DNA of 64,000 nt, taken from positions 1-64,000 of the forward strand of contig JAAVCX010000027.1 in NCBI GenBank assembly GCA_014802105.1, written 5' to 3'. The number at the start of each line of letters is the position of its first letter. Position 1 is the first letter of the stretch. The translations under genes were made by a program, and so were the position numbers. Below the pieces are notes generated by a model that saw only the letters and a list, made by a program, of their open reading frames with translations, was not told the DNA's origin and did not search any database. Source of the stretch: Bacteroides sp. (GTDB lineage Bacteria; Bacteroidota; Bacteroidia; Bacteroidales; Muribaculaceae). This document shows positions 1 through 64,000 of the stretch, one piece after another.

Positions 1-97
<97 letters not shown>

Positions 98-102
98 ACT
101 GC

Positions 103-146
103 GAAACACCCGAAGCTCCTCGTGAGCCTCGGGTGTTTCTTTTTTA
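103..146 (+). terminator. Terminator of the rRNA operon
   Basis: An 11-bp perfect stem (GAAACACCCGA at 103-113 with TCGGGTGTTTC at 129-139) is followed by a T run (140-146). It sits immediately after the 5S gene, as expected for an intrinsic rRNA-operon terminator. Confidence 0.9.
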
Positions 147-231
147 TATTTTACTTTTGAGAGTCTTGCTGAAAATATAATTGTGTAATTAACTAATATT
201 AACAAACGGGGGGTAATTGTGAAAATGTATG

Positions 232-239
232 TATCTTTG
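232..239 (+). promoter_or_regulatory. -7 promoter element of the outer-membrane barrel gene
   Basis: TATCTTTG matches the Bacteroidetes -7 consensus TAnnTTTG and lies 31 bases before the ATG at 271. No convincing TTTG sits about 19 bases upstream, so the -33 half is weak. Confidence 0.5.
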
Positions 240-270
240 TGGAGTATTATTAACACATAATTTTATTTCC

Positions 271-975
271 ATGAAGAAAGTATTAGTTTCTGCTTTTGCC
301 GCTCTTTGTGCATTTGGCGCTTTTGCTCAGGTTTCCTTCTGGGATAGTGAGGCTGCTGCAAAGAAGTTGTTCTTCGCTCCCCGAGTGGGCTTGAATGTGT
401 CTAATATGTCCTTTGATATTCCCGATGGTGATGTAGAGGGTAAGAAGGCTAAGATCGGTTTTAATGTCGGTGTCGGTGTTGATTACATGATCAATCGTTC
501 CTTTGGCATTAATACCGGCTTGTTTTACACTACCAAGGGTGTGAAGTTTGAGGAGAAGGATGAGGGCTACAAGGATACGCAGACTTATAACGCGGGCTAT
601 CTTCAGCTCCCGGTCTATGCTTCTTATCGACTGAATTTTGCTGAGAACTCGCAGTTACAGGTTAATTTCGGCCCTTATTTTGCATACGGTATCAATGGTA
701 AGGTAACTGACAAGTATGTTGATTACGAGGATCCTGATTATAGCGAGGAATATAAGTATGATCTTTTCGGCACCAGTGACGATGATAAGGATCGTGCCGG
801 AATCAAGCGTTTTGATTTAGGTCTTGGCGTTGGTGTCGGTTATACTTTCAAGCGAGTACACCTCGGTCTCGAGTATCAGTTTGGACTTTTGAATTGTCTT
901 GAGAAGGATGAGTGGGGCAGCGATTATAAAGCCTATACTCGTAATCTGAGCATTTCGGTAGGATATACTTTCTGA
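271..975 (+). CDS. Outer-membrane beta-barrel protein (PorT/OMP_b-brl type)
   Basis: Secreted protein of 234 residues. The ATG at 271 is preferred over an upstream one at 229 because it begins a clean signal peptide (MKKVLVSAFAALCAFGAFAQ). The mature part alternates aromatic and small residues in amphipathic strands, with glycine-rich turns (GFNVGVGVDYMI; FDLGLGVGVGYTF), acidic loops and a final strand ending in F. This is the pattern of the small 8-stranded outer-membrane barrels common in Bacteroidetes (PF13568-like). A substrate cannot be inferred. It stands alone between the rRNA operon and a convergent gene, with its own promoter and a shared terminator. Confidence 0.8.
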   Translation: MKKVLVSAFAALCAFGAFAQVSFWDSEAAAKKLFFAPRVGLNVSNMSFDIPDGDVEGKKAKIGFNVGVGVDYMINRSFGINTGLFYTTKGVKFEEKDEGYKDTQTYNAGYLQLPVYASYRLNFAENSQLQVNFGPYFAYGINGKVTDKYVDYEDPDYSEEYKYDLFGTSDDDKDRAGIKRFDLGLGVGVGYTFKRVHLGLEYQFGLLNCLEKDEWGSDYKAYTRNLSISVGYTF

Positions 976-999
976 GTAAGTTAGTTCATCTATTATAAT

Positions 1000-1037
1000 A
1001 AATGTCCCGGTCATATATGTTTATGGCCGGGACATTT
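1000..1037. terminator. Bidirectional terminator between convergent genes
   Basis: AATGTCCCGG (1001-1010) pairs perfectly with CCGGGACATT (1027-1036). A and T flanks lie on both sides, so it can end the plus-strand barrel gene and the minus-strand cyclophilin gene. Confidence 0.8.
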
Positions 1038-1058
1038 GACTATTGGGGGATCGGTGGT

Positions 1059-1925
1059 TTATTCAACTACTTTTGCCGAGATTATCTTGATGTCGTCGAT
1101 GGGTCGATCGTTGGCGTCGGTTTCTGCTTTTTCAATTTTTTCAACTATGTCCATGCCTTGGAGCACCCGGCCATAGACGGTATAGGCTCCGTCGAGATGT
1201 GGAGTGCCGCCGTTAATGGTGTAGTCTTCGCGTATCTCGGGAGTGAAGTAAGTCGTGTCAGCAGCGGTCAGACGACGTGTCTCCTGATTGAGAGAGTCCT
1301 GGAGTGCCTGTAAGCCGGCCTGGTCACGATTGCGGCGCAGGGTCATGATAGTGTCGCGGTTCTGGGCACAGAGACGATCAAATGTTTCCTGACGTCGGGC
1401 CATCAGGGCTCGATGTTCCATCTGGTCGAGCTGAGCGGGGGAGTATTTCTTGCCGGTGACGATATAGAACTGGGAGCCGGACGAGCGACGTTTGGGATTG
1501 ACATTGTCGCCGGTGCGTGCGGCAGCTATTGCTCCCCTATGATGATAGTGAGTAGGGAAAAGAATTTCGGCGTCTATCTCGGGGGCGCTATCTCCGTCGC
1601 CGAGCATGCGTCCCTTGGGAGCGTTTTTGCTTGAAGGGTCGCCTGTCTGAATCATGAAGTTGTCGATGACACGGTGAAATAGCACTCCGTCGTAGTCGCC
1701 GGCTTTGACGCGTTCCAGGAAATTATCGCGATGGCGAGGGGTGTCGCCATAGAGTAAAAATACGATGTCTCCGAGCGAAGTGGTGAGACACACTTTGACA
1801 TCGCCGGGTTGTGGAGTGTAGGCTGTCTGTGACATAGGTGAAGTTACGGGCTGATTATCTGGTGAAGCGGCGGTGAGAGTGATCACAGCCGATATGAAGA
1901 ACACGGGGAGGAGGAGTTTTCTCAT
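1059..1925 (-). CDS. Secreted cyclophilin-type peptidyl-prolyl cis-trans isomerase
   Basis: Protein of 288 residues with a signal peptide (MRKLLLPVFFISAVITLTAA). The cyclophilin fold starts near residue 43 (VCLTTSLGDIVFLLYGDTP) and contains the active-site segment FHRVIDNFMIQTGDP, close to the family consensus FHRVIxxFMxQGGD. SGSQFYIVTG and the C-terminal GGTPHLDGAYTVYGRV strand follow. Between these lies a charged helical insertion of roughly 65 residues, a version seen in Bacteroidetes cyclophilins. It should catalyse proline isomerisation during folding of periplasmic or surface proteins. A 63-base gap separates it from the upstream same-strand gene at 1989-2369. Confidence 0.9.
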   Translation of the reverse strand: MRKLLLPVFFISAVITLTAASPDNQPVTSPMSQTAYTPQPGDVKVCLTTSLGDIVFLLYGDTPRHRDNFLERVKAGDYDGVLFHRVIDNFMIQTGDPSSKNAPKGRMLGDGDSAPEIDAEILFPTHYHHRGAIAAARTGDNVNPKRRSSGSQFYIVTGKKYSPAQLDQMEHRALMARRQETFDRLCAQNRDTIMTLRRNRDQAGLQALQDSLNQETRRLTAADTTYFTPEIREDYTINGGTPHLDGAYTVYGRVLQGMDIVEKIEKAETDANDRPIDDIKIISAKVVE

Positions 1926-1988
1926 AGTGTTGATTGTCGATCAGATGAGATATATCCGGCGTATGAGCTACTTCAGACTAAGCAATTG

Positions 1989-2369
1989 TCAGAGGCTCTG
2001 TTTTGAGGGATATAGTCGTTTGTAGATGCGTCGGAAGTTATTGTCAGTGGCCGACAGTTGGTCAGCGTGCTCGGCATAGTCAGAGCCATAGAGCGACTCG
2101 ATAAGGGTCGGAAGATAGCGACGTTCGCGATCTTTTTCGATAGCGGTGACTACGAGACGATCGATTGCCGGAGCATAGAGCTCGGGGTCGATGGCATGAA
2201 GGTATCGGGCGGCTGAGACGACAAACTGGCCTGTGGAGTCGACGAGTATCATATTGTCGATGAGCTCGTCCATGATGTCGTTACAGAGGCCAATGTTGTT
2301 GGCGATGTATTCGTAGGTGAGCAGGCCGTCAGGATCGGCGGCAAGTTGTTTCTTGAGATCTTGATCCAT
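1989..2369 (-). CDS. Conserved hypothetical protein
   Basis: Protein of 126 residues with no signal peptide or membrane segment. It is rich in acidic and leucine residues and predicted helical, starting MDQDLKKQLAADPDGLLTYE. I do not recognise a domain. It lies between the penicillin-binding protein gene and the cyclophilin gene on the same strand with short gaps, so it may be co-transcribed with them. A cytoplasmic helical adaptor is possible, but no function can be assigned. Confidence 0.7.
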   Translation of the reverse strand: MDQDLKKQLAADPDGLLTYEYIANNIGLCNDIMDELIDNMILVDSTGQFVVSAARYLHAIDPELYAPAIDRLVVTAIEKDRERRYLPTLIESLYGSDYAEHADQLSATDNNFRRIYKRLYPSKQSL

Positions 2370-2453
2370 AGTTGATATAGAGCTTGGAGTTATCGCCGGT
2401 CGGCTTTAGGATTTTGAGACCGTCGGGACTACTGTAAGTGTTAGCATTGAGAG

Positions 2454-4883
2454 TTAGTCAAAGACTCCTTCGAGAGACTGTTCCTGAGCGTCGGAGTCGG
2501 CATCTGGCCCGGCATAGTCATAGAACTCTTTCTCACAGAGATTGACATCGGCCGGGAAATTGAAACGAGCGCTCTGTGAGAGCCCGAGTGTCGGGTCGTT
2601 ATAGACTTTGCGCATGAAGCGGCCATAGATAGGGAGGGCCATTGAGGCACCCTGACCGTAGGCCATTGTGTTGAAATGGATATATCGTTCGTCGCCACCC
2701 ACCCAGGCTCCTGCTACGAGCTGAGGAGTGAAGCCCATGAACCAACCGTCGGCGTTGTAGTTGGTCGTACCTGTCTTGCCTCCCATCTCGGCTGTGAGGC
2801 CGAAGCGCGAGCGCACACGGTGGGCCGTACCCTCGTTGACTACGTTGAGAAGCATCGAGAGTATACGCCAGTAGGCTTTCTCAGAGATTACCTCGGTGTG
2901 TCGCGGAGTGAACTCCGAGATGATATTTCCGTTGTTGTCGGCGATGGCTGTGACAAACATGGGGTCGACCCTCATGCCGTTGTTGGCAAAGGCCGAGTAG
3001 GCTGTGACCATCTCCTTGACGGTGACATCGGCCGGGCCGAGACAGAGCGACATTACGGGGGGAAGCTCGGAGGTGATGCCGAAGTTGTGCATCGTGCGCA
3101 CGAGCGACGAGGGTGAGAGCTGAGAGATCAGCCGGGCAGAGATCCAGTTGTTGGAGTTGGTAAGGGCCCATTTGAGATCTACCATTTCGCCGACGCGGGC
3201 ACTCGAGGAGTTGCGCGGGGCCCATTCACGTCCGGTCTCGTCGGTGAGCACCGGCTGAGTGTTGGAGAACTCGTCGCAAGGGGTGAACCCTTCCTCCATG
3301 GCATAGGTGTAAAGGAACGGTTTGACAGTCGATCCTATCTGGCGACGGCCGGTGGAGACCATATCATATTGGAAGAAGCTGAAATCGGGGCCTCCAACGT
3401 ATGCTTGTATATGGCCGTTGAGCGGATTCATTGCCATGAAACCTGTGCGCAGGAAGTGTTTGTGGTAGAGCACAGAGTCAAGAGGAGTCATGACGGTGTC
3501 GACTACTCCCGAGTAGGTAAATACTTTCATCTCGCGCGGGGTGTTGAAAGCGCGATCGATCTCCTGATGAGAGGCTCCCTCGCGTTGCATAGCGCGGTAG
3601 CGGTCGGTGTTTTTCATCGCATTGCGTATCAGGTGGTTGAGCCTGATCTCCGAGAGCTCGGCGCGATCGGTGGTGTAGGGAGCTCCTTTGGTGCCCTTCT
3701 TCTCACGGAAGAAAGCTTTCTGCAGCTCGCCTCCGAGATGTTCGGCCACAGCCTCCTCGGCATACTGTTGCATGCGCGAGTCGATAGTCGTGTAGATTTT
3801 CAGACCGTCGTTGTAGATGTCATATTTCGAGCCGTCGGGTTTGGGATTTTTTTCAATCCAGCCAAAGAGAGGATTGGTCTCCCAGGCAATGGAGTCGTCT
3901 ATGAATTTCTGATTTTCCCATCCGCGATAATTTTCCCTGACAGGTCGTTTGGCACGGAGCATACGGCGTAGTTCCTCGCGGAAATAGGGTGCGATACCAT
4001 CTTTAGTGTCTACTCTGTGAAACTGGAGCTTGAGAGGTAGCTCAGAGAGCGAGTCTACCTCTTCGCGCGTGAGTCGGCCGGCCTTTTCCATCTGTTGGAG
4101 CACCACGTTGCGACGCTGACGGGTGCGCTCATTCTGTCTGACGGGGTTGTAGTAGGACGGATTTTTCACCATACCTACAAGCGTGGCGGCCTCCTCGACG
4201 GTGAGATCTTTAGGTTCCTTGCCGAAGTAGATATAGGCCGCGCTCTTGATGCCAACGGCATTGTAGAGGAAGTCAAACTGATTGAGATACATCTTGATGA
4301 TCTCCTCCTTGGAGTAATATCGCTCGAGCTTCACGGCGATCATCCATTCGATCGGTTTCTGCATGGCGCGAGCGAGCAATCCTGAGCTTTCGGGCGAATA
4401 GAGCTGCTTGGCGAGCTGCTGGGTCAGAGTCGAGCCGCCTCCGGCGTTCTTGTTTCCAAGCAGCAGTGTCTTGAAGAACACGCGGCCGAGACCTCTCAGG
4501 TCTATGCCCGAGTGATCTTCAAAGCGCACATCTTCGGTGGATATAAGCGCATCGATGACGTGAGGCGACACTTCGTCAAAATCGGCATAAACGCGGTTGC
4601 CGGTACCTGCGAAATATCGTCCGATCTCTTTTCCGTCGGCCGAATAGACTACTGATGCAAATCGGTCAGTCGGATTTTTGAGTTCCTCCACGGGCGGCAT
4701 ATAGCCTATGACGCCGTTATAGATGAGAAACAGAAATAGAAAAATGCCTATGACGACAAGTATGAACGCGAGCCACATGGTGGCAATGATGCCGCGGTGA
4801 TTGCGGGGCTTTTGGGGAGTCCCGTTCTCGGTAGGAGTGGTCTTACTGAATATACGGGATATATACTGCTTAAAATCTGGCAT
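2454..4883 (-). CDS. Bifunctional penicillin-binding protein 1A-type (glycosyltransferase/transpeptidase)
   Basis: Class A penicillin-binding protein of 809 residues that polymerises and cross-links peptidoglycan. After a short cytoplasmic tail, a membrane anchor spans about residues 34-58. The GT51 domain follows with STEDVRFEDHSGID (catalytic Glu), GGGSTLTQQLAKQL and KEEIIKMYLNQ. The transpeptidase domain has the Ser-x-x-Lys motif in GSTVKPF, a Ser-x-Asn motif in TNSNNW and the KTG motif in GGKTGTTNYNADGW, so both activities look intact. The C-terminus is acidic. An upstream TAnnTTTG element suggests its own promoter. Confidence 0.95.
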   Translation of the reverse strand: MPDFKQYISRIFSKTTPTENGTPQKPRNHRGIIATMWLAFILVVIGIFLFLFLIYNGVIGYMPPVEELKNPTDRFASVVYSADGKEIGRYFAGTGNRVYADFDEVSPHVIDALISTEDVRFEDHSGIDLRGLGRVFFKTLLLGNKNAGGGSTLTQQLAKQLYSPESSGLLARAMQKPIEWMIAVKLERYYSKEEIIKMYLNQFDFLYNAVGIKSAAYIYFGKEPKDLTVEEAATLVGMVKNPSYYNPVRQNERTRQRRNVVLQQMEKAGRLTREEVDSLSELPLKLQFHRVDTKDGIAPYFREELRRMLRAKRPVRENYRGWENQKFIDDSIAWETNPLFGWIEKNPKPDGSKYDIYNDGLKIYTTIDSRMQQYAEEAVAEHLGGELQKAFFREKKGTKGAPYTTDRAELSEIRLNHLIRNAMKNTDRYRAMQREGASHQEIDRAFNTPREMKVFTYSGVVDTVMTPLDSVLYHKHFLRTGFMAMNPLNGHIQAYVGGPDFSFFQYDMVSTGRRQIGSTVKPFLYTYAMEEGFTPCDEFSNTQPVLTDETGREWAPRNSSSARVGEMVDLKWALTNSNNWISARLISQLSPSSLVRTMHNFGITSELPPVMSLCLGPADVTVKEMVTAYSAFANNGMRVDPMFVTAIADNNGNIISEFTPRHTEVISEKAYWRILSMLLNVVNEGTAHRVRSRFGLTAEMGGKTGTTNYNADGWFMGFTPQLVAGAWVGGDERYIHFNTMAYGQGASMALPIYGRFMRKVYNDPTLGLSQSARFNFPADVNLCEKEFYDYAGPDADSDAQEQSLEGVFD

Positions 4884-4985
4884 AACAACAATGTCCTTGA
4901 CAGGGGATAATGATCAGATGACAGGATAATAGGGTCAGAGCCTGAGCCGTGCATACTGTTTGCATGACTCGAGTCTGTCAAAATG

Positions 4986-4993
4986 CAAAGTTA
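4986..4993 (-). promoter_or_regulatory. -7 promoter element of the PBP1A gene
   Basis: On the minus strand the bases read TAACTTTG (TAnnTTTG), about 100 bases before the ATG at 4883. No good TTTG is found 19-20 bases further upstream. Confidence 0.4.
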
Positions 4994-5080
4994 GGAAATT
5001 TTCACCATTGTAGGAAGTGCTGATGGTTAAGGTTGTTTAAAGCCGACGGGAGTGGGTAAAGTCTGGTATGTATATAAGAA

Positions 5081-5109
5081 GCCGGGCCGCTTCTGAGGAG
5101 CGGCCCGGC
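5081..5109 (-). terminator. Terminator after rplT
   Basis: An 11-bp GC-rich stem (GCCGGGCCGCT with AGCGGCCCGGC) with a 7-base loop lies 28 bases after the rplT stop. It ends the thrS-infC-rpmI-rplT operon. Confidence 0.88.
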
Positions 5110-5137
5110 TATAAAGGGGGGGGATTAAAATCGTCTA

Positions 5138-5488
5138 TCAGGCGTTCTTCACCTTGTCAACAATAGCCTTGAAAGCGGCGGGGTTGTTGAGGGCGAGATC
5201 GGCGAGCACCTTGCGGTTGATCTCGATACCGGCCTTGTGGATGAGACCCATGAGCTTGGAGTAGGAGAGATCCTCGATGCGGGCAGCGGCGTTGATACGC
5301 TGGATCCAGAGCGAGCGGAAGTTGCGCTTCTTGTCCTTGCGGTCACGGTAAGCGTAGGTGAGACCCTTTTCCCAGGTGTTCTTGGCTACGGTCCACACAT
5401 TGCGGCGGCATCCGAAGTATCCGCGGGTGAGCTTGAGGATTTTCTTACGGCGAGCCCTTGAGGCTACATGATTAACTGATCTTGGCAT
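5138..5488 (-). CDS. rplT: 50S ribosomal protein L20
   Basis: Protein of 116 residues, normal length for L20, with the basic start [20 protein letters not shown] and the conserved segments [10 protein letters not shown] and [11 protein letters not shown]. It binds 23S rRNA early in large-subunit assembly. Last gene of the thrS-infC-rpmI-rplT operon, the order conserved across many bacteria, followed by a strong terminator. Confidence 0.99.
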
Positions 5489-5591
5489 TTTTGAGAATTG
5501 TTGTGAATGTCAGCGGCAAGCGATGTGCTCTTTGAGATTGGCTGAACACTCGGTTAAACAGAATAGATGCTGATTAGCTGAAGAGGAAAGA

Positions 5592-5789
5592 TTACTTGAG
5601 AGCGAGGAGCGACTTCACGTTTGAAGCGTCGCAGGTGGCAACTGTGGAGAAGTGGGTCAGGTTGCGCTTCTGCTTCTTGGTCTTCTTGGTGAGGATGTGG
5701 CTCTTGAAAGCGTGCTTTCTCTTGATCTTTCCTGTTCCGGTAAGGGCGAACCTCTTTTTGGCACCGGAATTAGTCTTAATCTTGGGCAT
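5592..5789 (-). CDS. rpmI: 50S ribosomal protein L35
   Basis: Protein of 65 residues, highly basic, starting [20 protein letters not shown] with the typical [20 protein letters not shown] core. It is a large-subunit protein. It lies between infC and rplT with about 100-base gaps on each side, within the same operon. Confidence 0.99.
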
Positions 5790-5891
5790 TTTTTGAAATG
5801 TTTATAAAATTGATATTTAGCGGCAGCCGGTGATCAATCGGGACCGGACAGCCTGATGTTTCGGTGGCGTTTTCTTCAGCTCCTGAGAGTG

Positions 5892-6488
5892 TCAGCCCTG
5901 GGTTTTCTTTTTGGGGCTGAGCATGATGATCATGCGTTTGCCTTCGAGCACGGGCATCTGATCTACTTTACCATACTCCTCGAGGTCGTTGGCGAAGCGT
6001 AACAGGAGCACTTCACCCTGTTCTTTGAAGAGTATCGAGCGACCTTTGAAGAAGACATAGGCCTTGACCTTGGCTCCTTCCTGAAGGAAGCCTATGGCAT
6101 GCTTGAGCTTGAAGTTGTAGTCGTGGTCGTCGGTCTGGGGGCCGAAACGTATTTCCTTGACTACGACCTTGGTGGCCTTGGCCTTCTGCTCTTTCTGACG
6201 TTTTTTCTGCTGATAGAGAAATTTCTGATAGTCAAGGATTTTGCAGACCGGCGGCTCGGCGGTAGGAGAAATCTCGATCAGGTCGAGCTCCAGGCTTTCG
6301 GCAATCTTCAGGGCTTCCTGGATGGGATATATGCCGGCCTCGACGTTGTCTCCGACGAGACGAACTTCGCGGGCGCGGATGCGCTCGTTGGTGGCATAGG
6401 GATCTTTGTCCTTATTGGGGACGAATGGGCGACGCGGACCGTTATTGGCAGGTCTCGGCGGACGCGGGGTGAAAGGTCTTTTCTCCAT
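5892..6488 (-). CDS. infC: Translation initiation factor IF-3
   Basis: Protein of 198 residues. The IF3 N-terminal domain begins at [14 protein letters not shown] (about residue 33), after a proline/arginine-rich extension of about 30 residues. A lysine-rich linker ([13 protein letters not shown]) leads to the C-terminal domain ([21 protein letters not shown]). IF-3 keeps 30S subunits free and checks start-codon pairing. The visible start is ATG, not the rare AUU start of the E. coli gene, so AUU-based autoregulation is not expected. It lies 24 bases downstream of thrS. Confidence 0.98.
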
Positions 6489-6512
6489 TCAGTGGAAGTA
6501 GAGGCTGAAGTA

Positions 6513-8456
6513 TTATTGATTAATCATTTCGTTGACTTCGCGAGTCAATTCGGCTGCAAAGGTAGTAATTTTCATCGAACCTTTATCACCTTCGCCCTGT
6601 TTTCTTACAGAAATTTCGCCATTTTCTGCTTCTTTTTCACCAACGATGAGCATATAGGGTATTCTTTTGAGCTCATTGTCGCGAATTTTCTTGCCGATCT
6701 TCTCGTTGCGGTCGTCAACAAGGGTGCGCACATCGGCCTCGTTGAGCTGACGGGCCACCTCGTGAGCATAGTCGTTGAACTTCTCGGAGATGGGGAGCAC
6801 GACGGCCTGCTCGGGGGCGAGCCACAGGGGGAAACGGCCGGCGGTGTGCTCGAGGAGCACAGCCACAAATCGTTCCATCGAGCCGAAGGGAGCGCGGTGG
6901 ATCATCACGGGGCGATGCTTCTGGTTGTCGCTGCCGGTATACTCGAGCTGGAAGCGCTCGGGCAGGTTATAGTCTACCTGGATGGTTCCGAGCTGCCAGC
7001 GGCGTCCGAGGGCGTCTTTGACCATGAAGTCGAGCTTGGGGCCGTAGAAAGCTGCTTCGCCCAGCTCGGTGCGGGCTTTGAGACCCTTCTCGGCACATGC
7101 GTCGATGATGGCCTGCTCGGCAAGAGCCCAGTTTTCGTCTGAGCCGATATATTTTTCTTTGTGCTCGGGGTCGCGCAGAGAGATCTGAGCCTCAAAGTTG
7201 TCAAACTTCAGAGCCTTGAAGATGTAGAAGATAATGTCCATCACCTTGAGGAACTCACCCTTGATCTGGTCGGGGGCGCAATAGATGTGGGCATCATCCT
7301 GAGTGAAACCGCGCACACGGGTGAGGCCATGGAGCTCGCCGCTCTGCTCGTAGCGATAGACTGTGCCGAACTCGGCCAGACGCAGGGGGAGGTCGCGGTA
7401 AGAGCGGGGGAGAGCGCGGAAGATTTCACAGTGGTGAGGACAGTTCATGGGTTTGAGCAGATACTCCTCACCCTCTTCGGGGGTATGAATGGGCTGGAAT
7501 GAATCCTTGCCATATTTGGCATAGTGGCCCGAGGTTACATAGAGGTTTTTGTTACCGATATGGGGCGTGATGACCTGCTGGTAGCCATACTGTTTCTGTA
7601 TCTTACGGAGGAACTGCTCCAGGCGGTCGCGCAGAGCGGTGCCTTTGGGGAGCCAGAGGGGGAGACCGGCGCCAACGTTCTGAGAGAAAGCAAAGAGCTC
7701 CATCTCCTTGCCGAGTTTGCGGTGGTCACGCTTCTTGGCCTCCTCGAGCAGGGCAAGATACTCGTCAAGCATCTTTTTCTTGGGGAAAGTGATGCCATAG
7801 ACTCTGACGAGCTGCTTGCGCTTCTCGTCGCCACGCCAGAACGCACCGGCCAGCGAGGTGATCTTGACGGCTTTGATAGGAGCAGTGTCAGGAATGTGAG
7901 GGCCACGGCAGAGGTCGGTAAACGAGCCCTGTGTATAGGTGGTGATATTTCCGTCCTCAAGTTCAGAGATAAGCTCACATTTATACTCCTCGCCGCGGTC
8001 GCCGAAGAGCTTCAGAGCGTCGGCCTTTGAGATGTCGGCGCGTACGATCTGCTGCTTCTCACGAGCAAGCTCGAGCATCTTGTTCTCGATTTTGGCGAAA
8101 TCGGCGGCGGTGAGCTGATGCTCGCCCGGGTCGATGTCATAGTAGAAACCGTTGTCAATAGCGGGGCCGATGCCAAATTTCACGCCTGGATAGAGTTCCT
8201 GAAGAGCCTCGGCGAGAAGGTGGGCCGAAGAGTGCCAGAAGGCGTGCTTGCCCTCGGGATCCTCCCATTTGAACAGACACAGTGAGGCGTCCTCGGTGAT
8301 AGGACGGGTCAGATCCCACTCTTTATCGTTTACAGAAGCGGCCAGAACATCGCGGGCCAGTTGGGACGACAGGCTCTGAGCCACTTCCAGAGGGGTGACT
8401 CCGCTTTCAAACTGCTTGACGCTGCCGTCGGGAAAGGTAATGTTGATGGATGACAT
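6513..8456 (-). CDS. thrS: Threonine--tRNA ligase
   Basis: Class II synthetase of 647 residues, normal length. Domains in order: TGS (about 1-60, [20 protein letters not shown]), the editing/second additional domain ([15 protein letters not shown]), the catalytic core with motif 2 ([20 protein letters not shown]) and motif 3 ([18 protein letters not shown]), and the anticodon-binding domain. It charges tRNA-Thr and clears mischarged serine. It heads the thrS-infC-rpmI-rplT operon and is divergent from dnaG, with overlapping promoters between them. Confidence 0.99.
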
Positions 8457-8543
8457 ATATTTATATAAGGTGGAGGAGACTTACGGATGTCTCCCCGGCT
8501 GTGTGTCGATGGTAGAGAGTGAACTACACTTCAGTATTGTTAA

Positions 8544-8571
8544 TCCCGCGATAACGGGAGTTGCAAAGATA
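8544..8571 (-). promoter_or_regulatory. thrS promoter -7 element and leader hairpin
   Basis: Minus-strand TATCTTTG (8571 down to 8564) matches TAnnTTTG. Just downstream, TCCCG/CGGGA (8555-8559 with 8544-8548) forms a small stem at what would be the extreme 5' end of a thrS leader of about 100 bases. No clear -33 match is seen. No anti-terminator or T-box features are visible. Confidence 0.4.
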
Positions 8572-8591
8572 CAAATTATTTACTAATTTTG
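8561..8591 (+). promoter_or_regulatory. dnaG promoter, overlapping the thrS promoter
   Basis: TTGC (8561-8564), 19 bases, then TAATTTTG (8584-8591), a good Bacteroidetes -33/-7 pair. The -7 box ends only 10 bases before the dnaG ATG (8602), so the leader can be just a few bases long. Confidence 0.6.
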
Positions 8592-8601
8592 TGTTATTAT
8601 T

Positions 8602-10815
8602 ATGGGAAAAATCTCGAGTGCAACCGTTCAGCGTATTCTCGACGCCACCGACATAGTCGAAGTGGTGAGCGACTTTGTCTCGCTAAAGCGTAAAGGAGCC
8701 AACTGGTGGGGACTCTGTCCTTTCCATAACGATCGCAGTCCATCGTTCTCGGTGAGCAAGTCGCGTGGACTCTGCAAGTGCTTCAGTTGCGGCGAGGGGG
8801 GAAGCGCTGTCAATTTCCTGATGAAGCTCGAGTCATTGAGCTATGTCGAAGCACTGAAATATCTCGCCCGAAAATATAATATCGAGGTTGAGGAGCGCGA
8901 GCTCACCCCCGAGGAACAGCGCCGCGAGACAGCGCGCGAGAGCATGTTGGCTGTCAACGATTTTGCCCTGCGCCACTTCAAGAAAAATCTTACCGACACC
9001 GTCCAGGGCCGCGATATAGGTCTGAGCTATTTCCGCCACCGAGGCATCAGCGACCAGATGATCGAGCGATTTCATCTGGGCTATGCGCTCGATGAGAAAG
9101 ACGCCCTGTGGCGCAGTGCGCTCGAGCGTGGTTACAGCGAGGACTATATACTCGCCACCGGTGTATGTACGCGTACCGACGATGGGAATGTCTACGACCG
9201 TTTCCGTGGACGAGTGATCTATCCCGTCCACACTCTTTCGGGCAAAGTTGTGGCCTTTGGCGGACGCACCCTGCGCTCCGACAAGAAGATGGCCAAATAT
9301 GTCAATTCGCCCGAGAGCGATATCTACTCCAAACGTCGTGAACTCTATGGACTCTACCAGGCCAAGCAGGCTATCTCAAAGGAGGGTAAATGTATCATCG
9401 TCGAGGGATACATGGATGTCATCTCCATGCATCAGGCCGGGGTGTGCAACGTGGTGGCATCATCGGGCACTGCGTTGACCACCGAGCAGGTGCGTCTCAT
9501 CAAGCGCTTCACCAATAATGTCACCCTTATATATGATGCCGACGCGGCCGGTATCAAAGCCTCGCTGCGCGGTATCGAGCTGTTGCTTCAGGATGGTATA
9601 GACATCAAGGTGCTCCTGCTCCCGCCCGGCGAAGACCCCGACTCCTTTGCCCAGAGCCACAGTTCTACCGAGGTCACCGACTATATCTCGGCCCACGAGA
9701 CCGATTTCATCACTTTCATGTCAAGGGTGCTCCTGGCCGACAGTGGCGACGACCCCACCAAGCGAGCGGCCGCCATTACCCGTATAGTCAAGACAATAGC
9801 TTTGATCCCCAATGAGATCACGCGTAATGTCTATATCCAGGAGTGTGCCAATATACTGTTTATTTCGGAGGAAGTGCTCCTGCGTCAGGTCGGTATCTAT
9901 TACAACGAGTATGCCCGCCAGTCGCGCGAGGAGGCTCAGCGACAGCAGTCTGTCTCACACCGTGACACGGGCTCTGAAACTGACAATCCGACTCCGGCCA
10001 TAAACTCGGCCGATATGCCCCCGGAAACAGGTGGGGTAGTGGAGGCCGTGCGGCAGCAGGCCGATCCTCACGCGGCTGTGTTGAGGCGTTTTGAGAAGTC
10101 GCTGTTGCAACTTGTGGCCCGTTATGGCAATTACGCCTTTGCTTCATCTATCGACGATGATGGTAATCAATCGCCTATCAGCGTGATCGATTATGTCGAC
10201 GAGGAATTGAGGAGTGACGGACTCACTTTTTCCAATCCTGATCTCTCGCGCTTCTACTCGGCCTGCCATTCTCTGAGCCGCGATGGCTGGACTGAAGGTC
10301 TGGAGCGCGAACGAGAGCGGCTCCTTCAGGTCAGAGCTGAAGAATTTGCCCGAGGCGTCGAAGAGATACGAGCCAAAGCTACCGACCTCGGCAGCATCAG
10401 CGCGATGGAGAGAGAGCTCACCGAACGGGTAGATCTTAACTACAATGCCGGAGTCGACGATTTCTCGGCTGCCTTTCTGTCGCGTTTGCTCTGCTCCTCG
10501 CCCGACGATATTGTGAGATCGCTGGCCACCGAACTGGTTCCTGAAAAATATGTATTGAGCAAAGTCCACACCAAATATGCCCATGTCGACACCGAGCGCG
10601 AACTTCTCTCTGAGCTTGTGCCCCGAGCTCTGCATGAGCTCAAGGACGCCATAATCTGTGAACGCATCAAGGATGCACAGGCCGAACTCAAGACTGTGGC
10701 CGCTGATGATGTGGATAAGATGATGACTCTCCTGCAACGTATCCGTGACCTGCACACCCTCCGCACCTCGCTCGCAAAGCTCATAGGCGATCGTGTGGTC
10801 GCTCCGATAAAATGA
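8602..10815 (+). CDS. dnaG: DNA primase
   Basis: Protein of 737 residues that makes RNA primers at the replication fork. The N-terminal CHC2 zinc finger has its four ligands in CPFHNDRSPSF and CKCFSCGEGG. The primase core has the Toprim signatures VEGYMDVISMHQAG and YDADAAG. The C-terminal part, from about residue 430, is poorly conserved and presumably binds the DnaB helicase. The ATG at 8602 is the only sensible start because conserved DnaG sequence begins directly after it. It has its own promoter and terminator and is transcribed alone. Confidence 0.98.
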   Translation: MGKISSATVQRILDATDIVEVVSDFVSLKRKGANWWGLCPFHNDRSPSFSVSKSRGLCKCFSCGEGGSAVNFLMKLESLSYVEALKYLARKYNIEVEERELTPEEQRRETARESMLAVNDFALRHFKKNLTDTVQGRDIGLSYFRHRGISDQMIERFHLGYALDEKDALWRSALERGYSEDYILATGVCTRTDDGNVYDRFRGRVIYPVHTLSGKVVAFGGRTLRSDKKMAKYVNSPESDIYSKRRELYGLYQAKQAISKEGKCIIVEGYMDVISMHQAGVCNVVASSGTALTTEQVRLIKRFTNNVTLIYDADAAGIKASLRGIELLLQDGIDIKVLLLPPGEDPDSFAQSHSSTEVTDYISAHETDFITFMSRVLLADSGDDPTKRAAAITRIVKTIALIPNEITRNVYIQECANILFISEEVLLRQVGIYYNEYARQSREEAQRQQSVSHRDTGSETDNPTPAINSADMPPETGGVVEAVRQQADPHAAVLRRFEKSLLQLVARYGNYAFASSIDDDGNQSPISVIDYVDEELRSDGLTFSNPDLSRFYSACHSLSRDGWTEGLERERERLLQVRAEEFARGVEEIRAKATDLGSISAMERELTERVDLNYNAGVDDFSAAFLSRLLCSSPDDIVRSLATELVPEKYVLSKVHTKYAHVDTERELLSELVPRALHELKDAIICERIKDAQAELKTVAADDVDKMMTLLQRIRDLHTLRTSLAKLIGDRVVAPIK

Positions 10816-10856
10816 CCCTCGTCACCGCAATTCAATAAGTCATATTGACCTGATAT

Positions 10857-10897
10857 AAAGAACAACGGGCTGTCTCACGACGGCCCGTTGTTCTTTT
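10857..10897 (+). terminator. dnaG terminator
   Basis: A 14-bp perfect stem (AAAGAACAACGGGC at 10857-10870, GCCCGTTGTTCTTT at 10883-10896) with a 12-base loop and a terminal T run, 42 bases after the dnaG stop. Confidence 0.93.
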
Positions 10898-11019
10898 AAC
10901 CTTAAATCTAATACCATGAAAACACAGTGCAAATAATAGTAACTACATTATTATAACACTGCCGGAGTTGAAATGGTTCAGAGGAAAGGTTGTAAAAATA
11001 TATTTTAACATTTATTTTT

Positions 11020-11059
11020 CGCGTCTATATACTTTCGTGTACAAATGATTCTGTATAAT
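11020..11059 (+). repeat. Left terminal inverted repeat of the island
   Basis: Begins CGCGTCTATATACTTTCGTG. Its first 23 bases are identical to the reverse complement of 14427-14449, and the next 17 bases match with three differences. An AT-rich flank (11003-11019, starting TTTTAACATTT) resembles the flank just outside the right repeat (14450-14466, starting TTTTAATATTTG). This may be a degenerate target-site duplication or chance in low-complexity DNA. Confidence 0.9.
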
Positions 11060-11082
11060 GGATGGTTTACTCAGTTTATAAT

Positions 11083-11114
11083 AAAAGCGTGTCAGAGAAA
11101 TCCAGCACGCTTTT
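11083..11114 (-). terminator. Terminator of the island operon
   Basis: AAAAGCGTG (11083-11091) pairs with CACGCTTTT (11106-11114). Read on the minus strand the stem ends in a T-rich stretch, 37 bases after the stop of the last small gene of the operon. Confidence 0.75.
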
Positions 11115-11151
11115 TGTCGTCTTTATATAGTTGTCAGAGCCGTTCAATCCG

Positions 11152-11313
11152 TCATTTCTTTTTGCCAAACAATGCACCGAGAACCATTTTACCTACCTTT
11201 CTTTCCAATCCTTGCTTGGTCATGGGTATGCCAGTCTTCCGAGCTACTTTTTGCTTGACGGCGGTAATGCCGACGGCTCTTTTAAGGGAGAAACTTAGTC
11301 CAGGGATTTTCAT
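11152..11313 (-). CDS. Small basic protein of unknown function (island gene 5)
   Basis: ORF of 53 residues found by reading the minus strand. It starts MKIPGLSFSLKRAVGITAVK and ends in GKKK, with many Lys/Arg and a few hydrophobic stretches. Its ATG overlaps the TGA of the 38-codon ORF upstream (ATGA), which argues for translational coupling, and a terminator follows. I do not recognise a family. A nucleic-acid-binding or membrane-surface peptide would fit the composition, but that is inference. Confidence 0.55.
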   Translation of the reverse strand: MKIPGLSFSLKRAVGITAVKQKVARKTGIPMTKQGLERKVGKMVLGALFGKKK

Positions 11314-11426
11314 AAATCTTTGACGAGTTCATTAAGTCCGTAGAATATTAGGAATACAAGTCCCCAGAACAACATCTTGAAGAAGTTGCGCCAAAGGTAG
11401 AAGAGTATGAGCAGAAGATACTTCAC
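11310..11426 (-). CDS. Small hydrophobic peptide, or in-frame membrane tail of the preceding gene (island gene 4)
   Basis: ORF of 38 codons starting GTG directly after the TAA of the 291-residue gene and in the same reading frame. It begins (M/V)KYLLLILFYLWRNFFKML and continues hydrophobic to YGLNELVKDL, so it is one or two membrane segments. It may be a separate small membrane protein, coupled by the stop-start junction upstream and ATGA downstream. Alternatively it is a membrane tail added by TAA readthrough, or one cut off by a mutation. Confidence 0.45.
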   Translation of the reverse strand: MKYLLLILFYLWRNFFKMLFWGLVFLIFYGLNELVKDL

Positions 11427-12302
11427 TTAAAGCCCCTTGTCATTAAATGACTTAACCATCTTCTTGATTAGGGTGTCTATTTCGTTGGCTATACCTCCCA
11501 TGAACGCGGCTCTTGCGGTAGGATTTTTGAGTTTACCAAATCCCTCCGACTTCATTGTTTTGAAGTTGAGTTCGTTGCGAGGTGAGGCAGTTGCGCAAGC
11601 TCCCCAATTGGGATCATCACTCGGGCATACGTCTATTGACGGATCCACACCGGTCAGGGCGGCGGCAAGTGCAGGACCCGTGGCAGGGTCGTTGTTGTAT
11701 CGGATACCAAAGAAGTATCTTTCTTTCATTATGATGGAGAAAGTTACGTACTTCTTACGGTTCTTGGTACGATAGATGTTGAAGGTTACTCCGTAGCGTT
11801 TGTAACGGGTGCTTTTGGCGTAGTCTGCCACATCGGCTGTGAAATCTTTTTTCTCGATTTCATAGCCATTGGAGATGAGTTGGTCTTGTAACGCATCCCA
11901 AAAGTAGCACTGCAACTGCTCATCGGTCAGGTTATCAGTTTCCACCGTCTCACGTCCAGCGGCCGCGATAGTCATATCGCCTCTAACCAACTTTGTGTTG
12001 TCGGGATTGGCGACCTTTACGGTGATGCCAAAGATATCTTTCATCTTTGCCTCGAAGTTAGCTACTTGCAGATTACCTCTGCACGCCAGTTCACCACCCT
12101 TTACATTCTCTCCGCTACGGATAGATGCGAGGGTGGCATTTTCAGGGGCGAATTTCGCGCCTTTGTACACGCGCAGGGTCGCCCCGAATGCGTCTTTGAA
12201 TTGTTTTCGCAGACTGCTGACCGTCATACGGCCATTGATGTTGAATTCTGCCATAGTAAAATTGTCTTTTATGGAGTTGATAAGATTGTTTAGTACGCCC
12301 AT
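11427..12302 (-). CDS. Uncharacterised protein with duplicated N-terminal motif (island gene 3)
   Basis: Protein of 291 residues, cytoplasmic by sequence. The start at 12302 is used; an alternative ATG 16 codons later (MAEFNINGRMTV) is equally plausible. The N-terminal 110 residues seem to hold two copies of one motif: FKDAFGATLRVYKGAKFAPE and MKDIFGITVKVANPDNTKL, each followed by a Thr-Leu/Thr-Ile helix. The C-terminal 170 residues contain a strand-rich stretch (YGVTFNIYRTKNRKKYVTFS, then ERYFFGIRYNN) and a closing helix. I do not recognise the family. It lies between an 80-residue coiled-coil protein and the small membrane ORF in one operon with a putative nuclease. Confidence 0.8.
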   Translation of the reverse strand: MGVLNNLINSIKDNFTMAEFNINGRMTVSSLRKQFKDAFGATLRVYKGAKFAPENATLASIRSGENVKGGELACRGNLQVANFEAKMKDIFGITVKVANPDNTKLVRGDMTIAAAGRETVETDNLTDEQLQCYFWDALQDQLISNGYEIEKKDFTADVADYAKSTRYKRYGVTFNIYRTKNRKKYVTFSIIMKERYFFGIRYNNDPATGPALAAALTGVDPSIDVCPSDDPNWGACATASPRNELNFKTMKSEGFGKLKNPTARAAFMGGIANEIDTLIKKMVKSFNDKGL

Positions 12303-12323
12303 AATTTTCTATGTTTTGGTGGG

Positions 12324-12566
12324 TTATTTTATCCTTTTCAAAGATGCTTTCGCGTTCTCAATATCTCGCTTAAGGCCTTCTATTCTTCTATCATGGGCAG
12401 CAGCTCTGTCTATCTTTGATTTGCGATAGCTGGCTTTGCCTGATGGAGTGGAGGTTTTCTTTATTAAGTTCGCATAATAGGCATTATCTTTCTTCTTGGC
12501 TTCCCGTTCTTTGGCGATAGATGCCCTCAAGTCAATAATGCGTTTCTTGTAGTATTCCTTGCTCAT
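12324..12566 (-). CDS. Small coiled-coil protein (island gene 2)
   Basis: Protein of 80 residues, highly charged, predicted almost wholly helical (MSKEYYKKRIIDLRASIAKE and IEGLKRDIENAKASLKRIK). Long helices of this kind often mediate oligomerisation. Its ATG overlaps the stop of the endonuclease gene by four bases, so the two are probably translated together. No family recognised. A regulator or structural partner of the adjacent nuclease or of gene 3 is possible but unsupported. Confidence 0.7.
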   Translation of the reverse strand: MSKEYYKKRIIDLRASIAKEREAKKKDNAYYANLIKKTSTPSGKASYRKSKIDRAAAHDRRIEGLKRDIENAKASLKRIK

Positions 12567-13435
12567 GGTTGGATGTCAAGTTTGTAGGTGTCCGAAATGC
12601 GCTCCCAAACACACTTGTTTTCTTTGATTGATTTTTCTTTGTTCAGCCGAAACACACCGACAAAGCGGTAGGTATTCATACCAAGCCAATCGGTATATTT
12701 CAAGAAGGTTATTCGCTTAACACCTTTGTCAATATGCGACATCATGTGTCCGCGACGCTCCGGCTCCTCCTTTGGATATTCAGTAATGGTAAGTTTATCG
12801 GGAGACAGCTCATTGACCCACTTGGGGTGTACAGTGTTAGGCCACCAAACGAGTTCTTTGTTTTCCTTGTTGGGTACCCATACTGCCGATACTCTAAGAA
12901 AACCTTTATGCTTCGGTGCAGTACCAAATATAGTGGCAATATCATCTATCGTGTTGAGTGAAACATTATCGTCTACTCTTATGACTCCTTTTTGTCGGAT
13001 TTCTTCAGGAGTATCAGCACCTTTCCACGGAATAATTGGTGTATCTTTAATCCTTTTCCTTATAAATTCTATAACCTTATCTGTGCGTTGATTGAGTTCC
13101 GCGAGTGAGCAAGATACTGCGTTACCATTTACCACATTGTAGCAATCAATAACCTTAACCTCTACATATTCCGAAATCTCGGTATTCCTTACTTTATCGG
13201 CTTCTTGGTTTTTATAGTGGGCTGGCTCGTTAATTTCCACCACGAGGTTAAGTTGCGGCAGATATAAGTCGGCAAGAGCATACTTTCCCTCTTTTCGCAC
13301 CACATACTGCTGAAATACGAAATGAATATCTGTATTGTCAAGGGCATTCCAAATGCGGTGTATTACGTAGCTTTCCAATCTCTTATGTGAGATTTTGGTT
13401 AGCATACGGGTTATGTAATCTAACTTATAGTCCAT
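12563..13435 (-). CDS. Putative PvuRts1I/AbaSI-like modification-dependent endonuclease (island gene 1)
   Basis: Protein of 290 residues, the usual length of the PvuRts1I family. The N-terminal half looks like a Vsr/DUF559-type PD-(D/E)XK nuclease: a helical start (ITRMLTKISHKRLESYVIHR), then ALADLYLPQLNLVVEINEPA with candidate catalytic Asp56 and Glu67-x-Asn69, His73, and a following D..R pair (Asp80, Arg83). The C-terminal half is rich in Trp/Tyr (VWVPNKENKELVWWPNTVH), where this family has an SRA-like domain reading 5-hydroxymethyl- or glucosyl-hydroxymethylcytosine. If correct, the enzyme cuts phage DNA carrying modified cytosines. The family call rests on remembered motifs and length, not on a search. 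Confidence 0.65.
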   Translation of the reverse strand: MDYKLDYITRMLTKISHKRLESYVIHRIWNALDNTDIHFVFQQYVVRKEGKYALADLYLPQLNLVVEINEPAHYKNQEADKVRNTEISEYVEVKVIDCYNVVNGNAVSCSLAELNQRTDKVIEFIRKRIKDTPIIPWKGADTPEEIRQKGVIRVDDNVSLNTIDDIATIFGTAPKHKGFLRVSAVWVPNKENKELVWWPNTVHPKWVNELSPDKLTITEYPKEEPERRGHMMSHIDKGVKRITFLKYTDWLGMNTYRFVGVFRLNKEKSIKENKCVWERISDTYKLDIQP

Positions 13436-13643
13436 ATCTCTTGGGTTTATACCTACACACGAAAAAAAAGAGCGACAGCCAAAACTTTTTCCTCATTTGC
13501 TTTCGTGGGTTCTGGTAAACCTTTTGCCCAAATAAGTAAAAAGCAGTCTGCGCCCTTGGAGGGTACAAACCAACATTCGACTTATTATTCGGGGCCTTGA
13601 AATTTACCAGATTTACGAAAGCCAAATAACTTGTCTAAAAGTC

Positions 13644-13790
13644 ATGTTTGAAATATGTCTTGTTTCAGTCTTTCTGTTTCTTGCTTTGGTGGTTTTAAGT
13701 TTTACAATTCGCAAAATAAGCAAAAAATTCGGACATACGCAAGAGCATATCGCAGAACTGCCTAAAAATTTGGATGTTGCCACATTATAA
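13644..13790 (+). CDS. Possible small single-pass membrane protein in the island
   Basis: ORF of 48 residues found by reading. A hydrophobic segment (CLVSVFLFLALVVLSFTI) is followed by a basic stretch (RKISKKFGHTQEH) and a short tail. A strong hairpin begins at the base after its stop codon, which supports it being a transcribed unit. It opposes the minus-strand operon. No promoter of the TAnnTTTG type is obvious upstream. Function unknown. Confidence 0.4.
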   Translation: MFEICLVSVFLFLALVVLSFTIRKISKKFGHTQEHIAELPKNLDVATL

Positions 13791-13824
13791 AAATACCCAC
13801 CCGAATTGCTCCGAGTGGGTATTT
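13791..13824. terminator. Hairpin terminator inside the island
   Basis: AAATACCCAC (13791-13800) pairs perfectly with GTGGGTATTT (13815-13824), with a 14-base loop. A/T-rich on both sides, so it could work in either direction. Confidence 0.7.
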
Positions 13825-14210
13825 ATGCTATCGCACTCCTTACGATATTCTTTGTCTTGCTGTCGAGATATGAGTTGCTCCACAAAAGCAGGTTTCAAGC
13901 AGATTTGGTAATACCTTGGTCTACGGCTTGGAGTACGTAGGCAATCAATAAAGCGTTGCCGTCGGTTTTTAATTTACAAGGTAATTCTACCGCCCGAACA
14001 CGCGTTTGTTACATTTTGAGGGAAGAAAATTATGCTTTGATTAAAGTTTTTTCTATTTACATATTTCGTATACTTGTGAAAAATGGTGTCGTAAATGGTA
14101 AATGGACTCAAGTCGGTTCAATGAGATTGTCAGCCACTAACCAATTCATGACTTATGACTTGTAAAGAAATAATGTATTAGTGTTGATGCTGTACTAACA
14201 TACAACTAAT
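13825..14210. other. Island stretch without a convincing gene
   Basis: About 390 bases with no supported gene. The minus strand has an open frame from about 13991 to 13893 containing VELPCKLKTDGNALLIAYVL. It has no start codon, so it could be a relic of a coding sequence. A 69-codon plus-strand ORF (13956-14165) has unconvincing composition. I see no RNA gene or promoter here. Confidence 0.3.
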
Positions 14211-14242
14211 ATCCCACAGAGATTGCGAAACCTCTGTGGGAT
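14211..14242. terminator. Strong hairpin near the right end of the island
   Basis: ATCCCACAGAG (14211-14221) pairs perfectly with CTCTGTGGGAT (14232-14242), followed by T-rich sequence. It could be a terminator or attenuator ahead of the small ORF at 14292. No clear gene ends just before it. Confidence 0.5.
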
Positions 14243-14291
14243 TATTCATTTGTTGCTTACCAATACATATTTCAAACAAAACACTCTCATT

Positions 14292-14444
14292 ATGTATCAG
14301 ACACTCCAAGAAGCTCTCGAAGCAAATTCATTAGAGCATAGGTTAGAAATGCAGTTTAAGGCATCGCTTGACTTAACCGAAGAAAGTGGTGCGCCTGAGC
14401 AAACTAAGAATGATACAGAATTATTGGTACACGAAAGTATATAG
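14292..14444 (+). CDS. Doubtful short ORF running into the right inverted repeat
   Basis: ORF of 50 residues (start MYQTLQEALEANSLEHRLEM), acidic and helical. Its stop codon lies inside the right terminal repeat, so its last codons are repeat sequence. It may be a real small protein of the element, or chance. The preceding hairpin and lack of a recognisable promoter do not settle this. Confidence 0.25.
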   Translation: MYQTLQEALEANSLEHRLEMQFKASLDLTEESGAPEQTKNDTELLVHESI

Positions 14445-14449
14445 ACGCG
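14410..14449 (-). repeat. Right terminal inverted repeat of the island
   Basis: Inverted copy of 11020-11059, with the perfect 23-bp part at 14427-14449 (ending ATATAGACGCG). It ends 16 bases from the cinA stop codon. Confidence 0.9.
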
Positions 14450-14465
14450 TTTTAATATTTGTTTT

Positions 14466-15731
14466 TTATTCCGCAGATCGTAACAGCTTGACAGCGAGGA
14501 TGAGGGCGCGGGTGGTAGCAGAGTCGATGATGCGCGACCGCGAGCCGTTGAAGCGGGCGGTCTCATAGAGTTCGCGAGGTTCAATTCCAGGCAGTTCAAG
14601 GCGGGCGCAGATACACACAGTGCCTACCGGCTTCTCGGGCGTGCCGCCGCCAGGGCCTGCTATTCCGCTGGTAGCTACCGAGAGACGGGCTCCGGTGACT
14701 TTGAGCACACCCTCGGCCATAGCCCTGACCACAGGTATGCTCACGGCTCCGTGGGCGATAATGAGTTCGGGATCGACTCCAAGCACCCGGCTCTTGACCT
14801 CATTGCTGTACGACACCACTCCGCCGGCCATCACGTCGCTGGCTCCGGCTATGAGAGTGATCTCGTGGGCGATATTTCCGCCCGTGCAACTCTCGGCTGT
14901 AGCGAAAGTCACCTCCCTGCTGCGACACTCCTCGAGCAGGGTCTGAGCCGGAGAGAGGTCGCGGTCGGTGAGCACTGCGTCGCCGAGCAGAGTCTTGATG
15001 TCGGAGTGGACACGTTCCACCTCCGAGCGTATGAACTCAGCGTCGGAGTGATGGCCGTCGATGCGCAGCCTTATCAGGCCCGGTTTGGGCAGGTAGGCAA
15101 GGTGAAGATGGGGCGGCAGAGCTTCTTCTATCTCGCTGAGCCTCATGGCCAGCGCACTCTCGGTGTGATCGGTCACCATGACCACGGCATGCTCGATATG
15201 CTCGCTCGAGGGGAAACGCTCGAGCAGAGCTGGAAACACAGCTTCGGCCATCATGGTCTCCGTCTCAAACGGCACTCCCGGCATTGCTACGAGCACACGT
15301 CCGTCTGTACGTTCAAACCACATGATAGGAGCCGTGCCGACACGGTTCTGTATTATGCGGGCTGACGACGGCACGATAGCCTGAGCCGCGGTCAGAGGAT
15401 TCATAGCTATGCCACGGCGGGCGAAGATAGCGTTGATATTGTCGGTCACCTCGGGGTCGGTGATCATTTCTCCGCCGAAGTAGTCGCGGAGCACACCCTT
15501 GGTAATATCGTCTTTGGTAGGGCCGAGGCCACCGGTGGTGATGACCACCTGAGAGCGCTCGAAGGCCAGGTCGATGGCGCGGCGTATGTCCTCGGCGTTG
15601 TCGCCGGTCACGTTTACGTCGGTGACCTCCCATCCGGCCGGAGCTATATGGCGTGCTATCCAGCCCGAGTTGGTATCGGTGACCTGTCCGATGAGCAACT
15701 CGTCGCCGATGGGTATGATGGAGATTTTCAT
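14466..15731 (-). CDS. cinA: CinA family protein (nicotinamide-nucleotide amidohydrolase type)
   Basis: Protein of 421 residues, full length. The N-terminal molybdopterin-binding-like domain (IPIGDELLIGQVTDTNSGWI, then TTGGLGPTKDDITKG) is typical of the COG1058 pyrophosphatase half. The C-terminal CinA domain (TFATAESCTGGNIAHEIT; ATSGIAGPGGGTPEKPVG) is the PncC-type deamidase that turns NMN into nicotinate mononucleotide in NAD recycling. It lies 19 bases after tsaD on the same strand and is probably co-transcribed with it. The mobile island sits just beyond its 3' end. Confidence 0.95.
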   Translation of the reverse strand: MKISIIPIGDELLIGQVTDTNSGWIARHIAPAGWEVTDVNVTGDNAEDIRRAIDLAFERSQVVITTGGLGPTKDDITKGVLRDYFGGEMITDPEVTDNINAIFARRGIAMNPLTAAQAIVPSSARIIQNRVGTAPIMWFERTDGRVLVAMPGVPFETETMMAEAVFPALLERFPSSEHIEHAVVMVTDHTESALAMRLSEIEEALPPHLHLAYLPKPGLIRLRIDGHHSDAEFIRSEVERVHSDIKTLLGDAVLTDRDLSPAQTLLEECRSREVTFATAESCTGGNIAHEITLIAGASDVMAGGVVSYSNEVKSRVLGVDPELIIAHGAVSIPVVRAMAEGVLKVTGARLSVATSGIAGPGGGTPEKPVGTVCICARLELPGIEPRELYETARFNGSRSRIIDSATTRALILAVKLLRSAE

Positions 15732-15750
15732 TACTTAAAAATAATTAGTA

Positions 15751-16776
15751 TCAGATGCTTGTGCGGGCAAAAGGTACCTCGTCATAGCGGCAGAACTGTC
15801 GGTCGAGGTAACGGAAATATCCGGCTATGGCTACCATAGCGGCATTGTCTGTTGTGAAGAGGCGCGGTGGAATGAACGGTGTGAGTCCGCGTCTCAGGCA
15901 ATATTGCTCTACGGCATCGCGCACTCCCGAGTTGGCCGAGACACCTCCGCCGATGGCCACTGTCCTGACACCGGTCTCCTTGACCGCTTTGTCGAGCTTG
16001 TCCATGAGTATGGCGATAATAGTGGCCTGGAGCGAGGATGCCAGATCGGCGCGGTTGTTCTCGATGAACTCGGGGTCGGTCTTGAGATTGTCGCGCAGAG
16101 TGTAGAGAAATGAGGTCTTGAGTCCCGAGAAACTGTAATCGAAACCGGGGATATGAGGACGGGCAAACTTGAATTTCTTGGGATCGCCCTCGGCGGCCAG
16201 GCGGTCGATATGCGGGCCGCCGGGGTAGGGGAGTCCCATCACCTTGGCACATTTGTCGAATGCTTCGCCGGCGGCATCGTCGATAGTGCGGCCAAGTATC
16301 TCCATATCGTTGTAGTTTCTGACGAGGATGATCTGGGAGTTACCACCCGAGACAAGCAGACACAGGTAGGGATACTCGGGGACAGTATCGGTAGGCTCGC
16401 GGCGTATGAAGTGGGAGAGTACATGGCCGTGGAGATGGTTGACATCGATGATAGGAATACGCAGTCCGAGTGAGAGGCCTTTGGCAAAAGCAGTGCCGAC
16501 ATGGAGCGATCCGAGTAGCCCGGGCCCGCGGGTGAAAGCTATCGCCGTCAGCTCACGGCGATCGATGCCTGCGCGTTTGAGGGCTGTGTCGACCACAGGC
16601 ACTATGTTCTGCTGATGGGCGCGTGAGGCCAGTTCGGGCACCACGCCGCCATACTCGGCATGGACATCCTGAGAAGCTATGACATTGCTCAGGAGCAAGC
16701 CGTCGCGTATGACGGCCGCCGAGGTGTCGTCACACGACGACTCTATACCAAGAATGGTGATACTCTTGTTTTCCAT
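15751..16776 (-). CDS. tsaD: tRNA N6-adenosine threonylcarbamoyltransferase
   Basis: Protein of 341 residues. The start at 16776 (MENKSITILGIESSCDDTSA) is preferred over an upstream ATG at 16812 because conserved TsaD sequence begins there. Family marks include the metal-binding HLHGHVLSH, SGGNSQIILV, and IGGGVSANSGVR. With TsaB, TsaC and TsaE it makes the t6A modification on ANN-decoding tRNAs. A TAACTTTG element ends just five bases before this ATG, so the mRNA may be leaderless. cinA follows. Confidence 0.97.
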   Translation of the reverse strand: MENKSITILGIESSCDDTSAAVIRDGLLLSNVIASQDVHAEYGGVVPELASRAHQQNIVPVVDTALKRAGIDRRELTAIAFTRGPGLLGSLHVGTAFAKGLSLGLRIPIIDVNHLHGHVLSHFIRREPTDTVPEYPYLCLLVSGGNSQIILVRNYNDMEILGRTIDDAAGEAFDKCAKVMGLPYPGGPHIDRLAAEGDPKKFKFARPHIPGFDYSFSGLKTSFLYTLRDNLKTDPEFIENNRADLASSLQATIIAILMDKLDKAVKETGVRTVAIGGGVSANSGVRDAVEQYCLRRGLTPFIPPRLFTTDNAAMVAIAGYFRYLDRQFCRYDEVPFARTSI

Positions 16777-16781
16777 AACTG

Positions 16782-16789
16782 CAAAGTTA
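16782..16789 (-). promoter_or_regulatory. -7 promoter element of tsaD, almost abutting the start codon
   Basis: Minus-strand TAACTTTG, then five bases, then the tsaD ATG. The Bacteroidetes transcription start normally lies several bases after the -7 box, so it would coincide with the ATG. No clear -33 box. Confidence 0.5.
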
Positions 16790-16834
16790 GCTATTTTTGA
16801 CAAAAGTCTCACTCGCTCATGTCCATAAAAATAG

Positions 16835-16883
16835 CCCGGCCTGCCGGAGTCTCTCGCTCTGAGAGGTGTCTGGCAGGCCTGGG
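16835..16883 (-). terminator. Terminator of the OmpA-family lipoprotein gene
   Basis: GGCCTGCC (16838-16845) pairs with GGCAGGCC (16872-16879), extended by CCC/GGG outside and CTCTC/GAGAG inside. On the minus strand it is followed by TATTTTTA. Confidence 0.88.
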
Positions 16884-16927
16884 ATATTATGTCTCCTCCT
16901 GATGTGGAAGAGATGATGAGATACTGA

Positions 16928-17629
16928 TTACTGGAGAGTGCCGTTATTGGCGGCGTCGATCATCTGCTGGTTGGCGGTGATGAAGATCTCCACGCGGCGG
17001 TTCTGGGCACGGCCTTCGGGGGTAGCGTTTGAGGCTACATAGTCCTGCATGGGGAGGCCTTCGGCCGAGAGACGGCTGGCGGCTACGCCACTGTTGAGGA
17101 GATAGTTGCGCACTGCGTCGGCACGACCGGTAGAGACGCGCTCGTTGACGGCCAGTGTGCCGGTGTCATCGGTAAAACCATAGATCTGCACGTTGGTGTC
17201 GGGGTTGGAGATCAGGGAAGCGGCAAACTTAGTGAGGTCGGTCTTGGCTCCGGCGCTGAGGGTGGTGCCGTTGGTGGGGAAGAGGATACCGCCGTTGAAG
17301 GTCACCTTGATGGCCTGAAGACCATTTGAGTCGGTGGTCTTCTCGATCTGGGCCTGACGGGCCAGCTCGGCCTCGAGCTCAGCCTGCTGCTTGTCCATCT
17401 TCTTGCCAATGAGTGTTCCGGCTCCGGCACCTACTGCCGCGCCGATGGCTGCGCCGATAGCCGCGCCTTTGCCACCGCCGATGAGGGCTCCGAGACCTGC
17501 GCCGAGGCCGGCACCGCCGCCACCGCCGATGAGGGCGCCTTTACCTGTATTGTTCATTGACGAGCATCCTGTCATGCCGAGCACACACACTGCGAGTGTC
17601 GAGAGGCCTATTTTTCTTAAGAGTTTCAT
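16928..17629 (-). CDS. OmpA-family lipoprotein with glycine-zipper segment
   Basis: Protein of 233 residues. A lipoprotein signal ends at VLGMTGC (lipid-anchored Cys22). A glycine-zipper region of about 50 residues (ALIGGGKGAAIGAAIGAAVG) could insert into membrane. A short charged helix leads to the C-terminal OmpA/Pal peptidoglycan-binding domain (IYGFTDDTGTLAVNERVSTG and AQNRRVEIFI). It likely tethers the outer membrane to the cell wall. Monocistronic, with its own -7 element at 17705 and a strong terminator. The YiaD family is the closest named relative by architecture. Confidence 0.92.
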   Translation of the reverse strand: MKLLRKIGLSTLAVCVLGMTGCSSMNNTGKGALIGGGGGAGLGAGLGALIGGGKGAAIGAAIGAAVGAGAGTLIGKKMDKQQAELEAELARQAQIEKTTDSNGLQAIKVTFNGGILFPTNGTTLSAGAKTDLTKFAASLISNPDTNVQIYGFTDDTGTLAVNERVSTGRADAVRNYLLNSGVAASRLSAEGLPMQDYVASNATPEGRAQNRRVEIFITANQQMIDAANNGTLQ

Positions 17630-17704
17630 AAGGGGTATGTTTTATTTGTTATTGACGGGTTGAAAAAGAGGAGAGAGGAGAGATGAGATTGTTAATAACG
17701 GTGA

Positions 17705-17712
17705 CAAAATTA
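17705..17712 (-). promoter_or_regulatory. -7 promoter element of the OmpA-family gene
   Basis: Minus-strand TAATTTTG about 75 bases before the ATG at 17629, just after the stop codon of the small membrane gene upstream. -33 box not obvious. Confidence 0.45.
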
Positions 17713-17713
17713 A

Positions 17714-17887
17714 TTAAAATATGCGTAAATCCTGCATATTCTGGATAAAATTTGTAGTCGGGATGTAGGCCGCTACATCGGTATCGCCCCATAGATCGGC
17801 GATAGTAAGCCAGGCAAACAGTAATACTATCAGTACGATGACTCCGATTACGAGCCAGATGGAGACGGATGATTTCTTGTCGCTCAT
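17714..17887 (-). CDS. Small single-pass membrane protein
   Basis: ORF of 57 residues read from the minus strand: a short charged start (MSDKKSSVS), a strong membrane segment (IWLVIGVIVLIVLLFAWLTI) and a polar tail (DLWGDTDVAAYIPTTNF). Start and stop are clear. An overlapping 91-codon frame is not protein-like. Function unknown. It lies upstream of the OmpA-family gene and divergent from the AlkD-like gene. Confidence 0.7.
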   Translation of the reverse strand: MSDKKSSVSIWLVIGVIVLIVLLFAWLTIADLWGDTDVAAYIPTTNFIQNMQDLRIF

Positions 17888-17956
17888 AGTTGAAATAGTT
17901 GATGTTGTTCTGAGGGATTAACAACTGAAATTACCAAAAAGTTAGATGGAAATTAT

Positions 17957-17964
17957 TAATTTTG
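17957..17964 (+). promoter_or_regulatory. -7 promoter element nearly touching the ATG of the AlkD-like gene
   Basis: TAATTTTG ends four bases before the ATG at 17969, so transcription would start at or next to the start codon. No good TTTG about 19 bases upstream. Confidence 0.5.
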
Positions 17965-17968
17965 CGCC

Positions 17969-18553
17969 ATGGAAACGGAAAATACCTCTCGTTATAATTC
18001 GATACAGCTCATCAAGCGTCGTTTTTTCGCCATGCGTAACGGTGTGATAGCCGACAGTCTGCGCAAGGGGGGCTCGATCTACCGCATGATTTTCGGCCTC
18101 AATCTCCCTCAGATTGTCGAGATAGCCGCCGATCAGACTCCGAGTCGCGTCTTGGCTGAGGCTCTCTGGGCTGATCTGTCCACTCGCGAGAGTCGTCTGC
18201 TGGCTCCTATGGTCTATCCGATTGAAGAAATGAGCCGTGAAGATGCTCTGAGATGGCTTGAGACGGCTGCTGAGATCGAGACTGCCGACGTGATGTGTCA
18301 CAGGCTGTTGCGTCGTCATCCTGACGCGTTGGAGATAGCTCTGTCGCGCGGCAACGACGAGATACCTGCCTCGCGATACACGGCTCGCCGGCTCATGGTC
18401 AATCTCCTTGCGCTATCAACCGGCGAAAGAGCTCGTGAACTGGCCCGACTTTTCAAGCCCTTTGCCGTTGACTATGAGGCCGAGAGACCTTCGCTCAGAG
18501 GAGTGACACGCCGGCTTGCCGAAGAGATAGCGTGGCTTCTGGAGGAGGAATGA
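17969..18553 (+). CDS. DNA alkylation repair-like (AlkD-type) HEAT-repeat protein
   Basis: Protein of 194 residues, helical throughout. The segment IFGLNLPQIVEIAADQTPSR, followed by LAEALWADLSTRESRLLAPM, resembles the AlkD pattern in which a helix with LW and a (H)ESR motif precedes the catalytic face. It is somewhat shorter than typical AlkD (about 220-240 residues) and I cannot confirm the base-excision Asp/Trp residues. AlkD enzymes remove N3- and N7-alkylated purines. The call is from motif resemblance only; a non-catalytic HEAT protein is the alternative. Monocistronic, possibly leaderless. Confidence 0.6.
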   Translation: METENTSRYNSIQLIKRRFFAMRNGVIADSLRKGGSIYRMIFGLNLPQIVEIAADQTPSRVLAEALWADLSTRESRLLAPMVYPIEEMSREDALRWLETAAEIETADVMCHRLLRRHPDALEIALSRGNDEIPASRYTARRLMVNLLALSTGERARELARLFKPFAVDYEAERPSLRGVTRRLAEEIAWLLEEE

Positions 18554-18875
18554 CTATTTTTTTGGAATATTGGAATAAAGATTGACGGCGGAAATTTAGT
18601 AATTTTGTGTCCGTATTTTAGGACAGTAATGAGTTTTTAACGATGCGGGCTTCAGAAACTGTCATGCCACGTAAGTTGTTGAACTGATTTATACTTAGTT
18701 ATGAATTGACAGTTTGAGATTGTTTTGGTGATCATCTTGAGGTCAGGGAGGTAACTGCCGGGGTTCATCCTGACCGATTAAACCGATAAAAAGTCCGAGA
18801 CAAACTGAAAGGTCGATTATAAGAATACTTCAGTTCTGATTTTACATTCCGATATTTAGTTTAAGTCAGTTCATT
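18554..18875 (+). promoter_or_regulatory. Long leader region before the PCMD gene
   Basis: 322 bases without an ORF. A TAATTTTG element at 18600-18607 would give a leader of about 265 bases. Within it, GGTCAGG (18741-18747) pairs with CCTGACC (18769-18775). This length suggests leader-mediated control, but I recognise no riboswitch class and no clear terminator. Confidence 0.35.
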
Positions 18876-19829
18876 ATGTACAAGAAATATCACACGTTTT
18901 TGCTATTTGTTTCAATCGCTGTCTTTGCCGTGGCTGCTGGCCGAGAGGAGCCTCTGGGCTATGGCGACATGGAGCGTTGGGTGACCCGCAATATCAAGGA
19001 GTCATCAGTGATAGGTGGACACTCCAAGACTCTCTATGAGATCGGGCCCGACACGATCATAGATGGCAATATAGCTTACCGCAATCTCGGACGCTCCCCC
19101 TGGGGCAGCTCAAATGTCATGGCCAAGGTGGCCGGTGTAGTCAAGACCAACACCACGGTCGAGCCCGATAGTCACGGCTCGGGACGATGTGCCAGACTCA
19201 CCACTCATGTCGAGCAACTCAAGGTGCTCGGGCTGGTGAATATCAATGTTCTGGCTGCCGGATCGATATTTCTCGGCGATATGAAAGAGCCTATCACCGG
19301 CACTAAAGACGGAGTGAAAAATCTCAATTGGGGCATCCCGTTCAAGAAGAGCCCCAAGGCCCTTAAGTTTGACTATAAGACACAGATTCCGGTGTCGCCT
19401 ACCCGTGTGCGTCAGACAGGTTTCTCGCCTAAAACGACTGTTCCCGGCCAGGATTATGCCGTGGCTCTGCTCATTCTGCAACATCGCTCCGAGGATGCTT
19501 CGGGCAATATCACGGCCAAGCGTGTGGGTACTCTCGTGGTGAAATATGGCAAGTCGACATCGGGTTGGGTTGAGGGCGCGACCTATCCTATACTCTATGG
19601 CAATATCGAGGCTCGCCCCGATTATGACGCCGAGCTGATGGGACTGCGCGACATCGATTATGCCAGAAACAGCAAGGGACAGAGCGTGCCCGTCAAGGAG
19701 ACAGGTTGGGCTGCTCCAGGTGAGACTCCCACCCACCTGATCGTCCAGTTCTCTTCGAGCCACGGCGGTGCATACGTGGGTACTCCCGGCAATACTCTCT
19801 GGGTTGACAATGTTAAACTTGTATATTGA
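18876..19829 (+). CDS. PCMD domain-containing secreted protein
   Basis: Protein of 317 residues with a signal-like N-terminus (MYKKYHTFLLFVSIAVFAVA). The body fits the putative carbohydrate metabolism domain (PF13201) of Bacteroidetes surface proteins: a jelly-roll-like set of strands with SPKALKFDYKTQIPV and a C-terminal GNTLWVDNVKLVY. Such proteins often bind glycans, but the substrate is unknown. First gene of a plus-strand envelope cluster. Its stop codon lies inside a 20-bp tandem duplication. Confidence 0.75.
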   Translation: MYKKYHTFLLFVSIAVFAVAAGREEPLGYGDMERWVTRNIKESSVIGGHSKTLYEIGPDTIIDGNIAYRNLGRSPWGSSNVMAKVAGVVKTNTTVEPDSHGSGRCARLTTHVEQLKVLGLVNINVLAAGSIFLGDMKEPITGTKDGVKNLNWGIPFKKSPKALKFDYKTQIPVSPTRVRQTGFSPKTTVPGQDYAVALLILQHRSEDASGNITAKRVGTLVVKYGKSTSGWVEGATYPILYGNIEARPDYDAELMGLRDIDYARNSKGQSVPVKETGWAAPGETPTHLIVQFSSSHGGAYVGTPGNTLWVDNVKLVY

Positions 19830-19848
19830 ATGTTAAACTTGTATATTG
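19809..19848 (+). repeat. Perfect 20-bp tandem duplication over a stop codon
   Basis: AATGTTAAACTTGTATATTG occurs twice without a gap (19809-19828, 19829-19848). The first copy encodes the last codons of the PCMD protein; the second fills the gap to the next gene. This looks like a recent slippage duplication. Confidence 0.97.
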
Positions 19849-19854
19849 ATCGAG

Positions 19855-21042
19855 ATGACAGGTCATAAACGCATCGTGGGGATCCTGTTCGCAGTCGTGC
19901 TTCCTGTCTTTGGATGGGGAGAGGAGCTTGCGGCTGAAAACAAAGCTGATGCTGTGGTGGTGGGGAGCAAGGAACTGACCGAGACCCATCACTCTTTAGT
20001 CAGGAAAATAATGGACTATTTCGGTGAGAGCAATAAACGTAAGGAGCAAAAAAAGTTTGACTTCAGTGTGATCGGTGGCCCGTATTATACCTCCGACATC
20101 GGTGTCGGCATCGGTGTGGTGGCTTCGGGTGTCTACGGTCACGGTGTCACCGACGACTCTGTGCCTCCGAGCAATGTCTCGCTCTTCGGCAAGATCAGTA
20201 CCAGGGGTTTTGGTTCTCTGGGTATCCGCGGCACACATATCTCGTGCTCCGAGGCCCAGAGATTCAATTATCGTGTGGAGTTTCTTGCCGACCCCAGCGA
20301 CTTCTGGGGTATCGGTTACAAGATGGATAATAATTCGGCCAACGAGTCTGAGATGCACCGCATAGGTGTGCAGTTTAGTGGAGATGCACTTTTCAGGCTC
20401 ACTCAGGGTCTCTATCTGGGGCCCGCGCTCATGTATGATTTTGTCAGGGCCTCGCGCATAGAGCGTCCCGATCTGCTCGAGGGACAACGCTCCACTACAT
20501 GGGCCGGAGGTGTCGGTGCTACTCTGAGCTATGACACACGCGATGTGCTCACCAATCCTCACCGCGGTTTCTATCTCACGGTGACTCAGGGTTTCTATCC
20601 CAAGTTTATCGGAAACCATTATGCTTTCTCGCGCACGAGTTTTCAGGCCGACTGGTATCGCAGTATGTGGCGTGGAGGCATAGTGGCCCTTGATCTCCGT
20701 GGAGTCATGAGCTATGGCAATCCTTCATGGTATATGCTCGCTTCGACAGGCGGTTCCTATTATCTGCGAGGCTATTACGAAGGCCGTTATCGCGACAAGG
20801 GCATGCTGGCGTTTCAGGCCGAGGTGAGACAGAAGGTGTGGCGGCGCTCGGGAGCTGTGGCCTGGGTTGGTGCCGGCACGGTGTTTGCCCGTCCCTCTCA
20901 GATCGTGATGCGTCATTTGCTGCCGACTCTTGGTGTGGGCTATCGCTGGGAGTTTAAGGAAAATGTCAATGTGCGTCTCGATGTGGGCTTCGGTAAGTCG
21001 GGCCAGAATGGGGTGATGTTTAATATCAACGAGGCTTTCTGA
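19855..21042 (+). CDS. Omp85/BamA-like outer-membrane beta-barrel protein
   Basis: Protein of 395 residues. The ATG at 19855 is chosen because it begins a signal peptide (MTGHKRIVGILFAVVLPVFG); a TTG three codons earlier comes from the tandem repeat. After a short helical stretch the protein is a 16-strand-like barrel of the bacterial surface antigen type (PF01103): GVGATLSYDTRDVLTNPHRG is the classic segment, and the end (GYRWEFKENVNVRLDVGFGK) fits the last strands. No POTRA domains are visible, so it is more like patatin-linked or TamA-type barrels than BamA itself. Cargo unknown. Confidence 0.82.
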   Translation: MTGHKRIVGILFAVVLPVFGWGEELAAENKADAVVVGSKELTETHHSLVRKIMDYFGESNKRKEQKKFDFSVIGGPYYTSDIGVGIGVVASGVYGHGVTDDSVPPSNVSLFGKISTRGFGSLGIRGTHISCSEAQRFNYRVEFLADPSDFWGIGYKMDNNSANESEMHRIGVQFSGDALFRLTQGLYLGPALMYDFVRASRIERPDLLEGQRSTTWAGGVGATLSYDTRDVLTNPHRGFYLTVTQGFYPKFIGNHYAFSRTSFQADWYRSMWRGGIVALDLRGVMSYGNPSWYMLASTGGSYYLRGYYEGRYRDKGMLAFQAEVRQKVWRRSGAVAWVGAGTVFARPSQIVMRHLLPTLGVGYRWEFKENVNVRLDVGFGKSGQNGVMFNINEAF

Positions 21043-21056
21043 ATAGTTATCAGACA

Positions 21057-22721
21057 ATGAAAAAGTTTCTTCAAGATCCGCGGGTGCTCTATTTTGCCAC
21101 CCTGGTGTTGCTGTTGCTTCCTAATATCGGGCTTAGTGTTACCGAACCTATGACACTCAGTGACCGTGTGACCAATCTGCTCTTGCCCGGCGGACTCTAT
21201 ATACTCCTTCTTACCATCTCGCGCAATCCTGCCCGAAATTTCTGGATAAGCTTTCTGCTTGTTTTTCTGTCGGCTTTCCAGATAGTGTTGCTATATCTGT
21301 TTGGAGGCTCTATCATAGCTGTCGACATGTTTCTCAATCTCGTGACCACCAATCCATCTGAGGTCGAGGAGCTGTTGGGCAGCCTGTTGCCTGCGGTGAT
21401 AGGTGTTGTCGTTGTCTACGTTCCTGTCATAGTGTTAGCCGTGGTCAAGACACGGACGGCCGGTTATGAGTTGACCCGCCGGTTCAGATCTCTCGCGCGC
21501 CGGGTCGGTGTAGCGGTCACTCTGGCAGGATGTGTGTCTTTGACGGTCAGTTGTCTGACAGGTGAGGACGTCCGTCAGGGACGCTATAGTGTGGCCGACA
21601 GTCTCTATCCGGTCAATGTTTTCTATAATATCTATCTTGCCGGCGAGCGCACAGCTATGAGTTCGGCGAGGGAAGATAAAATCAGCTCTTTCACCTTTGA
21701 AGCCGGTGCAACCCATCGTCCCGACTCGCTGAGAGAGGTATATGTCATGGTGATAGGCGAGACAGCGAGAGCCGAAAACTTCGGGATCTACGGCTATGAA
21801 CGGGAGACCACTCCGGGCCTCTCGTCGACTCCCGGAGTCATAGCTTTTCCCGAGGCTTACACTCAGAGCAACACCACCCACAAGAGTGTTCCTATGCTGC
21901 TGTCGGCTGCCTCGGCGGTCGATTTTGACCGGGTGTATGATCAGAAAGGAATTTTGAGCGCTTTCTCTGAAGCGGGCTTTCACACGGCCTTCATTTCCAA
22001 TCAGCGGCCCAACCACTCGTTCATCGATCTTCTCGGGCAGGAAGCCGACGAGTGGTATTTTCTCAAGGAGGAGGCTCAGGGGAGCGAAAATATCTATGAC
22101 ATTTCGTTGGTCGAAGCTCTCGATAGCCTGATGAAATCCCGTCGCGACCAAAATCTTTTTGTGGTGCTCCACACCTACGGGTCTCACTTCCGTTACAACG
22201 AACGTTATCCCTCCTCTATGAGACGTTGGAGTCCCGATATGCCCGACGATGCGGTGGCCTCCAACCGCGAGGCTCTGCTCAATGCCTATGACAATACTAT
22301 ACTCTACACCGACCGGGTACTTACCGATATTATCGAGCGCCTGGCTGCCGTGGGGGGATGCTCGGCTCTGCTCTATGCCTCTGATCACGGTGAGAATATC
22401 TTTGATGATGACAGAAATCTCTTTCTGCACGCGTCGCCGAGGCCATCGGCCCATGAACTTCATGTGCCCCTGATAGCGTGGACTTCCGACCGACATCGGG
22501 CTTTATATCCCGAGGTCACCCGGGCGATGGAGTCCAACCGGGCCCGACGGGTGATCACTTCGGCCTCGATGTTCCACTCTATGCTGGGACTCGGAGGGAT
22601 AGCTACAGATCACTATGCCGACTCACTCTCGGTGACCTCCGGGCAGCTGGCCGATCTCCCCTATTACTATCTTTCCGACCGTAATATACCCGTCCCCATT
22701 GAGCGGATTGTGAGGAAATAA
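21057..22721 (+). CDS. Phosphoethanolamine transferase (sulfatase fold, EptA/OpgE-like)
   Basis: Protein of 554 residues. Five membrane helices fill about residues 10-190. The periplasmic catalytic domain opens with YVMVIGETARAENFGIYGY, where the Thr of GETAR is the metal-bound nucleophile in this family. TQSNTTHKSVPMLLSA and the metal ligands in YASDHGEN follow. Such enzymes move phosphoethanolamine from phosphatidylethanolamine onto lipid A or other glycans and lower surface charge. It starts 14 bases after the barrel gene and is probably co-transcribed. The acceptor cannot be told from sequence. Confidence 0.9.
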   Translation: MKKFLQDPRVLYFATLVLLLLPNIGLSVTEPMTLSDRVTNLLLPGGLYILLLTISRNPARNFWISFLLVFLSAFQIVLLYLFGGSIIAVDMFLNLVTTNPSEVEELLGSLLPAVIGVVVVYVPVIVLAVVKTRTAGYELTRRFRSLARRVGVAVTLAGCVSLTVSCLTGEDVRQGRYSVADSLYPVNVFYNIYLAGERTAMSSAREDKISSFTFEAGATHRPDSLREVYVMVIGETARAENFGIYGYERETTPGLSSTPGVIAFPEAYTQSNTTHKSVPMLLSAASAVDFDRVYDQKGILSAFSEAGFHTAFISNQRPNHSFIDLLGQEADEWYFLKEEAQGSENIYDISLVEALDSLMKSRRDQNLFVVLHTYGSHFRYNERYPSSMRRWSPDMPDDAVASNREALLNAYDNTILYTDRVLTDIIERLAAVGGCSALLYASDHGENIFDDDRNLFLHASPRPSAHELHVPLIAWTSDRHRALYPEVTRAMESNRARRVITSASMFHSMLGLGGIATDHYADSLSVTSGQLADLPYYYLSDRNIPVPIERIVRK

Positions 22722-22796
22722 CATCTCGCGCGGTGCCGTGTGTGAACATGTTGACACTTTCGTTGGTTGTAAAGGAAAGTTTCAACACGTTTAATT

Positions 22797-23777
22797 ATGA
22801 GATGTAAAGTGGTTTCTTCAATTCTGATGCTTGCCGTCACAGTGTCGGCAATGTCTCAGACCCCCATGGCGGTCGACTCGACGGTTGTCGTTGTTCCTGC
22901 CGTGACAGTAGCCGATACAGTGGCTGTCTATGACGGAACCGCTGCCGACTCTATCACTGCCGACGTTGTCGCTGCCGACACGATCGTTGCCGGTATGTTC
23001 GGCCCACAGAGCCCCGTCGAGATGGATTCACTCGACATAGTCACTGTCGAGGAGGCTGTGGCCGACACGGTTATCTGTCCCCCTGTTGATATGCCTGAGG
23101 CTTCGTCGCTTGTGCTCAAGCCCATGCCTGCAGAGTCGATCTATCGCTATCCCTATTCGATGACTTTCAGCATGGGTGACTGGAAACGTATGTGGACTAA
23201 CACCTGTGTGCTCTCGGGCGCTTACGTAGCCACGCTTCTCGTGCTTGAGTGTCTGCCCCCCGATGCTACCGCCTGGAACCGTGCCGAGATACGTAATGTA
23301 CCTCTTTTCAAGCGCTGGTACAATCATGTGATCAAGCAGGGCCCCGAGTGGGATCATGATAATCCCGTCTTCAATTATATACTCCATCCCTACGCCGGAG
23401 CCGCCTATTTCATGGCTTGCCGCTCGACCGGTTTCAATTTCTGGCAGTCGTTTCTTTACAGTGCCGCCATTTCTACGATCGGTTGGGAGTTTGGTATCGA
23501 GGCATTCATGGAACGTCCTTCGGTGCAGGATCTTTTCATCACTCCGTGTGTCGGAAGCGCTATCGGCGAGATGTTCTATCGTGTCAAGCGCGGCATCGTT
23601 GCCAATGACTATGAACTCGCCGGCAGTAAACTGCTCGGAAACGTTGTGGCTTTTCTGGTCGACCCGGTCAATGAAGTGGTCGATCTCTTCAGGGGCCGAA
23701 ATACAGCCAAACCGTTCGGCTATGAGATTACAACACAGATTTCACCCTCGAGCGTGACTCTTCTGGTAAGTTTCTGA
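22797..23777 (+). CDS. DUF3943 domain-containing protein
   Basis: Protein of 326 residues with a signal peptide (MRCKVVSSILMLAVTVSAMS). A low-complexity Val/Ala/Asp/Thr region of about 90 residues looks like a flexible linker. The C-terminal part matches DUF3943: HDNPVFNYILHPYAGAAYFM, WQSFLYSAAISTIGWEFGIE and a last segment with VAFLVDPVNEVVDLFRG. The family is probably membrane-associated in the outer envelope and has no known activity. It follows the phosphoethanolamine transferase by 75 bases. Confidence 0.85.
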   Translation: MRCKVVSSILMLAVTVSAMSQTPMAVDSTVVVVPAVTVADTVAVYDGTAADSITADVVAADTIVAGMFGPQSPVEMDSLDIVTVEEAVADTVICPPVDMPEASSLVLKPMPAESIYRYPYSMTFSMGDWKRMWTNTCVLSGAYVATLLVLECLPPDATAWNRAEIRNVPLFKRWYNHVIKQGPEWDHDNPVFNYILHPYAGAAYFMACRSTGFNFWQSFLYSAAISTIGWEFGIEAFMERPSVQDLFITPCVGSAIGEMFYRVKRGIVANDYELAGSKLLGNVVAFLVDPVNEVVDLFRGRNTAKPFGYEITTQISPSSVTLLVSF

Positions 23778-23856
23778 CACCGGCTGTCTGAGTCCCTGCT
23801 CACTTTCCCCCTCTCTCGAATTTCAATTATTTATTCAGCACTCATTACATTATATT

Positions 23857-25308
23857 ATGAAACGATTGATTAGTTTGGTCATAACTATGACTCTCACGGC
23901 TGGTGCCGCGATGGCCGATGCGCAGGCCGACTTTCAGCATTACATAAAGAATTATAATCAGGCTCTTTCGTCACACAGCTACGAGACCGCTTCCCATGCC
24001 GCCGCCTCGGCCGCCAAGGTTTGTGGCGAGGCCAAGAACTACGACGGTGCTTTCAAGCTCCTGTCCTCCTTTGACAACGTCATGGCTGAGCGAGGGGTCA
24101 GGGCCGACTCTCTGCCGACTCCTTATTATTACTCTGCCCGTGCCCGTTATGAACTGTATCGCAAGATGGGCAACGCCGCTCAGGCCGAAGCGTGGCTCAA
24201 GAAGATGGGCGGCTATGCGCGCGCTACCGACTCTCGTCAGGTTGCCGATGATATGCTTGTGACTGAGGCTCAGTTCTACTATGCTCAGGGTCGAGACCAA
24301 CTCGGCGACCAGTGCATAGCCCGACTTATCAAGCACTATGAGAATGAGAACGATTACAGCTCGGCCGACACTGCCTATCAGCGGCTCATCGAGAAGGCCG
24401 TCAGCGCCAACGATGCGCGTTTCGTAGAGCAGACTTTCGAGAACTATATGAAGTGGAGCGACTCTATCGAAGCTATCACCCAGAACACAGAGCTATCGCG
24501 CGTTAAGGCCGAAGTGGCTAGCGAGCAGGCTGAGGTGGCGCGCAAACAGGGCACAATCAATTCACGTACTTCGGTGATGATTGTCTTCATCACTCTCTTC
24601 ATAGCCTCGCTTGCCGCCATCGGTGTCTGTATCGTCTTCTACCAGCGTGTGAAAGGTAAGTTACACCTGAGCCGTCTGATGATACGCAAAGCTGAGGCTC
24701 AGAGCGCTGCCAAGAGTGCCATGCTTCAGAACCTGTCTTCAACTATGAACCCGGCTCTCGACCAGCTTGATCCTGAAAATCCTGCCGTGCAGTCGCTCAA
24801 GGGATATGTCAGAAAGGTCGAGGAACTCTCTGAAGTCGACTCGGCTCCCGAGACAGCCGGTGAGCCTAAAGATCAGGTCAATATCGAGCACCTCTGTGCT
24901 TCGCTGGCCGATCAGGTGCGTCCTCAGCTCAAGCGTGGAGTGACTCTGAGTGTCGACGGGGCCCGTGGATCGGCACCGATTGATGCCGATGAGGTCAGCA
25001 AGATCGTGGGACATCTGCTCGAAAACGCCGCCAAGTATACCTCGGAAGGTGGACGTATCACTCTGAGTTTCCGTAAACGTGGCCCGGGCAGCTACCAGTT
25101 TGTAGTGACTGACAATGGTGTCGGTATCCCTGCCGATCAGCGCGATAAGATATTCGAACCCTTTGCTCAGGCTGGTGACATCACTACCGACGGTGATCGT
25201 CTCGGACTCCCCATCTGTGCGCTGCGGGCCAAGAAGATGGGTGGCACGCTCACTCTCGATCCGGCCGTGACACGCGGAGCCTCTTTCATACTCTCCCTCA
25301 AGTCCTGA
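23857..25308 (+). CDS. Membrane sensor-kinase-like protein lacking the phospho-acceptor histidine
   Basis: Protein of 483 residues: signal peptide (1-21), helical TPR-like periplasmic region (about 25-230), one membrane segment (about 238-262), a linker helix, and a GHKL ATPase domain. The N box (HLLENAAKYT), G1 box (DNGVGIP), F box (IFEPFAQ) and G2-like segment (RLGLPICALRAKKMGG) are all present. At the position of the H box, normally NMSHEIRTPL, the sequence reads NLSSTMNPAL (292-301), so Ser295 replaces the histidine. It may signal by nucleotide-driven shape change, act in a heterodimer, or be defunct. No response regulator is adjacent. Confidence 0.82.
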   Translation: MKRLISLVITMTLTAGAAMADAQADFQHYIKNYNQALSSHSYETASHAAASAAKVCGEAKNYDGAFKLLSSFDNVMAERGVRADSLPTPYYYSARARYELYRKMGNAAQAEAWLKKMGGYARATDSRQVADDMLVTEAQFYYAQGRDQLGDQCIARLIKHYENENDYSSADTAYQRLIEKAVSANDARFVEQTFENYMKWSDSIEAITQNTELSRVKAEVASEQAEVARKQGTINSRTSVMIVFITLFIASLAAIGVCIVFYQRVKGKLHLSRLMIRKAEAQSAAKSAMLQNLSSTMNPALDQLDPENPAVQSLKGYVRKVEELSEVDSAPETAGEPKDQVNIEHLCASLADQVRPQLKRGVTLSVDGARGSAPIDADEVSKIVGHLLENAAKYTSEGGRITLSFRKRGPGSYQFVVTDNGVGIPADQRDKIFEPFAQAGDITTDGDRLGLPICALRAKKMGGTLTLDPAVTRGASFILSLKS

Positions 25309-25315
25309 CTTCTTA

Positions 25316-25448
25316 GAAAAGCTATATCAACAATAAGCGTCCTCAATACACAAGAGACATAAGGATCTCGTCGGAAAATCCTTATGTCTCTTGTGTATTG
25401 AGGACTGTGTAATGTCGCTACTGCGAGCTAATTCTTATATAGCTTTTC
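25316..25448. repeat. Nested long palindrome between convergent genes
   Basis: A perfect 28-bp stem (25339-25366 with 25378-25405, 11-base loop) is enclosed by a second perfect 12-bp inverted repeat (GAAAAGCTATAT at 25316-25327, ATATAGCTTTTC at 25437-25448). It lies between the ends of the sensor-like gene and gdhA. It could be a bidirectional terminator, but it is unusually long and has no T run, so a MITE-like repeat is an alternative. Confidence 0.85.
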
Positions 25449-25464
25449 AGGCTAATAAGTATTT

Positions 25465-26802
<1,338 letters not shown>

Positions 26803-26885
26803 AGCGTTTGTTGAATTGATGTTGGATGGTATTTGGTATTAGAGTTTTCAGTAAGTCAGTCGGGATGGAGAGATGTCTGACACCG

Positions 26886-26918
26886 CAAAATTAAGAATTA
26901 CTTTTGGTGCTTGTCAAC
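26886..26918 (-). promoter_or_regulatory. gdhA promoter
   Basis: Minus strand: GTTG, 21 bases, then TAATTTTG (26893 down to 26886). The -7 box is a full match to TAnnTTTG. Leader about 75-80 bases. The remaining bases up to 27118 show nothing further that I can support. Confidence 0.55.
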
Positions 26919-27118
26919 AAAAAAGATGTGTTTTGCAACATAAAAGCCGACTGTCTCAGTCGCTCTGTTTGGCAAATTGTTAACGCTCAGTGGGCTATTG
27001 CTTCCGGGTGGAAAGCGTCCGACTCCCGCCACTGACATTCCATTCTGAAAATGCTTCTTGCAATGGCAGAAAAATAGTTTATAGATTTAATAAGGCTGAC
27101 TATATTATATATAAAAGA

Positions 27119-27155
27119 GACAGCGGAAATTCCCTGTAAAGGGATTTCCGCTGTC
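27119..27155 (-). terminator. Ferredoxin gene terminator
   Basis: GACAGCGGAAAT-CCC pairs with GGG-ATTTCCGCTGTC with one bulged T. On the minus strand it is followed by TCTCTTTTATAT. Confidence 0.88.
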
Positions 27156-27195
27156 GTGTCAATGCGTTGTTGTAGGTGACAGGCACCTGAGTAAT

Positions 27196-27369
27196 TTATG
27201 CTCCGGGGTGGATAGAACCGGTGGGGCACTCGCCTTCACATGCGCCGCAGTCGATGCAGGTGTCGGGGTTGATGTTGTACTGGGTAGCACCCTCGGAGAT
27301 AGACTCGGTGGGGCATACTGCTGCACAAGCGCCGCAGGAGATGCAGGTGTCTTCAATTACGTAAGCCAT
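27196..27369 (-). CDS. 2[4Fe-4S] ferredoxin
   Basis: ORF of 57 residues read on the minus strand (MAYVIEDTCISCGACAAVCP, then a matching second half). Two CxxCxxCxxxCP motifs (Cys9, 12, 15, 19 and Cys38, 41, 44, 48) bind two 4Fe-4S clusters. It carries low-potential electrons, for example to or from pyruvate:ferredoxin oxidoreductase in an anaerobe. Monocistronic, with a -7 element at 27422 and a strong terminator. Confidence 0.97.
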   Translation of the reverse strand: MAYVIEDTCISCGACAAVCPTESISEGATQYNINPDTCIDCGACEGECPTGSIHPGA

Positions 27370-27421
27370 TGTCGTAGTTGGGTTTAAGTGTTGAGTGAAT
27401 TTTTGTTGTTCTTTGATGAAG

Positions 27422-27429
27422 CAAAATTA
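27422..27429 (-). promoter_or_regulatory. -7 promoter element of the ferredoxin gene
   Basis: Minus-strand TAATTTTG, about 50 bases before the ATG at 27369. No -33 match. Confidence 0.45.
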
Positions 27430-27537
27430 TAAATTTTTTGGAATATATATACCTATTTTCGGGTAATATTTTTCATCAATGTGCAAAAATTTTTATTCTC
27501 TATACTTAAAAGTAGGTAGAGGAGAGAGACAGAAGGC

Positions 27538-29034
27538 TTAGGGGATCACCTGCTTGTAGCGGGGAACGAGGAGTTTCATGATGCACCAGCCCACGAGATA
27601 GGCCACGCCACATATACAGAAGACGATGAAGTAGCCTGCAGGCTTGCCGGTAAAGCTCATGAAAGAGAGGTTGACCTGTGCGGAGTAGTCAAACAGGATG
27701 CCCGAGTAGTAGTTGATCAGGAACGAGCCGAGACCGCCGGCCATACCGCCGATACCGATGATGGTTGCGATGGTGCTCTTGGGGAACATATCGCCTACAA
27801 CAGAGTAGATATTGGCGCTCCACGACTGGTGGGCTGCGCCGGCTATACCGATGATAATGATGGGGAGCCAGGGTGACACGCTGCTGAGAGGCTGGGCGAG
27901 AAGGGCCAGGAGGGGGAACACTGCAAAGATGAGCATGGCGCGCATGCGTGCGGCATAGGGGTTGATGTTGACACCTGCGCGGGCTGCGCGGTCGATAAAT
28001 ATGGTCGGGAGTTTACCGCCATAGATCGAGAGCATGGTGATGAGATAGAGCACGAAGATCATGAGCATACCTTCGCCCGACGAGGTGGAGAGCTTGAAGA
28101 CGTCGGTGATATATGCGGGAGTCCAGAAAAGGAAGAACCACCACACACCGTCGGTCATGAATTTACCGACGAACACTGCCCAGGTCTGGGGATATTTGAA
28201 GACCTTCCAGAAGGGAATGGTTGCTTCCTCCTCTTCCTGAACGGCTTTCTCGCGGGGTGCTTCGTCCTCGTGGTTGTCCTGCTCGATATAGGCAAGCTCG
28301 GCGGCGTTGACGCGGGGGTTCTTGGCAGGCTCTTTATAGAGTACCATCCAGAAGCCCATCCACACGAAGCCGAGGGCACCGATGACGATGAATGCCATCT
28401 CCCAGCCGTTGCCCCAATGGATGCTCTGGAAGAACTTGGCCAGCGGGCCGATCGAGAAGGGGGCGATCAGGGCACCTACCGCCGAGCCGGCGTTGAAGAT
28501 CGAGGTAGCGTATGCGCGGTCACGCTTGGGGAAGTATTCGGCGGTAACCTTGATGGCTGCGGGGAAGTTGCCGGCCTCACCGAGGGCGAGGATGGTGCGG
28601 GCGCCAAGGAAGAAGTAAACCGAGACGGTAGCGATCATGACAGCTACATCGCCGGTGGCGCGGAGCAGTTCCTCGGCGTCGTGCATACCGACCACATGCT
28701 CGGTGGCCCAGCCGCAGACTGCGTGAAGGCAGGCACCGGCACTCCACACTCCGATAGCCCAGAGGTAGCCTTTCTTAGTGCCCATCCAGTCGATGAAACG
28801 GCCGGCGAGGAGGTTGGCTACGGCATAGACGATCGAGAAAACTGCTGTGATGAGGCCATAGTTGGCGTCGGTCCAGTGAAACTCGGGAGAGATGAACTCT
28901 TTCCAGGTGAGCGAAAGCACCTGGCGGTCCATGTAGTTGACGGTGGTAGCCAGAAAGAGCAGAGCGCAGATGACCCAACGGAAGTTGGTCATCTTCTGGT
29001 TGGCCGCCGCCAGGGGGGAAGTTGAGGTTGACAT
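27538..29034 (-). CDS. exuT: Hexuronate transporter (MFS)
   Basis: Protein of 498 residues, 12 predicted membrane helices, of the anion:cation symporter branch of the major facilitator family. The first helix and loop (ALLFLATTVNYMDRQVLSLT) and the GTKKGYLWAIGVWS segment match ExuT/UxuT proteins that import galacturonate and glucuronate by proton symport. A charged cytoplasmic loop of about 40 residues follows helix 6. Adjacent uxaC, uxaA and uxaB support uronate as substrate. Last gene of the minus-strand uronate block. Confidence 0.92.
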   Translation of the reverse strand: MSTSTSPLAAANQKMTNFRWVICALLFLATTVNYMDRQVLSLTWKEFISPEFHWTDANYGLITAVFSIVYAVANLLAGRFIDWMGTKKGYLWAIGVWSAGACLHAVCGWATEHVVGMHDAEELLRATGDVAVMIATVSVYFFLGARTILALGEAGNFPAAIKVTAEYFPKRDRAYATSIFNAGSAVGALIAPFSIGPLAKFFQSIHWGNGWEMAFIVIGALGFVWMGFWMVLYKEPAKNPRVNAAELAYIEQDNHEDEAPREKAVQEEEEATIPFWKVFKYPQTWAVFVGKFMTDGVWWFFLFWTPAYITDVFKLSTSSGEGMLMIFVLYLITMLSIYGGKLPTIFIDRAARAGVNINPYAARMRAMLIFAVFPLLALLAQPLSSVSPWLPIIIIGIAGAAHQSWSANIYSVVGDMFPKSTIATIIGIGGMAGGLGSFLINYYSGILFDYSAQVNLSFMSFTGKPAGYFIVFCICGVAYLVGWCIMKLLVPRYKQVIP

Positions 29035-29074
29035 TAGATTGTTTTGGTTAAGTGATGTTATTCATATAGGCAAC

Positions 29075-29134
29075 GTCCCTTGCCGACGGTGGGAGCATCC
29101 CTGACAGTGGGGAGCGTCTTGGTCGGCAGGGGAC
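29075..29134 (-). terminator. Intercistronic hairpin between uxaC and exuT
   Basis: GTCCCTTGCCGAC (29075-29087) pairs with GTCGGCAGGGGAC (29122-29134), one wobble pair, with a 34-base structured loop. No T run follows. It may set the relative expression or mRNA stability of exuT rather than end transcription. Confidence 0.55.
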
Positions 29135-29142
29135 GGTGTCAC

Positions 29143-30558
29143 TTAGAATTTGAAGTAGTTCTTGGCGTTGTTGTAGCAGATGTCTTCGATCATCTGGTTG
29201 ACACGCTTCTCTTCATAGCCGGTGTAGGGGAGTTCGCCGTTCTCGATGTCGGTACCGACGAGGTTGCAGAGTGTGCGGCGGAAATACTCGTGGCGGGGAT
29301 AGGAGAGGAATGAGCGCGAGTCGGTGAGCATTCCGACAAAGCGGCTGAGCAGACCCAGGAGCGAGAGGGCGTTCATCTGTTTCTGCATTCCGTCCTTCTG
29401 ATCGAGGAACCACCAGCCCGAGCCAAACTGGATCTTACCTGCCACGCTGCCATCCTGGAAGTTGCCGAGCATAGTGGCGATCACTTCGTTGGCCGAGGGG
29501 TTGAGGTTGTAGATGATGGTCTTGGTGAGTTTGCCGCGGGTGTTGAGACGGTCGAGATACTTGGCACACGACTTGGCGGTGGTGAACTCGCCGATCGAGT
29601 CGAAACCGGTGTCGGGGCCGAGGAGCTTGAACATCTTGGTGTTGTTGTTGCGGATTGCACCGTAGTGGAACTGCTGGGTCCAGCCCGAGTTGTAGTCCAT
29701 TTCGCCGAAGATGATCATCATGGCGCTCTTGAACTTGTGGATCTCGTCGTGGGTGAGCTCCTTGCCGCCATAGACTTTGTCAAAGATAGCCTTGATCTCG
29801 TCGTCGGTATAGTCGGCTGCATAGAACTCCTCGATGCCGTGGTCGCTCAGGCGGCAACCCATTTCCTCAAAGAAGTCGTGACGCTTCTGAAGAGCGTCGA
29901 TCATGTCCTGGAACTTGTTGATCTCCACGCCCGAAACTTCGGCGAGTTTCTCAACGTATGCGCGAAACTCTGCGGGGTTCTCGACTGCCATGGCTTTGTC
30001 GGGACGCCAGGTGGGGAGCATCTTGATCTCGAAACCGCTGTCTTTCACCTGCTTGTGATATTCAAGCGAGTCTACGGGATCGTCAGTGGTGCAGACGGTC
30101 TCTACGTTATAGCGACGCATCAGACCACGGGCTGTCATGTTGGGATCGTTGAGGAGCTTGTCGTTACACTCGTCGAAGATCTCGCGGGCAGTCTCGGGGT
30201 TGAGGAGCTTATCGATACCGAAGGCGGTCTTGAGCTCGAGGTGAGTCCAGTGATAGAGGGGGTTACGGAAGGTGTAGGGGACGGTCTCGGCCCACTTCTG
30301 GAATTTCTCCCAGTCGGTGGTGTCGGTGCCGGTACAGAAACGCTCTTCCACACCGTTGGAACGCATGGCGCGCCATTTGTAGTGGTCGCCGCCGAGCCAG
30401 ATCTCAGTGATTGATTTGAACTTGTGATCATCGGCTACCATCTTGGGGATGAGGTGGCAGTGATAGTCGATGATGGGCATTTTGGCTGCGTGCTCGTGAT
30501 ATAACTTCTGCGCGGTCTCGGTCTGCAGCAGGAAGTTTTCGTCCATAAAGGGCTTCAT
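29143..30558 (-). CDS. uxaC: Glucuronate isomerase
   Basis: Protein of 471 residues, normal length, of the amidohydrolase-like UxaC family. Start KPFMDENFLLQTETAQKLYH, metal-site segment PIIDYHCHLIPKMVADD, and FDSIGEFTTAKSCAKYLDRL are family-typical. It isomerises D-glucuronate to fructuronate and D-galacturonate to tagaturonate, the first step after uptake. Followed by exuT and preceded by uxaA. Confidence 0.97.
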   Translation of the reverse strand: MKPFMDENFLLQTETAQKLYHEHAAKMPIIDYHCHLIPKMVADDHKFKSITEIWLGGDHYKWRAMRSNGVEERFCTGTDTTDWEKFQKWAETVPYTFRNPLYHWTHLELKTAFGIDKLLNPETAREIFDECNDKLLNDPNMTARGLMRRYNVETVCTTDDPVDSLEYHKQVKDSGFEIKMLPTWRPDKAMAVENPAEFRAYVEKLAEVSGVEINKFQDMIDALQKRHDFFEEMGCRLSDHGIEEFYAADYTDDEIKAIFDKVYGGKELTHDEIHKFKSAMMIIFGEMDYNSGWTQQFHYGAIRNNNTKMFKLLGPDTGFDSIGEFTTAKSCAKYLDRLNTRGKLTKTIIYNLNPSANEVIATMLGNFQDGSVAGKIQFGSGWWFLDQKDGMQKQMNALSLLGLLSRFVGMLTDSRSFLSYPRHEYFRRTLCNLVGTDIENGELPYTGYEEKRVNQMIEDICYNNAKNYFKF

Positions 30559-30648
30559 AGTGATTACTCTTTTAGAAGTGAGGATTGTTGGTTATGGAGT
30601 TGGGTGGGAGAGAGGCGGGGTGACACGGTAAGCGATGAAGTGTGTTGT

Positions 30649-32166
30649 TTAGAGTGTCACTCCGTTTTTGAAGATTGAGATCTCATGGATGCCGGCCTTC
30701 TCTGAGTTGACCAGCTCGCCGCTTGCCACGGCAAGTACATAGTCGATAAACTCGCGGAGCACCTGATCCATTGACATGTCTTCGACAAGACGCCCGGCGT
30801 TGAAATCGATCCAGGCAGGCTTGCGTGTGGCGAGGCCGGTGTTGGTCGAGATCTTCATGGTCGGGACGAAGGTGCCGAAGGGGGTGCCGCGGCCGGTGGT
30901 GAAGAGCACCATCTGACAACCGGCAGCTGCCAGGGCGGTAGAGGCTACAAGGTCATTGCCGGGAGCTGAGAGGAGGTTGAGACCGTGGTGGGAGATGCGG
31001 TCGCCATATTCCATCACTCCGAAGACGGGGCTCTTGCCCGACTTCTGGGTGCAGCCGAGGGCTTTTTCCTCGAGGGTTGAGATACCACCGGCCTTGTTGC
31101 CGGGCGAGGGGTTCTCGCCTACGGGTTCGCCGTGGCTGAGGAAGTATTGCTTGAAGTTGTTGATGAGCGAGACAGTCTGGCCCAGGAGCTCGTCAGAGGC
31201 ACAGCGCTCCATGAGAATAGTTTCGGCACCAAACATTTCGGGTACCTCGGTGAGCACTGTCGTGCCTCCCTCTACGTCACAGAGCCAGTCGGAGAACTCG
31301 CCCAGCAGGGGGTTGGCGGTGATGCCCGAGAATCCGTCGGAGCCACCACACTTGAGGCCGATGCGCAGTTTGGAGGCGGGAACTTCCTGACGGGTGTCTG
31401 CAACCGCTTTCTCGTAGAGCGACTTGAGGATGGCTACTCCGGTCTCTACTTCGTTGCCCTCGACTTCCTGACACACCATGAATTTGACGCGGTCTTCGTC
31501 GATCTCGCCACAGAACTCCTTGAAGACTGCGGGCTGATTGTTCTCACATCCGAGGCCTACAACGAGGATACCTCCTGCGTTGGGATGGTGTACCATGTCG
31601 CGGAGGATCTTCTTGGTATTCTCATGGTCGTCGCCGAGCTGGGAGCAGCCATAGTTGTGGGGGAAGCCGAAGATGCCGTCGACACCCTTGGCGCCGGTCT
31701 CGGCATTGACGCGATCGACGATCTGCTTGACGATACCGTTGACACATCCGACTGTGGGGATGACCCAGAGCTCGTTGCGTATACCTACCTGGCCGTCGGG
31801 ACGTACATAGCCTTTGAAAGTAGCCTCTTTGGCTCCGTTGAGAGCCGAGCCCGGAGCGGGCACGTTATGGTCTTTGATAGCGATGTCGCTGTAATCGAGC
31901 TGCCCGGCAAGGTTGGTCTTGATGTCGTTATGGTCAAGGAAAGCACCGCGCGCTACGTCGTGGCGGGTGTGGCCTATGGGAAAGCCATACTTGATTACAT
32001 TCTCACCCTCGGCGATGTCGCGGAGGGCAAATTTATGACCGGCGGGGATATCGCTCACAAGAGTGACATCACCGGCGCCGTCAACGGTGACCACAGTACC
32101 CTTGGCAAGGGGATTGATGGCCACAGCGACGTTGTCGGCCGGATTGATTTTGATGAAATCCTTCAT
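30649..32166 (-). CDS. uxaA: Altronate dehydratase
   Basis: Protein of 505 residues. An N-terminal SAF domain (about 1-90, FIKINPADNVAVAINPLAKG) precedes the UxaA catalytic part (GYVRPDGQVGIRNELWVIPT, then KCGGSDGFSGITANPLLGEF). It turns altronate into 2-keto-3-deoxygluconate in galacturonate breakdown. It lies 23 bases downstream of uxaB and is probably co-transcribed. No kdgK or kdgA is in this window. Confidence 0.97.
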   Translation of the reverse strand: MKDFIKINPADNVAVAINPLAKGTVVTVDGAGDVTLVSDIPAGHKFALRDIAEGENVIKYGFPIGHTRHDVARGAFLDHNDIKTNLAGQLDYSDIAIKDHNVPAPGSALNGAKEATFKGYVRPDGQVGIRNELWVIPTVGCVNGIVKQIVDRVNAETGAKGVDGIFGFPHNYGCSQLGDDHENTKKILRDMVHHPNAGGILVVGLGCENNQPAVFKEFCGEIDEDRVKFMVCQEVEGNEVETGVAILKSLYEKAVADTRQEVPASKLRIGLKCGGSDGFSGITANPLLGEFSDWLCDVEGGTTVLTEVPEMFGAETILMERCASDELLGQTVSLINNFKQYFLSHGEPVGENPSPGNKAGGISTLEEKALGCTQKSGKSPVFGVMEYGDRISHHGLNLLSAPGNDLVASTALAAAGCQMVLFTTGRGTPFGTFVPTMKISTNTGLATRKPAWIDFNAGRLVEDMSMDQVLREFIDYVLAVASGELVNSEKAGIHEISIFKNGVTL

Positions 32167-32189
32167 TGGAGTCGGTAAGGGGTGGAGGG

Positions 32190-33674
32190 TTATTCTACGA
32201 CTTCCTTGACGGTCTCGAGCATGCCCTTGGCCTGGATCTTGTCGAGATACTCGACTACGAGATCGGTGAGGCCGGGGATCTTGTTGAGGTCACCGTGAGT
32301 ACCCCAGATGAGATCGCTGGCAGCGAGCACTCCCTCGGCCACCTTGCGGGTGTCGCCGGTAGCCCAGAGGCCCTGGAGCAGGTCGATGATCTTCTGATCG
32401 TCCTGAGGCACGATATCGGCACCGTCCTCACGCTTGCCACCCTTGTAATAGGTGATGAGGGCTGCGAGACCGAGCACGAGGCCCTTGGGGAGCTCGCCCT
32501 TACGCTCGAGATATACCTTGAGTCCGGGGAGGTCGCGGGTCTCGAATTTGGGGAAGGCGTTGAGCATGATTGAGGTGACCTGGTGGTCTACGTAGGGGTT
32601 GTTGAAACGCTCGAGCACGTCGGCACCAAACTTCTGAAGCTCATCCATAGGGAGGTTGAGGGTCTGCATGAGCTCGTCGAACTGTACCTTGTGGATGTAC
32701 TTGCCGATAACAGGGTGGTTGCAGGCATCGCGCACGATGTTTACGCCGCTGAGATAGGCGACAGGCGAGAGCACGGTGTGAGGGCCGTTGAGCAGGGTCA
32801 CCTTACGCTCGTGGTAGGGAGCCTCAGAGTCGGTGATGAGCACCTCGAGACCTGCACGGTCGGCGGGGAACTCGGCACGGAGCTGCTCGAGGGTCATGTT
32901 GGAGGCGCGCTCGATCACCCAGAGGTGGAAAGCCTCGCCCTGTACGACTACGTTGTCCTTGTAGCCGAGTTTCTCCTGGATCTCTCCGATCTCCTTGCGG
33001 GGGAAGCCGGGGACGATGCGGTCGACGAGAGTGGCGCAGACATAGTTGTAGGTGTTGAACCACTCCTTGAAGCCTTCGTAGTCGGCTCCGAGCTCCTCTT
33101 TCCAGAGGTCGATATATTTGTTGATGATGTTCTTGAGGTGGTGACCGTTCTCAAAGATAAGCTCACAGGGCATGATGATGAAGCCCTTGTCGGCTGCTCC
33201 GTTGAAAGTCTTGTAGCGACGATAGAGGAGCTGGGTGAGTTTGCCGGGATAGGATGAAGCGGGACGGTCGCTGAGTTTGCAGCTGTCGTCAAAAGCGATA
33301 CCGGCCTCGGTGGTGTTGGAGATCACAAAACGCATCTCGGGCTGATCGGCCAATGCGAAGAAGGCGTCGGTCTGAGTGAAGGGGCTGAGACCGCGGCTGA
33401 TGACATCTACGCGGGTTAACGAATTGACCACTTCGCCGTTGAGACGACCCTGAAGGTTGACATGATAGAGGCAGTCCTGGCCCTGAAGCAACTGCATTAC
33501 AAATGCGTCGGGTGTACCCTGCACTACTACTACCGACGAGTTGAAGTCGGTCTTGTCGTTCATGTTCTTGATGATCCAGTCGACAAACGCACGCAGGAAG
33601 TTGCCTTCACCAAACTGTATGATTCTCTCGGGGGCTACCGCTTTGGGAGCGGTCAATTTGTTTAAAGCTTTCAT
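32190..33674 (-). CDS. uxaB: Tagaturonate reductase
   Basis: Protein of 494 residues of the long-chain mannitol dehydrogenase family. The N-terminal dinucleotide fold has RIIQFGEGNFLRAFVDWII, and the catalytic Lys region is in EQLRAEFPADRAGLEVLITD to LLNGPHTVLSPVAYLSGVN. It reduces tagaturonate to altronate with NADH. First of the uxaB-uxaA pair. Its upstream region holds six copies of a 7-base repeat. Confidence 0.95.
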   Translation of the reverse strand: MKALNKLTAPKAVAPERIIQFGEGNFLRAFVDWIIKNMNDKTDFNSSVVVVQGTPDAFVMQLLQGQDCLYHVNLQGRLNGEVVNSLTRVDVISRGLSPFTQTDAFFALADQPEMRFVISNTTEAGIAFDDSCKLSDRPASSYPGKLTQLLYRRYKTFNGAADKGFIIMPCELIFENGHHLKNIINKYIDLWKEELGADYEGFKEWFNTYNYVCATLVDRIVPGFPRKEIGEIQEKLGYKDNVVVQGEAFHLWVIERASNMTLEQLRAEFPADRAGLEVLITDSEAPYHERKVTLLNGPHTVLSPVAYLSGVNIVRDACNHPVIGKYIHKVQFDELMQTLNLPMDELQKFGADVLERFNNPYVDHQVTSIMLNAFPKFETRDLPGLKVYLERKGELPKGLVLGLAALITYYKGGKREDGADIVPQDDQKIIDLLQGLWATGDTRKVAEGVLAASDLIWGTHGDLNKIPGLTDLVVEYLDKIQAKGMLETVKEVVE

Positions 33675-33700
33675 ATATTATAAGGTGTTAGTATTTTTAG

Positions 33701-33742
33701 TATAGAGTATAGAGTATAGAGTATAGAGTATAGAGTATAGAG
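33701..33742. repeat. Heptanucleotide microsatellite, six copies
   Basis: TATAGAG repeated six times without error, between the uxaB start (33674) and the pectinesterase stop (33759). A unit of this kind can gain or lose copies by slippage. It sits where the uxaB promoter or leader would be. Confidence 0.97.
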
Positions 33743-33758
33743 AGGGCTGGATTTCTGA

Positions 33759-34724
33759 TCAGCGGGGCGACCAGGTGGAGGTGTAGCTGAAGAGTTTGTG
33801 AAGGTCGCGCAGGGCGGCTGCTTGGTCGGCACTGAGAGTCTTGGCCCATTTCACACGCTGACCGTTGGCTCCGGGGCCTTTCGATCCGTATTCGCCATAG
33901 CGAGCGGTCTGCTCGTTGGCGGGATCTCTCCAGTTGTCCCAACCGGCCGGTGTGATGTGTGATCCCATCTCACAGTCAATGAACACTGTGGAAGCGTAGG
34001 GACGCCAGGGACGCCCGAGGTAGACTTTTGTCACGCCTGGATCGGCTGTGAGCCGACAGTTGTCAAACACATATCCTACCTCGACATCTTTTGGGGTCGA
34101 GGCTGCGGTGATATAGGAGTTGGATTTAGAGTGGATCTGACAGTTGGCGAAATAGGCGGTAGCGGGGCCGAAGATGAAGTCGGTGGTACCCTCGATATAG
34201 CAGTCTTCAAAGAAGAGGCGCGTATTGCGGCCTGCTATGAAGAGTGTGTCCTGATTGCCGAGCAGCCGGCAGTTGATAAACTTCAGGCAGTCGCCCTCGG
34301 TGTGGAGTGCTACGGCCTGTCCGAGCTTGGGAGCGTTGTTTTCGATCGTGAGGTTGCGGAAAGTGATGTCGCTGCCATCGATGCGCACGGTGTAGGTGCG
34401 GAATGTGCCCATGTTGTTGATATTGGCATGGTGGGCATTGGTGATGATGGTGCTGTCGACGCTCTCGCCGACAAACTCTACGTTGGTGAGCCACGAGGGT
34501 ATGATCACTTTCTCGTGATACACACCGTTGGCTATATGGACGGTAACTTTATAGTCCATGTAGGCTCGTATCCCCTCAAGGGCCTGAGTGATTGTCGGGT
34601 AGTCGCCCGAGCCGTCCTGGTTGACGTAGATCTCGCGCTTATACTCGGCGGCCGAGGCCGACAGAGCCACGCCGGCAATAATCAACGTGAGGCTGAGACA
34701 CAGTTTTCTGAGAAGCATGGTCAA
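33759..34724 (-). CDS. Secreted pectinesterase
   Basis: Protein of 321 residues (CE8) with a signal peptide (LCLSLTLIIAGVALSASAAE). Carbohydrate-esterase motifs in order: GVYHEKV, GQAVALHTEGD, NQDTLFI (first catalytic Asp), GTTDFIFGPA (second Asp) and YLGRPWRPYA. It removes methyl esters from pectin, exposing galacturonate for later enzymes. It lies between uxaB and a GH43 gene on the same strand. Confidence 0.97.
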   Translation of the reverse strand: MTMLLRKLCLSLTLIIAGVALSASAAEYKREIYVNQDGSGDYPTITQALEGIRAYMDYKVTVHIANGVYHEKVIIPSWLTNVEFVGESVDSTIITNAHHANINNMGTFRTYTVRIDGSDITFRNLTIENNAPKLGQAVALHTEGDCLKFINCRLLGNQDTLFIAGRNTRLFFEDCYIEGTTDFIFGPATAYFANCQIHSKSNSYITAASTPKDVEVGYVFDNCRLTADPGVTKVYLGRPWRPYASTVFIDCEMGSHITPAGWDNWRDPANEQTARYGEYGSKGPGANGQRVKWAKTLSADQAAALRDLHKLFSYTSTWSPR

Positions 34725-34808
34725 GTAGTCTGAGACTTGATTAGTGTTGATAGTTGAAACTTGGAGGAGAGTTGGAGCGGTGAGATTTAAAAATTTGTCG
34801 ATGGCTGA

Positions 34809-36494
34809 TTATTTCTTGGTCACGCGGAACCAGTCGATGTCCATCCAGCCCGAATCGTTGCTCACGAAGTCGCGGGTGCAGTAGAGACCAAATTTAGAGC
34901 CGATCCAGTGGCCTACATCAACCTTGACAGGCTTACCCATAGGGATGAATTTCTTTCCGTCGGTGCTGTAAAGGAATGAGGCTTCGGCTGAGTAGTCGCC
35001 CTTTTCGCGAGGTTTGGGTTTGCCTGTGTACTTCAGGTTCATGCGCAGATAGATAGGCTCGGTGCCATTGGTGAGTTTGATGGCCTCGACCTCTTTCTCC
35101 ACGCCTTTTTTGTTGGCCTTATAACATTCGGTCTGAGTGAGGTAGATGCCGTCGGCGCGGCTCTCCAGGCCGATAGTGCCGTAGTTGTATCCCATGACAC
35201 AGATGCCGGCGCGCTCTACACCATAGAATTTATCGTCGCGACGGGGGTGGAACTGCACCAGGGCAGTGGCTGTGAAGTCGCGTGCGGGAAATTTCTGCAA
35301 CAGCATGTTGGGTGAATCATAGAGCTGCTTGCTCTCGGGAAGCACGTGGGAGAAAAGTCGGAGCTTGCCGGCATTGGCGTCACAGAAGTACCACAGCGCA
35401 GAGGGGTTGTCTTTCCACTGCCACTGCAGGCCGAGCTCGGTGGAGTCAAATTCGTCAGACTCCTGAGGAGTCTCCTTGGCGTATGTGCCGCCCACGTTGG
35501 GTTTGCGGTAGGTGGTCACGGGTATTCCTCGCTCATCACCGTCGGGGTCAACTCCGATCACCGGCCAACCGTTCTCAAGCCAGGTCATGGGCTGGAGGTG
35601 TACTACGCGGCCATAGGGGCCTTTGTCCTGAAAGTGGAGAAACCAGTGTTCATTTCCGTCGGGGGTATCTACCCATGCTCCCTGGTGAGGGCCGTTGATG
35701 TCAGTGTCGCCCTGTTCCATCACGTTGCGCACCTCGTAGGGGCCCCAGGGGCTTTTAGAGCGGAGCACTTCCTGCCAGCCGGTTGCTACTCCGCCGGCGG
35801 GAGAGAAGATATAGTACCAGTCGCCGCGTTTATACATTTTGGCGCCCTCGATAGTGGGGTTGTCTATATGGCCGTCATAGATCATGCGATCCTGACCTAT
35901 CGTGCTCTTGCCGTCGGGAGTCATCTCGATCATACCAATGATGCTTTTGACTCCGGCGCGCGATCCGGCATAACCGTGGGCTATGTAGGCACGGCCGTCC
36001 TCGTCCCAGAACGGGCAGGTGTCGATGATGCCTTTGGCAGCGTGGACGAGAGTCAGAGGCTCCCAGGGCCCGGCGGGATTTTTGGCCTTGGTCATGAAGA
36101 TGCCGAGGTCAGGATCGCCGTAGTAGATATAAAATTCTCCGTTGTGGTAGCGTATGGCCGGAGCCCACACTGCGTTGCCGTGATTGGGGGTTGCAAACTT
36201 GGCATAGTCGGGCATCTCGGCGATGGCGTGGCCGATGATAGTCCAGTTGACAAGGTCTTTGGAGTGGAGTATGGGTAGGCCGGGGATGTCGCTGAAGCTC
36301 GAAGCGGTCATATAGTAATCGTCGCCGACGCGCACCACGTCGGGGTCGGAGTAGTCGGCGTCGATCACCGGATTCTTATATTTACCATTACCTAAGTCGG
36401 GACTCCATACTTCTGATACATAGGTTGTTGCTCCGGCGGTTAATACCGAAGCGAGCGCGCCGATGAGAAGAGGGAGTCGAGGGGATGTTTTCAT
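34809..36494 (-). CDS. Glycoside hydrolase family 43 (beta-xylosidase/arabinofuranosidase type)
   Basis: Protein of 561 residues with a signal peptide (about 1-23). The five-bladed propeller has its catalytic-base motif in NPVIDADYSDPDVVRVGDDY, then CPFWDEDGRAYIAHGY and YEVRNVMEQGDTDINGPHQG. The C-terminal 200 residues are a concanavalin-like beta-sandwich as in two-domain GH43 xylosidases. It would trim xylose or arabinose side chains, for instance on pectin. Substrate is inferred from context. Confidence 0.93.
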   Translation of the reverse strand: MKTSPRLPLLIGALASVLTAGATTYVSEVWSPDLGNGKYKNPVIDADYSDPDVVRVGDDYYMTASSFSDIPGLPILHSKDLVNWTIIGHAIAEMPDYAKFATPNHGNAVWAPAIRYHNGEFYIYYGDPDLGIFMTKAKNPAGPWEPLTLVHAAKGIIDTCPFWDEDGRAYIAHGYAGSRAGVKSIIGMIEMTPDGKSTIGQDRMIYDGHIDNPTIEGAKMYKRGDWYYIFSPAGGVATGWQEVLRSKSPWGPYEVRNVMEQGDTDINGPHQGAWVDTPDGNEHWFLHFQDKGPYGRVVHLQPMTWLENGWPVIGVDPDGDERGIPVTTYRKPNVGGTYAKETPQESDEFDSTELGLQWQWKDNPSALWYFCDANAGKLRLFSHVLPESKQLYDSPNMLLQKFPARDFTATALVQFHPRRDDKFYGVERAGICVMGYNYGTIGLESRADGIYLTQTECYKANKKGVEKEVEAIKLTNGTEPIYLRMNLKYTGKPKPREKGDYSAEASFLYSTDGKKFIPMGKPVKVDVGHWIGSKFGLYCTRDFVSNDSGWMDIDWFRVTKK

Positions 36495-36571
36495 TGTATA
36501 TTATAATTAAGGTGATGCCTCAGGCGAGGTAGTCACACGACCACTCGCTTCGGGCAGGATAATTCATGTCC

Positions 36572-36579
36572 CAAAGTTA
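36572..36579 (-). promoter_or_regulatory. -7 promoter element of the GH43 gene
   Basis: Minus-strand TAACTTTG about 77 bases before the ATG at 36494. No clear -33 box. Confidence 0.4.
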
Positions 36580-36659
36580 CTAAAAAAATCCAAACGCATG
36601 AAAGTTTTCAACATTTTTTTATTTCACGCGTTGCTGATGTGTTGAAGTGTTGATGGCTC

Positions 36660-37373
36660 TCAGAAGATAGTGAGGAGGTCTTCGAGCGACATCCCTGAAA
36701 TCTCATCGGTGAAATAGACTTTCAGCGAGCTGTCGGTGATCAGTCCCAGACTGTCACAGTGACTTAAGGCGAGTTGGAGTTCGTGGGTCGAGAAAATCAC
36801 GGTTTTGCCTCCTTCGTGAGCTACTTTGGAGAGCAATTCGAGAAGCTCATATCTTGCCGGCAGGTCGAGAAAAGATGTAGGCTCGTCGAGCAGGAGCGCA
36901 GGAGTGTCCTGGGCCAATGCTCTGGCTATCATGATCCTTTGATGCTCGCCGTCGCTCAGGGTGTTGATCGGCCTGGGGGCATAGGCGGTCATGCCGGTGG
37001 CCTCGAGCGAGAGATCTATCATCTCGCGGTCGGCCTTTGAGAGTCGTCCTGCCCAGCCTGTCCATGGTGCCCGACCCATTGCCACGACTTCGCGACAGCT
37101 CAGAGATCCGACTCTGATGCGCTCGGTGGTGACCACGGCTATTGTCCGGGCTTTTTCCTGAACACTCATGGTCGAGAGGGCTTTACCGTCGATATATATT
37201 TCGCCGCTCATGCGTCTTGAGGTGACCCCTGCTATCTCGCGTAGGAGCGTCGATTTTCCCGAGCCGTTGCGACCGGTGAGAGCCGTGAGGGTGGCAGTGG
37301 CAAATGTAGCGTCGGCTCCTTCGAGCAATCGCCGCCCGTCATATCCGATGGAAATATTATCTAATCTTATCAT
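36660..37373 (-). CDS. btuD: Cobalamin-type ABC transporter ATP-binding protein
   Basis: Protein of 237 residues. Walker A (GRNGSGKSTLLREIAG), Q loop, signature (LSDGEHQRIMIARALAQD), Walker B (ALLLDEPTSFLDL) and the switch His (IFSTHELQLALSH) are intact. It powers import with the permease nine bases upstream. The FecE/BtuD family covers siderophores and cobalamin; the neighbouring btuG, btuB and B12 riboswitch point to cobalamin. Confidence 0.9.
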   Translation of the reverse strand: MIRLDNISIGYDGRRLLEGADATFATATLTALTGRNGSGKSTLLREIAGVTSRRMSGEIYIDGKALSTMSVQEKARTIAVVTTERIRVGSLSCREVVAMGRAPWTGWAGRLSKADREMIDLSLEATGMTAYAPRPINTLSDGEHQRIMIARALAQDTPALLLDEPTSFLDLPARYELLELLSKVAHEGGKTVIFSTHELQLALSHCDSLGLITDSSLKVYFTDEISGMSLEDLLTIF

Positions 37374-37382
37374 TGCAACGGG

Positions 37383-38372
37383 TCAGTTCAAACGGTTACG
37401 TAACACGATCCATGCCACCACCGGGATGCCTATGAGTGAGGTAATGGCGTTGATAGGCAACATCCACTGGCGGGCTATGAGGTCACAGGCACTCAGCGTG
37501 GCGGCCGATACGAGCATCGTGGCCGGCAACAGGACTCGATGGTCGGAGGTGCCGGTCAGCATGCGGCTCACGTGGGGCATGGCCAACCCGATGAACCCTA
37601 TCGGCCCACAATAGGCCGTGACCGTCCCGGCCAGCAATATCGTGGATGAGAAAATTATCTGTCGGGCGCGTCGCAGATTGAGTCCCATGGTCGAGGCGTA
37701 AGTCTCGCCGAGGAGCAACAGATTGAGTGCTTTGACGGCCTGAAATCCCAAAAGAAGCCCTATAATGATAGCCGGAGCCAGCACTCCGAGCTGTGGGAAG
37801 GTGACGTCGGAGAGTGATCCCATAGTCCAGACCACATAACTCTTGAGTGCCTCGTTGTGGCTCAGATACTGGAGAATTTCCACTACGGCGCTGACCCCCG
37901 ATGAGAACATCATGCCGAGCACAAGTATCACCATGATGTCGTTGACCCTTCGCGAGGCCATGGCTATGAGTAGCAAGACGGCCGCAGCCCCGATCCAGGC
38001 AGCCGCGGCAACGGGCAGGATGAAGCTCAGCCCGAGCACACTCCCTCCCAGCATCATCAGGGCTACTCCGAGGCTCGCACCGGCGCTTACGCCCAACACG
38101 TAGGGGCCGGCAAGCGGATTGCGGAAGAGTGTCTGCATCTCCAGGCCGCTGACTCCGAGGGCGGCCCCTGCGAGAAGAGCTGTGATGGCTTTGACAAGAC
38201 GAATATCTATCACTATCCTCGCTACACGGGCCGGTGCTTCGTGGCTTCCCGTCAGAACCTGCCACACTTGTGAAGGCTCCAGGCTTGTGGAGCCGGTGAA
38301 GATATGTATCAGCGTTAGTGTCACGACGGCTATCCCGGCCATGGTGATCGACAGAGAGGCGCGTCGTGTCAT
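37383..38372 (-). CDS. btuC: Cobalamin-type ABC transporter permease
   Basis: Protein of 329 residues, FecCD/BtuC family, about ten membrane helices. Typical segments: ALLAGAALGVSGLEMQTLFR, NPLAGPYVLGVSAGASLGVA, and GPIGFIGLAMPHVSRMLTG. It forms the inner-membrane channel. Its start overlaps the stop of the binding-protein gene by four bases. Confidence 0.92.
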   Translation of the reverse strand: MTRRASLSITMAGIAVVTLTLIHIFTGSTSLEPSQVWQVLTGSHEAPARVARIVIDIRLVKAITALLAGAALGVSGLEMQTLFRNPLAGPYVLGVSAGASLGVALMMLGGSVLGLSFILPVAAAAWIGAAAVLLLIAMASRRVNDIMVILVLGMMFSSGVSAVVEILQYLSHNEALKSYVVWTMGSLSDVTFPQLGVLAPAIIIGLLLGFQAVKALNLLLLGETYASTMGLNLRRARQIIFSSTILLAGTVTAYCGPIGFIGLAMPHVSRMLTGTSDHRVLLPATMLVSAATLSACDLIARQWMLPINAITSLIGIPVVAWIVLRNRLN

Positions 38373-39556
38373 GGCAGTCGGGTGTAATATTGCGGTTCGT
38401 ATCCATCAATCAGTTCAGGATGGAAGATATGAATGAGGTCAGAGAGGATGATGTCGGGGTGCATGATGCCGCTCTCGAAAAAGTCGTTGCCACCGCCGGG
38501 TGTAGACCGTCGGTTGTTGTTCCATACCGCCCCGGCTTTTACGCATGGAGCATCTGCAAGCCTTGGAAGTTGGGAACACAGACTTTCGAGCGAAGTTATC
38601 GACCCGGGATTGAGCCAATAGTCGGCATTGTCGACCATCGTTGTCGCTTCCTCGAGATCTATCGGGGTAGACTGCCGGAGTATTTTACTGCGATACATGT
38701 ATTCGCCTCCGGCGTCAGTGATGAGTCTCACCATGTAGGAGTCGCTCGGAGGCATCCACCAAGAGCCTCCGTATGGGGTGTTGAGCATCACTCGCGGATG
38801 ATCCTTAACCTGCTCTCTCACCATCTGGGCCAAGGCATGATAACGGTCGGGGATAGAGTCATATACTCTGCGTGCCATCTCCCGTCGGCCCACTATTTCA
38901 CCCAGCGCCACCGCCCACTCGGCTTTGCCTAAAGGATGCTCTTCAAGATAGTCGGAGATATAGATATAGGGGAGGCCGAGTTCGCGGAGCTTGCCCTCCA
39001 TGGAACTTGGCCCTGCCACTCCGTAGAGCAGCACAAGATCGGGCATGGCTCCGGCGAGTGTTTCGTAGTCGATATTGCCGTCATAACCCACGTCGGCAAC
39101 CTCTTCGCCGCGTGAGGCCAGGGCCTGACTGGTCACAAAACGACGTCCCGACACTCCTGCGATCCTGTCGATCTCGCCTAAGGCCTCGAGCATGGCGATA
39201 TGGGTTGACGACATGGCTATTATATGACGTGCCTCGTCGTTGATTACCGCTCCTTGGTAGCCACGGGGTATCTCCTCGCCTCCTCGCACTATCAGCAGAG
39301 ACGAGGCTGTTTCTCCGGTTGAGTCGGCTCCTTGCCATGGTGTATTGACTGTCAGGAGTACGCTCCGGCGTCCTTTCCACCCCTCGATAGTAAACCCTGA
39401 GGCGTTTTCAGGCATGTAGATCATGGAGTCCGGGGCGGCGTATGAGCCGGCATCCTGACTGCGGTTTTCATGCCGGCAGGAACTGAAGATGAGAGTGGCC
39501 TGTATCAGCACGGCGGCCAACGCGCAGGAGAGACGGGTTCTGATTGATATGGTCAT
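38369..39556 (-). CDS. btuF: ABC transporter substrate-binding lipoprotein
   Basis: Protein of 395 residues. The start at 39556 is chosen over a far upstream ATG (39850) because it gives a lipoprotein signal (ALIQATLIFSSC) and only a four-base overlap with the receptor gene. The periplasmic-binding domain (PF01497) is visible in RIAGVSGRRFVTSQALASRG and MPDLVLLYGVAGPSSMEGKL. It delivers the ligand to the permease. Cobalamin is inferred from the locus. Confidence 0.88.
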   Translation of the reverse strand: MTISIRTRLSCALAAVLIQATLIFSSCRHENRSQDAGSYAAPDSMIYMPENASGFTIEGWKGRRSVLLTVNTPWQGADSTGETASSLLIVRGGEEIPRGYQGAVINDEARHIIAMSSTHIAMLEALGEIDRIAGVSGRRFVTSQALASRGEEVADVGYDGNIDYETLAGAMPDLVLLYGVAGPSSMEGKLRELGLPYIYISDYLEEHPLGKAEWAVALGEIVGRREMARRVYDSIPDRYHALAQMVREQVKDHPRVMLNTPYGGSWWMPPSDSYMVRLITDAGGEYMYRSKILRQSTPIDLEEATTMVDNADYWLNPGSITSLESLCSQLPRLADAPCVKAGAVWNNNRRSTPGGGNDFFESGIMHPDIILSDLIHIFHPELIDGYEPQYYTRLP

Positions 39557-41601
39557 AGGTTGGGAGTGAGTGAGAGAAAAAGTTCGAAGTTTATACCCGG
39601 CATCGGCCGTGAGAGCACCGATAGATAATCCTCGTTGAAGAGATTGTTGACTGCAAGTTTGATATTCAGATCCACCGGGCGCGTGGATATATAGCGTCCG
39701 ATGGTCACATTGTTCATTATGTAGGCCGGCAGATGCCCCGTAAGAGAGTGGTCGTTGCTCGACATGGTGAAGCGCTCGGAGTAGTAACACCACTTGTAGA
39801 GCAGGCTCCACTGCCGCCAGTCGACACCACAGGTCAGAGAGGCTGACCATTCGGGTATGTAGGGCAACTGTTTGCCTACCGACTTATCGGCCGCGCTCAT
39901 AGGATTGCCGCAATTGATCGAACGGGTCATCGACAGATTGCCGTCGGCCCTCATCGACAGGTCGCGTGCAAGCGAGGCATCGGCGTGTCCCTTTAGTTCA
40001 AGTCCATAGGCGTGGACACGCCTGACATTTCTCGGTGAGAAAAATCCTTTAGTGGTCGGCAGCCACTGTATCCAGTCAGTGATGTGGGAGTCAAACCAGG
40101 TGAGACTCCAGTCGGTTGACAACACATCGGTAGGATGGAGGGTAGTGGAAACTCCACAGTCCCAGGTATAACCATCCTCGTTACGCAGATTGGGATTGCC
40201 CCCGGGCATAAAGTAGAGGTCATTGAGCGACGGGAAACGGTGGTTACGGGTGGCCGAAGCCTTGAGTACAAGAGCTCCACGCGAGATAGCCTCCCACTCG
40301 GCGAAGAGTGCCGGCACAGGAGCGTCAACATTGTTACCGCAGGCCTCCTGTCTCACTATGAGACTCAGGTTGACTCTCTCGGAGGCTCTCCATCTGGCCG
40401 ATAGAGAGACCGAGACCTCGGCCCTGCCTTTATCGTAGCCGTTGATGAGCTGACCGTTATCAAGAAGGGTGGAGTTGAGATCACTACTTCTTACATAGTG
40501 TTGAGTGAGGTCGGCCGAGGCGCTCAGCAGCCATCGGCGAGTCGGTTGCCAGTCTCCCTCGGCATGGCCTGTGAAAGTATTGACACGGCTCCTCGAACGT
40601 GTCATCAAAGTCCATGACCCTGAGGTCACTTCGCGGGAATAGTCATAGTGGAGTGAGGAGTGGATATACCCGGCCGAGGCTCTGACATGCCAGGTAGAGC
40701 CGTTGTGATCCCAGGCCGCCACGGCTCTGAGAGCTCTGTCGCGCTGCTCGTTGGAGTAGCCTTTGGGTGAGCCATAGTCGGTCGACAGCATGGGCAGTTC
40801 GCGACGGCTGTCGGTGAGCCATACGGCTATTTTGGCACGGTCTCCGCGGCCGCTGTTGTAGGCGGCCTCCTGCAGTAGATGGGTGTCGCGGAATGATCCG
40901 TGATTGTTGCGTTCGCGAGGATAGTATTGATCTATGATGTTATGGTCGTCGTCATAGACGTTCTCCTTGCGGTCGTGGTTGATATAGGTGTAGTCGTTGC
41001 GTGAGGAAGAGTTGACCACTCGGGTCGAGACATACCATCGGTTGTTGCTCCAGGCCACGCGTGCATATTCGTCAAAGGTGTGAAACGAGCCTATACCCTG
41101 CACATAGTTGACTTTTAGTCCGTCGAAATCCTCGGGGTCGGTGGTGAGTGAGATCGCTCCGCCGAGACCGCCACCGCTACGGGTCACTGATGAGGCGCCG
41201 TGGAGCAGGGTGGCACCGTCGACAAAGAACGAGGGGATGGTCGAGAAGTCGGTCATTCCGAGCATGGGGGAGTTGATCGGCAGGCCGTTCCAGGTCACGT
41301 TGGTGTGGCTCGGTGAAGTGCCTCTGAAGGAGACGGTCGAGAGTGTGGCACGACCATAGTTCTTGACATATATGGCCGAGTTGTAGGCGAGGATGTCGGC
41401 CATGGATAGCGAGACGGCTTCCTTGATGGCCGAGGAGTCGATTGAGGTGATCTGAAGCCCGGTCTCCTTGAGCGGACGGGTCGATGTGACGGTGAGCGTC
41501 GAGAGTCGCTGAGGTGATTGGCCTCTGAGACTGAAGGTTCCGGCAAATGCTGCCGGTATCAACATTGTCAGTAACAGGCGTAGGCTCGGGAGGGACTTCA
41601 T
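39553..41601 (-). CDS. btuB: TonB-dependent receptor, BtuB-like
   Basis: Protein of 682 residues with a signal peptide, an N-terminal plug (LTVTSTRPLKETGLQITSID; STVSFRGTSPSHTNVTWNGL; GGGLGGAISLTT) and a C-terminal barrel ending in LFLSLTPNL. No SusC-type carboxypeptidase-like domain is present, so it is a vitamin/siderophore-type receptor. Riboswitch control and adjacent BtuG support B12 uptake. Confidence 0.9.
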   Translation of the reverse strand: MKSLPSLRLLLTMLIPAAFAGTFSLRGQSPQRLSTLTVTSTRPLKETGLQITSIDSSAIKEAVSLSMADILAYNSAIYVKNYGRATLSTVSFRGTSPSHTNVTWNGLPINSPMLGMTDFSTIPSFFVDGATLLHGASSVTRSGGGLGGAISLTTDPEDFDGLKVNYVQGIGSFHTFDEYARVAWSNNRWYVSTRVVNSSSRNDYTYINHDRKENVYDDDHNIIDQYYPRERNNHGSFRDTHLLQEAAYNSGRGDRAKIAVWLTDSRRELPMLSTDYGSPKGYSNEQRDRALRAVAAWDHNGSTWHVRASAGYIHSSLHYDYSREVTSGSWTLMTRSRSRVNTFTGHAEGDWQPTRRWLLSASADLTQHYVRSSDLNSTLLDNGQLINGYDKGRAEVSVSLSARWRASERVNLSLIVRQEACGNNVDAPVPALFAEWEAISRGALVLKASATRNHRFPSLNDLYFMPGGNPNLRNEDGYTWDCGVSTTLHPTDVLSTDWSLTWFDSHITDWIQWLPTTKGFFSPRNVRRVHAYGLELKGHADASLARDLSMRADGNLSMTRSINCGNPMSAADKSVGKQLPYIPEWSASLTCGVDWRQWSLLYKWCYYSERFTMSSNDHSLTGHLPAYIMNNVTIGRYISTRPVDLNIKLAVNNLFNEDYLSVLSRPMPGINFELFLSLTPNL

Positions 41602-41615
41602 GAGATAGTGATATA

Positions 41616-42698
41616 TTATTTCCAGCAGAAAGATCCGGGAGTGACGCCGGTGTTGAAAGTGTCCATGAGTTTACCGCCGGGACTGTAACGGTAGACGACC
41701 CCCGGCTGTTGATAGTCGATAGCATCGGCTACGTAGACATCGCCTGTCACGGGGCTGACCGTCAGTGAATAGTAGCGTGTGTCGCGTCCCTGCAGGAATG
41801 GTTTGACAGGTAGTCGATCGGCTGAGGTGGTCATGCTCCAGACATCGTCTCCGCCTATCCAGTAGAGACGGTTGCCGTCGGCACTGACACTCAGACAGGA
41901 GGCTGTCTCACACGGGAGGGTCAGGGCAAGATCTATGGTCATTGTCAGGGGATCGAGTCTCATCAGGCGGGGCTGTTCCACTCCGGCGGTGCCGTTCTGG
42001 CTGTCATAACCTCCGTCGGTGAGCACCCAAAGTCTCTCAAGTCTGTCTACGGCTATCGACTGGGGTTGCTGGCCTACTGTCACCGAAGCGTCGACGGCAT
42101 CGGTGGTGGTGTCGATACGTATCACTTTATTGTTGTAGCTCCAGCAATTGCAATATACGTAGTCGCCGATCTGTACCATCTGTTCGGTCGAACCGGTCTC
42201 GCGGTTCATGTCGGGCACGGTTATTTCGCCGGTGATGGTGAAGGTAGTCGGGTCGACTATGCTCAGGCGGTTGTCCCAGAGCTGACTGACATAGGCTTTG
42301 CGGTCGTTGACAAAGTGTATGTAACGAGGCGAAGTCAGTCCTGTGATGCGGCCTTGTTCTCTGAATGTGACGGGATCAATGGCAAAGACCACATGGCTGT
42401 TGTTGACCACTATCCATCCGCGGTCTCCGTGCATGGTCATGGACTGGGCCACATCGCCGAGTTTCATGCCGTTGGCTCGGTAGAATACTTCCTGCTCACA
42501 TTCACCGTCAGTAGGATTGTAGTAGCTCAGAGAGGCGTTGCCATACTGAAAGTTGCCCTCACAGACTATGAACAGGCCGTCGGGCGAGTCGCTCGTGTCG
42601 ATCTCTTCGCGGTAACCATAGTCCCAAGTCATACATCCGCTCACCGTCAACCCGACGGCAAGCGGACAGATGACTGAGAATATTCTATTGGAAATCAA
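41616..42698 (-). CDS. btuG: Surface cobalamin-binding beta-propeller lipoprotein (BtuG-like)
   Basis: Protein of 360 residues with a lipobox (LAVGLTVSGC). Repeats of a YVTN-type propeller run through the sequence (VFAIDPVTFREQGRITGLTS; RLSIVDPTTFTITGEITVPD; RIDTTTDAVDASVTVGQQPQ), matching the DUF5074 type of Bacteroides BtuG. BtuG captures B12 at the cell surface and lids BtuB. It lies 14 bases upstream of btuB. Confidence 0.8.
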   Translation of the reverse strand: MISNRIFSVICPLAVGLTVSGCMTWDYGYREEIDTSDSPDGLFIVCEGNFQYGNASLSYYNPTDGECEQEVFYRANGMKLGDVAQSMTMHGDRGWIVVNNSHVVFAIDPVTFREQGRITGLTSPRYIHFVNDRKAYVSQLWDNRLSIVDPTTFTITGEITVPDMNRETGSTEQMVQIGDYVYCNCWSYNNKVIRIDTTTDAVDASVTVGQQPQSIAVDRLERLWVLTDGGYDSQNGTAGVEQPRLMRLDPLTMTIDLALTLPCETASCLSVSADGNRLYWIGGDDVWSMTTSADRLPVKPFLQGRDTRYYSLTVSPVTGDVYVADAIDYQQPGVVYRYSPGGKLMDTFNTGVTPGSFCWK

Positions 42699-42752
42699 AA
42701 CGAAATAGTCGTTGATTGGAGGCGCGGAAGAGGTTCGCCTCGGTCATGGAGT

Positions 42753-43670
42753 TCAATACTTGAGCTGTATCAGGAAGTCGTCGAGACACGCATAGGTAGG
42801 AGTGTTGAGACCCCACTGTCCTACATCGCTGCCGTCGAAGTCAAAGCGTATCTTATTGACTTTGCCAAGTTTTTCGAGAGTCCAGGTGTTCCATCCGGTG
42901 ACGTAAGGTACGTTGGGACGGGTGGTAGTGCGGTAGTCACAGAAGTAGAATGTCACAGGCTCACCGCCGTTGGTGGGATTACCGGCCGCATCGTAGCCAT
43001 AGGCGTTGACGCAGAAATATCCGTCGGCCAATTCCAGAGATGTGGCGCAGCCGAAGGGATTGGCTTCGGTGATATTGCCGTAGACATAGCTGGTGGGACA
43101 CACCTGCACTGCGAGTACAATAAACTCGGCTGAGTTGGAAAAAGAGATTTCGGCACAGTTGTCGGAGAGCGAAGCATTGTATTTTGATTGATTGCAGCCG
43201 TTGATCACAGCGAAAGTGTTGCTGCCGTTTGCTCCGGCTCCGCGGTTGGCTCCGTTGGTTGAGGCAAGATTGTAGACCGAACACTGGTTCTGGCTGGTCT
43301 TCCACCAGTCTTCAGGTGTCTGGGAGGGAGGGGTTGTGCGGTAGTTCCACTGAGAGAGCACCATGCCGCCACCATAAAATTCGCGCTGGCCGGTGTAGGG
43401 GCTGACAGCTATACCAAACTGCATCTTGGTGCCCTGAGGATTGACGGCTACCTCGCCGGTAGTGAATTTTGCACCTGTATAGTTTGAGTAAAGGTTTGCA
43501 CCGTAGGAGGTCGGGCCGGCCAAGGTGATGCCTGTATCCTCAAATGTAACCATCGAGTAGATGGGGTCAAATGAACCTGCATCGCTGTCGGTAGAGTCGC
43601 AGGCGGTCAGCAGGGTTCCGAGGGCTAACGTTGCTGACACGGCGGTCAGTAAGTAGGATCGTGAAAACAT
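42753..43670 (-). CDS. DUF4465 surface lipoprotein, probable B12-binding (BtuH-like)
   Basis: Protein of 305 residues with a lipobox (LALGTLLTAC). The C-terminal half matches DUF4465 (FCVNAYGYDAAGNPTNGG; WTLEKLGKVNKIRFDFDGSD; LNTPTYACLDDFLI). In Bacteroides, lipoproteins encoded next to btuB/btuG bind B12; whether this protein belongs to the BtuH group is from memory and not certain. First gene of the riboswitch-controlled operon. Confidence 0.75.
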   Translation of the reverse strand: MFSRSYLLTAVSATLALGTLLTACDSTDSDAGSFDPIYSMVTFEDTGITLAGPTSYGANLYSNYTGAKFTTGEVAVNPQGTKMQFGIAVSPYTGQREFYGGGMVLSQWNYRTTPPSQTPEDWWKTSQNQCSVYNLASTNGANRGAGANGSNTFAVINGCNQSKYNASLSDNCAEISFSNSAEFIVLAVQVCPTSYVYGNITEANPFGCATSLELADGYFCVNAYGYDAAGNPTNGGEPVTFYFCDYRTTTRPNVPYVTGWNTWTLEKLGKVNKIRFDFDGSDVGQWGLNTPTYACLDDFLIQLKY

Positions 43671-43917
43671 GGTGTGGAATGTTTAAGTAATATACTCTTA
43701 ATAATTAAATGTCATTAAAATAATTACAACTGCAACCCTTGCAGGACTTTTAACTCTCTATCCGTGACCTTTTTGCGGGGTTGAAATCTTGTCAATTATC
43801 GGTGGCCTTTGTCAGAGCAGGCAACCTCTTTATTGATGGATTTTTCCTCCTGACCAGCCCGGCATACTGAATATTTTCAAGAGTCACTTAGTCGATTTAT
43901 CTGATATGCAGTGTATG

Positions 43918-43974
43918 AAAAATGTCCCCCGACTCCGACCGTTTTACCGGTTTAGAGAGTGCGGGGGACATTTT
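43918..43974 (-). terminator. Terminator-like hairpin between the B12 riboswitch and the operon
   Basis: A 13-bp stem (AAAATGTCCCCCG at 43919-43931 with CGGGGGACATTTT at 43962-43974) is followed on the minus strand by TTTT. It sits about 120 bases after the aptamer and 250 before the first gene. It may be the regulated terminator, or it may end a short attenuated RNA. Confidence 0.7.
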
Positions 43975-44093
43975 CAGTGGGAATGACTCTGTGGCGATGA
44001 ACGCCTGATTTTTCCCATCAAGATGTAGTGTGGATAAAGGAGTCACACTGTCGACCTGTTAGTTCCCGCAGGCTCTTAGAGTGATAGAACATC

Positions 44094-44292
44094 GGAAAGT
44101 TCAGGTCTTCTGACTTGTCTTCGTCCTCGATGGCGTCGGTCTTCTCATCGCTCCTAAGGCGGTAATGACCTTGAGGTTGACGCTTTGAGGTGGCTGGTAG
44201 ACTGTTATCTTTCTGAAACACAGACTGTAACCATGAAGATTTACAGCAGCGGGTACTGTCACGGAATTTCACCGTGGTTCCCTTGGCTTTCC
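44094..44292 (-). ncRNA. Cobalamin riboswitch
   Basis: Minus-strand leader with the hallmarks of the B12 element: GGAAAG at the 5' end pairing with CTTTCC at the 3' end (P1), then AAGGGAACCACGGTGAAATT, then CCGCTGCTGTAA, and the B12 box GTCAGAAGACCTGAA at about 44102-44116. It should switch off the DUF4465-btuG-btuB-btuF-btuC-btuD operon when adenosylcobalamin or a related form is abundant. Whether control is by termination (hairpin at 43918-43974) or translation is not clear. Confidence 0.92.
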
Positions 44293-44298
44293 ATCCGG

Positions 44299-44306
44299 CA
44301 AAATTA
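44299..44306 (-). promoter_or_regulatory. -7 promoter element of the B12 operon
   Basis: Minus-strand TAATTTTG ends seven bases before the first riboswitch stem, so transcription would begin right at the aptamer. The -33 position holds only a weak match. Confidence 0.6.
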
Positions 44307-44403
44307 CACAAAATCTTATAATCCCCATTGTTTCGCGTCACGATTTGATTTTTTTAACAATCAGTAATCATGCGGTAGACACGTTCTCAATCGGAATATA
44401 GCC

Positions 44404-45834
44404 TTATTGTCTCGACAGATAACGGCTGATGGCAGCGGCGGTGTCGCGGCCGGCGGCTATGCAGCGTACTACGAGCGATGCTCCCGAGGCAACGTCTCCG
44501 GCAGCAAAGACCTTGTCGACGCTGGTGGCGTGGGTGAGTGGATCTACCTTGACATTGCCACGGCCATCTTTCTCGACACCGAGTTGCTCGAGCAATCCTT
44601 CGGCCACGGGGTTGGTGAAACCCATGGCCAGGAGCACGAGTTGGGCCTTGATGGTGTCTTTACGTCCGGTGTGTTTCAGGTTCATACGCCCGGTGACGTC
44701 ATCTTTTTCCCACTCTACCTCCTCGACTTCAACCTCCTTGAGATGTCCCTTTGAGTCGGCCACGAAGCGGCGCGTGTCGAGAAGCCACCGGCGGTCACAA
44801 CCCTCCTCATGGCTGCTGGAGGTCTTGAGCACCACGGGCCAGTAGGGCCAGGGGGTGTCGGGATTGTCGCCTACCGGCGGTTTGGGCATGATTTCAATCT
44901 GAGTGACCGAACGGGCTCCCTGGCGGTGGGCTGTGCCGACACAGTCGCTGCCTGTGTCTCCACCACCTATCACGAGCACATCCTTACCCTCGGCACTGAT
45001 GCGCTCGCCGTCGGTGATCTCTATGCCCGCGTTCACCCGGTTCTGCTGTTGCAGAAGTTCAAGTGCAAAGTGTACGCCCGGCAGTTCGCGTCCCTCAACC
45101 TTGAGATCACGTGGCACTTCGGCTCCAATAGCCAGACAGATAGCATCATACTCTTTGAGCAGAGTGTCGGCGGTGATGTCTCTGCCGGCTTTCACTCCAC
45201 ATCTGAACTCGACCCCCTCCTGTTCCATCAGGGCTACACGGCGGTCGATGACGCTCTTATCGAGTTTGAAGTCGGGGATGCCGAGTCGCAACAGGCCTCC
45301 CGGCCATTCGTTTTTCTCAAACACTGTGACACTGTGGCCCGCCTGATTGAGACGGTTGGCCGCGGCCAGTCCGGCAGGGCCCGAGCCTATGACTGCCACT
45401 TTCTTGCCCGACCGACGTGATGGAATACGTGGCGTGACGAGGCCTTCGGCAAAGGCTCGCTCGACAATGGTGAGCTCGTTCTCACGGATGGTCACTGCCT
45501 GATGCTCCTTATTGAGCACACACCCCTTTTCACACAGAGCCGGACACACACGTCCTGTAAACTCGGGGAAGTCGTCGGTCATGCTCAACAGGGTGTAGGC
45601 TCCGGCGATGTCGTCGCGATAGAGGCGGTCTTGCCACTCAGGCTGGCGGTTGCCCAGCGGACAGCTCCAGTGACAGAAGGGCACACCACACTCCATGCAT
45701 CTTGAGGCCTGTTGGCGGCGCTGGGGCGAGTTGAGTCTCACTTCAACTTCGCGATAGTCGGCTACTCTCTCGCCGACGGGACGATAGCCGCCTTCGCGGC
45801 GGTCGATTGACAGAAATGCTTTAGGATTTCCCAT
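44404..45834 (-). CDS. gltD: Glutamate synthase small subunit
   Basis: Protein of 476 residues. N-terminal Fe-S cysteines (CMECGVPFCHWSCPLGN, later GRVCPALCEKGCV), FAD fold (VIGSGPAGLAAANRLNQAGH) and NADPH fold (VIGGGDTGSDCVGTAHRQGA). It passes electrons from NAD(P)H to the large subunit. It lies 34 bases after gltB, in the operon order gltB-gltD. Confidence 0.97.
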   Translation of the reverse strand: MGNPKAFLSIDRREGGYRPVGERVADYREVEVRLNSPQRRQQASRCMECGVPFCHWSCPLGNRQPEWQDRLYRDDIAGAYTLLSMTDDFPEFTGRVCPALCEKGCVLNKEHQAVTIRENELTIVERAFAEGLVTPRIPSRRSGKKVAVIGSGPAGLAAANRLNQAGHSVTVFEKNEWPGGLLRLGIPDFKLDKSVIDRRVALMEQEGVEFRCGVKAGRDITADTLLKEYDAICLAIGAEVPRDLKVEGRELPGVHFALELLQQQNRVNAGIEITDGERISAEGKDVLVIGGGDTGSDCVGTAHRQGARSVTQIEIMPKPPVGDNPDTPWPYWPVVLKTSSSHEEGCDRRWLLDTRRFVADSKGHLKEVEVEEVEWEKDDVTGRMNLKHTGRKDTIKAQLVLLAMGFTNPVAEGLLEQLGVEKDGRGNVKVDPLTHATSVDKVFAAGDVASGASLVVRCIAAGRDTAAAISRYLSRQ

Positions 45835-45868
45835 TTTTATACGTTACTTGGTTGAGGTGAAACATCCT

Positions 45869-48800
45869 CTATACTTTCAGGGCCTGACGGGCGGCGGCCT
45901 TTTCGCGCTTCTCGGCTTCAAGCACTTTCTTATACTCTATCGGTATCACTTTGAGGAATTGAGCCGCATAGTGATCCCAGTTGTCGAGCATGCGGGCGGC
46001 CAGTGGCGAACGGGTGTGTTTATAGTGGGCCGAGATGAGACGATGGAGCTCGCGGTTGTCGGCGAGATCCTCGATGAGCGAGAGCTCTACCATCTCCATA
46101 TTGCAGAAATAGTCGAAGTCGCCTCTGGGATCCCACACGTATGCGATGCCTCCGCTCATGCCGGCGGCAAAATTTCGTCCTGTGGGCCCGAGCACCACGG
46201 TGCGTCCGCCGGTCATATACTCACAGCAATGGTCGCCCACGCCCTCGACTACGGCGGTGGCTCCCGAGTTGCGCACACAGAAGCGTTCGCCGACACGACC
46301 GTTGATATAGATCTCTCCCGAGGTGGCTCCATAGAGCAGGGTGTTACCGGCAATGATATTATCTTCGGGGGCGAAGGTAGATCCGGCTCCAGGCACGATC
46401 ACTATCTTGCCTCCCGAGAGGCCCTTGCCTACATAGTCGTTGGAGTCTCCCTCGAGGCGGAAACTGATGCCGTGGGCCAGGAAGGCTCCGAAGCTCTGAC
46501 CGGCCGAGCCCTTGAAGGTGCAGCGTATGGTATCGTCGGGAAGACCGGCTTCGCCATATTTCTTGGCCACGGTGCCCGAGAGCATCGCTCCGACCGAGCG
46601 GTCGGTATTGCAGATGGGAAATTCCAGTTCGACAGGCATCCCTGAAGTGAGGGCCGGAAAGCATCGCGAGATCATCTCGCGGTCGAGCACCCGGTCAATC
46701 TCGTGGGCCTGGGAGCTGACGTTGGTAATGGCATTGCCGGCAGCCTCGTCGGGCATCCATAGCAGACGGCTCAGATCGAGCCCGGGGGCCAGTGCGCGGC
46801 GTTTGGATTCGTTGACCTGAAGCAGATCGGTGCGTCCGATGGCTTCGTCGAGCGAGCGGAGCCCCAGAGAGGCCATGGTCTCGCGTATGTCGCGGGCCAG
46901 GAAGCGGAAGAAGTTGACCACATATTCCGATCTACCTTTGAAGCGTTCGCGCAGCTCGGCGTTCTGTGTGGCCACTCCGACGGGACACGTGTTGAGGTGA
47001 CACTTGCGCATCATCACACAGCCCAGCACGATCAGGGCACTTGTGGCGAAGCCAAATTCCTCGGCTCCGAGCATAGCCATGATCAGCACGTCGCGACCGG
47101 TCTTGAGCTGACCGTCGGCCTGAAGTTTCACCTGTCCGCGCAGATTGTTGATCACGAGGGTCTGCTGAGTCTCGGCCAGACCTATTTCGACCGGCACGCC
47201 GGCATAGCGTATCGAGCTTGCCGGAGAAGCTCCGGTGCCACCGTCGCTTCCGCTGATGGTGATGAGGTCGCTCTTGGCTTTGGCCACTCCCGCGGCTATA
47301 GTGCCGACGCCGCTTTCCGAGACAAGTTTCACGCTGACCTTGGCCTGAGGATTGACATTCTTGAGGTCAAAGATGAGCTGGGCGAGGTCTTCGATGGAGT
47401 AAATATCGTGGTGGGGCGGGGGCGAAATGAGAGTGAGGCCTGGGATAGAGTGGCGGGTGCGGGCTATGATTTTATCGACCTTGAAGCCTGGCAGCTGTCC
47501 GCCCTCACCGGGCTTGGCGCCTTGGGCTATCTTGATCTGTATCTCGTCGGCATTGACCAGATATTCGGCAGTGACGCCAAAGCGTCCCGAAGCAACCTGC
47601 TTGATTGCCGAGCGGGCCGAGGATCCGTCCTCGCGTGTGGCGAAACGGGCTGCTTCCTCGCCGCCCTCTCCTGTGTTGGAGCGGGCTCCGATCTTATTCA
47701 TGGCCAGAGCGAGTGCCTCGTGGGCTTCGCGGCTGATGGATCCGAACGACATGGCTCCCGTGACAAAGCGGCGCATGATCGACTCTTCGCTCTCCACCTC
47801 CTCGAGCGGCACCGCTACGGCTGGACAGAACTCCAGAAAGTCGCGGATGAATATCGGCGCGGGTTTGTTGTCGACCAGCGAGGTGTATTCCTTGAATTTT
47901 TTCCAAGAGTTGAGACGGGTCGCCAACTGGAGAGTGGCGATTGTCTCGGGGTTCCAGGCATGCTGCTCACCATCCTTGCGGTAGGAGTATTGGCCTATGA
48001 ACGGCAACGGCATCTCGGGGTCAAACTCTTCGCTGTAAGCCTCGGAGTGGGCCGAGACTATGTCGCGTGAGAGAGCCTCAAAACCTATACCGCCGATTTT
48101 GCTGACTGTGTCGCCGAAATATTTCCGGCAGATCTCCTCAGAGAGGCCTATCGCTTCAAAGAGCTGGGCTCCCTTGTAGGAGGTGAGCGTCGAGATGCCC
48201 ATCTTGGACATGACTTTAAGCAGGCCTTTGTCGACAGCTTTGATGAAGTTGCGGCAGGCGGTGGTGAAGTCGAGTTGTATCTCCTTGCGTTTCACCAGAT
48301 CGTCGATCACTGCAAATGCCAGATAGGGATTGATGGCCGAGGCGCCGTAGCCAACCAGCAGAGCGAAGTGCATAACCTCGCGTGCCGAGGCGGTCTCGAT
48401 GACCAGAGCAGTCTGCACTCGTTTTTTCTTCTCGATCAGATGATGGTGGACAGCCGAGGTGGCCAGCAGGGCTGGGATAGGGGCTTTCTCGGCATCCACG
48501 CCTCGGTCAGAGAGTATAACGTAGTTACATCCCTCGTCAACAGCGTTCTCGGCTTCGAGACAGAGTCGCTCCACGGCTTTGCTCAGACCCTCGGCACCCT
48601 CGGCGGCGGGGAATGTCATGGCGAGCTTACGTGTGTTGAAACCCTTGTAGCGCAGGTTGCACAGCAGGTCGAGCTCGCGGTTGGTGATAATGGGTCGCTT
48701 GAGGAGTACCATCTTGCATAGCTCGGGCGAGAAGTGCATCAGCGAGAGATTGACGGCACCTATGTAGCTATCGAGACTCATCACAAGCTCCTCGCGCAAT

Positions 48801-50362
48801 GGGTCGATCGGTGGATTGGTCACCTGAGCGAAATGCTGGCGGAAATAGTTGTAGATGAGCTGGGGTTGCTCGGACAGCACGGCGATAGGGGTATCCTTGC
48901 CCATGGAGTTGACCGGTTCCTTGCCGTCGGTCACCATGGGGGTGATGATCTTCTCCACCTCCTCGCGATTGTAGTAGAAAGCGTGAAGCTGACGGGCAAA
49001 GTCGTCGACCGAGTTGCTGACAGTGCGTCCCGAGGTGATATTGTCGAGATTGATGCGGTTGAGTCCGAGCCAGTCGCGATAGGGGTTTTCGGAGGCCAGA
49101 CGGGCTTTGAGCTCCTCGTCGTGATAGATTTTGCCTTCCTGCATGTCGACCATCATCATCTTGCCGGGGCGCAGGCGTCCCTTTTCCTTGATTTCCGACG
49201 GATCAAAGGGGAGCACGCCGGTCTCGGAGGCAAGCACGACCGTGTCGTTGTCGGTGATCAGATAGCGGGCCGGACGCAGACCGTTGCGGTCAAGCATACC
49301 GCCTGCATAGCGGCCGTCGCTGAAGAGGAGAGCCGCGGGGCCGTCCCAGGCCTCCATGAGGATGGAGTGATATTCATAGAAGGCTTTGAGCTCGGGCGAA
49401 ATGGGGTTTTTGTCGTTGAACGACTCGGGCACGAGCATGGCCAGAGCGTGGGGGAGCGACATGCCCGACATGACGAAAAATTCCAGCACATTGTCAAGCG
49501 AGGCCGAGTCGCTCATGCCGGGCTGGACGATGGGTGTCATGTCGTGGCCCATGAAAACGTCAGAGGTGAGCATCGACTCGCGGGCTTTCATCCACAGGCG
49601 GTTGCCCTGGATGGTATTGATCTCGCCGTTATGGCCCAACATGCGGAACGGCTGAGCCAATGACCAGGTAGGGAATGTGTTGGTCGAGAAGCGCGAATGT
49701 ACCAGAGCCATGGCGGTGGTAAATCGCGGATTCATCAGGTCGGGATAATAATACCGGAGCTGGAGGCTCGAGAGCATACCTTTATATACTATCACGCGCG
49801 AAGAGAGCGACACGATATAAAACTCGCCTGCTCCGGCTATATCGGAGGCGGCGATCTTTTTCTCAACCTCCTTGCGCAACAGATAGAGACGTATCTCTAT
49901 CGGATCGTTGGTCTCCTCGTCGCTGACAAATATCTGCTTGATAGCCGGCTCGGCCGAGCGGGCCACCGATCCGAGCTGCTCGTTGTTGGTGGGTACGTCG
50001 CGCACGGCCATGAGTTTGAGACCCAGTTGCAGAGCTTCGCGCTCGATAATGTCGAGCATCATCTGCTGAGACTCCTCGTCTTTGGGCATGAACACCAGGC
50101 CGGTGCCATAGCGTCCTTTCTCGGGTACGGGTATACCTTGGAGCAGAATGAACTCATGGGGTACCTGTACCATGATGCCGGCTCCGTCGCCGGTCTTGGG
50201 GTCGGCTCCCTCGGCTCCGCGATGAACCATGTGTTCCAACACTTGCAGACCCTGCTCTACAAGCCGGTGACTCTTTATACCTTTGACATTCACGAGAAGA
50301 CCCACACCGCAGGCATCATGCTCGAAGCGGGGATCGTAAAGTCCGCGTCGTTGATTGTACAT
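45869..50362 (-). CDS. gltB: Glutamate synthase large subunit
   Basis: Protein of 1497 residues, usual size. The N-terminal amidotransferase begins after a short propeptide at CGVGLLVNVKG (catalytic Cys18). The central and FMN-binding domains follow, with the 3Fe-4S cysteines in CVMMRKCHLNTCPVGVATQ. The C-terminal domain is a glycine-rich beta-helix (GGRTVVLGPTGRNFAAGMSG). It makes two glutamates from glutamine and 2-oxoglutarate. With gdhA, also in this window, it gives the cell both ammonium-assimilation routes. Confidence 0.98.
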   Translation of the reverse strand: MYNQRRGLYDPRFEHDACGVGLLVNVKGIKSHRLVEQGLQVLEHMVHRGAEGADPKTGDGAGIMVQVPHEFILLQGIPVPEKGRYGTGLVFMPKDEESQQMMLDIIEREALQLGLKLMAVRDVPTNNEQLGSVARSAEPAIKQIFVSDEETNDPIEIRLYLLRKEVEKKIAASDIAGAGEFYIVSLSSRVIVYKGMLSSLQLRYYYPDLMNPRFTTAMALVHSRFSTNTFPTWSLAQPFRMLGHNGEINTIQGNRLWMKARESMLTSDVFMGHDMTPIVQPGMSDSASLDNVLEFFVMSGMSLPHALAMLVPESFNDKNPISPELKAFYEYHSILMEAWDGPAALLFSDGRYAGGMLDRNGLRPARYLITDNDTVVLASETGVLPFDPSEIKEKGRLRPGKMMMVDMQEGKIYHDEELKARLASENPYRDWLGLNRINLDNITSGRTVSNSVDDFARQLHAFYYNREEVEKIITPMVTDGKEPVNSMGKDTPIAVLSEQPQLIYNYFRQHFAQVTNPPIDPLREELVMSLDSYIGAVNLSLMHFSPELCKMVLLKRPIITNRELDLLCNLRYKGFNTRKLAMTFPAAEGAEGLSKAVERLCLEAENAVDEGCNYVILSDRGVDAEKAPIPALLATSAVHHHLIEKKKRVQTALVIETASAREVMHFALLVGYGASAINPYLAFAVIDDLVKRKEIQLDFTTACRNFIKAVDKGLLKVMSKMGISTLTSYKGAQLFEAIGLSEEICRKYFGDTVSKIGGIGFEALSRDIVSAHSEAYSEEFDPEMPLPFIGQYSYRKDGEQHAWNPETIATLQLATRLNSWKKFKEYTSLVDNKPAPIFIRDFLEFCPAVAVPLEEVESEESIMRRFVTGAMSFGSISREAHEALALAMNKIGARSNTGEGGEEAARFATREDGSSARSAIKQVASGRFGVTAEYLVNADEIQIKIAQGAKPGEGGQLPGFKVDKIIARTRHSIPGLTLISPPPHHDIYSIEDLAQLIFDLKNVNPQAKVSVKLVSESGVGTIAAGVAKAKSDLITISGSDGGTGASPASSIRYAGVPVEIGLAETQQTLVINNLRGQVKLQADGQLKTGRDVLIMAMLGAEEFGFATSALIVLGCVMMRKCHLNTCPVGVATQNAELRERFKGRSEYVVNFFRFLARDIRETMASLGLRSLDEAIGRTDLLQVNESKRRALAPGLDLSRLLWMPDEAAGNAITNVSSQAHEIDRVLDREMISRCFPALTSGMPVELEFPICNTDRSVGAMLSGTVAKKYGEAGLPDDTIRCTFKGSAGQSFGAFLAHGISFRLEGDSNDYVGKGLSGGKIVIVPGAGSTFAPEDNIIAGNTLLYGATSGEIYINGRVGERFCVRNSGATAVVEGVGDHCCEYMTGGRTVVLGPTGRNFAAGMSGGIAYVWDPRGDFDYFCNMEMVELSLIEDLADNRELHRLISAHYKHTRSPLAARMLDNWDHYAAQFLKVIPIEYKKVLEAEKREKAAARQALKV

Positions 50363-50516
50363 ATTAAGAATAGTGATAAGTTGCTTGATTGATTATGTGC
50401 TTGGACTCCGGCAGCAGTCGTTTTGGTTCTTGTATTTCCGGCAATAAAGGCTGCTGTAAATAATAGTGGAAACTGTCGGGGAAAAGGAGCTCTTGCTATA
50501 ATTTGTTTTATCGATG

Positions 50517-50548
50517 CAAAAGTAGCATTTTGTAATATATTGTGCAAT
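50517..50548 (-). promoter_or_regulatory. gltB promoter
   Basis: Minus strand: ATTG (50548-50545), 20 bases, then TACTTTTG (50524-50517). The leader would be about 150 bases. In the rest of the gap, 50363-50698, I see no gene or clear terminator for topB. Confidence 0.55.
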
Positions 50549-50698
50549 AATAATTGCAATTTTCTCGCAAAAACGACAAGTCTTTAACATTAATCCATGA
50601 GCCTACTTCGTTTTGTCAGTGAGGAGAGGATTTTGTTTCCAGCAGGCAATGTCTTGGAATGATGTATAGTAATAATAGGATTGTGACATGTCGGCCGC

Positions 50699-52789
50699 TT
50701 ACTCAGCTTTGAAATTGCGGGCTATCGCTTTCTTGAGTTTGGCCGGGGTGAGGTCGGCGGGATAGTCGGCAAAGGGCAGACGCATACCGCATCCCTCGCG
50801 GAAACGGCTGCATCCGTAGGCTGAGTTGCCTTTAAGTATGTGACCGCGGCCACAGAGCGGACACTCCACCTGGTCGAGACGGGTGGTGCGTGTGGCGCGC
50901 GGTTTGTTTGTCGCTCCGGCCGGTGAGTCGGTGGGTTTTCTGGGCGATTTCCGGCTGCCAGAGGTCTCTCCATCAGGTTTGTCGGACTGTGACGCGCCGG
51001 TGATGATCTTGCTTCCCGAGTTGTCGGAGAGCACATTGATCACTATCTGATCCATGAGCACTTTAAGCTCGTCGATAAACTGGGAGGCTTTGTACTCGCC
51101 GCGCTCGATACGTCGCAGCTTATTTTCCCAGAGACCTGTGAGTTTGGCGCTCTTGAGCAGTTCCTCCTGTATGGTGCCGATGAGGTCGATACCGGCCTGG
51201 GTCGGCACTATCGATTTGCGTTGCCGGGCTATGTAGCGTCGCTTGAAGAGGGTCTCGATGATCGAGGCACGTGTCGACGGGCGCCCTATGCCGTTTTCCT
51301 TCATGGCTTCGCGCAGGGCCTCGTCGTCGACAGTCTTGCCGGCGCTTTCCATTGCTCTCAGCAGGGTTCCTTCGGTGTAATGTTTAGGGGGCTGAGTGGT
51401 CTTTTTAGCAAGCGAAGGGGTCTGGGGACCCTGTTCACCGGGGGTAAACGGAGGGAGTATGCGGTCGTCTGAATCGTTGTTATCGCCCCCCTCGCTATCG
51501 GCGGGGGTGTCGGCATAGAGGGCGCGCCATCCCGGATCGGTGATGACTTTGCCCGTAGCTTTAAACGGGCGTCCGTCGACTGTCGAATTGACGGTGGTGG
51601 TGTTGAAACGGCAGTCGGGGTAGAACGCGGCGATAAATCTCAGAGCTATCAGATGATAGAGCTTGCGCTCGTCGCCTATGAGCACCGACGGCGATTGACC
51701 CGTAGGGATTATGGCATGGTGGTCAGTGACCTTGGAGTTGTCAAAGATCTTCTTGCTCTTGGCTATCTTGCCGCTGAGCACCGGTGCCGTCTGGGGTGAG
51801 TAGGGGGTCATGGCCGAGAGTATCTCAGGGATCTTGGCATGAAGATCCTCGCTGAGATAGGTGGTGTCGACACGCGGATATGTGGTGGTCTTTTTCTCGT
51901 AGAGACTCTGTATGAGGCGCAATGTGGTGTCGGCAGTCCATCCCCATTTCTTGTTGGCTTCGACCTGGAGCGAGGTGAGGTCAAAGAGGCGTGGAGCCGA
52001 TTCGCGACCCTGTTTCTGCTGCACGTCTTCGACCTTCATGTCCTTGCCGTTGAGCGACTCAAGTGCTTGCTGAGCCTCTTCGGCCGATGTGAAACGGCCG
52101 GGCGAGGAGAAGAGCACTTCACGATAGGTCGACTTGAGTTCCCAGAAGTCTTCGGGCTTGAAGTTGCTGATCTCGGCTCCACGCTGCACGATGAGAGCCA
52201 GTGTAGGAGTCTGTACACGCCCGATCGACAGCAGATTGCCCGGTGAGGAGTATTTGAGTGAGTAGAGGCGAGTGCTGTTCAGACCGAGTATCCAGTCGCC
52301 GATGGCGCGCGAGAGACCGGCATAATAGAGGTTGTCAAACTTTGACTCGGGTTGCAGTGAGTTGAAGCCCTGACGTATGGCGTCGTCGGTGAGCGAAGAG
52401 ATCCACAGTCGTTTGACGGGACATTTCACTCCGGCTTTCTGCATCACCCAGCGTTGTATGAGTTCTCCCTCCTGCCCGGCATCGCCACAGTTGATCACCT
52501 CGTCGGCCTTGGATATGAGATCGCTGATCACGTTGAACTGTCGTTCGTAGCTCTGCTCGGGGATGAGTTTGATACCAAACTTTTCAGGTATCATCGGCAA
52601 CACTCCGAGGCTCCAGCGCTTCCAACGCTCGGTGTAGTCGGCCGGCTCCTTGAGAGTACACAGATGGCCGAAGGTCCAGGTGACGCAATAGCCCTGACCC
52701 TCGTAATAGCCATCGTGGCGGCCGTCGGCACCCAGAATACGCGCGATGTCTCTGGCTACACTTGGTTTCTCGGTGATGCAGAGTTTCAT
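50699..52789 (-). CDS. topB: DNA topoisomerase III
   Basis: Type IA topoisomerase of 696 residues. The N-terminal Toprim domain (MKLCITEKPSVARDIARILG), the SIGRVQTPTLALIVQRG segment and the active-site Tyr in TTYPRVDTTYLSEDL are intact. A Ser/Pro/Arg-rich linker leads to a C-terminal zinc-ribbon-like cysteine pair set (CPLCGRGHILKGNSAYGC). It resolves single-strand tangles and recombination intermediates. It starts three bases after the stop of the secreted-protein gene upstream. Confidence 0.96.
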   Translation of the reverse strand: MKLCITEKPSVARDIARILGADGRHDGYYEGQGYCVTWTFGHLCTLKEPADYTERWKRWSLGVLPMIPEKFGIKLIPEQSYERQFNVISDLISKADEVINCGDAGQEGELIQRWVMQKAGVKCPVKRLWISSLTDDAIRQGFNSLQPESKFDNLYYAGLSRAIGDWILGLNSTRLYSLKYSSPGNLLSIGRVQTPTLALIVQRGAEISNFKPEDFWELKSTYREVLFSSPGRFTSAEEAQQALESLNGKDMKVEDVQQKQGRESAPRLFDLTSLQVEANKKWGWTADTTLRLIQSLYEKKTTTYPRVDTTYLSEDLHAKIPEILSAMTPYSPQTAPVLSGKIAKSKKIFDNSKVTDHHAIIPTGQSPSVLIGDERKLYHLIALRFIAAFYPDCRFNTTTVNSTVDGRPFKATGKVITDPGWRALYADTPADSEGGDNNDSDDRILPPFTPGEQGPQTPSLAKKTTQPPKHYTEGTLLRAMESAGKTVDDEALREAMKENGIGRPSTRASIIETLFKRRYIARQRKSIVPTQAGIDLIGTIQEELLKSAKLTGLWENKLRRIERGEYKASQFIDELKVLMDQIVINVLSDNSGSKIITGASQSDKPDGETSGSRKSPRKPTDSPAGATNKPRATRTTRLDQVECPLCGRGHILKGNSAYGCSRFREGCGMRLPFADYPADLTPAKLKKAIARNFKAE

Positions 52790-52792
52790 TGA

Positions 52793-53221
52793 TCAGCGTG
52801 CCGATGAGTTTTTTCGGGCCTTGGCCGAGGATTTCTTGATACGGGTGATTGACTTGCCACGGGGAGTGTCGAGCTCCACGGTAGCGGCCGAGAAGTTCTT
52901 GACGGCAGGAAAGTCTATCTCGACAGGTATTGTGCCGTCGTCCTCCCACTGGAAGTAGCGCTTGTAGTCCACGCCGTCGATGTCGTCGGATGTCAGAACC
53001 GATTTGCCCGAAAGCATCACGGCGGCATCGACACGATGGGAGGTGTGGGGACGGCCGATAAGTTTGCCGTAGAGGCGGGTGAGATCAGGTCGGAAGTCTA
53101 TGCTGTCGACCGACAGGGTGAGCACGGCCGAGGGGGTGACGGTCTCGAAAGGTACCACTGTCTTGGCTGCGAGAGCGGGGAGGCTCAGCATCAGAGCTGC
53201 TAATGATGCGATGAGTTTCAT
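52793..53221 (-). CDS. Secreted protein of unknown function
   Basis: Protein of 142 residues with a signal peptide (MKLIASLAALMLSLPALAA) and a strand-rich body (PSAVLTLSVDSIDFRPDLTR) ending in a basic tail (KKSSAKARKNSSAR). No domain recognised. It is transcribed with topB from a strong promoter at 53307-53337, but there is no evident functional link. Confidence 0.75.
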   Translation of the reverse strand: MKLIASLAALMLSLPALAAKTVVPFETVTPSAVLTLSVDSIDFRPDLTRLYGKLIGRPHTSHRVDAAVMLSGKSVLTSDDIDGVDYKRYFQWEDDGTIPVEIDFPAVKNFSAATVELDTPRGKSITRIKKSSAKARKNSSAR

Positions 53222-53306
53222 GACTTCTGTATTGGGGATTAGGATTGGTAGTCGATGGGGCCGGTGCGGAGTGTCGTCACTCGTGTCCGGCCGGCTAAAG
53301 GTTATG

Positions 53307-53337
53307 CAAAGGTAGTCAAAAGTTTTTTCCTTGCAAA
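53307..53337 (-). promoter_or_regulatory. Promoter of the secreted-protein/topB unit
   Basis: Minus strand: TTTG (53337-53334), exactly 19 bases, then TACCTTTG (53314-53307). Both boxes fit the Bacteroidetes consensus. Leader about 80 bases. Confidence 0.75.
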
Positions 53338-53419
53338 GAAAAAGGTCGCTCCCGCCAACGGGTCATCTGAGGATCGGGCGCGGAGGTGAGGACGGCCGGA
53401 GAATTATCGGTCAGTGGGT

Positions 53420-54019
53420 TCAGGCGTGATTATTTTTGAGCCATTCCGAGCGCACGGCATCGGGCAGGTGACTGACCTTGAAGTCAGAGAAGGAGACCTT
53501 GAACCCATTACCGTCGGGACAAGCTCCATACATGCCTATCCTTACCGGATGATTGGCTTCAAGCCAGGCATTGCGCATCATGATATATTCCTTGTCATCA
53601 AAGGAGTAGAATATCTCGACCGCATCGCGACGGCGCACAGCCCTGATCCATATATGATCGACGGGACGATCGAGCGTTATCACGCTCCAGTCTGACGTCT
53701 TATGGGTCACGACGGTACTGAGGTTGTATCTGCCGTCGACATATTCGATACCGGCCTTGATGTAATTCTCGTGGTCGAGACGTATCATCATACCGGCCTG
53801 GTCAAATCTCGTCTTATAGTCGCCCATTATCTTAAGCTTGGCTTCAAATTCGCCGCCATATTCGGCATAGTAGAACGGAGCGTCGTCGACCGTGAAACCA
53901 TAATGGGATACTCTCCAGTAGTCACTTTTTGGCGTGACATCCATGAGAAGTGTATCGCCCTTGATCTCCCAGTTGTCGGGTTCATTGAACCAATTCATTT
54001 TTTCCAAAGACTGTCCCAT
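53420..54019 (-). CDS. DUF1349 (concanavalin-like) protein
   Basis: Protein of 199 residues without signal peptide, matching the DUF1349 beta-sandwich: start MNWFNEPDNWEIKGDTLLMD, core EFEAKLKIMGDYKTRFDQAG, MMIRLDHENYIKAGIEYVDG and end GFKVSFSDFKV. Related proteins are regulators or carbohydrate-binding, and no activity is established. Own promoter at 54076-54107; divergent from the AspT gene. Confidence 0.88.
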   Translation of the reverse strand: MGQSLEKMNWFNEPDNWEIKGDTLLMDVTPKSDYWRVSHYGFTVDDAPFYYAEYGGEFEAKLKIMGDYKTRFDQAGMMIRLDHENYIKAGIEYVDGRYNLSTVVTHKTSDWSVITLDRPVDHIWIRAVRRRDAVEIFYSFDDKEYIMMRNAWLEANHPVRIGMYGACPDGNGFKVSFSDFKVSHLPDAVRSEWLKNNHA

Positions 54020-54075
54020 AATATGTATTCTTTAGTATCTCAAAAGATTGATCTGTAAAATTTCGATCAGTTTAT

Positions 54076-54107
54076 CAAAATTAAGCAAAAAGCAGATTAC
54101 AGACAAA
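54076..54107 (-). promoter_or_regulatory. DUF1349 gene promoter
   Basis: Minus strand: TTTG (54107-54104), 20 bases, TAATTTTG (54083-54076). Good match. Back-to-back with the promoter at 54146-54176. Confidence 0.7.
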
Positions 54108-54145
54108 AGTCTTCTGAAAACTTAACTGAGGATAGTGCGTCTTAT

Positions 54146-54176
54146 TTTGTCAGATACTGATAAATAAGTAATTTTG
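54146..54176 (+). promoter_or_regulatory. Promoter of the first AspT/YidE-type gene
   Basis: TTTG (54146-54149), exactly 19 bases, TAATTTTG (54169-54176). Consensus match. The -7 box ends 18 bases before the ATG at 54195. Confidence 0.75.
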
Positions 54177-54194
54177 CAACCGCAAAAAAAGATA

Positions 54195-55898
54195 ATGACA
54201 ATGGACTGGATCACGGAAGTTTTCAGACAAAATCAGGTAATACCCATATTTCTGACTCTCGGTATCGGGTTTTGGCTCGGAGGTCTGAAGTATAAATCAT
54301 TCTCTTTGGGGCCGGTGACTGCCACTCTGATAGTAGGAGTAATCATCGGTCAACTCGGCATACCTGTCTCAGATACGGTGAAATCGCTGGCGTTCATGCT
54401 GTTCCTATTTGCTATCGGTTACAGCGTCGGCCCCCAGTTCTTTCGCTCTCTCAGGGGCGAGGGACTCAAGCAGATCGCTTTTGCACTCGTGGAGTGTGTG
54501 ATCGTGATTGGTACCACAGTCGGGATATGCCGTCTGATGGGCTATAATAAAGGTATAGCGGTTGGAGTCTTTGCAGGGGCCCAGACGGTCTCGGCGGTCA
54601 TCGGAGTCGGCTCTGACACGATCCGATCGCTCGGTTATTCGCCCGAGGAGACTTCGCGGCTGGTAGATATTATCCCTGCCTGTTATGCTGTGTGTTATGT
54701 ATTCGGCACCATCGGCTCGGCATGGATCATAGCCAATCTTGGCCCCATTTTGCTCGGAGGCATGAAGAAGGTCAGGGAGGAGACGCGTCGTCTTGAAGAG
54801 GAGATGGATTCGGGAGAGTTTACACCCGATCCGGGTCAGGTGATAGCCAACCGTCAGGTGTCGTTTCGTGCCTACAGGGTGGAAGATGAGTTCTTCAACC
54901 GCCCCCGCACAGTCAGGGAGATCGAACGATACCTCAAGAGCCGCGACCTGCGTCACTTTGTAGAGCGCCTGAGGATCAATGGCGAGATCATGGATCCCGA
55001 TCCCGATCTCAGGGTGAGAAAAGGAGATATAGTTGTGCTCAGTGGTCGCCGCGAGAGCATTGTCAGCGATGCTTCATGGATAGGGCCTGAGGTGACTGAT
55101 CATGAACTGCTCACTTTCGGCACTGAAAATCTGCCTGTCGTGGTGTCTAAATCGGGAGCGGCCGGTCTGACTCTCGGTGAGCTCCGTCACAGGCCGTTCA
55201 TGCACGGTGTCACTATACACAAGGTAGTGCGTAACGATATGCCTCTGACTTTAAGAAAGAAACTTATGCTTGAGAAGGGTGACGTCGTGACTCTCGTCGG
55301 TCTGCCACAGGATGTAGATGTGGCTGTGCCCGAGATCGGTTACAGTGACCGACAGACCTCTGAGAGCGACTTGGTGTTCATTGGGCTCGGCATCGCGATA
55401 GGTTGTCTGATAGGTGCTATCGTCGTGAAGTGGGGCAATGTGCCACTGTCGCTGAGCACCAGTGGTGGTGCGATTATTTCGGGACTTGTGCTCGGATGGT
55501 TGCGCTCCAAGCGTCCTACTTTCGGCCATATACCCCGCTCGGTGATATGGTTTATGGACAACGCCGGTCTAAATCTTTTCATCGCCGTCGTAGGTCTATC
55601 GGCCGGGCCTTCGTTTGTCAGCGGACTGCGGGAGGTCGGGGTCGAACTCTTCCTGGTCGGCATGGCTTGTACCACAATACCGCTGATAATAAGTATCTAT
55701 GTAGCCAATAAAATCTTCAGATTTCCGGCAGCGGTCTCGCTGGGATGTGTTGCCGGCAGCCGCAATGCGGTGGCGGCCATAGGTGCTATCCAGGACAGTC
55801 TCGACAGCACGCTCCCGGTGATGGGATATACTGTCACATACGCTGTGGGCAGTGTCGTGTTGATACTCTCGGGCATGGTGGTCGCTCTGCTGTGCTGA
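54195..55898 (+). CDS. AspT/YidE-family transporter, copy 1
   Basis: Protein of 567 residues. The ATG at 54195 (or 54201) is used; a TTG at 54174 overlaps the -7 box. Two blocks of about five membrane helices flank two cytoplasmic TrkA_C-type domains (VRKGDIVVLSGRRESIVSDA; MLEKGDVVTLVGLPQDVDVA). Aspartate:alanine exchanger motifs include GYSVGPQFFRSLRGEGLKQI. Family members exchange amino acids or dicarboxylates; the substrate is unknown. A related gene follows at 56086. Confidence 0.87.
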   Translation: MTMDWITEVFRQNQVIPIFLTLGIGFWLGGLKYKSFSLGPVTATLIVGVIIGQLGIPVSDTVKSLAFMLFLFAIGYSVGPQFFRSLRGEGLKQIAFALVECVIVIGTTVGICRLMGYNKGIAVGVFAGAQTVSAVIGVGSDTIRSLGYSPEETSRLVDIIPACYAVCYVFGTIGSAWIIANLGPILLGGMKKVREETRRLEEEMDSGEFTPDPGQVIANRQVSFRAYRVEDEFFNRPRTVREIERYLKSRDLRHFVERLRINGEIMDPDPDLRVRKGDIVVLSGRRESIVSDASWIGPEVTDHELLTFGTENLPVVVSKSGAAGLTLGELRHRPFMHGVTIHKVVRNDMPLTLRKKLMLEKGDVVTLVGLPQDVDVAVPEIGYSDRQTSESDLVFIGLGIAIGCLIGAIVVKWGNVPLSLSTSGGAIISGLVLGWLRSKRPTFGHIPRSVIWFMDNAGLNLFIAVVGLSAGPSFVSGLREVGVELFLVGMACTTIPLIISIYVANKIFRFPAAVSLGCVAGSRNAVAAIGAIQDSLDSTLPVMGYTVTYAVGSVVLILSGMVVALLC

Positions 55899-55950
55899 CT
55901 TTTTAAACATCCTCTTAATTAATTCGTCGTAAAAGAGTTTGAGGGAATAT

Positions 55951-55981
55951 TTTTAAGATAGAGAAAATTTAAGTAATTTTG
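55951..55981 (+). promoter_or_regulatory. Promoter of the second AspT/YidE-type gene
   Basis: TTTT (55951-55954), 19 bases, TAATTTTG (55974-55981). -7 good, -33 near-match. Leader about 100 bases to the ATG at 56086. Confidence 0.55.
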
Positions 55982-56085
55982 CACTGCTTTTTCACGTGGT
56001 GACGTTTCGATATGTCACCGTGTTGTCGACAAGCCTGTATCAACAAAGGAATTTCTAAGAAAAACAGATTGATATTCAACAGTGT

Positions 56086-57735
56086 ATGGAATGGTTAATT
56101 GACCTTATCGGCCCGGGCCACACCGAGTTGGCGAGCACTCTTGTGCTCTACTCGTTTGTGATAGCCTCGGGTATTTTTTTAGGCAAGCTCAAGATCGGAG
56201 GCATCTCTCTCGGAGTGACTTTCGTCTTGTTTGTAGGCATCGTGATGGGCCACTTCGGTTATATAGTCAACCCAGAGGTGCTCAAGTTTGTCAGGGAGTT
56301 TGGCCTTATACTCTTTATTTTTGCGATCGGTATTCAGGTTGGCCCGGGCTTTTTCTCCTCGTTCAAAAAGGGAGGTATCCTGCTCAATCTGCTGGCTGTG
56401 CTCATCATTGTGCTCAACGTGGCCATAGTGTTGTGTATCTTCTATATCGACGGTAACACTCAGATTTCGGCTCTGGTCGGAGTCATGTCGGGAGCGGTGA
56501 CCAACACCCCGGGTCTGGCTGCGGCACAGCAGACCGCCGGCACCACCGAGGCTATCAATATCATGGCTATGGGTTATGCTGCCGCTTATCCTTTGGGTGT
56601 GATCGGCATTATACTGTCGATGCTCATTGTCAAGGCTGTGTTCCGCATCAATGTCGATGATGAGATCAAGGCTATCGAGGAGGCTATCGAAGGTAGCCAG
56701 CAGAAGCCGTTGATCGTGTCGTTTGAGGTGACCAACCGCCTTATCGACGGTCGCACTCTGTTGCAGGTGCATCAGATACTCGACTGTGACTTTGTGGTGT
56801 CGCGACTGATGGGAGCCGACGGCAATGTGATAATTCCTACCTCCAAGACCATCCTCCATGTCGGCGACAAGATGATCGTGGTGCTCTCGCCTGCCGATGA
56901 GCACAAATTTGAAGGTGTCATCGGTCACACCATTGACATGGACTGGGAACACGTGCAGAGCACTGTGCTTTCACGCCGCATCGTAGTGACCCAGAGCAAA
57001 TACAACGGAGTGTCACTGGCTCAGCTCCGTCTCCACGACGGCTATCAGCTCAACTGCACCCGTGTTAACCGTGCCGGTGTCGATCTGCTTGCTTCACCCA
57101 CTCTGCGCCTTCAGGTTGGCGACCGTCTGGTAGTTGTGGGCGATCCTAACGACATCGAGCGTCTCGCTACCCGTCTGGGCAACTCAATGAAGCGTCTCAA
57201 TCAGCCCAATCTGATCACGATTTTTGTAGGTATCCTGTTTGGTATCATAGTCGGATCGATCAATGTGGGTTTCGGCATGAAGCTCGGTCTCGCCGGCGGC
57301 CCTCTCGTAGTGGCTATTCTGATCAGCCGTTTCGGCTACAAGCTCAAGCTCGTCAGCTATACCTCTTCGTCAGCATCGCTGCTTATGAGAGAGTTGGGTA
57401 TATGTCTGTTCCTCGCCTCGGTGGGTATCAGTTCGGGTAAAGGTTTTGCCGACACTGTGTTCAACTCCACCGGTATGTGGTGGGTGATCTGGGGCTTCAT
57501 CATCACTATCGTGCCTCTGCTTGTTGTCGGTATCATAGCCCGCGGAGTCTACAAGATCAATTATCTCACTATCATGGGTCTTGTCTCGGGCGGCTGCACT
57601 GACCCCCCCGCGCTTGCCTACGCCAACAATTCGACCGGCAGCGACGCACCTGCGGTGGCCTATTCGACTGTCTATCCTCTCACGATGTTCCTCCGAGTGG
57701 TAGCGGCCCAGGCTCTGATACTTTGCTTGTTCTGA
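56086..57735 (+). CDS. AspT/YidE-family transporter, copy 2
   Basis: Protein of 549 residues with the same plan as its neighbour: two membrane blocks and two central TrkA_C domains (ILHVGDKMIVVLSPADEHKF; RLQVGDRLVVVGDPNDIERL). Exchanger-family features include AIGIQVGPGFFSSFKKGGIL and SGAVTNTPGLAAAQQTAG; a matching VSGGCTDPPALAYANNSTGS lies in the second half. The two copies differ too much to be recent duplicates, so they probably carry different substrates. Confidence 0.9.
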   Translation: MEWLIDLIGPGHTELASTLVLYSFVIASGIFLGKLKIGGISLGVTFVLFVGIVMGHFGYIVNPEVLKFVREFGLILFIFAIGIQVGPGFFSSFKKGGILLNLLAVLIIVLNVAIVLCIFYIDGNTQISALVGVMSGAVTNTPGLAAAQQTAGTTEAINIMAMGYAAAYPLGVIGIILSMLIVKAVFRINVDDEIKAIEEAIEGSQQKPLIVSFEVTNRLIDGRTLLQVHQILDCDFVVSRLMGADGNVIIPTSKTILHVGDKMIVVLSPADEHKFEGVIGHTIDMDWEHVQSTVLSRRIVVTQSKYNGVSLAQLRLHDGYQLNCTRVNRAGVDLLASPTLRLQVGDRLVVVGDPNDIERLATRLGNSMKRLNQPNLITIFVGILFGIIVGSINVGFGMKLGLAGGPLVVAILISRFGYKLKLVSYTSSSASLLMRELGICLFLASVGISSGKGFADTVFNSTGMWWVIWGFIITIVPLLVVGIIARGVYKINYLTIMGLVSGGCTDPPALAYANNSTGSDAPAVAYSTVYPLTMFLRVVAAQALILCLF

Positions 57736-57791
57736 TCGGCAGGCATAAAGATAAAACTTTACGACTGTGTCGTGAGCTGAAATTTTTATCG

Positions 57792-57821
57792 AAGGGACGC
57801 ATGGCTCGTGCGTCCCTTTTT
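57792..57821 (+). terminator. Terminator of the second AspT/YidE-type gene
   Basis: AAGGGACGCA (57792-57801) pairs with TGCGTCCCTT (57809-57818), 7-base loop TGGCTCG, then a T run. The stem/loop shares the GACGCAYGGCTCGTG sequence with the hairpin at 59136-59213. Confidence 0.93.
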
Positions 57822-57903
57822 GTATCAATATATCAGCAGGGGCTCACGAGCCGTGTGTCTCCCTACAAGTGCTTTATCGACACAACTATATTTATAGAGA
57901 ACT

Positions 57904-58686
57904 ATGGAAGTAAGATCCCAGATACTGACCCGATATATACTGCCTCTGAGAGAGGGCGGGTCTTTGCCTGTGCTCGGAGAAGGGGACGACGGATTTAAGT
58001 ATGTGGTGAAGCTACGTGGCGCCGGCCATGGACGGAAGGCTCTGATAGCGGAGTTTCTTGGTAGTCTGATAGCCAAGGCTTTTAAATTCAAAGTGCCTGA
58101 AGTGGTTCTTCTGGAGCTTTCGCCGATGTTTGGTATCACCGAGCCCGATGAGGAGGTGCAGGAATTGTTGCGCAACTCTGAGGGCTTGAATGTGGGATTG
58201 CATTTCCTGCCCGGAGCAGCTACATTTGATCCTGCTGTCAATGGGGTAGACGAGCTGACGGCCTCCAAGATTGTGTGGCTCGATGCTTTTCTCACCAATG
58301 TTGACCGCACGCGTCTGAATCCTAATATGATGATCTGGGACAATCAGCTGTGGCTGATAGATCAGGGAGCGTCGTTTTATTTTCATCATGCCTGGCGAGA
58401 TCCTGCTAAATCGGCGCTCGATCCGTTTCCTTATATCAAGACTCACGTCTTTCTTCCTTACGCTACCCGTCTCGAGGAGGCTGACAAACTCATGCGACAG
58501 GCCATCACGCCGCGCACTTTGTCTAAAATCGTCGATCTCCTTCCGGCCGACTGGCTCGAGGAGGAAGGTTCGGAGATTACGGCCGAAGAGCGTCGTGAGG
58601 TTTACCGCAAGTTCCTTCATGATAGGTTGAAAAACTCGTCGCTGTTTGTCGACGAGGCTGTCCGACAACATAATCTGCTACGCTGA
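57904..58686 (+). CDS. HipA_2-type kinase-like protein
   Basis: Protein of 260 residues of the short HipA-like group (PF20613). A glycine-rich opening (LREGGSLPVLGEGDDGFKYV), the candidate ATP-binding Lys in VKLRGAGHGRKALIAEFLG, and NPNMMIWDNQLWLIDQGASF with Asn/Asp near the metal site resemble HipA kinases. No HipB-like partner precedes it; instead a DUF3037 gene follows with a one-base overlap. Kinase activity and target are unknown. Confidence 0.82.
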   Translation: MEVRSQILTRYILPLREGGSLPVLGEGDDGFKYVVKLRGAGHGRKALIAEFLGSLIAKAFKFKVPEVVLLELSPMFGITEPDEEVQELLRNSEGLNVGLHFLPGAATFDPAVNGVDELTASKIVWLDAFLTNVDRTRLNPNMMIWDNQLWLIDQGASFYFHHAWRDPAKSALDPFPYIKTHVFLPYATRLEEADKLMRQAITPRTLSKIVDLLPADWLEEEGSEITAEERREVYRKFLHDRLKNSSLFVDEAVRQHNLLR

Positions 58687-59096
58687 TGAAAAGGGAGAAC
58701 GATTTGAATGAGGTAGCCACGATGGCGCCCGATGCCAATCTCTATGAATATGCGGTGATCAGATATGTGCCGAGAGTCGAGAGGGAGGAGTTTATAAATA
58801 TCGGTCTGATCATGATGTGCAAGCGTCGTCGCTGGCTCAAGTGTAGGTTGCTGATCGATGAGGCTCGCGTCAGGGCTCTATGTCCGCAGGCCGATGTGGA
58901 TACACTGAAGCGTCAGGCTGCTCTCTTTGAGCGTGGCGATGTGCCTGAGCGTGGCCTGCCCGTCGAGGAGACTTACCGTTGGCTGACGGCTGCTAAAAGT
59001 GCCATACTTCAGACCTCTCAGTCTCATCCGGGCATAGTGTCTGATGACACTCTGGAGTCAACTTTCGAGAGGCTTGTGAAGGAGCTGGTCGAGTGA
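58686..59096 (+). CDS. DUF3037 domain-containing protein
   Basis: Protein of 136 residues. The family segment is YEYAVIRYVPRVEREEFINI, then GLIMMCKRRRWLKCRLLIDE. Its ATG shares the last base of the hipA-like stop (TGATG), so the two are translationally coupled. DUF3037 genes are known as frequent neighbours of HipA_2 genes, and no activity is known. It may be a regulator or antidote of the kinase-like protein; that is inference. Confidence 0.88.
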   Translation: MKRENDLNEVATMAPDANLYEYAVIRYVPRVEREEFINIGLIMMCKRRRWLKCRLLIDEARVRALCPQADVDTLKRQAALFERGDVPERGLPVEETYRWLTAAKSAILQTSQSHPGIVSDDTLESTFERLVKELVE

Positions 59097-59135
59097 CCGT
59101 CAGATAAAAAAATTAGGAAGTATAGATAAAAGAAT

Positions 59136-59213
59136 TGTAATGACGCACGGCTCGTGAGGTCTTAGCTGAGGTGTTGAAACACTAAGCTGACTCACGGGCC
59201 GTGCGTCATTACA
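59136..59213. terminator. Long hairpin between convergent genes
   Basis: A perfect 16-bp stem (59136-59151 with 59198-59213) continues inward through CGTGAG/CTCACG and imperfect pairs to a GTGTT/AACAC tip. It is flanked by T-rich sequence on the galE side. Probable bidirectional terminator; it shares sequence with the hairpin at 57792. Confidence 0.88.
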
Positions 59214-59272
59214 GGGAAATTTTTTTAGACTCCGACACTTTTATTTTTGCGGAAGATCGGAACAAATAGCGT

Positions 59273-60310
59273 TTACATGATGCCACGGTCGCGCAGACGG
59301 CACTGCCAATCCCAGGCCGAACGCAGAGTGTCGGCCAAAGATGTCTCGGCTTTCCATCCGAGTACCTCGTTGGCGTAAGTCGGATCGGCCCACACTTTCT
59401 CGATGTCACCGGCACGGCGACCTACTATCTTGTGAGGCACTTCGACACCGGTTGCTTTGGTGAATGTGTCGATGAGTTCGAGCACTGAGACGCCGTGGCC
59501 TGTGCCGAGGTTGAAGATTTCGATAGGAGCCTCGGTCTTGTCGGTGAGCATGCGCTCTACAGCTATCACATGGGCTTTGGCAAGGTCTACCACATTGATA
59601 TAGTCGCGTATACAAGAGCCGTCGGGGGTGTGGTAGTCGTTGCCAAAGACGCTGAGCTCTTTTCGTATACCCATCGCGGTCTGGGTGAGGTAGGGCACGA
59701 GGTTCTGGGGCACTCCGTTGGGGAGCTCGCCTATCTCGGCCGAGGGGTGTGCTCCCACGGGATTGAAGTAGCGCAGTATGACACTCTTAAACGGCGCTCC
59801 GGCATTGATGACATCGGTGATGATCTCTTCAGAAATCTGCTTGGTGTTGCCGTAGGGCGAGGTGGCTTTCTTGATGGGCGACTTCTCGGTGACGGGATTG
59901 ACGTCGGGCTCGCCGTAGACGGTACACGATGATGAGAACACGATGCCTTTCACTCCGTTGGGGCCCATGAGATCGAGGAGATTGAGCAGGGTGTTGAGGT
60001 TGTTGCGGTAGTAGAGAATCGGTCGCTGCATACTCTCGCCGACGGCTTTGGAAGCGGCAAAGTTGATGATGCCCTTGATGTCGGGATAGTCGGCAAAGAG
60101 CCTCTTGAGGGTGTCGATGTCAGTACAGTCGCCCTCGACAAAGTCAGGCCTGGAGCCGGTGATACGCTCTATTCCGTCGATCACGTCGGCCGAGGAGTTG
60201 GAGAGATCGTCGATGATGACAACCCGATAGCCGGCCTGCTGAAGCTCTACCACGGTGTGGGAACCGATATATCCTGTTCCGCCGGTGACAAGTATACGTT
60301 CAGTTTTCAT
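59273..60310 (-). CDS. galE: UDP-glucose 4-epimerase
   Basis: Protein of 345 residues. The start at 60310 (MKTERILVTGGTGYIGSHTV) is preferred over an upstream ATG at 60406 because the NAD-binding motif begins there. Short-chain dehydrogenase features follow: SSSCTVYGE and the catalytic Tyr-x-x-x-Lys in YGNTK. It interconverts UDP-glucose and UDP-galactose for glycan synthesis. Last gene of the minus-strand cluster with glsB/glsA. Confidence 0.96.
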   Translation of the reverse strand: MKTERILVTGGTGYIGSHTVVELQQAGYRVVIIDDLSNSSADVIDGIERITGSRPDFVEGDCTDIDTLKRLFADYPDIKGIINFAASKAVGESMQRPILYYRNNLNTLLNLLDLMGPNGVKGIVFSSSCTVYGEPDVNPVTEKSPIKKATSPYGNTKQISEEIITDVINAGAPFKSVILRYFNPVGAHPSAEIGELPNGVPQNLVPYLTQTAMGIRKELSVFGNDYHTPDGSCIRDYINVVDLAKAHVIAVERMLTDKTEAPIEIFNLGTGHGVSVLELIDTFTKATGVEVPHKIVGRRAGDIEKVWADPTYANEVLGWKAETSLADTLRSAWDWQCRLRDRGIM

Positions 60311-60363
60311 TTTTTTTGATTGTTGAGTTTGGCTTGGAAAAGATTGATTGATGAGGAGATCGG

Positions 60364-61305
60364 TCAGAGCTTCAGGATGAAGGTCTGATGGGCCACGCCC
60401 GTACAACCGAACGATGATTTCTGTCTGAGCAGGCCGGTGTTGAGCACTTGTCCTCCTTCCTCGTTTGAGATACCTATATCAAAATAACGTCGGGAGTGGT
60501 ACACATTGTTTATCAGGTGGCTGTAAAGCGCAAATACCATGCTGAGCTCCCGGCCTGCGGGAGTGGAGGCTGTGTATTGGGAGTGGGCTACCAGACCGGT
60601 GTCGTAGATACACACACCTGCCATCCATTCGCCACCGAGGGTGATGGTGTGAAGGTGTATATTGTCGGGAAAACGGTCTTTCAGAAGTCTCAGTTCGGCA
60701 GCCGTATGGACGGGCTTAACTCCGTGTCGGTCAGAGAGGGTGTCGGCGAGATAGTGCCAGAATGTATCGACATCGTCGGTCTCAGCTATTACCGGGTCAA
60801 GAGAGAGAGCTTTGCGTGTGCGCCGACGTGTGTCGGCATTGGCTCCGGGATTGACCTCGGGAATTAGTGCTGACGATAGTTCTGTCTTGAGCGTAGTGGC
60901 TCCCAGGCGCCAGAGGGCATAGAGATCGTCCTGGGCCGGAAGGAGTGAATAGATGTATGGGAGGGCTTTATAGATGATCTCCTTAAAGCCTTTGGAACGG
61001 CAGTAGGCTACGAGCGAGTCCATTATCTCCATGACATCCTCGCCGTTGATATGCCTGGGAGGCAGTATGAGCCCTCCGTAGGTGAGACCCTGATGGGAGT
61101 GGAGAGTCCCGTCGGTGGTGATGTTGGCGGGCAGCAGGGCTATGGTCTTGCCTTTTTTAGTGAAAATGAGAGAGTGGTCGGTAAAGCGATCGGCATGGTA
61201 GTCCATATACCCCCTGTAAAAGAGGAAAGTCGAGTTGCGTGAGGCTGCGACAAAGTCGTCCCACTCTCGGGAAAAGTCGGGAGTATATCGGCGACACTCT
61301 ATCAT
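60364..61305 (-). CDS. FemAB/GNAT-like acyltransferase
   Basis: Protein of 313 residues with a double GNAT-like fold: FYRGYMDYHADRFTDHSLIF and GLTYGGLILPPRHINGEDVM in the first half, and LHTITLGGEWMAGVCIYDTG with FDIGISNEEGGQVLNTGLLR in the second. The closest group is the FemAB-related N-acyltransferases of cell-envelope pathways. It overlaps the glsB stop by four bases, so it may act on a lipid or lipid-linked product of that pathway. Substrate unknown. Confidence 0.75.
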   Translation of the reverse strand: MIECRRYTPDFSREWDDFVAASRNSTFLFYRGYMDYHADRFTDHSLIFTKKGKTIALLPANITTDGTLHSHQGLTYGGLILPPRHINGEDVMEIMDSLVAYCRSKGFKEIIYKALPYIYSLLPAQDDLYALWRLGATTLKTELSSALIPEVNPGANADTRRRTRKALSLDPVIAETDDVDTFWHYLADTLSDRHGVKPVHTAAELRLLKDRFPDNIHLHTITLGGEWMAGVCIYDTGLVAHSQYTASTPAGRELSMVFALYSHLINNVYHSRRYFDIGISNEEGGQVLNTGLLRQKSSFGCTGVAHQTFILKL

Positions 61306-62261
61306 AGGGATGTATCGGCGAGTTGTTGGGAGGGAACGTAGGTGCCTATATGTCGCTGTTTTTTCTCCTCGAAGATTTCGGCGATGGTAAGGAAGATGCC
61401 GGTCTCCTCTACGTCGCCAAACTCATCGTTGATCGCTGTGCCGAACACTCTCATGGTTGGCGACAGGCTCATATATGAATTTACCAGCGGAGGAATATTG
61501 AAGCCCTGCTCTCTGACGAGATGGTTGAGTGTGCGGTAGTCATCTTTGAAGGTGTTGCCCTCAAACACTCGCTCCATTTCGCGCAGATCCATGGAGGTGT
61601 CGAGGGCATTGATAGGTCTCACCATCGAGTCGGAGTCGGGGAAATGTTTCTGGAGGAAGTAGAGGATCAGATTGCGGCAGCGGCGGTCGTAGCTCGGATA
61701 CATGGTCATCTTGCCGAGCAGATGTTTGATAGACGGGTGGATCACCGTCAGCGCTCCGAGGCCGTCCCAGAGGTTGTCGAGCGCAAAGATGGCTTTTGTA
61801 CCTACCTGGGAGCTCTGATATTGCACTCTCACAAAGGAGCGCCCCAGCTCGATGGTCTCGGGCAGATAGCGCGAGATAAAGTCGGGCGAGAAGCTGAACA
61901 TGTGGCTCATGGCGATGCGCGGACTTCCGTCGGGGTTGAGCCTGATGTCTTCGCCTATGATATATCGGTAGCCTCCGAGTATGAGTCGCGACACCGGATC
62001 CCAGACGATAAGCTGGCGACAGGGAGGATCCATGGTGTCAAACTCGTCGATGTCGACACTCTTTCCGGTGCCTCCGCCGGCAGCGCGGAAGGACTGCTCT
62101 CTGAGTCGTCCAATCTCTTGCATCGTAGCCGGACACTCGCGGCCGTCGATGGTGTAGAGCAGGTTACCTCCTTTATTGGAGCGACGCAGGAAACGCTCGG
62201 GGGTGAGCTCTCGTTCTATCAGGGCTGGATCAATTGGGTCAATTATAGGTTGTGGTGTCAT
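61302..62261 (-). CDS. glsB: Glycine N-acyltransferase for glycine lipids (GlsB/OlsB-like)
   Basis: Protein of 319 residues; the ATG at 62261 is preferred because the upstream extension is not protein-like and would overlap glsA. The Acetyltransf_5/hemolysin-like domain shows in IGRLREQSFRAAGGGTGKSV and LIVWDPVSRLILGGYRYIIG, then ELGRSFVRVQYQSSQVGTKA. In Bacteroides, GlsB makes N-acyl-glycine (commendamide) from glycine and acyl-ACP, and GlsA adds a second acyl chain. It lies 22 bases after glsA. Confidence 0.82.
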   Translation of the reverse strand: MTPQPIIDPIDPALIERELTPERFLRRSNKGGNLLYTIDGRECPATMQEIGRLREQSFRAAGGGTGKSVDIDEFDTMDPPCRQLIVWDPVSRLILGGYRYIIGEDIRLNPDGSPRIAMSHMFSFSPDFISRYLPETIELGRSFVRVQYQSSQVGTKAIFALDNLWDGLGALTVIHPSIKHLLGKMTMYPSYDRRCRNLILYFLQKHFPDSDSMVRPINALDTSMDLREMERVFEGNTFKDDYRTLNHLVREQGFNIPPLVNSYMSLSPTMRVFGTAINDEFGDVEETGIFLTIAEIFEEKKQRHIGTYVPSQQLADTSL

Positions 62262-62283
62262 GGGCAGAGTTAAGTAGTTGGAC

Positions 62284-63093
62284 TCATGGGAGCTTATAGA
62301 CGGCTTCGCGCAGTTGGCGTGCCTGATCGAGAGCCTGGCTCCCTCCCCTGAGCCGGTCAAACGGGACGGGGGCGCCGAAAGTGATGACATAGTGGTTGCC
62401 TTTGCTCAGGATCACTTCGCGCGGCAGGCGTATCATCTCTATATTGAAGCGTAGGCCGAGCCGCTGTCTTAAAGATGCAAATTTATAAAAAAACTCTGAG
62501 TTGTGACCACTGAAATGAACCGGAATTATATCTCGTGAGGAGGAAATTGCTTTGACGACGGCCATTTTGTGCCAGGCGAGGTCGGCGATAGTGCCCGAGG
62601 AGCTACGTCGGGAGACGAGCCCGGCCGGAAACATGACGATCGGATCGTCGCCTGCAAAGGCTGAGTCGATGCGGGTGGCTTTGGCCCGATCCTGATTGCC
62701 GTGTTTGTTGACACCTAAAAATATCGAGCGCATGGGTTCGACGGCTTCCAGCAGGTCGTTGACAATGAAGCGGGGAGTGTGGCCCGGGTAGAGGTCGGCG
62801 GTAGCGGCGGCAAGTACCAGGCCGTCGAGACCTCCGAGTGGATGATTGGAGGTGAGCACTACGCGCGTACGGGTGGGGTCGGGAAGATCACCCCGCAGCT
62901 CGTAGGTGACATTAAGATCATTGATTACTCCTCGGGCAAACTCTGCGCCGCTGAGATTGGCGTTATGGGTGAGAAGTTGGTTGAGCTGATCCTGACAGAT
63001 GAGTTTTTCCAGACCTGAGATGATGGCCCGCGGTATCCAGGGATACTGTCTTGGCAGTCGCTCTCTGATCACGCTGTCAATGTCGATCTTCAT
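62284..63093 (-). CDS. glsA: PlsC-type O-acyltransferase for glycine lipids (GlsA/OlsA-like)
   Basis: Protein of 269 residues of the 1-acylglycerol-phosphate acyltransferase fold. The catalytic HX4D motif is in SNHPLGGLDGLVLA; the phosphate-site-like FPAGLVSRRSS follows. It would add the ester-linked acyl chain to N-acyl-glycine. Its start overlaps the end of the pseudouridine synthase gene by 17 bases, so the genes are coupled. General acyltransferase is the fallback call. Confidence 0.82.
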   Translation of the reverse strand: MKIDIDSVIRERLPRQYPWIPRAIISGLEKLICQDQLNQLLTHNANLSGAEFARGVINDLNVTYELRGDLPDPTRTRVVLTSNHPLGGLDGLVLAAATADLYPGHTPRFIVNDLLEAVEPMRSIFLGVNKHGNQDRAKATRIDSAFAGDDPIVMFPAGLVSRRSSSGTIADLAWHKMAVVKAISSSRDIIPVHFSGHNSEFFYKFASLRQRLGLRFNIEMIRLPREVILSKGNHYVITFGAPVPFDRLRGGSQALDQARQLREAVYKLP

Positions 63094-63823
63094 CGTCAGG
63101 AGTGGTTTTAGAGTCGGTTACGAGGCTGTCGGATGAGGGTGTAGCCTGATTTACTACGGGAGCAAATGCCTGCCAGAGAGGGTCGTCGGGCAGGGGGGCA
63201 GTCACGTCGATGAGTTTGCCTGAGACGGGATGCTCGAAGGTGATACGGTGGGCCCTCAGAGAGATGGAGCCGTCAGGGTTGGATCGACGGTCGCCATATT
63301 TGAGATCTCCCTTTATTGGACAGCCTATCGAGGCGAGTTGCACTCTGATCTGATGTTTGCGCCCGGTCTCGAGATGTATCTCTGAGATATGATAGCGGTC
63401 AGAGGCACCGAGGTAACGGTAAGATAGAGCCACGGGTTTGGATCCGTGTACCTCGGTGGGGGTGAAGTAGCTTTTGTTGTTTTTCTCGACGGTGCGCACA
63501 TAGCCTGTGAGCCTCTCGCTATCGTGAGGAGGACGGTTGCGTGTCACGGCCAGATAGGTCTTGTCGACTTTACCGAGCCTGAACATTTCATTGAGCCTGG
63601 TCAGTGCCTTGGATGTCTTGGCAAAAACCACTACTCCGCCTACCGGGCGGTCGAGCCTGTGGACCACCCCGCAGAACACGTTGCCGGGTTTGGAATATTT
63701 TTCCTTGATCCATTGGCGCAGTGTCTCTACCAGCGGCTCGTCGCCGGTCTTGTCGCCCTGGACTATCTCTCCGGGAACTTTATTTACTATTATCAGATGG
63801 TTATCTTCGTAGAGTATTTCCAT
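63077..63823 (-). CDS. RluA-family pseudouridine synthase
   Basis: Protein of 248 residues without S4 domain. The catalytic segment GVVHRLDRPVGGVVVFAKTS holds the essential Asp; LETGRKHQIRVQLASIGCPI is the second family motif. It converts uridines in rRNA or tRNA to pseudouridine; the site cannot be told. It overlaps glsA by 17 bases. Confidence 0.93.
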   Translation of the reverse strand: MEILYEDNHLIIVNKVPGEIVQGDKTGDEPLVETLRQWIKEKYSKPGNVFCGVVHRLDRPVGGVVVFAKTSKALTRLNEMFRLGKVDKTYLAVTRNRPPHDSERLTGYVRTVEKNNKSYFTPTEVHGSKPVALSYRYLGASDRYHISEIHLETGRKHQIRVQLASIGCPIKGDLKYGDRRSNPDGSISLRAHRITFEHPVSGKLIDVTAPLPDDPLWQAFAPVVNQATPSSDSLVTDSKTTPDDEDRH

Positions 63824-63832
63824 AGGTCAATG

Positions 63833-64000
63833 TCAGGAGATGCGGTTGATGATTGCTGCAATAGCTCCGTCGCCGGTGACGTTGCAGGCTGTACCGAAAG
63901 AGTCCATGGCTATGTAAAGCGCTATCATGAGTGCCACGCTGTCGGAGTCGAAGCCAAGTATTGACTGAAGCAGACCAAGCGAGGCCATGATGGCTCCGCC
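63833..64000 (-). CDS. Dicarboxylate/amino-acid:cation symporter, C-terminal end
   Basis: Only the last 55 codons are in the window; the gene runs off the right edge. The tail contains YIAMDSFGTACNVTGDGAIA, which is like the conserved NVTGD end of the DAACS (GltP/DctA) transporters where the ligand-binding Asp lies. It stops nine bases before the pseudouridine synthase start. Confidence 0.8.
   Translation of the reverse strand, partial: GGAIMASLGLLQSILGFDSDSVALMIALYIAMDSFGTACNVTGDGAIAAIINRIS

Follow-up and report, generated by a model that had tools for sequence, protein, structure and literature searches.

Between the end of dnaG (position 10815) and the stop codon of cinA (position 14466), the window, i.e. 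the whole stretch of 64,000 nucleotides that was analysed, contains an element of 3,430 bp that interrupts no gene, as the first-pass annotation had stated. The long inverted repeat described there, with 23 perfect bp, is real and extends further inwards: the arms are 55 nt each and 85% complementary, and agree at all of the outermost 23 positions and at 37 of the outer 41. Only two places in the window have inverted 18-mers with a spacing below 5 kb, the element ends and a short hairpin near position 25339; five first-order Markov controls have none. The enclosed block is indeed AT-rich, with a GC content of 0.417 as compared to 0.535 for the window. It contains a minus-strand operon of five genes (encoding 290, 80, 291, 38 and 53 residues), a structured leader RNA and the relic of a transposase gene (Table 1). 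A third-position excess in four copies suggests that the small ORF at the right end is or was coding.

Table 1. Features of the element, ordered by position in the window
Feature	Position	Strand	Description
Left terminal inverted repeat	11020..11074	+	Begins CGCGTCTATATACTTTC; ends common to siblings
53-aa basic protein	11152..11313	-	Last operon gene
38-aa hydrophobic peptide	11310..11426	-	Transmembrane by eye; GTG start; overlaps next gene
291-aa partner protein	11427..12302	-	First ~117 aa shared with other loci; match to PADLOC candidate PDC-S26 in the C-terminal part
80-aa basic protein	12324..12566	-	Coiled-coil-like by eye; conserved beside endonuclease
290-aa PvuRts1I/AbaSI-type modification-dependent endonuclease	12563..13435	-	PvuRts1I-like nuclease domain and SRA domain
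Structured leader RNA	13464..13661	-	Upstream of endonuclease gene; 219 bits with model R1, whose seed alignment includes this copy
IS1595-type transposase relic	13821..13958	-	Matches residues 282-327 of 331-aa sibling protein
AACCGA at transposase deletion junction	13962..13967	-	In sibling L007, the 848 bp missing here are flanked by AACCGA at either end
50-aa small ORF	14292..14444	+	Stop within right terminal repeat
Right terminal inverted repeat	14395..14449	-	Ends common to siblings

The operon was already recognised in the first-pass annotation, and its lead protein, there a putative modified-cytosine endonuclease, could be assigned to the PvuRts1I/AbaSI type, a family cleaving DNA with modified cytosine, by matches in Pfam (PF21598, 1.8e-31; PF18491, 8e-37), PADLOC (mREase_II, 1.2e-77, with positions 1-287 of 294 of the model covered) and the PDB (AbaSI, 4.5e-28). 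As in the PvuRts1I/AbaSI type IV restriction endonucleases, both domains are present over the full length of the protein. Residues D56, E67, E70 and H73, candidates for the nuclease site, are invariant in all 14 aligned proteins, and the sequence is 31-35% identical to the ten plasmid copies listed of 49. The protein differs from that family in being embedded in an operon with four partners, and its activity is a predicted one. Judging from the family, the enzyme would bind 5-hydroxymethyl- or glucosylated cytosine via its SRA-like domain and cut nearby with its nuclease domain, and would in this way restrict cytosine-modifying phages. Destruction of phage DNA in which cytosine is modified is thus its probable function.

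The earlier statement that the gene combination matches no named system no longer holds for the endonuclease, and stands for the partner genes, for which Pfam, NCBIfam, PADLOC and PHROGs gave nothing useful except the candidate PDC-S26 for the 291-residue protein. The predicted fold of this protein has a mean pLDDT of 60.4, with no PDB match at E<=0.001; its weak matches to UBL domains were not used, and a ubiquitin match of the 53-residue protein (0.039, below its cut-off) was dropped. The gene order endonuclease-80-291-53 is retained in 11 of 19 relatives, and a hydrophobic peptide like that of 38 residues can be read at the equivalent place in each of the 12 sequences compared, of which the window is one. 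By family resemblance, the four partner proteins would modulate or contain the endonuclease.

A search for the element ends across relatives, as suggested in the first-pass annotation, identified them (with at most two mismatches) in seven of 297 genomes of the family, including that of the window; the exact end pattern had no match in viral contigs. Sibling elements with the same ends are 5.2-6.4 kb long (4.9 kb in Paraprevotella), and most encode an IS1595 transposase. In siblings L007 and L009 this is an IS1595-type DDE transposase with a zinc ribbon, matching PF12762 (1.1e-35 and 1.8e-33) and PF12760 (1.9e-13 and 2.3e-13) above the Pfam cut-offs. Exact 8-bp target duplications flank four of the eight elements that could be delimited at both ends (L006, L055, L016 and L220) and are absent at the other four, L003, L007, L009 and the window copy; the flanks of the latter, TTATTTTT and TTTTAATA, are alike at four of eight positions. 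PMC10045372 gives 8 bp as the duplication length of the IS1016 group within IS1595.

An occupied/empty comparison was also obtained for a sibling: the element of Paraprevotella xylaniphila splits a type ISP restriction gene, whereas a Parabacteroides plasmid has this gene in one piece. The left piece of the split gene ends at profile position 91 and the right piece starts at position 90, and the two align next to each other within a single gene of NZ_OY725823.1 (83301-87356 and 87351-88286). A related element in another family holds different cargo, and that of L220 belongs to the UDG superfamily. As judged from these sequences, the siblings are mobile with an 8-bp target duplication, and most of the transposase gene has been lost in the window copy. 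We conclude from the comparison of copies that the segment is a non-autonomous, transposase-deleted member of the IS1595 family of transposons that carries passenger genes. Recurring ends, transposase-bearing siblings, exact duplications and the occupied/empty pair all bear out the first-pass suggestion of a non-autonomous defence transposon.

That annotation had seen no transposase, which is correct for the window copy except that a C-terminal relic remains, 61% identical to the L007 transposase. Among four relatives checked, only L007 has the AACCGA motif on both sides. Damage is also seen in sibling transposases: L003 retains residues 80-147 only, the L006 gene has an in-frame stop, and that of L220 is split over two frames. 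L058, in a different genome of the same genus, has leader and endonuclease and likewise keeps only a relic of the transposase. A search of the window genome (assembly 77% complete) for a helper transposase found only the relic, and movement of the window copy would require a related transposase acting in trans.

The best matches of dnaG and cinA lie on one contig in six of 26 other genomes of the genus, 33 to 895 kb apart, and on separate contigs in the remaining ones. The adjacency of dnaG and cinA is not ancestral, and the window copy sits at a gene-order breakpoint. A simple inversion joining cinA to dnaG was considered and dropped, since more than one event separates the order in G012 from that of the window; only the term breakpoint is retained. 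The distance between these genes in related genomes, the lack of a target duplication at the window copy and the state of the assembly (39 contigs, incomplete as given above) would also fit an assembly artefact, either loss of the transposase from the binned genome or the joining of two sites at the element. We consider this improbable, since a relic is left instead of a clean gap, L058 also has no more than a transposase relic, and the element is internal to a contig of 68.7 kb.

Even less credence can be given to the invertible cassette proposed in the first-pass annotation, in which a site-specific recombinase or homologous recombination would flip the segment between the repeats and so switch expression. 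A long inverted repeat does enclose a gene block, and natural inversions between insertion-sequence terminal repeats are reported (PMC3004938). However, Pfam scans of seven ORFs of the window copy and ten of siblings revealed no site-specific recombinase, the ends are of the DDE-transposon type, and siblings occupy other sites, four of them with 8-bp duplications. Moreover, the operon has its own leader, and therefore inversion would not obviously switch it. The cassette reading is thus very hard to maintain beside that of an IS1595-family transposon.

The leader RNA does not figure in the first-pass annotation. It is about 200 nt long, its terminal U-run ends 28 nt ahead of the ATG of the endonuclease gene, and of the 119 genomes sampled in the order, 26 contain it. 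In the 32 order-level matches, 91.9% of the cells are paired, in an alignment fitted to the model structure, which favours paired cells; double changes occur at 36 of 42 pairs, and covariation is 0.594 as compared to 0.171 for shuffled and at most 0.098 for slid controls. This alignment covers 29 of 30 loci (L218, with the same copies as L203, was omitted), and earlier part-counts (22 of 30 order-level loci; 34 copies) pointed the same way. Seed set A1 omits L158, L162 and L165, which fitted poorly, as well as copies cut by contig ends and short matches. The structure was written by hand; RNAalifold gave the P2 helices and missed P1 and P3 as well as the greater part of the distal helix, and a column-by-column covariation listing was too noisy for use. 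Nothing in Rfam overlapped the RNA, either for the window region at E<=5 or for the window copy and seven other loci at E<=0.5. MiRNA-type matches near 14197-14254, far below gathering scores, concern a simple hairpin outside the RNA, and DUF805b RNA matches lie beside, never within, the leader.

The leader of L006, L055 and L058 can be read as an open frame that runs on into the endonuclease, as would fit a longer protein with this region coding for its N-terminus. In the window and in L007 this frame is interrupted, the same RNA precedes unrelated proteins, and double changes preserve the helices, all of which makes a coding origin highly improbable.

The strand just before the U-run can pair with a strand of the distal helix, which would form a terminator. 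Across 31 order-level rows, own strands pair at -12.7 kcal/mol and swapped partners at -9.9, the lowest of 500 being -11.2; three rows with too short a strand were scored zero, the L175 match, the reverse strand of another of the 32, was dropped, and a 24-row subset pointed in the same direction. The same test was not significant in the near-identical seed set A1 (own -12.62, swapped mean -12.07, lowest of 200 -12.9). The 3' end of the leader resembles a terminator/antiterminator switch, and covariation in the order-level set supports the pairing alternative.

An ATG ORF of at least 70 residues begins 26-239 nt (median 55) downstream on the same strand in 51 of the 54 leader copies recovered from model searches; on the opposite strand the count is 15 of 54, and 500 random trials gave a mean of 30.0 and at most 39. 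Such regular placement argues against a stand-alone small RNA or mobile repeat that lies before genes by chance and is no attenuator. The RNA does end in a U-run, the genes following its copies are unrelated, several of them being non-defence genes (SusD-like, GHL10), and L203 has two tandem copies. These precede two similar genes, however, so that gene and leader look duplicated together, and we regard a stand-alone RNA as unlikely, if with a better claim than the alternatives above.

With respect to known systems, the mobile-element type, IS1595 with passenger genes, is already known, and the window copy is a variant of it. A mobile insertion cassette consists of passenger genes between insertion-sequence ends without a transposase. 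The window anatomy (IS ends, cargo, no functional transposase) matches this definition, but a recognisable transposase relic is kept. Tn7-like transposases are of a different family from IS1595, and the element here is much smaller. A transposon carrying defence genes is nevertheless a likeness to Tn7-like elements (PMC8649781). For the tIS elements, e.g. MTnSag1/tISSag10 and tISCpe8, PMC5704250 gives an IS1595 transposase, terminal inverted repeats, a target duplication and cargo between the ends, all as in the element family described here. The window copy differs in having no transposase, and where tISCpe8 carries lincomycin resistance (a reference title in PMC5704250), the cargo here is an operon for modified-cytosine restriction headed by an RNA leader. 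The leader shares with attenuators and riboswitch-type leaders a multi-helix 5' structure, a U-run near the start codon and mutually exclusive pairing, but the copies tested have no Rfam match and the downstream genes are very diverse. No description matching transposon or RNA was found in the parts of the literature covered, including PMC2864571, PMC8040213, PMC9723704, PMC7366714, PMC5704250, PMC10045372 and PMC3004938; the long lists of candidates behind PMC8040213 may contain the RNA.

Taken as one explanation, an IS1595 derivative with PvuRts1I/AbaSI-type restriction cargo and a terminator/antiterminator leader accounts for the locus with high probability. From the predicted structure, transcription would pass through the leader, which would fold into a multi-part stem; a strand of the distal helix could instead pair with that immediately preceding the U-run to form the terminator, and some signal would choose between readthrough into the operon and a stop. 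The conserved folded RNA looks like an undescribed on/off switch common to many accessory and defence genes in related gut bacteria, and may be a new class. More tentatively, and with somewhat less than even confidence, we propose that a Bacteroidales-centred, undescribed attenuator class, riboswitch-like or protein-read, gates mobile accessory genes, several of them for defence, and that IS1595-type transposons carry it as the switch of interchangeable cargo (the PvuRts1I operon, the UDG-superfamily cargo of L220), keeping a newly landed nuclease off until some signal, cellular or from a phage, relieves termination.

The locus shows that putative modified-cytosine restriction genes travel between gut Bacteroidales on transposons of a small, simple family, and the named isolate Paraprevotella xylaniphila YIT 11841, which has a sibling element, allows transposition to be studied. 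With the shared leader RNA it becomes testable how acquired restriction genes, potentially harmful to a new host, are kept off, and which signal activates them. If the RNA does sense an infection-linked cue, phage attack would be directly tied to the transcription of defence genes in this group.

The inverted repeat described in the first-pass annotation is real, with 55-nt arms that are 85% complementary, identical at the 23 outermost bases and matching at 37 of the 41 outer bases (see Table). No inverted 18-mers less than 5 kb apart occurred in five Markov controls. The AT-richness and the five-gene operon noted there also hold: the enclosed 3,430 bp have a GC content of 0.417 versus 0.535, and the minus strand encodes proteins of 290, 80, 291, 38 (a hydrophobic peptide with a GTG start) and 53 residues. 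Near element ends in the window and in the related loci L003, L006, L055 and L057 there is a recurrent short protein whose N-terminus resembles TLQEALEANSLEHKLEMQI; its first ~27 residues are common and the remainder is variable, with third codon positions varying most.

Nineteen database loci encoding endonuclease relatives were surveyed for these ends, scored at ≤5 mismatches of 24 specified bases. Both ends were found in five (L003, L006, L007, L009 and L016), one end in three and none in eleven; among the loci lacking one or both, L005, L011, L013 and L017 have contig ends close by. The two-ended siblings span 5.2–6.4 kb, except that of Paraprevotella at 4.9 kb. The transposases of L007 and L009 belong to the IS1595 family (L007: PF12762 1.1e-35, PF12760 1.9e-13; L009: 1.8e-33 and 2.3e-13). 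Transposase matches are full-length in L006 (with one in-frame stop), L007, L009 and L055, shorter in L016 (residues 1–318) and limited to residues 80–147 in L003. The first-pass annotation proposed searching other genomes for the repeat, and the end pattern was present in 7 of 297 genomes of the family, the window's included (≤2 mismatches). Eight elements, among them the window copy, could be delimited at both ends, and exact 8-bp duplications flank four of them, with none at L003, L007, L009 and the window copy. The L003 element is a composite of two outer ends and a degraded internal third end (29/42 matches), and also holds a 401-aa ORF, the truncated transposase and a weak GIY-YIG match below cut-off. 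The L055 element, from the window's genus, has additional left-end ORFs of 154 and 169 residues, the latter S24-type peptidase-like by eye; its endonuclease is 45% identical and lacks the 80-, 291- and 53-aa partners.

In Paraprevotella xylaniphila (L016) the element sits inside a type ISP restriction-modification gene, and comparison with an uninterrupted gene demonstrates insertion. In the Type_ISP_C profile the left piece stops at position 91 and the right starts at 90; searched separately, the pieces match adjoining stretches of one gene on a Parabacteroides distasonis plasmid (NZ_OY725823.1), with 53% and 52% identity. Their slight overlap is compatible with an 8-bp duplication.

Similar ends also enclose other cargo. 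The L220 element, from genome G081 in a different family of the same order, measures 3,691 bp. Its ends are related (CACACTTATATACTTTAATGTACCAA), and it contains a transposase split across two frames (47% and 51% identical to that of L007 over two parts), a divergent leader RNA match (55.8 bits), and a cargo of a 72-aa protein and a 271-aa UDG-superfamily protein (2.9e-8). Among 295 genomes sampled across the order, two contain the exact end core TATATACTTTNNTGTACCAA, namely G081 and the window's own (G000), which points to a rare subgroup. G081 also has the L220-type end a third time, at the edge of a contig, suggesting that it holds a second such element. Conversely, L004, L008, L014 and L015 have the endonuclease, leader and 291- and 53-aa genes, with no ends or transposase detected.

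Coordinates of elements, repeats and related features
Feature	Sequence or locus	Coordinates	8-bp duplication or motif
Element	Window	11020-14449
Inverted repeat arms	Window	11020-11074; 14395-14449
Leader RNA	Window	13464-13661 (-)
Short TLQEALEANSLEHKLEMQI-type protein	Window	14292-14444
Short TLQEALEANSLEHKLEMQI-type protein	L003	7050-7202; 11062-11211
Deletion junction, putative	Window	13962-13967	AACCGA
Corresponding repeats	L007	6583; 7431	AACCGA
Homologue of cinA neighbour in G008 and G012	Window	23857-25308
Composite element	L003	5083-11219
Internal third end	L003	near 7045
Element	L055	2346-8765	TCCTTATA
Element	L006		TAAATGAA
Element	L016		TTATATTT
Element	L220		ATTATTGT
Matches of L016-split gene pieces	NZ_OY725823.1	83301-87356; 87351-88286
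Third L220-type end	G081:C16	113-132
Second leader RNA match (L241)	G000:C24	11897-12126

The window copy retains a transposase relic of residues 282–327 only (61% identity). In L007 two AACCGA copies, 848 bp apart, bracket the part that is missing from the window copy, and the same hexamer stands at its junction; this suggests loss by deletion between short direct repeats. Three further relatives were checked and did not have the hexamer on both sides. Beyond the relic, the window's genome (77% complete) yielded no transposase of this kind. Any mobilisation of the window copy would be in trans. Locus L058 (G006:C105), in the window's genus, has the leader, an endonuclease that has diverged to 44% identity and likewise only a relic (residues 299–330), which hints that transposase loss is recurrent. 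The missing duplication at the window copy coincides with a gene-order breakpoint: in G008 and G012 cinA has another neighbour, and in the 6 of 26 other genomes of the genus that carry dnaG and cinA on one contig, the two lie 33–895 kb apart. Any of three events could account for this: element-mediated rearrangement, decay of the duplication after insertion, or a misjoin.

The DNA directly upstream of the endonuclease gene is 82–94% conserved in the longer matches, also where the downstream gene differs or is only 44–45% identical. It specifies a structured leader RNA, whose fold in the window beats 199 of 200 shuffles (z -3.84). In a seed alignment of 26 copies, 91.4% of cells pair in the written 42-pair structure, with both-sided changes in 12 pairs and a covariation score of 0.212 (0.111 shuffled, ≤0.082 slid). 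Among 32 order-level matches outside model building (one duplicates another on the reverse strand), pairing covers 91.9% of cells, with double changes in 36 of 42 pairs and a score of 0.594 (0.171 shuffled, ≤0.098 slid); since this alignment was fitted to the model, the double changes outweigh the paired percentage. The model matched 24/61 relatives, 26/119 order-sampled and 5/148 phylum-sampled genomes in overlapping samples, each including the window's genome, with E-values that are rough because of short calibration; the four other phylum-sample genomes all belong to the window's class. No Rfam match overlapped the leader in the window or seven other loci, nor was a description found in the literature searched, supplementary motif lists excepted. 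The leader alone could represent a new class. The window's own genome holds a second match, weaker at 48 bits, ahead of a 322-aa ORF whose start resembles a signal peptide.

The leader is positioned ahead of genes. For 54 copies delivered as loci from the relative and order searches, a same-strand ATG ORF of ≥70 residues starts 26–239 nt (median 55) downstream in 51, compared to 15 on the opposite strand and a mean of 30.0 (maximum 39, 500 trials) at random places in the same loci; two of the other three (L191, L208) lie near contig ends. Eighteen first or second downstream proteins were scanned with Pfam, and nine of these also with PADLOC. Matches were to PDC-M15A and M15B (L229), a KAP NTPase, also near PifA and PDC-S20 (L193), a dynamin-like protein near LeoA (L207), the UDG superfamily (L220, and L223 just under cut-off), SusD-like (L197), GHL10 (L061), Fib_succ_major (L175) and radical SAM (L209), with no match for the remainder. 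By these matches, the leader precedes a varied set of genes, of which only a part resembles defence genes. Just before the terminal U-run lies a strand that can pair with the 3' strand of the distal helix; at order level this duplex averages -12.7 kcal/mol, versus -9.9 with swapped partners (minimum in 500 trials: -11.2) and -6.9 after letter shuffling, whereas the near-identical seed set shows no clear difference between own and swapped energies. The two pairings are mutually exclusive, as in an attenuator, and the leader may act by attenuation in response to a signal.

The 290-aa protein is a PvuRts1I/AbaSI-type endonuclease, matching PvuRts1I-like_N (1.8e-31), SRA (8e-37), the PADLOC methyl-directed enzyme model over 1–287/294 (1.2e-77) and the PDB sequences of AbaSI and PvuRts1I; residues D56, E67, E70 and H73 are invariant in all 14 aligned relatives. 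From its family, the enzyme is predicted to cleave 5hmC/glc-5hmC DNA. The C-terminal part of the 291-aa protein matches the PADLOC candidate PDC-S26 (1.5e-12). Five loci without the endonuclease (L062–L065 and L068, in genomes G100, G015, G050, G032 and G010) encode at least two kinds among relatives of the 291-aa N-terminal ~117 residues, the 53-aa and the 80-aa proteins, and possibly represent an undescribed conserved Bacteroidales system. These relatives sit in operon-like loci, with voltage-gated-channel-like, KAP-type ATPase, ~65-aa repeat-domain and OmpA-like proteins as neighbours by eye.

Within the IS1595 family, passages of PMC5704250 describe insertion sequences that carry passenger genes and have terminal repeats and target duplication, such as MTnSag1 and tISCpe8; a passage of PMC10045372 gives 8-bp duplications for the IS1016 group. 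Since passenger-carrying IS1595 sequences are known, the window-type element is a new member with new cargo, set apart from them by its restriction operon and shared RNA leader, and the window copy is a non-autonomous derivative. Its enzyme would restrict phages with modified cytosine, presumably with roles for its four partners.
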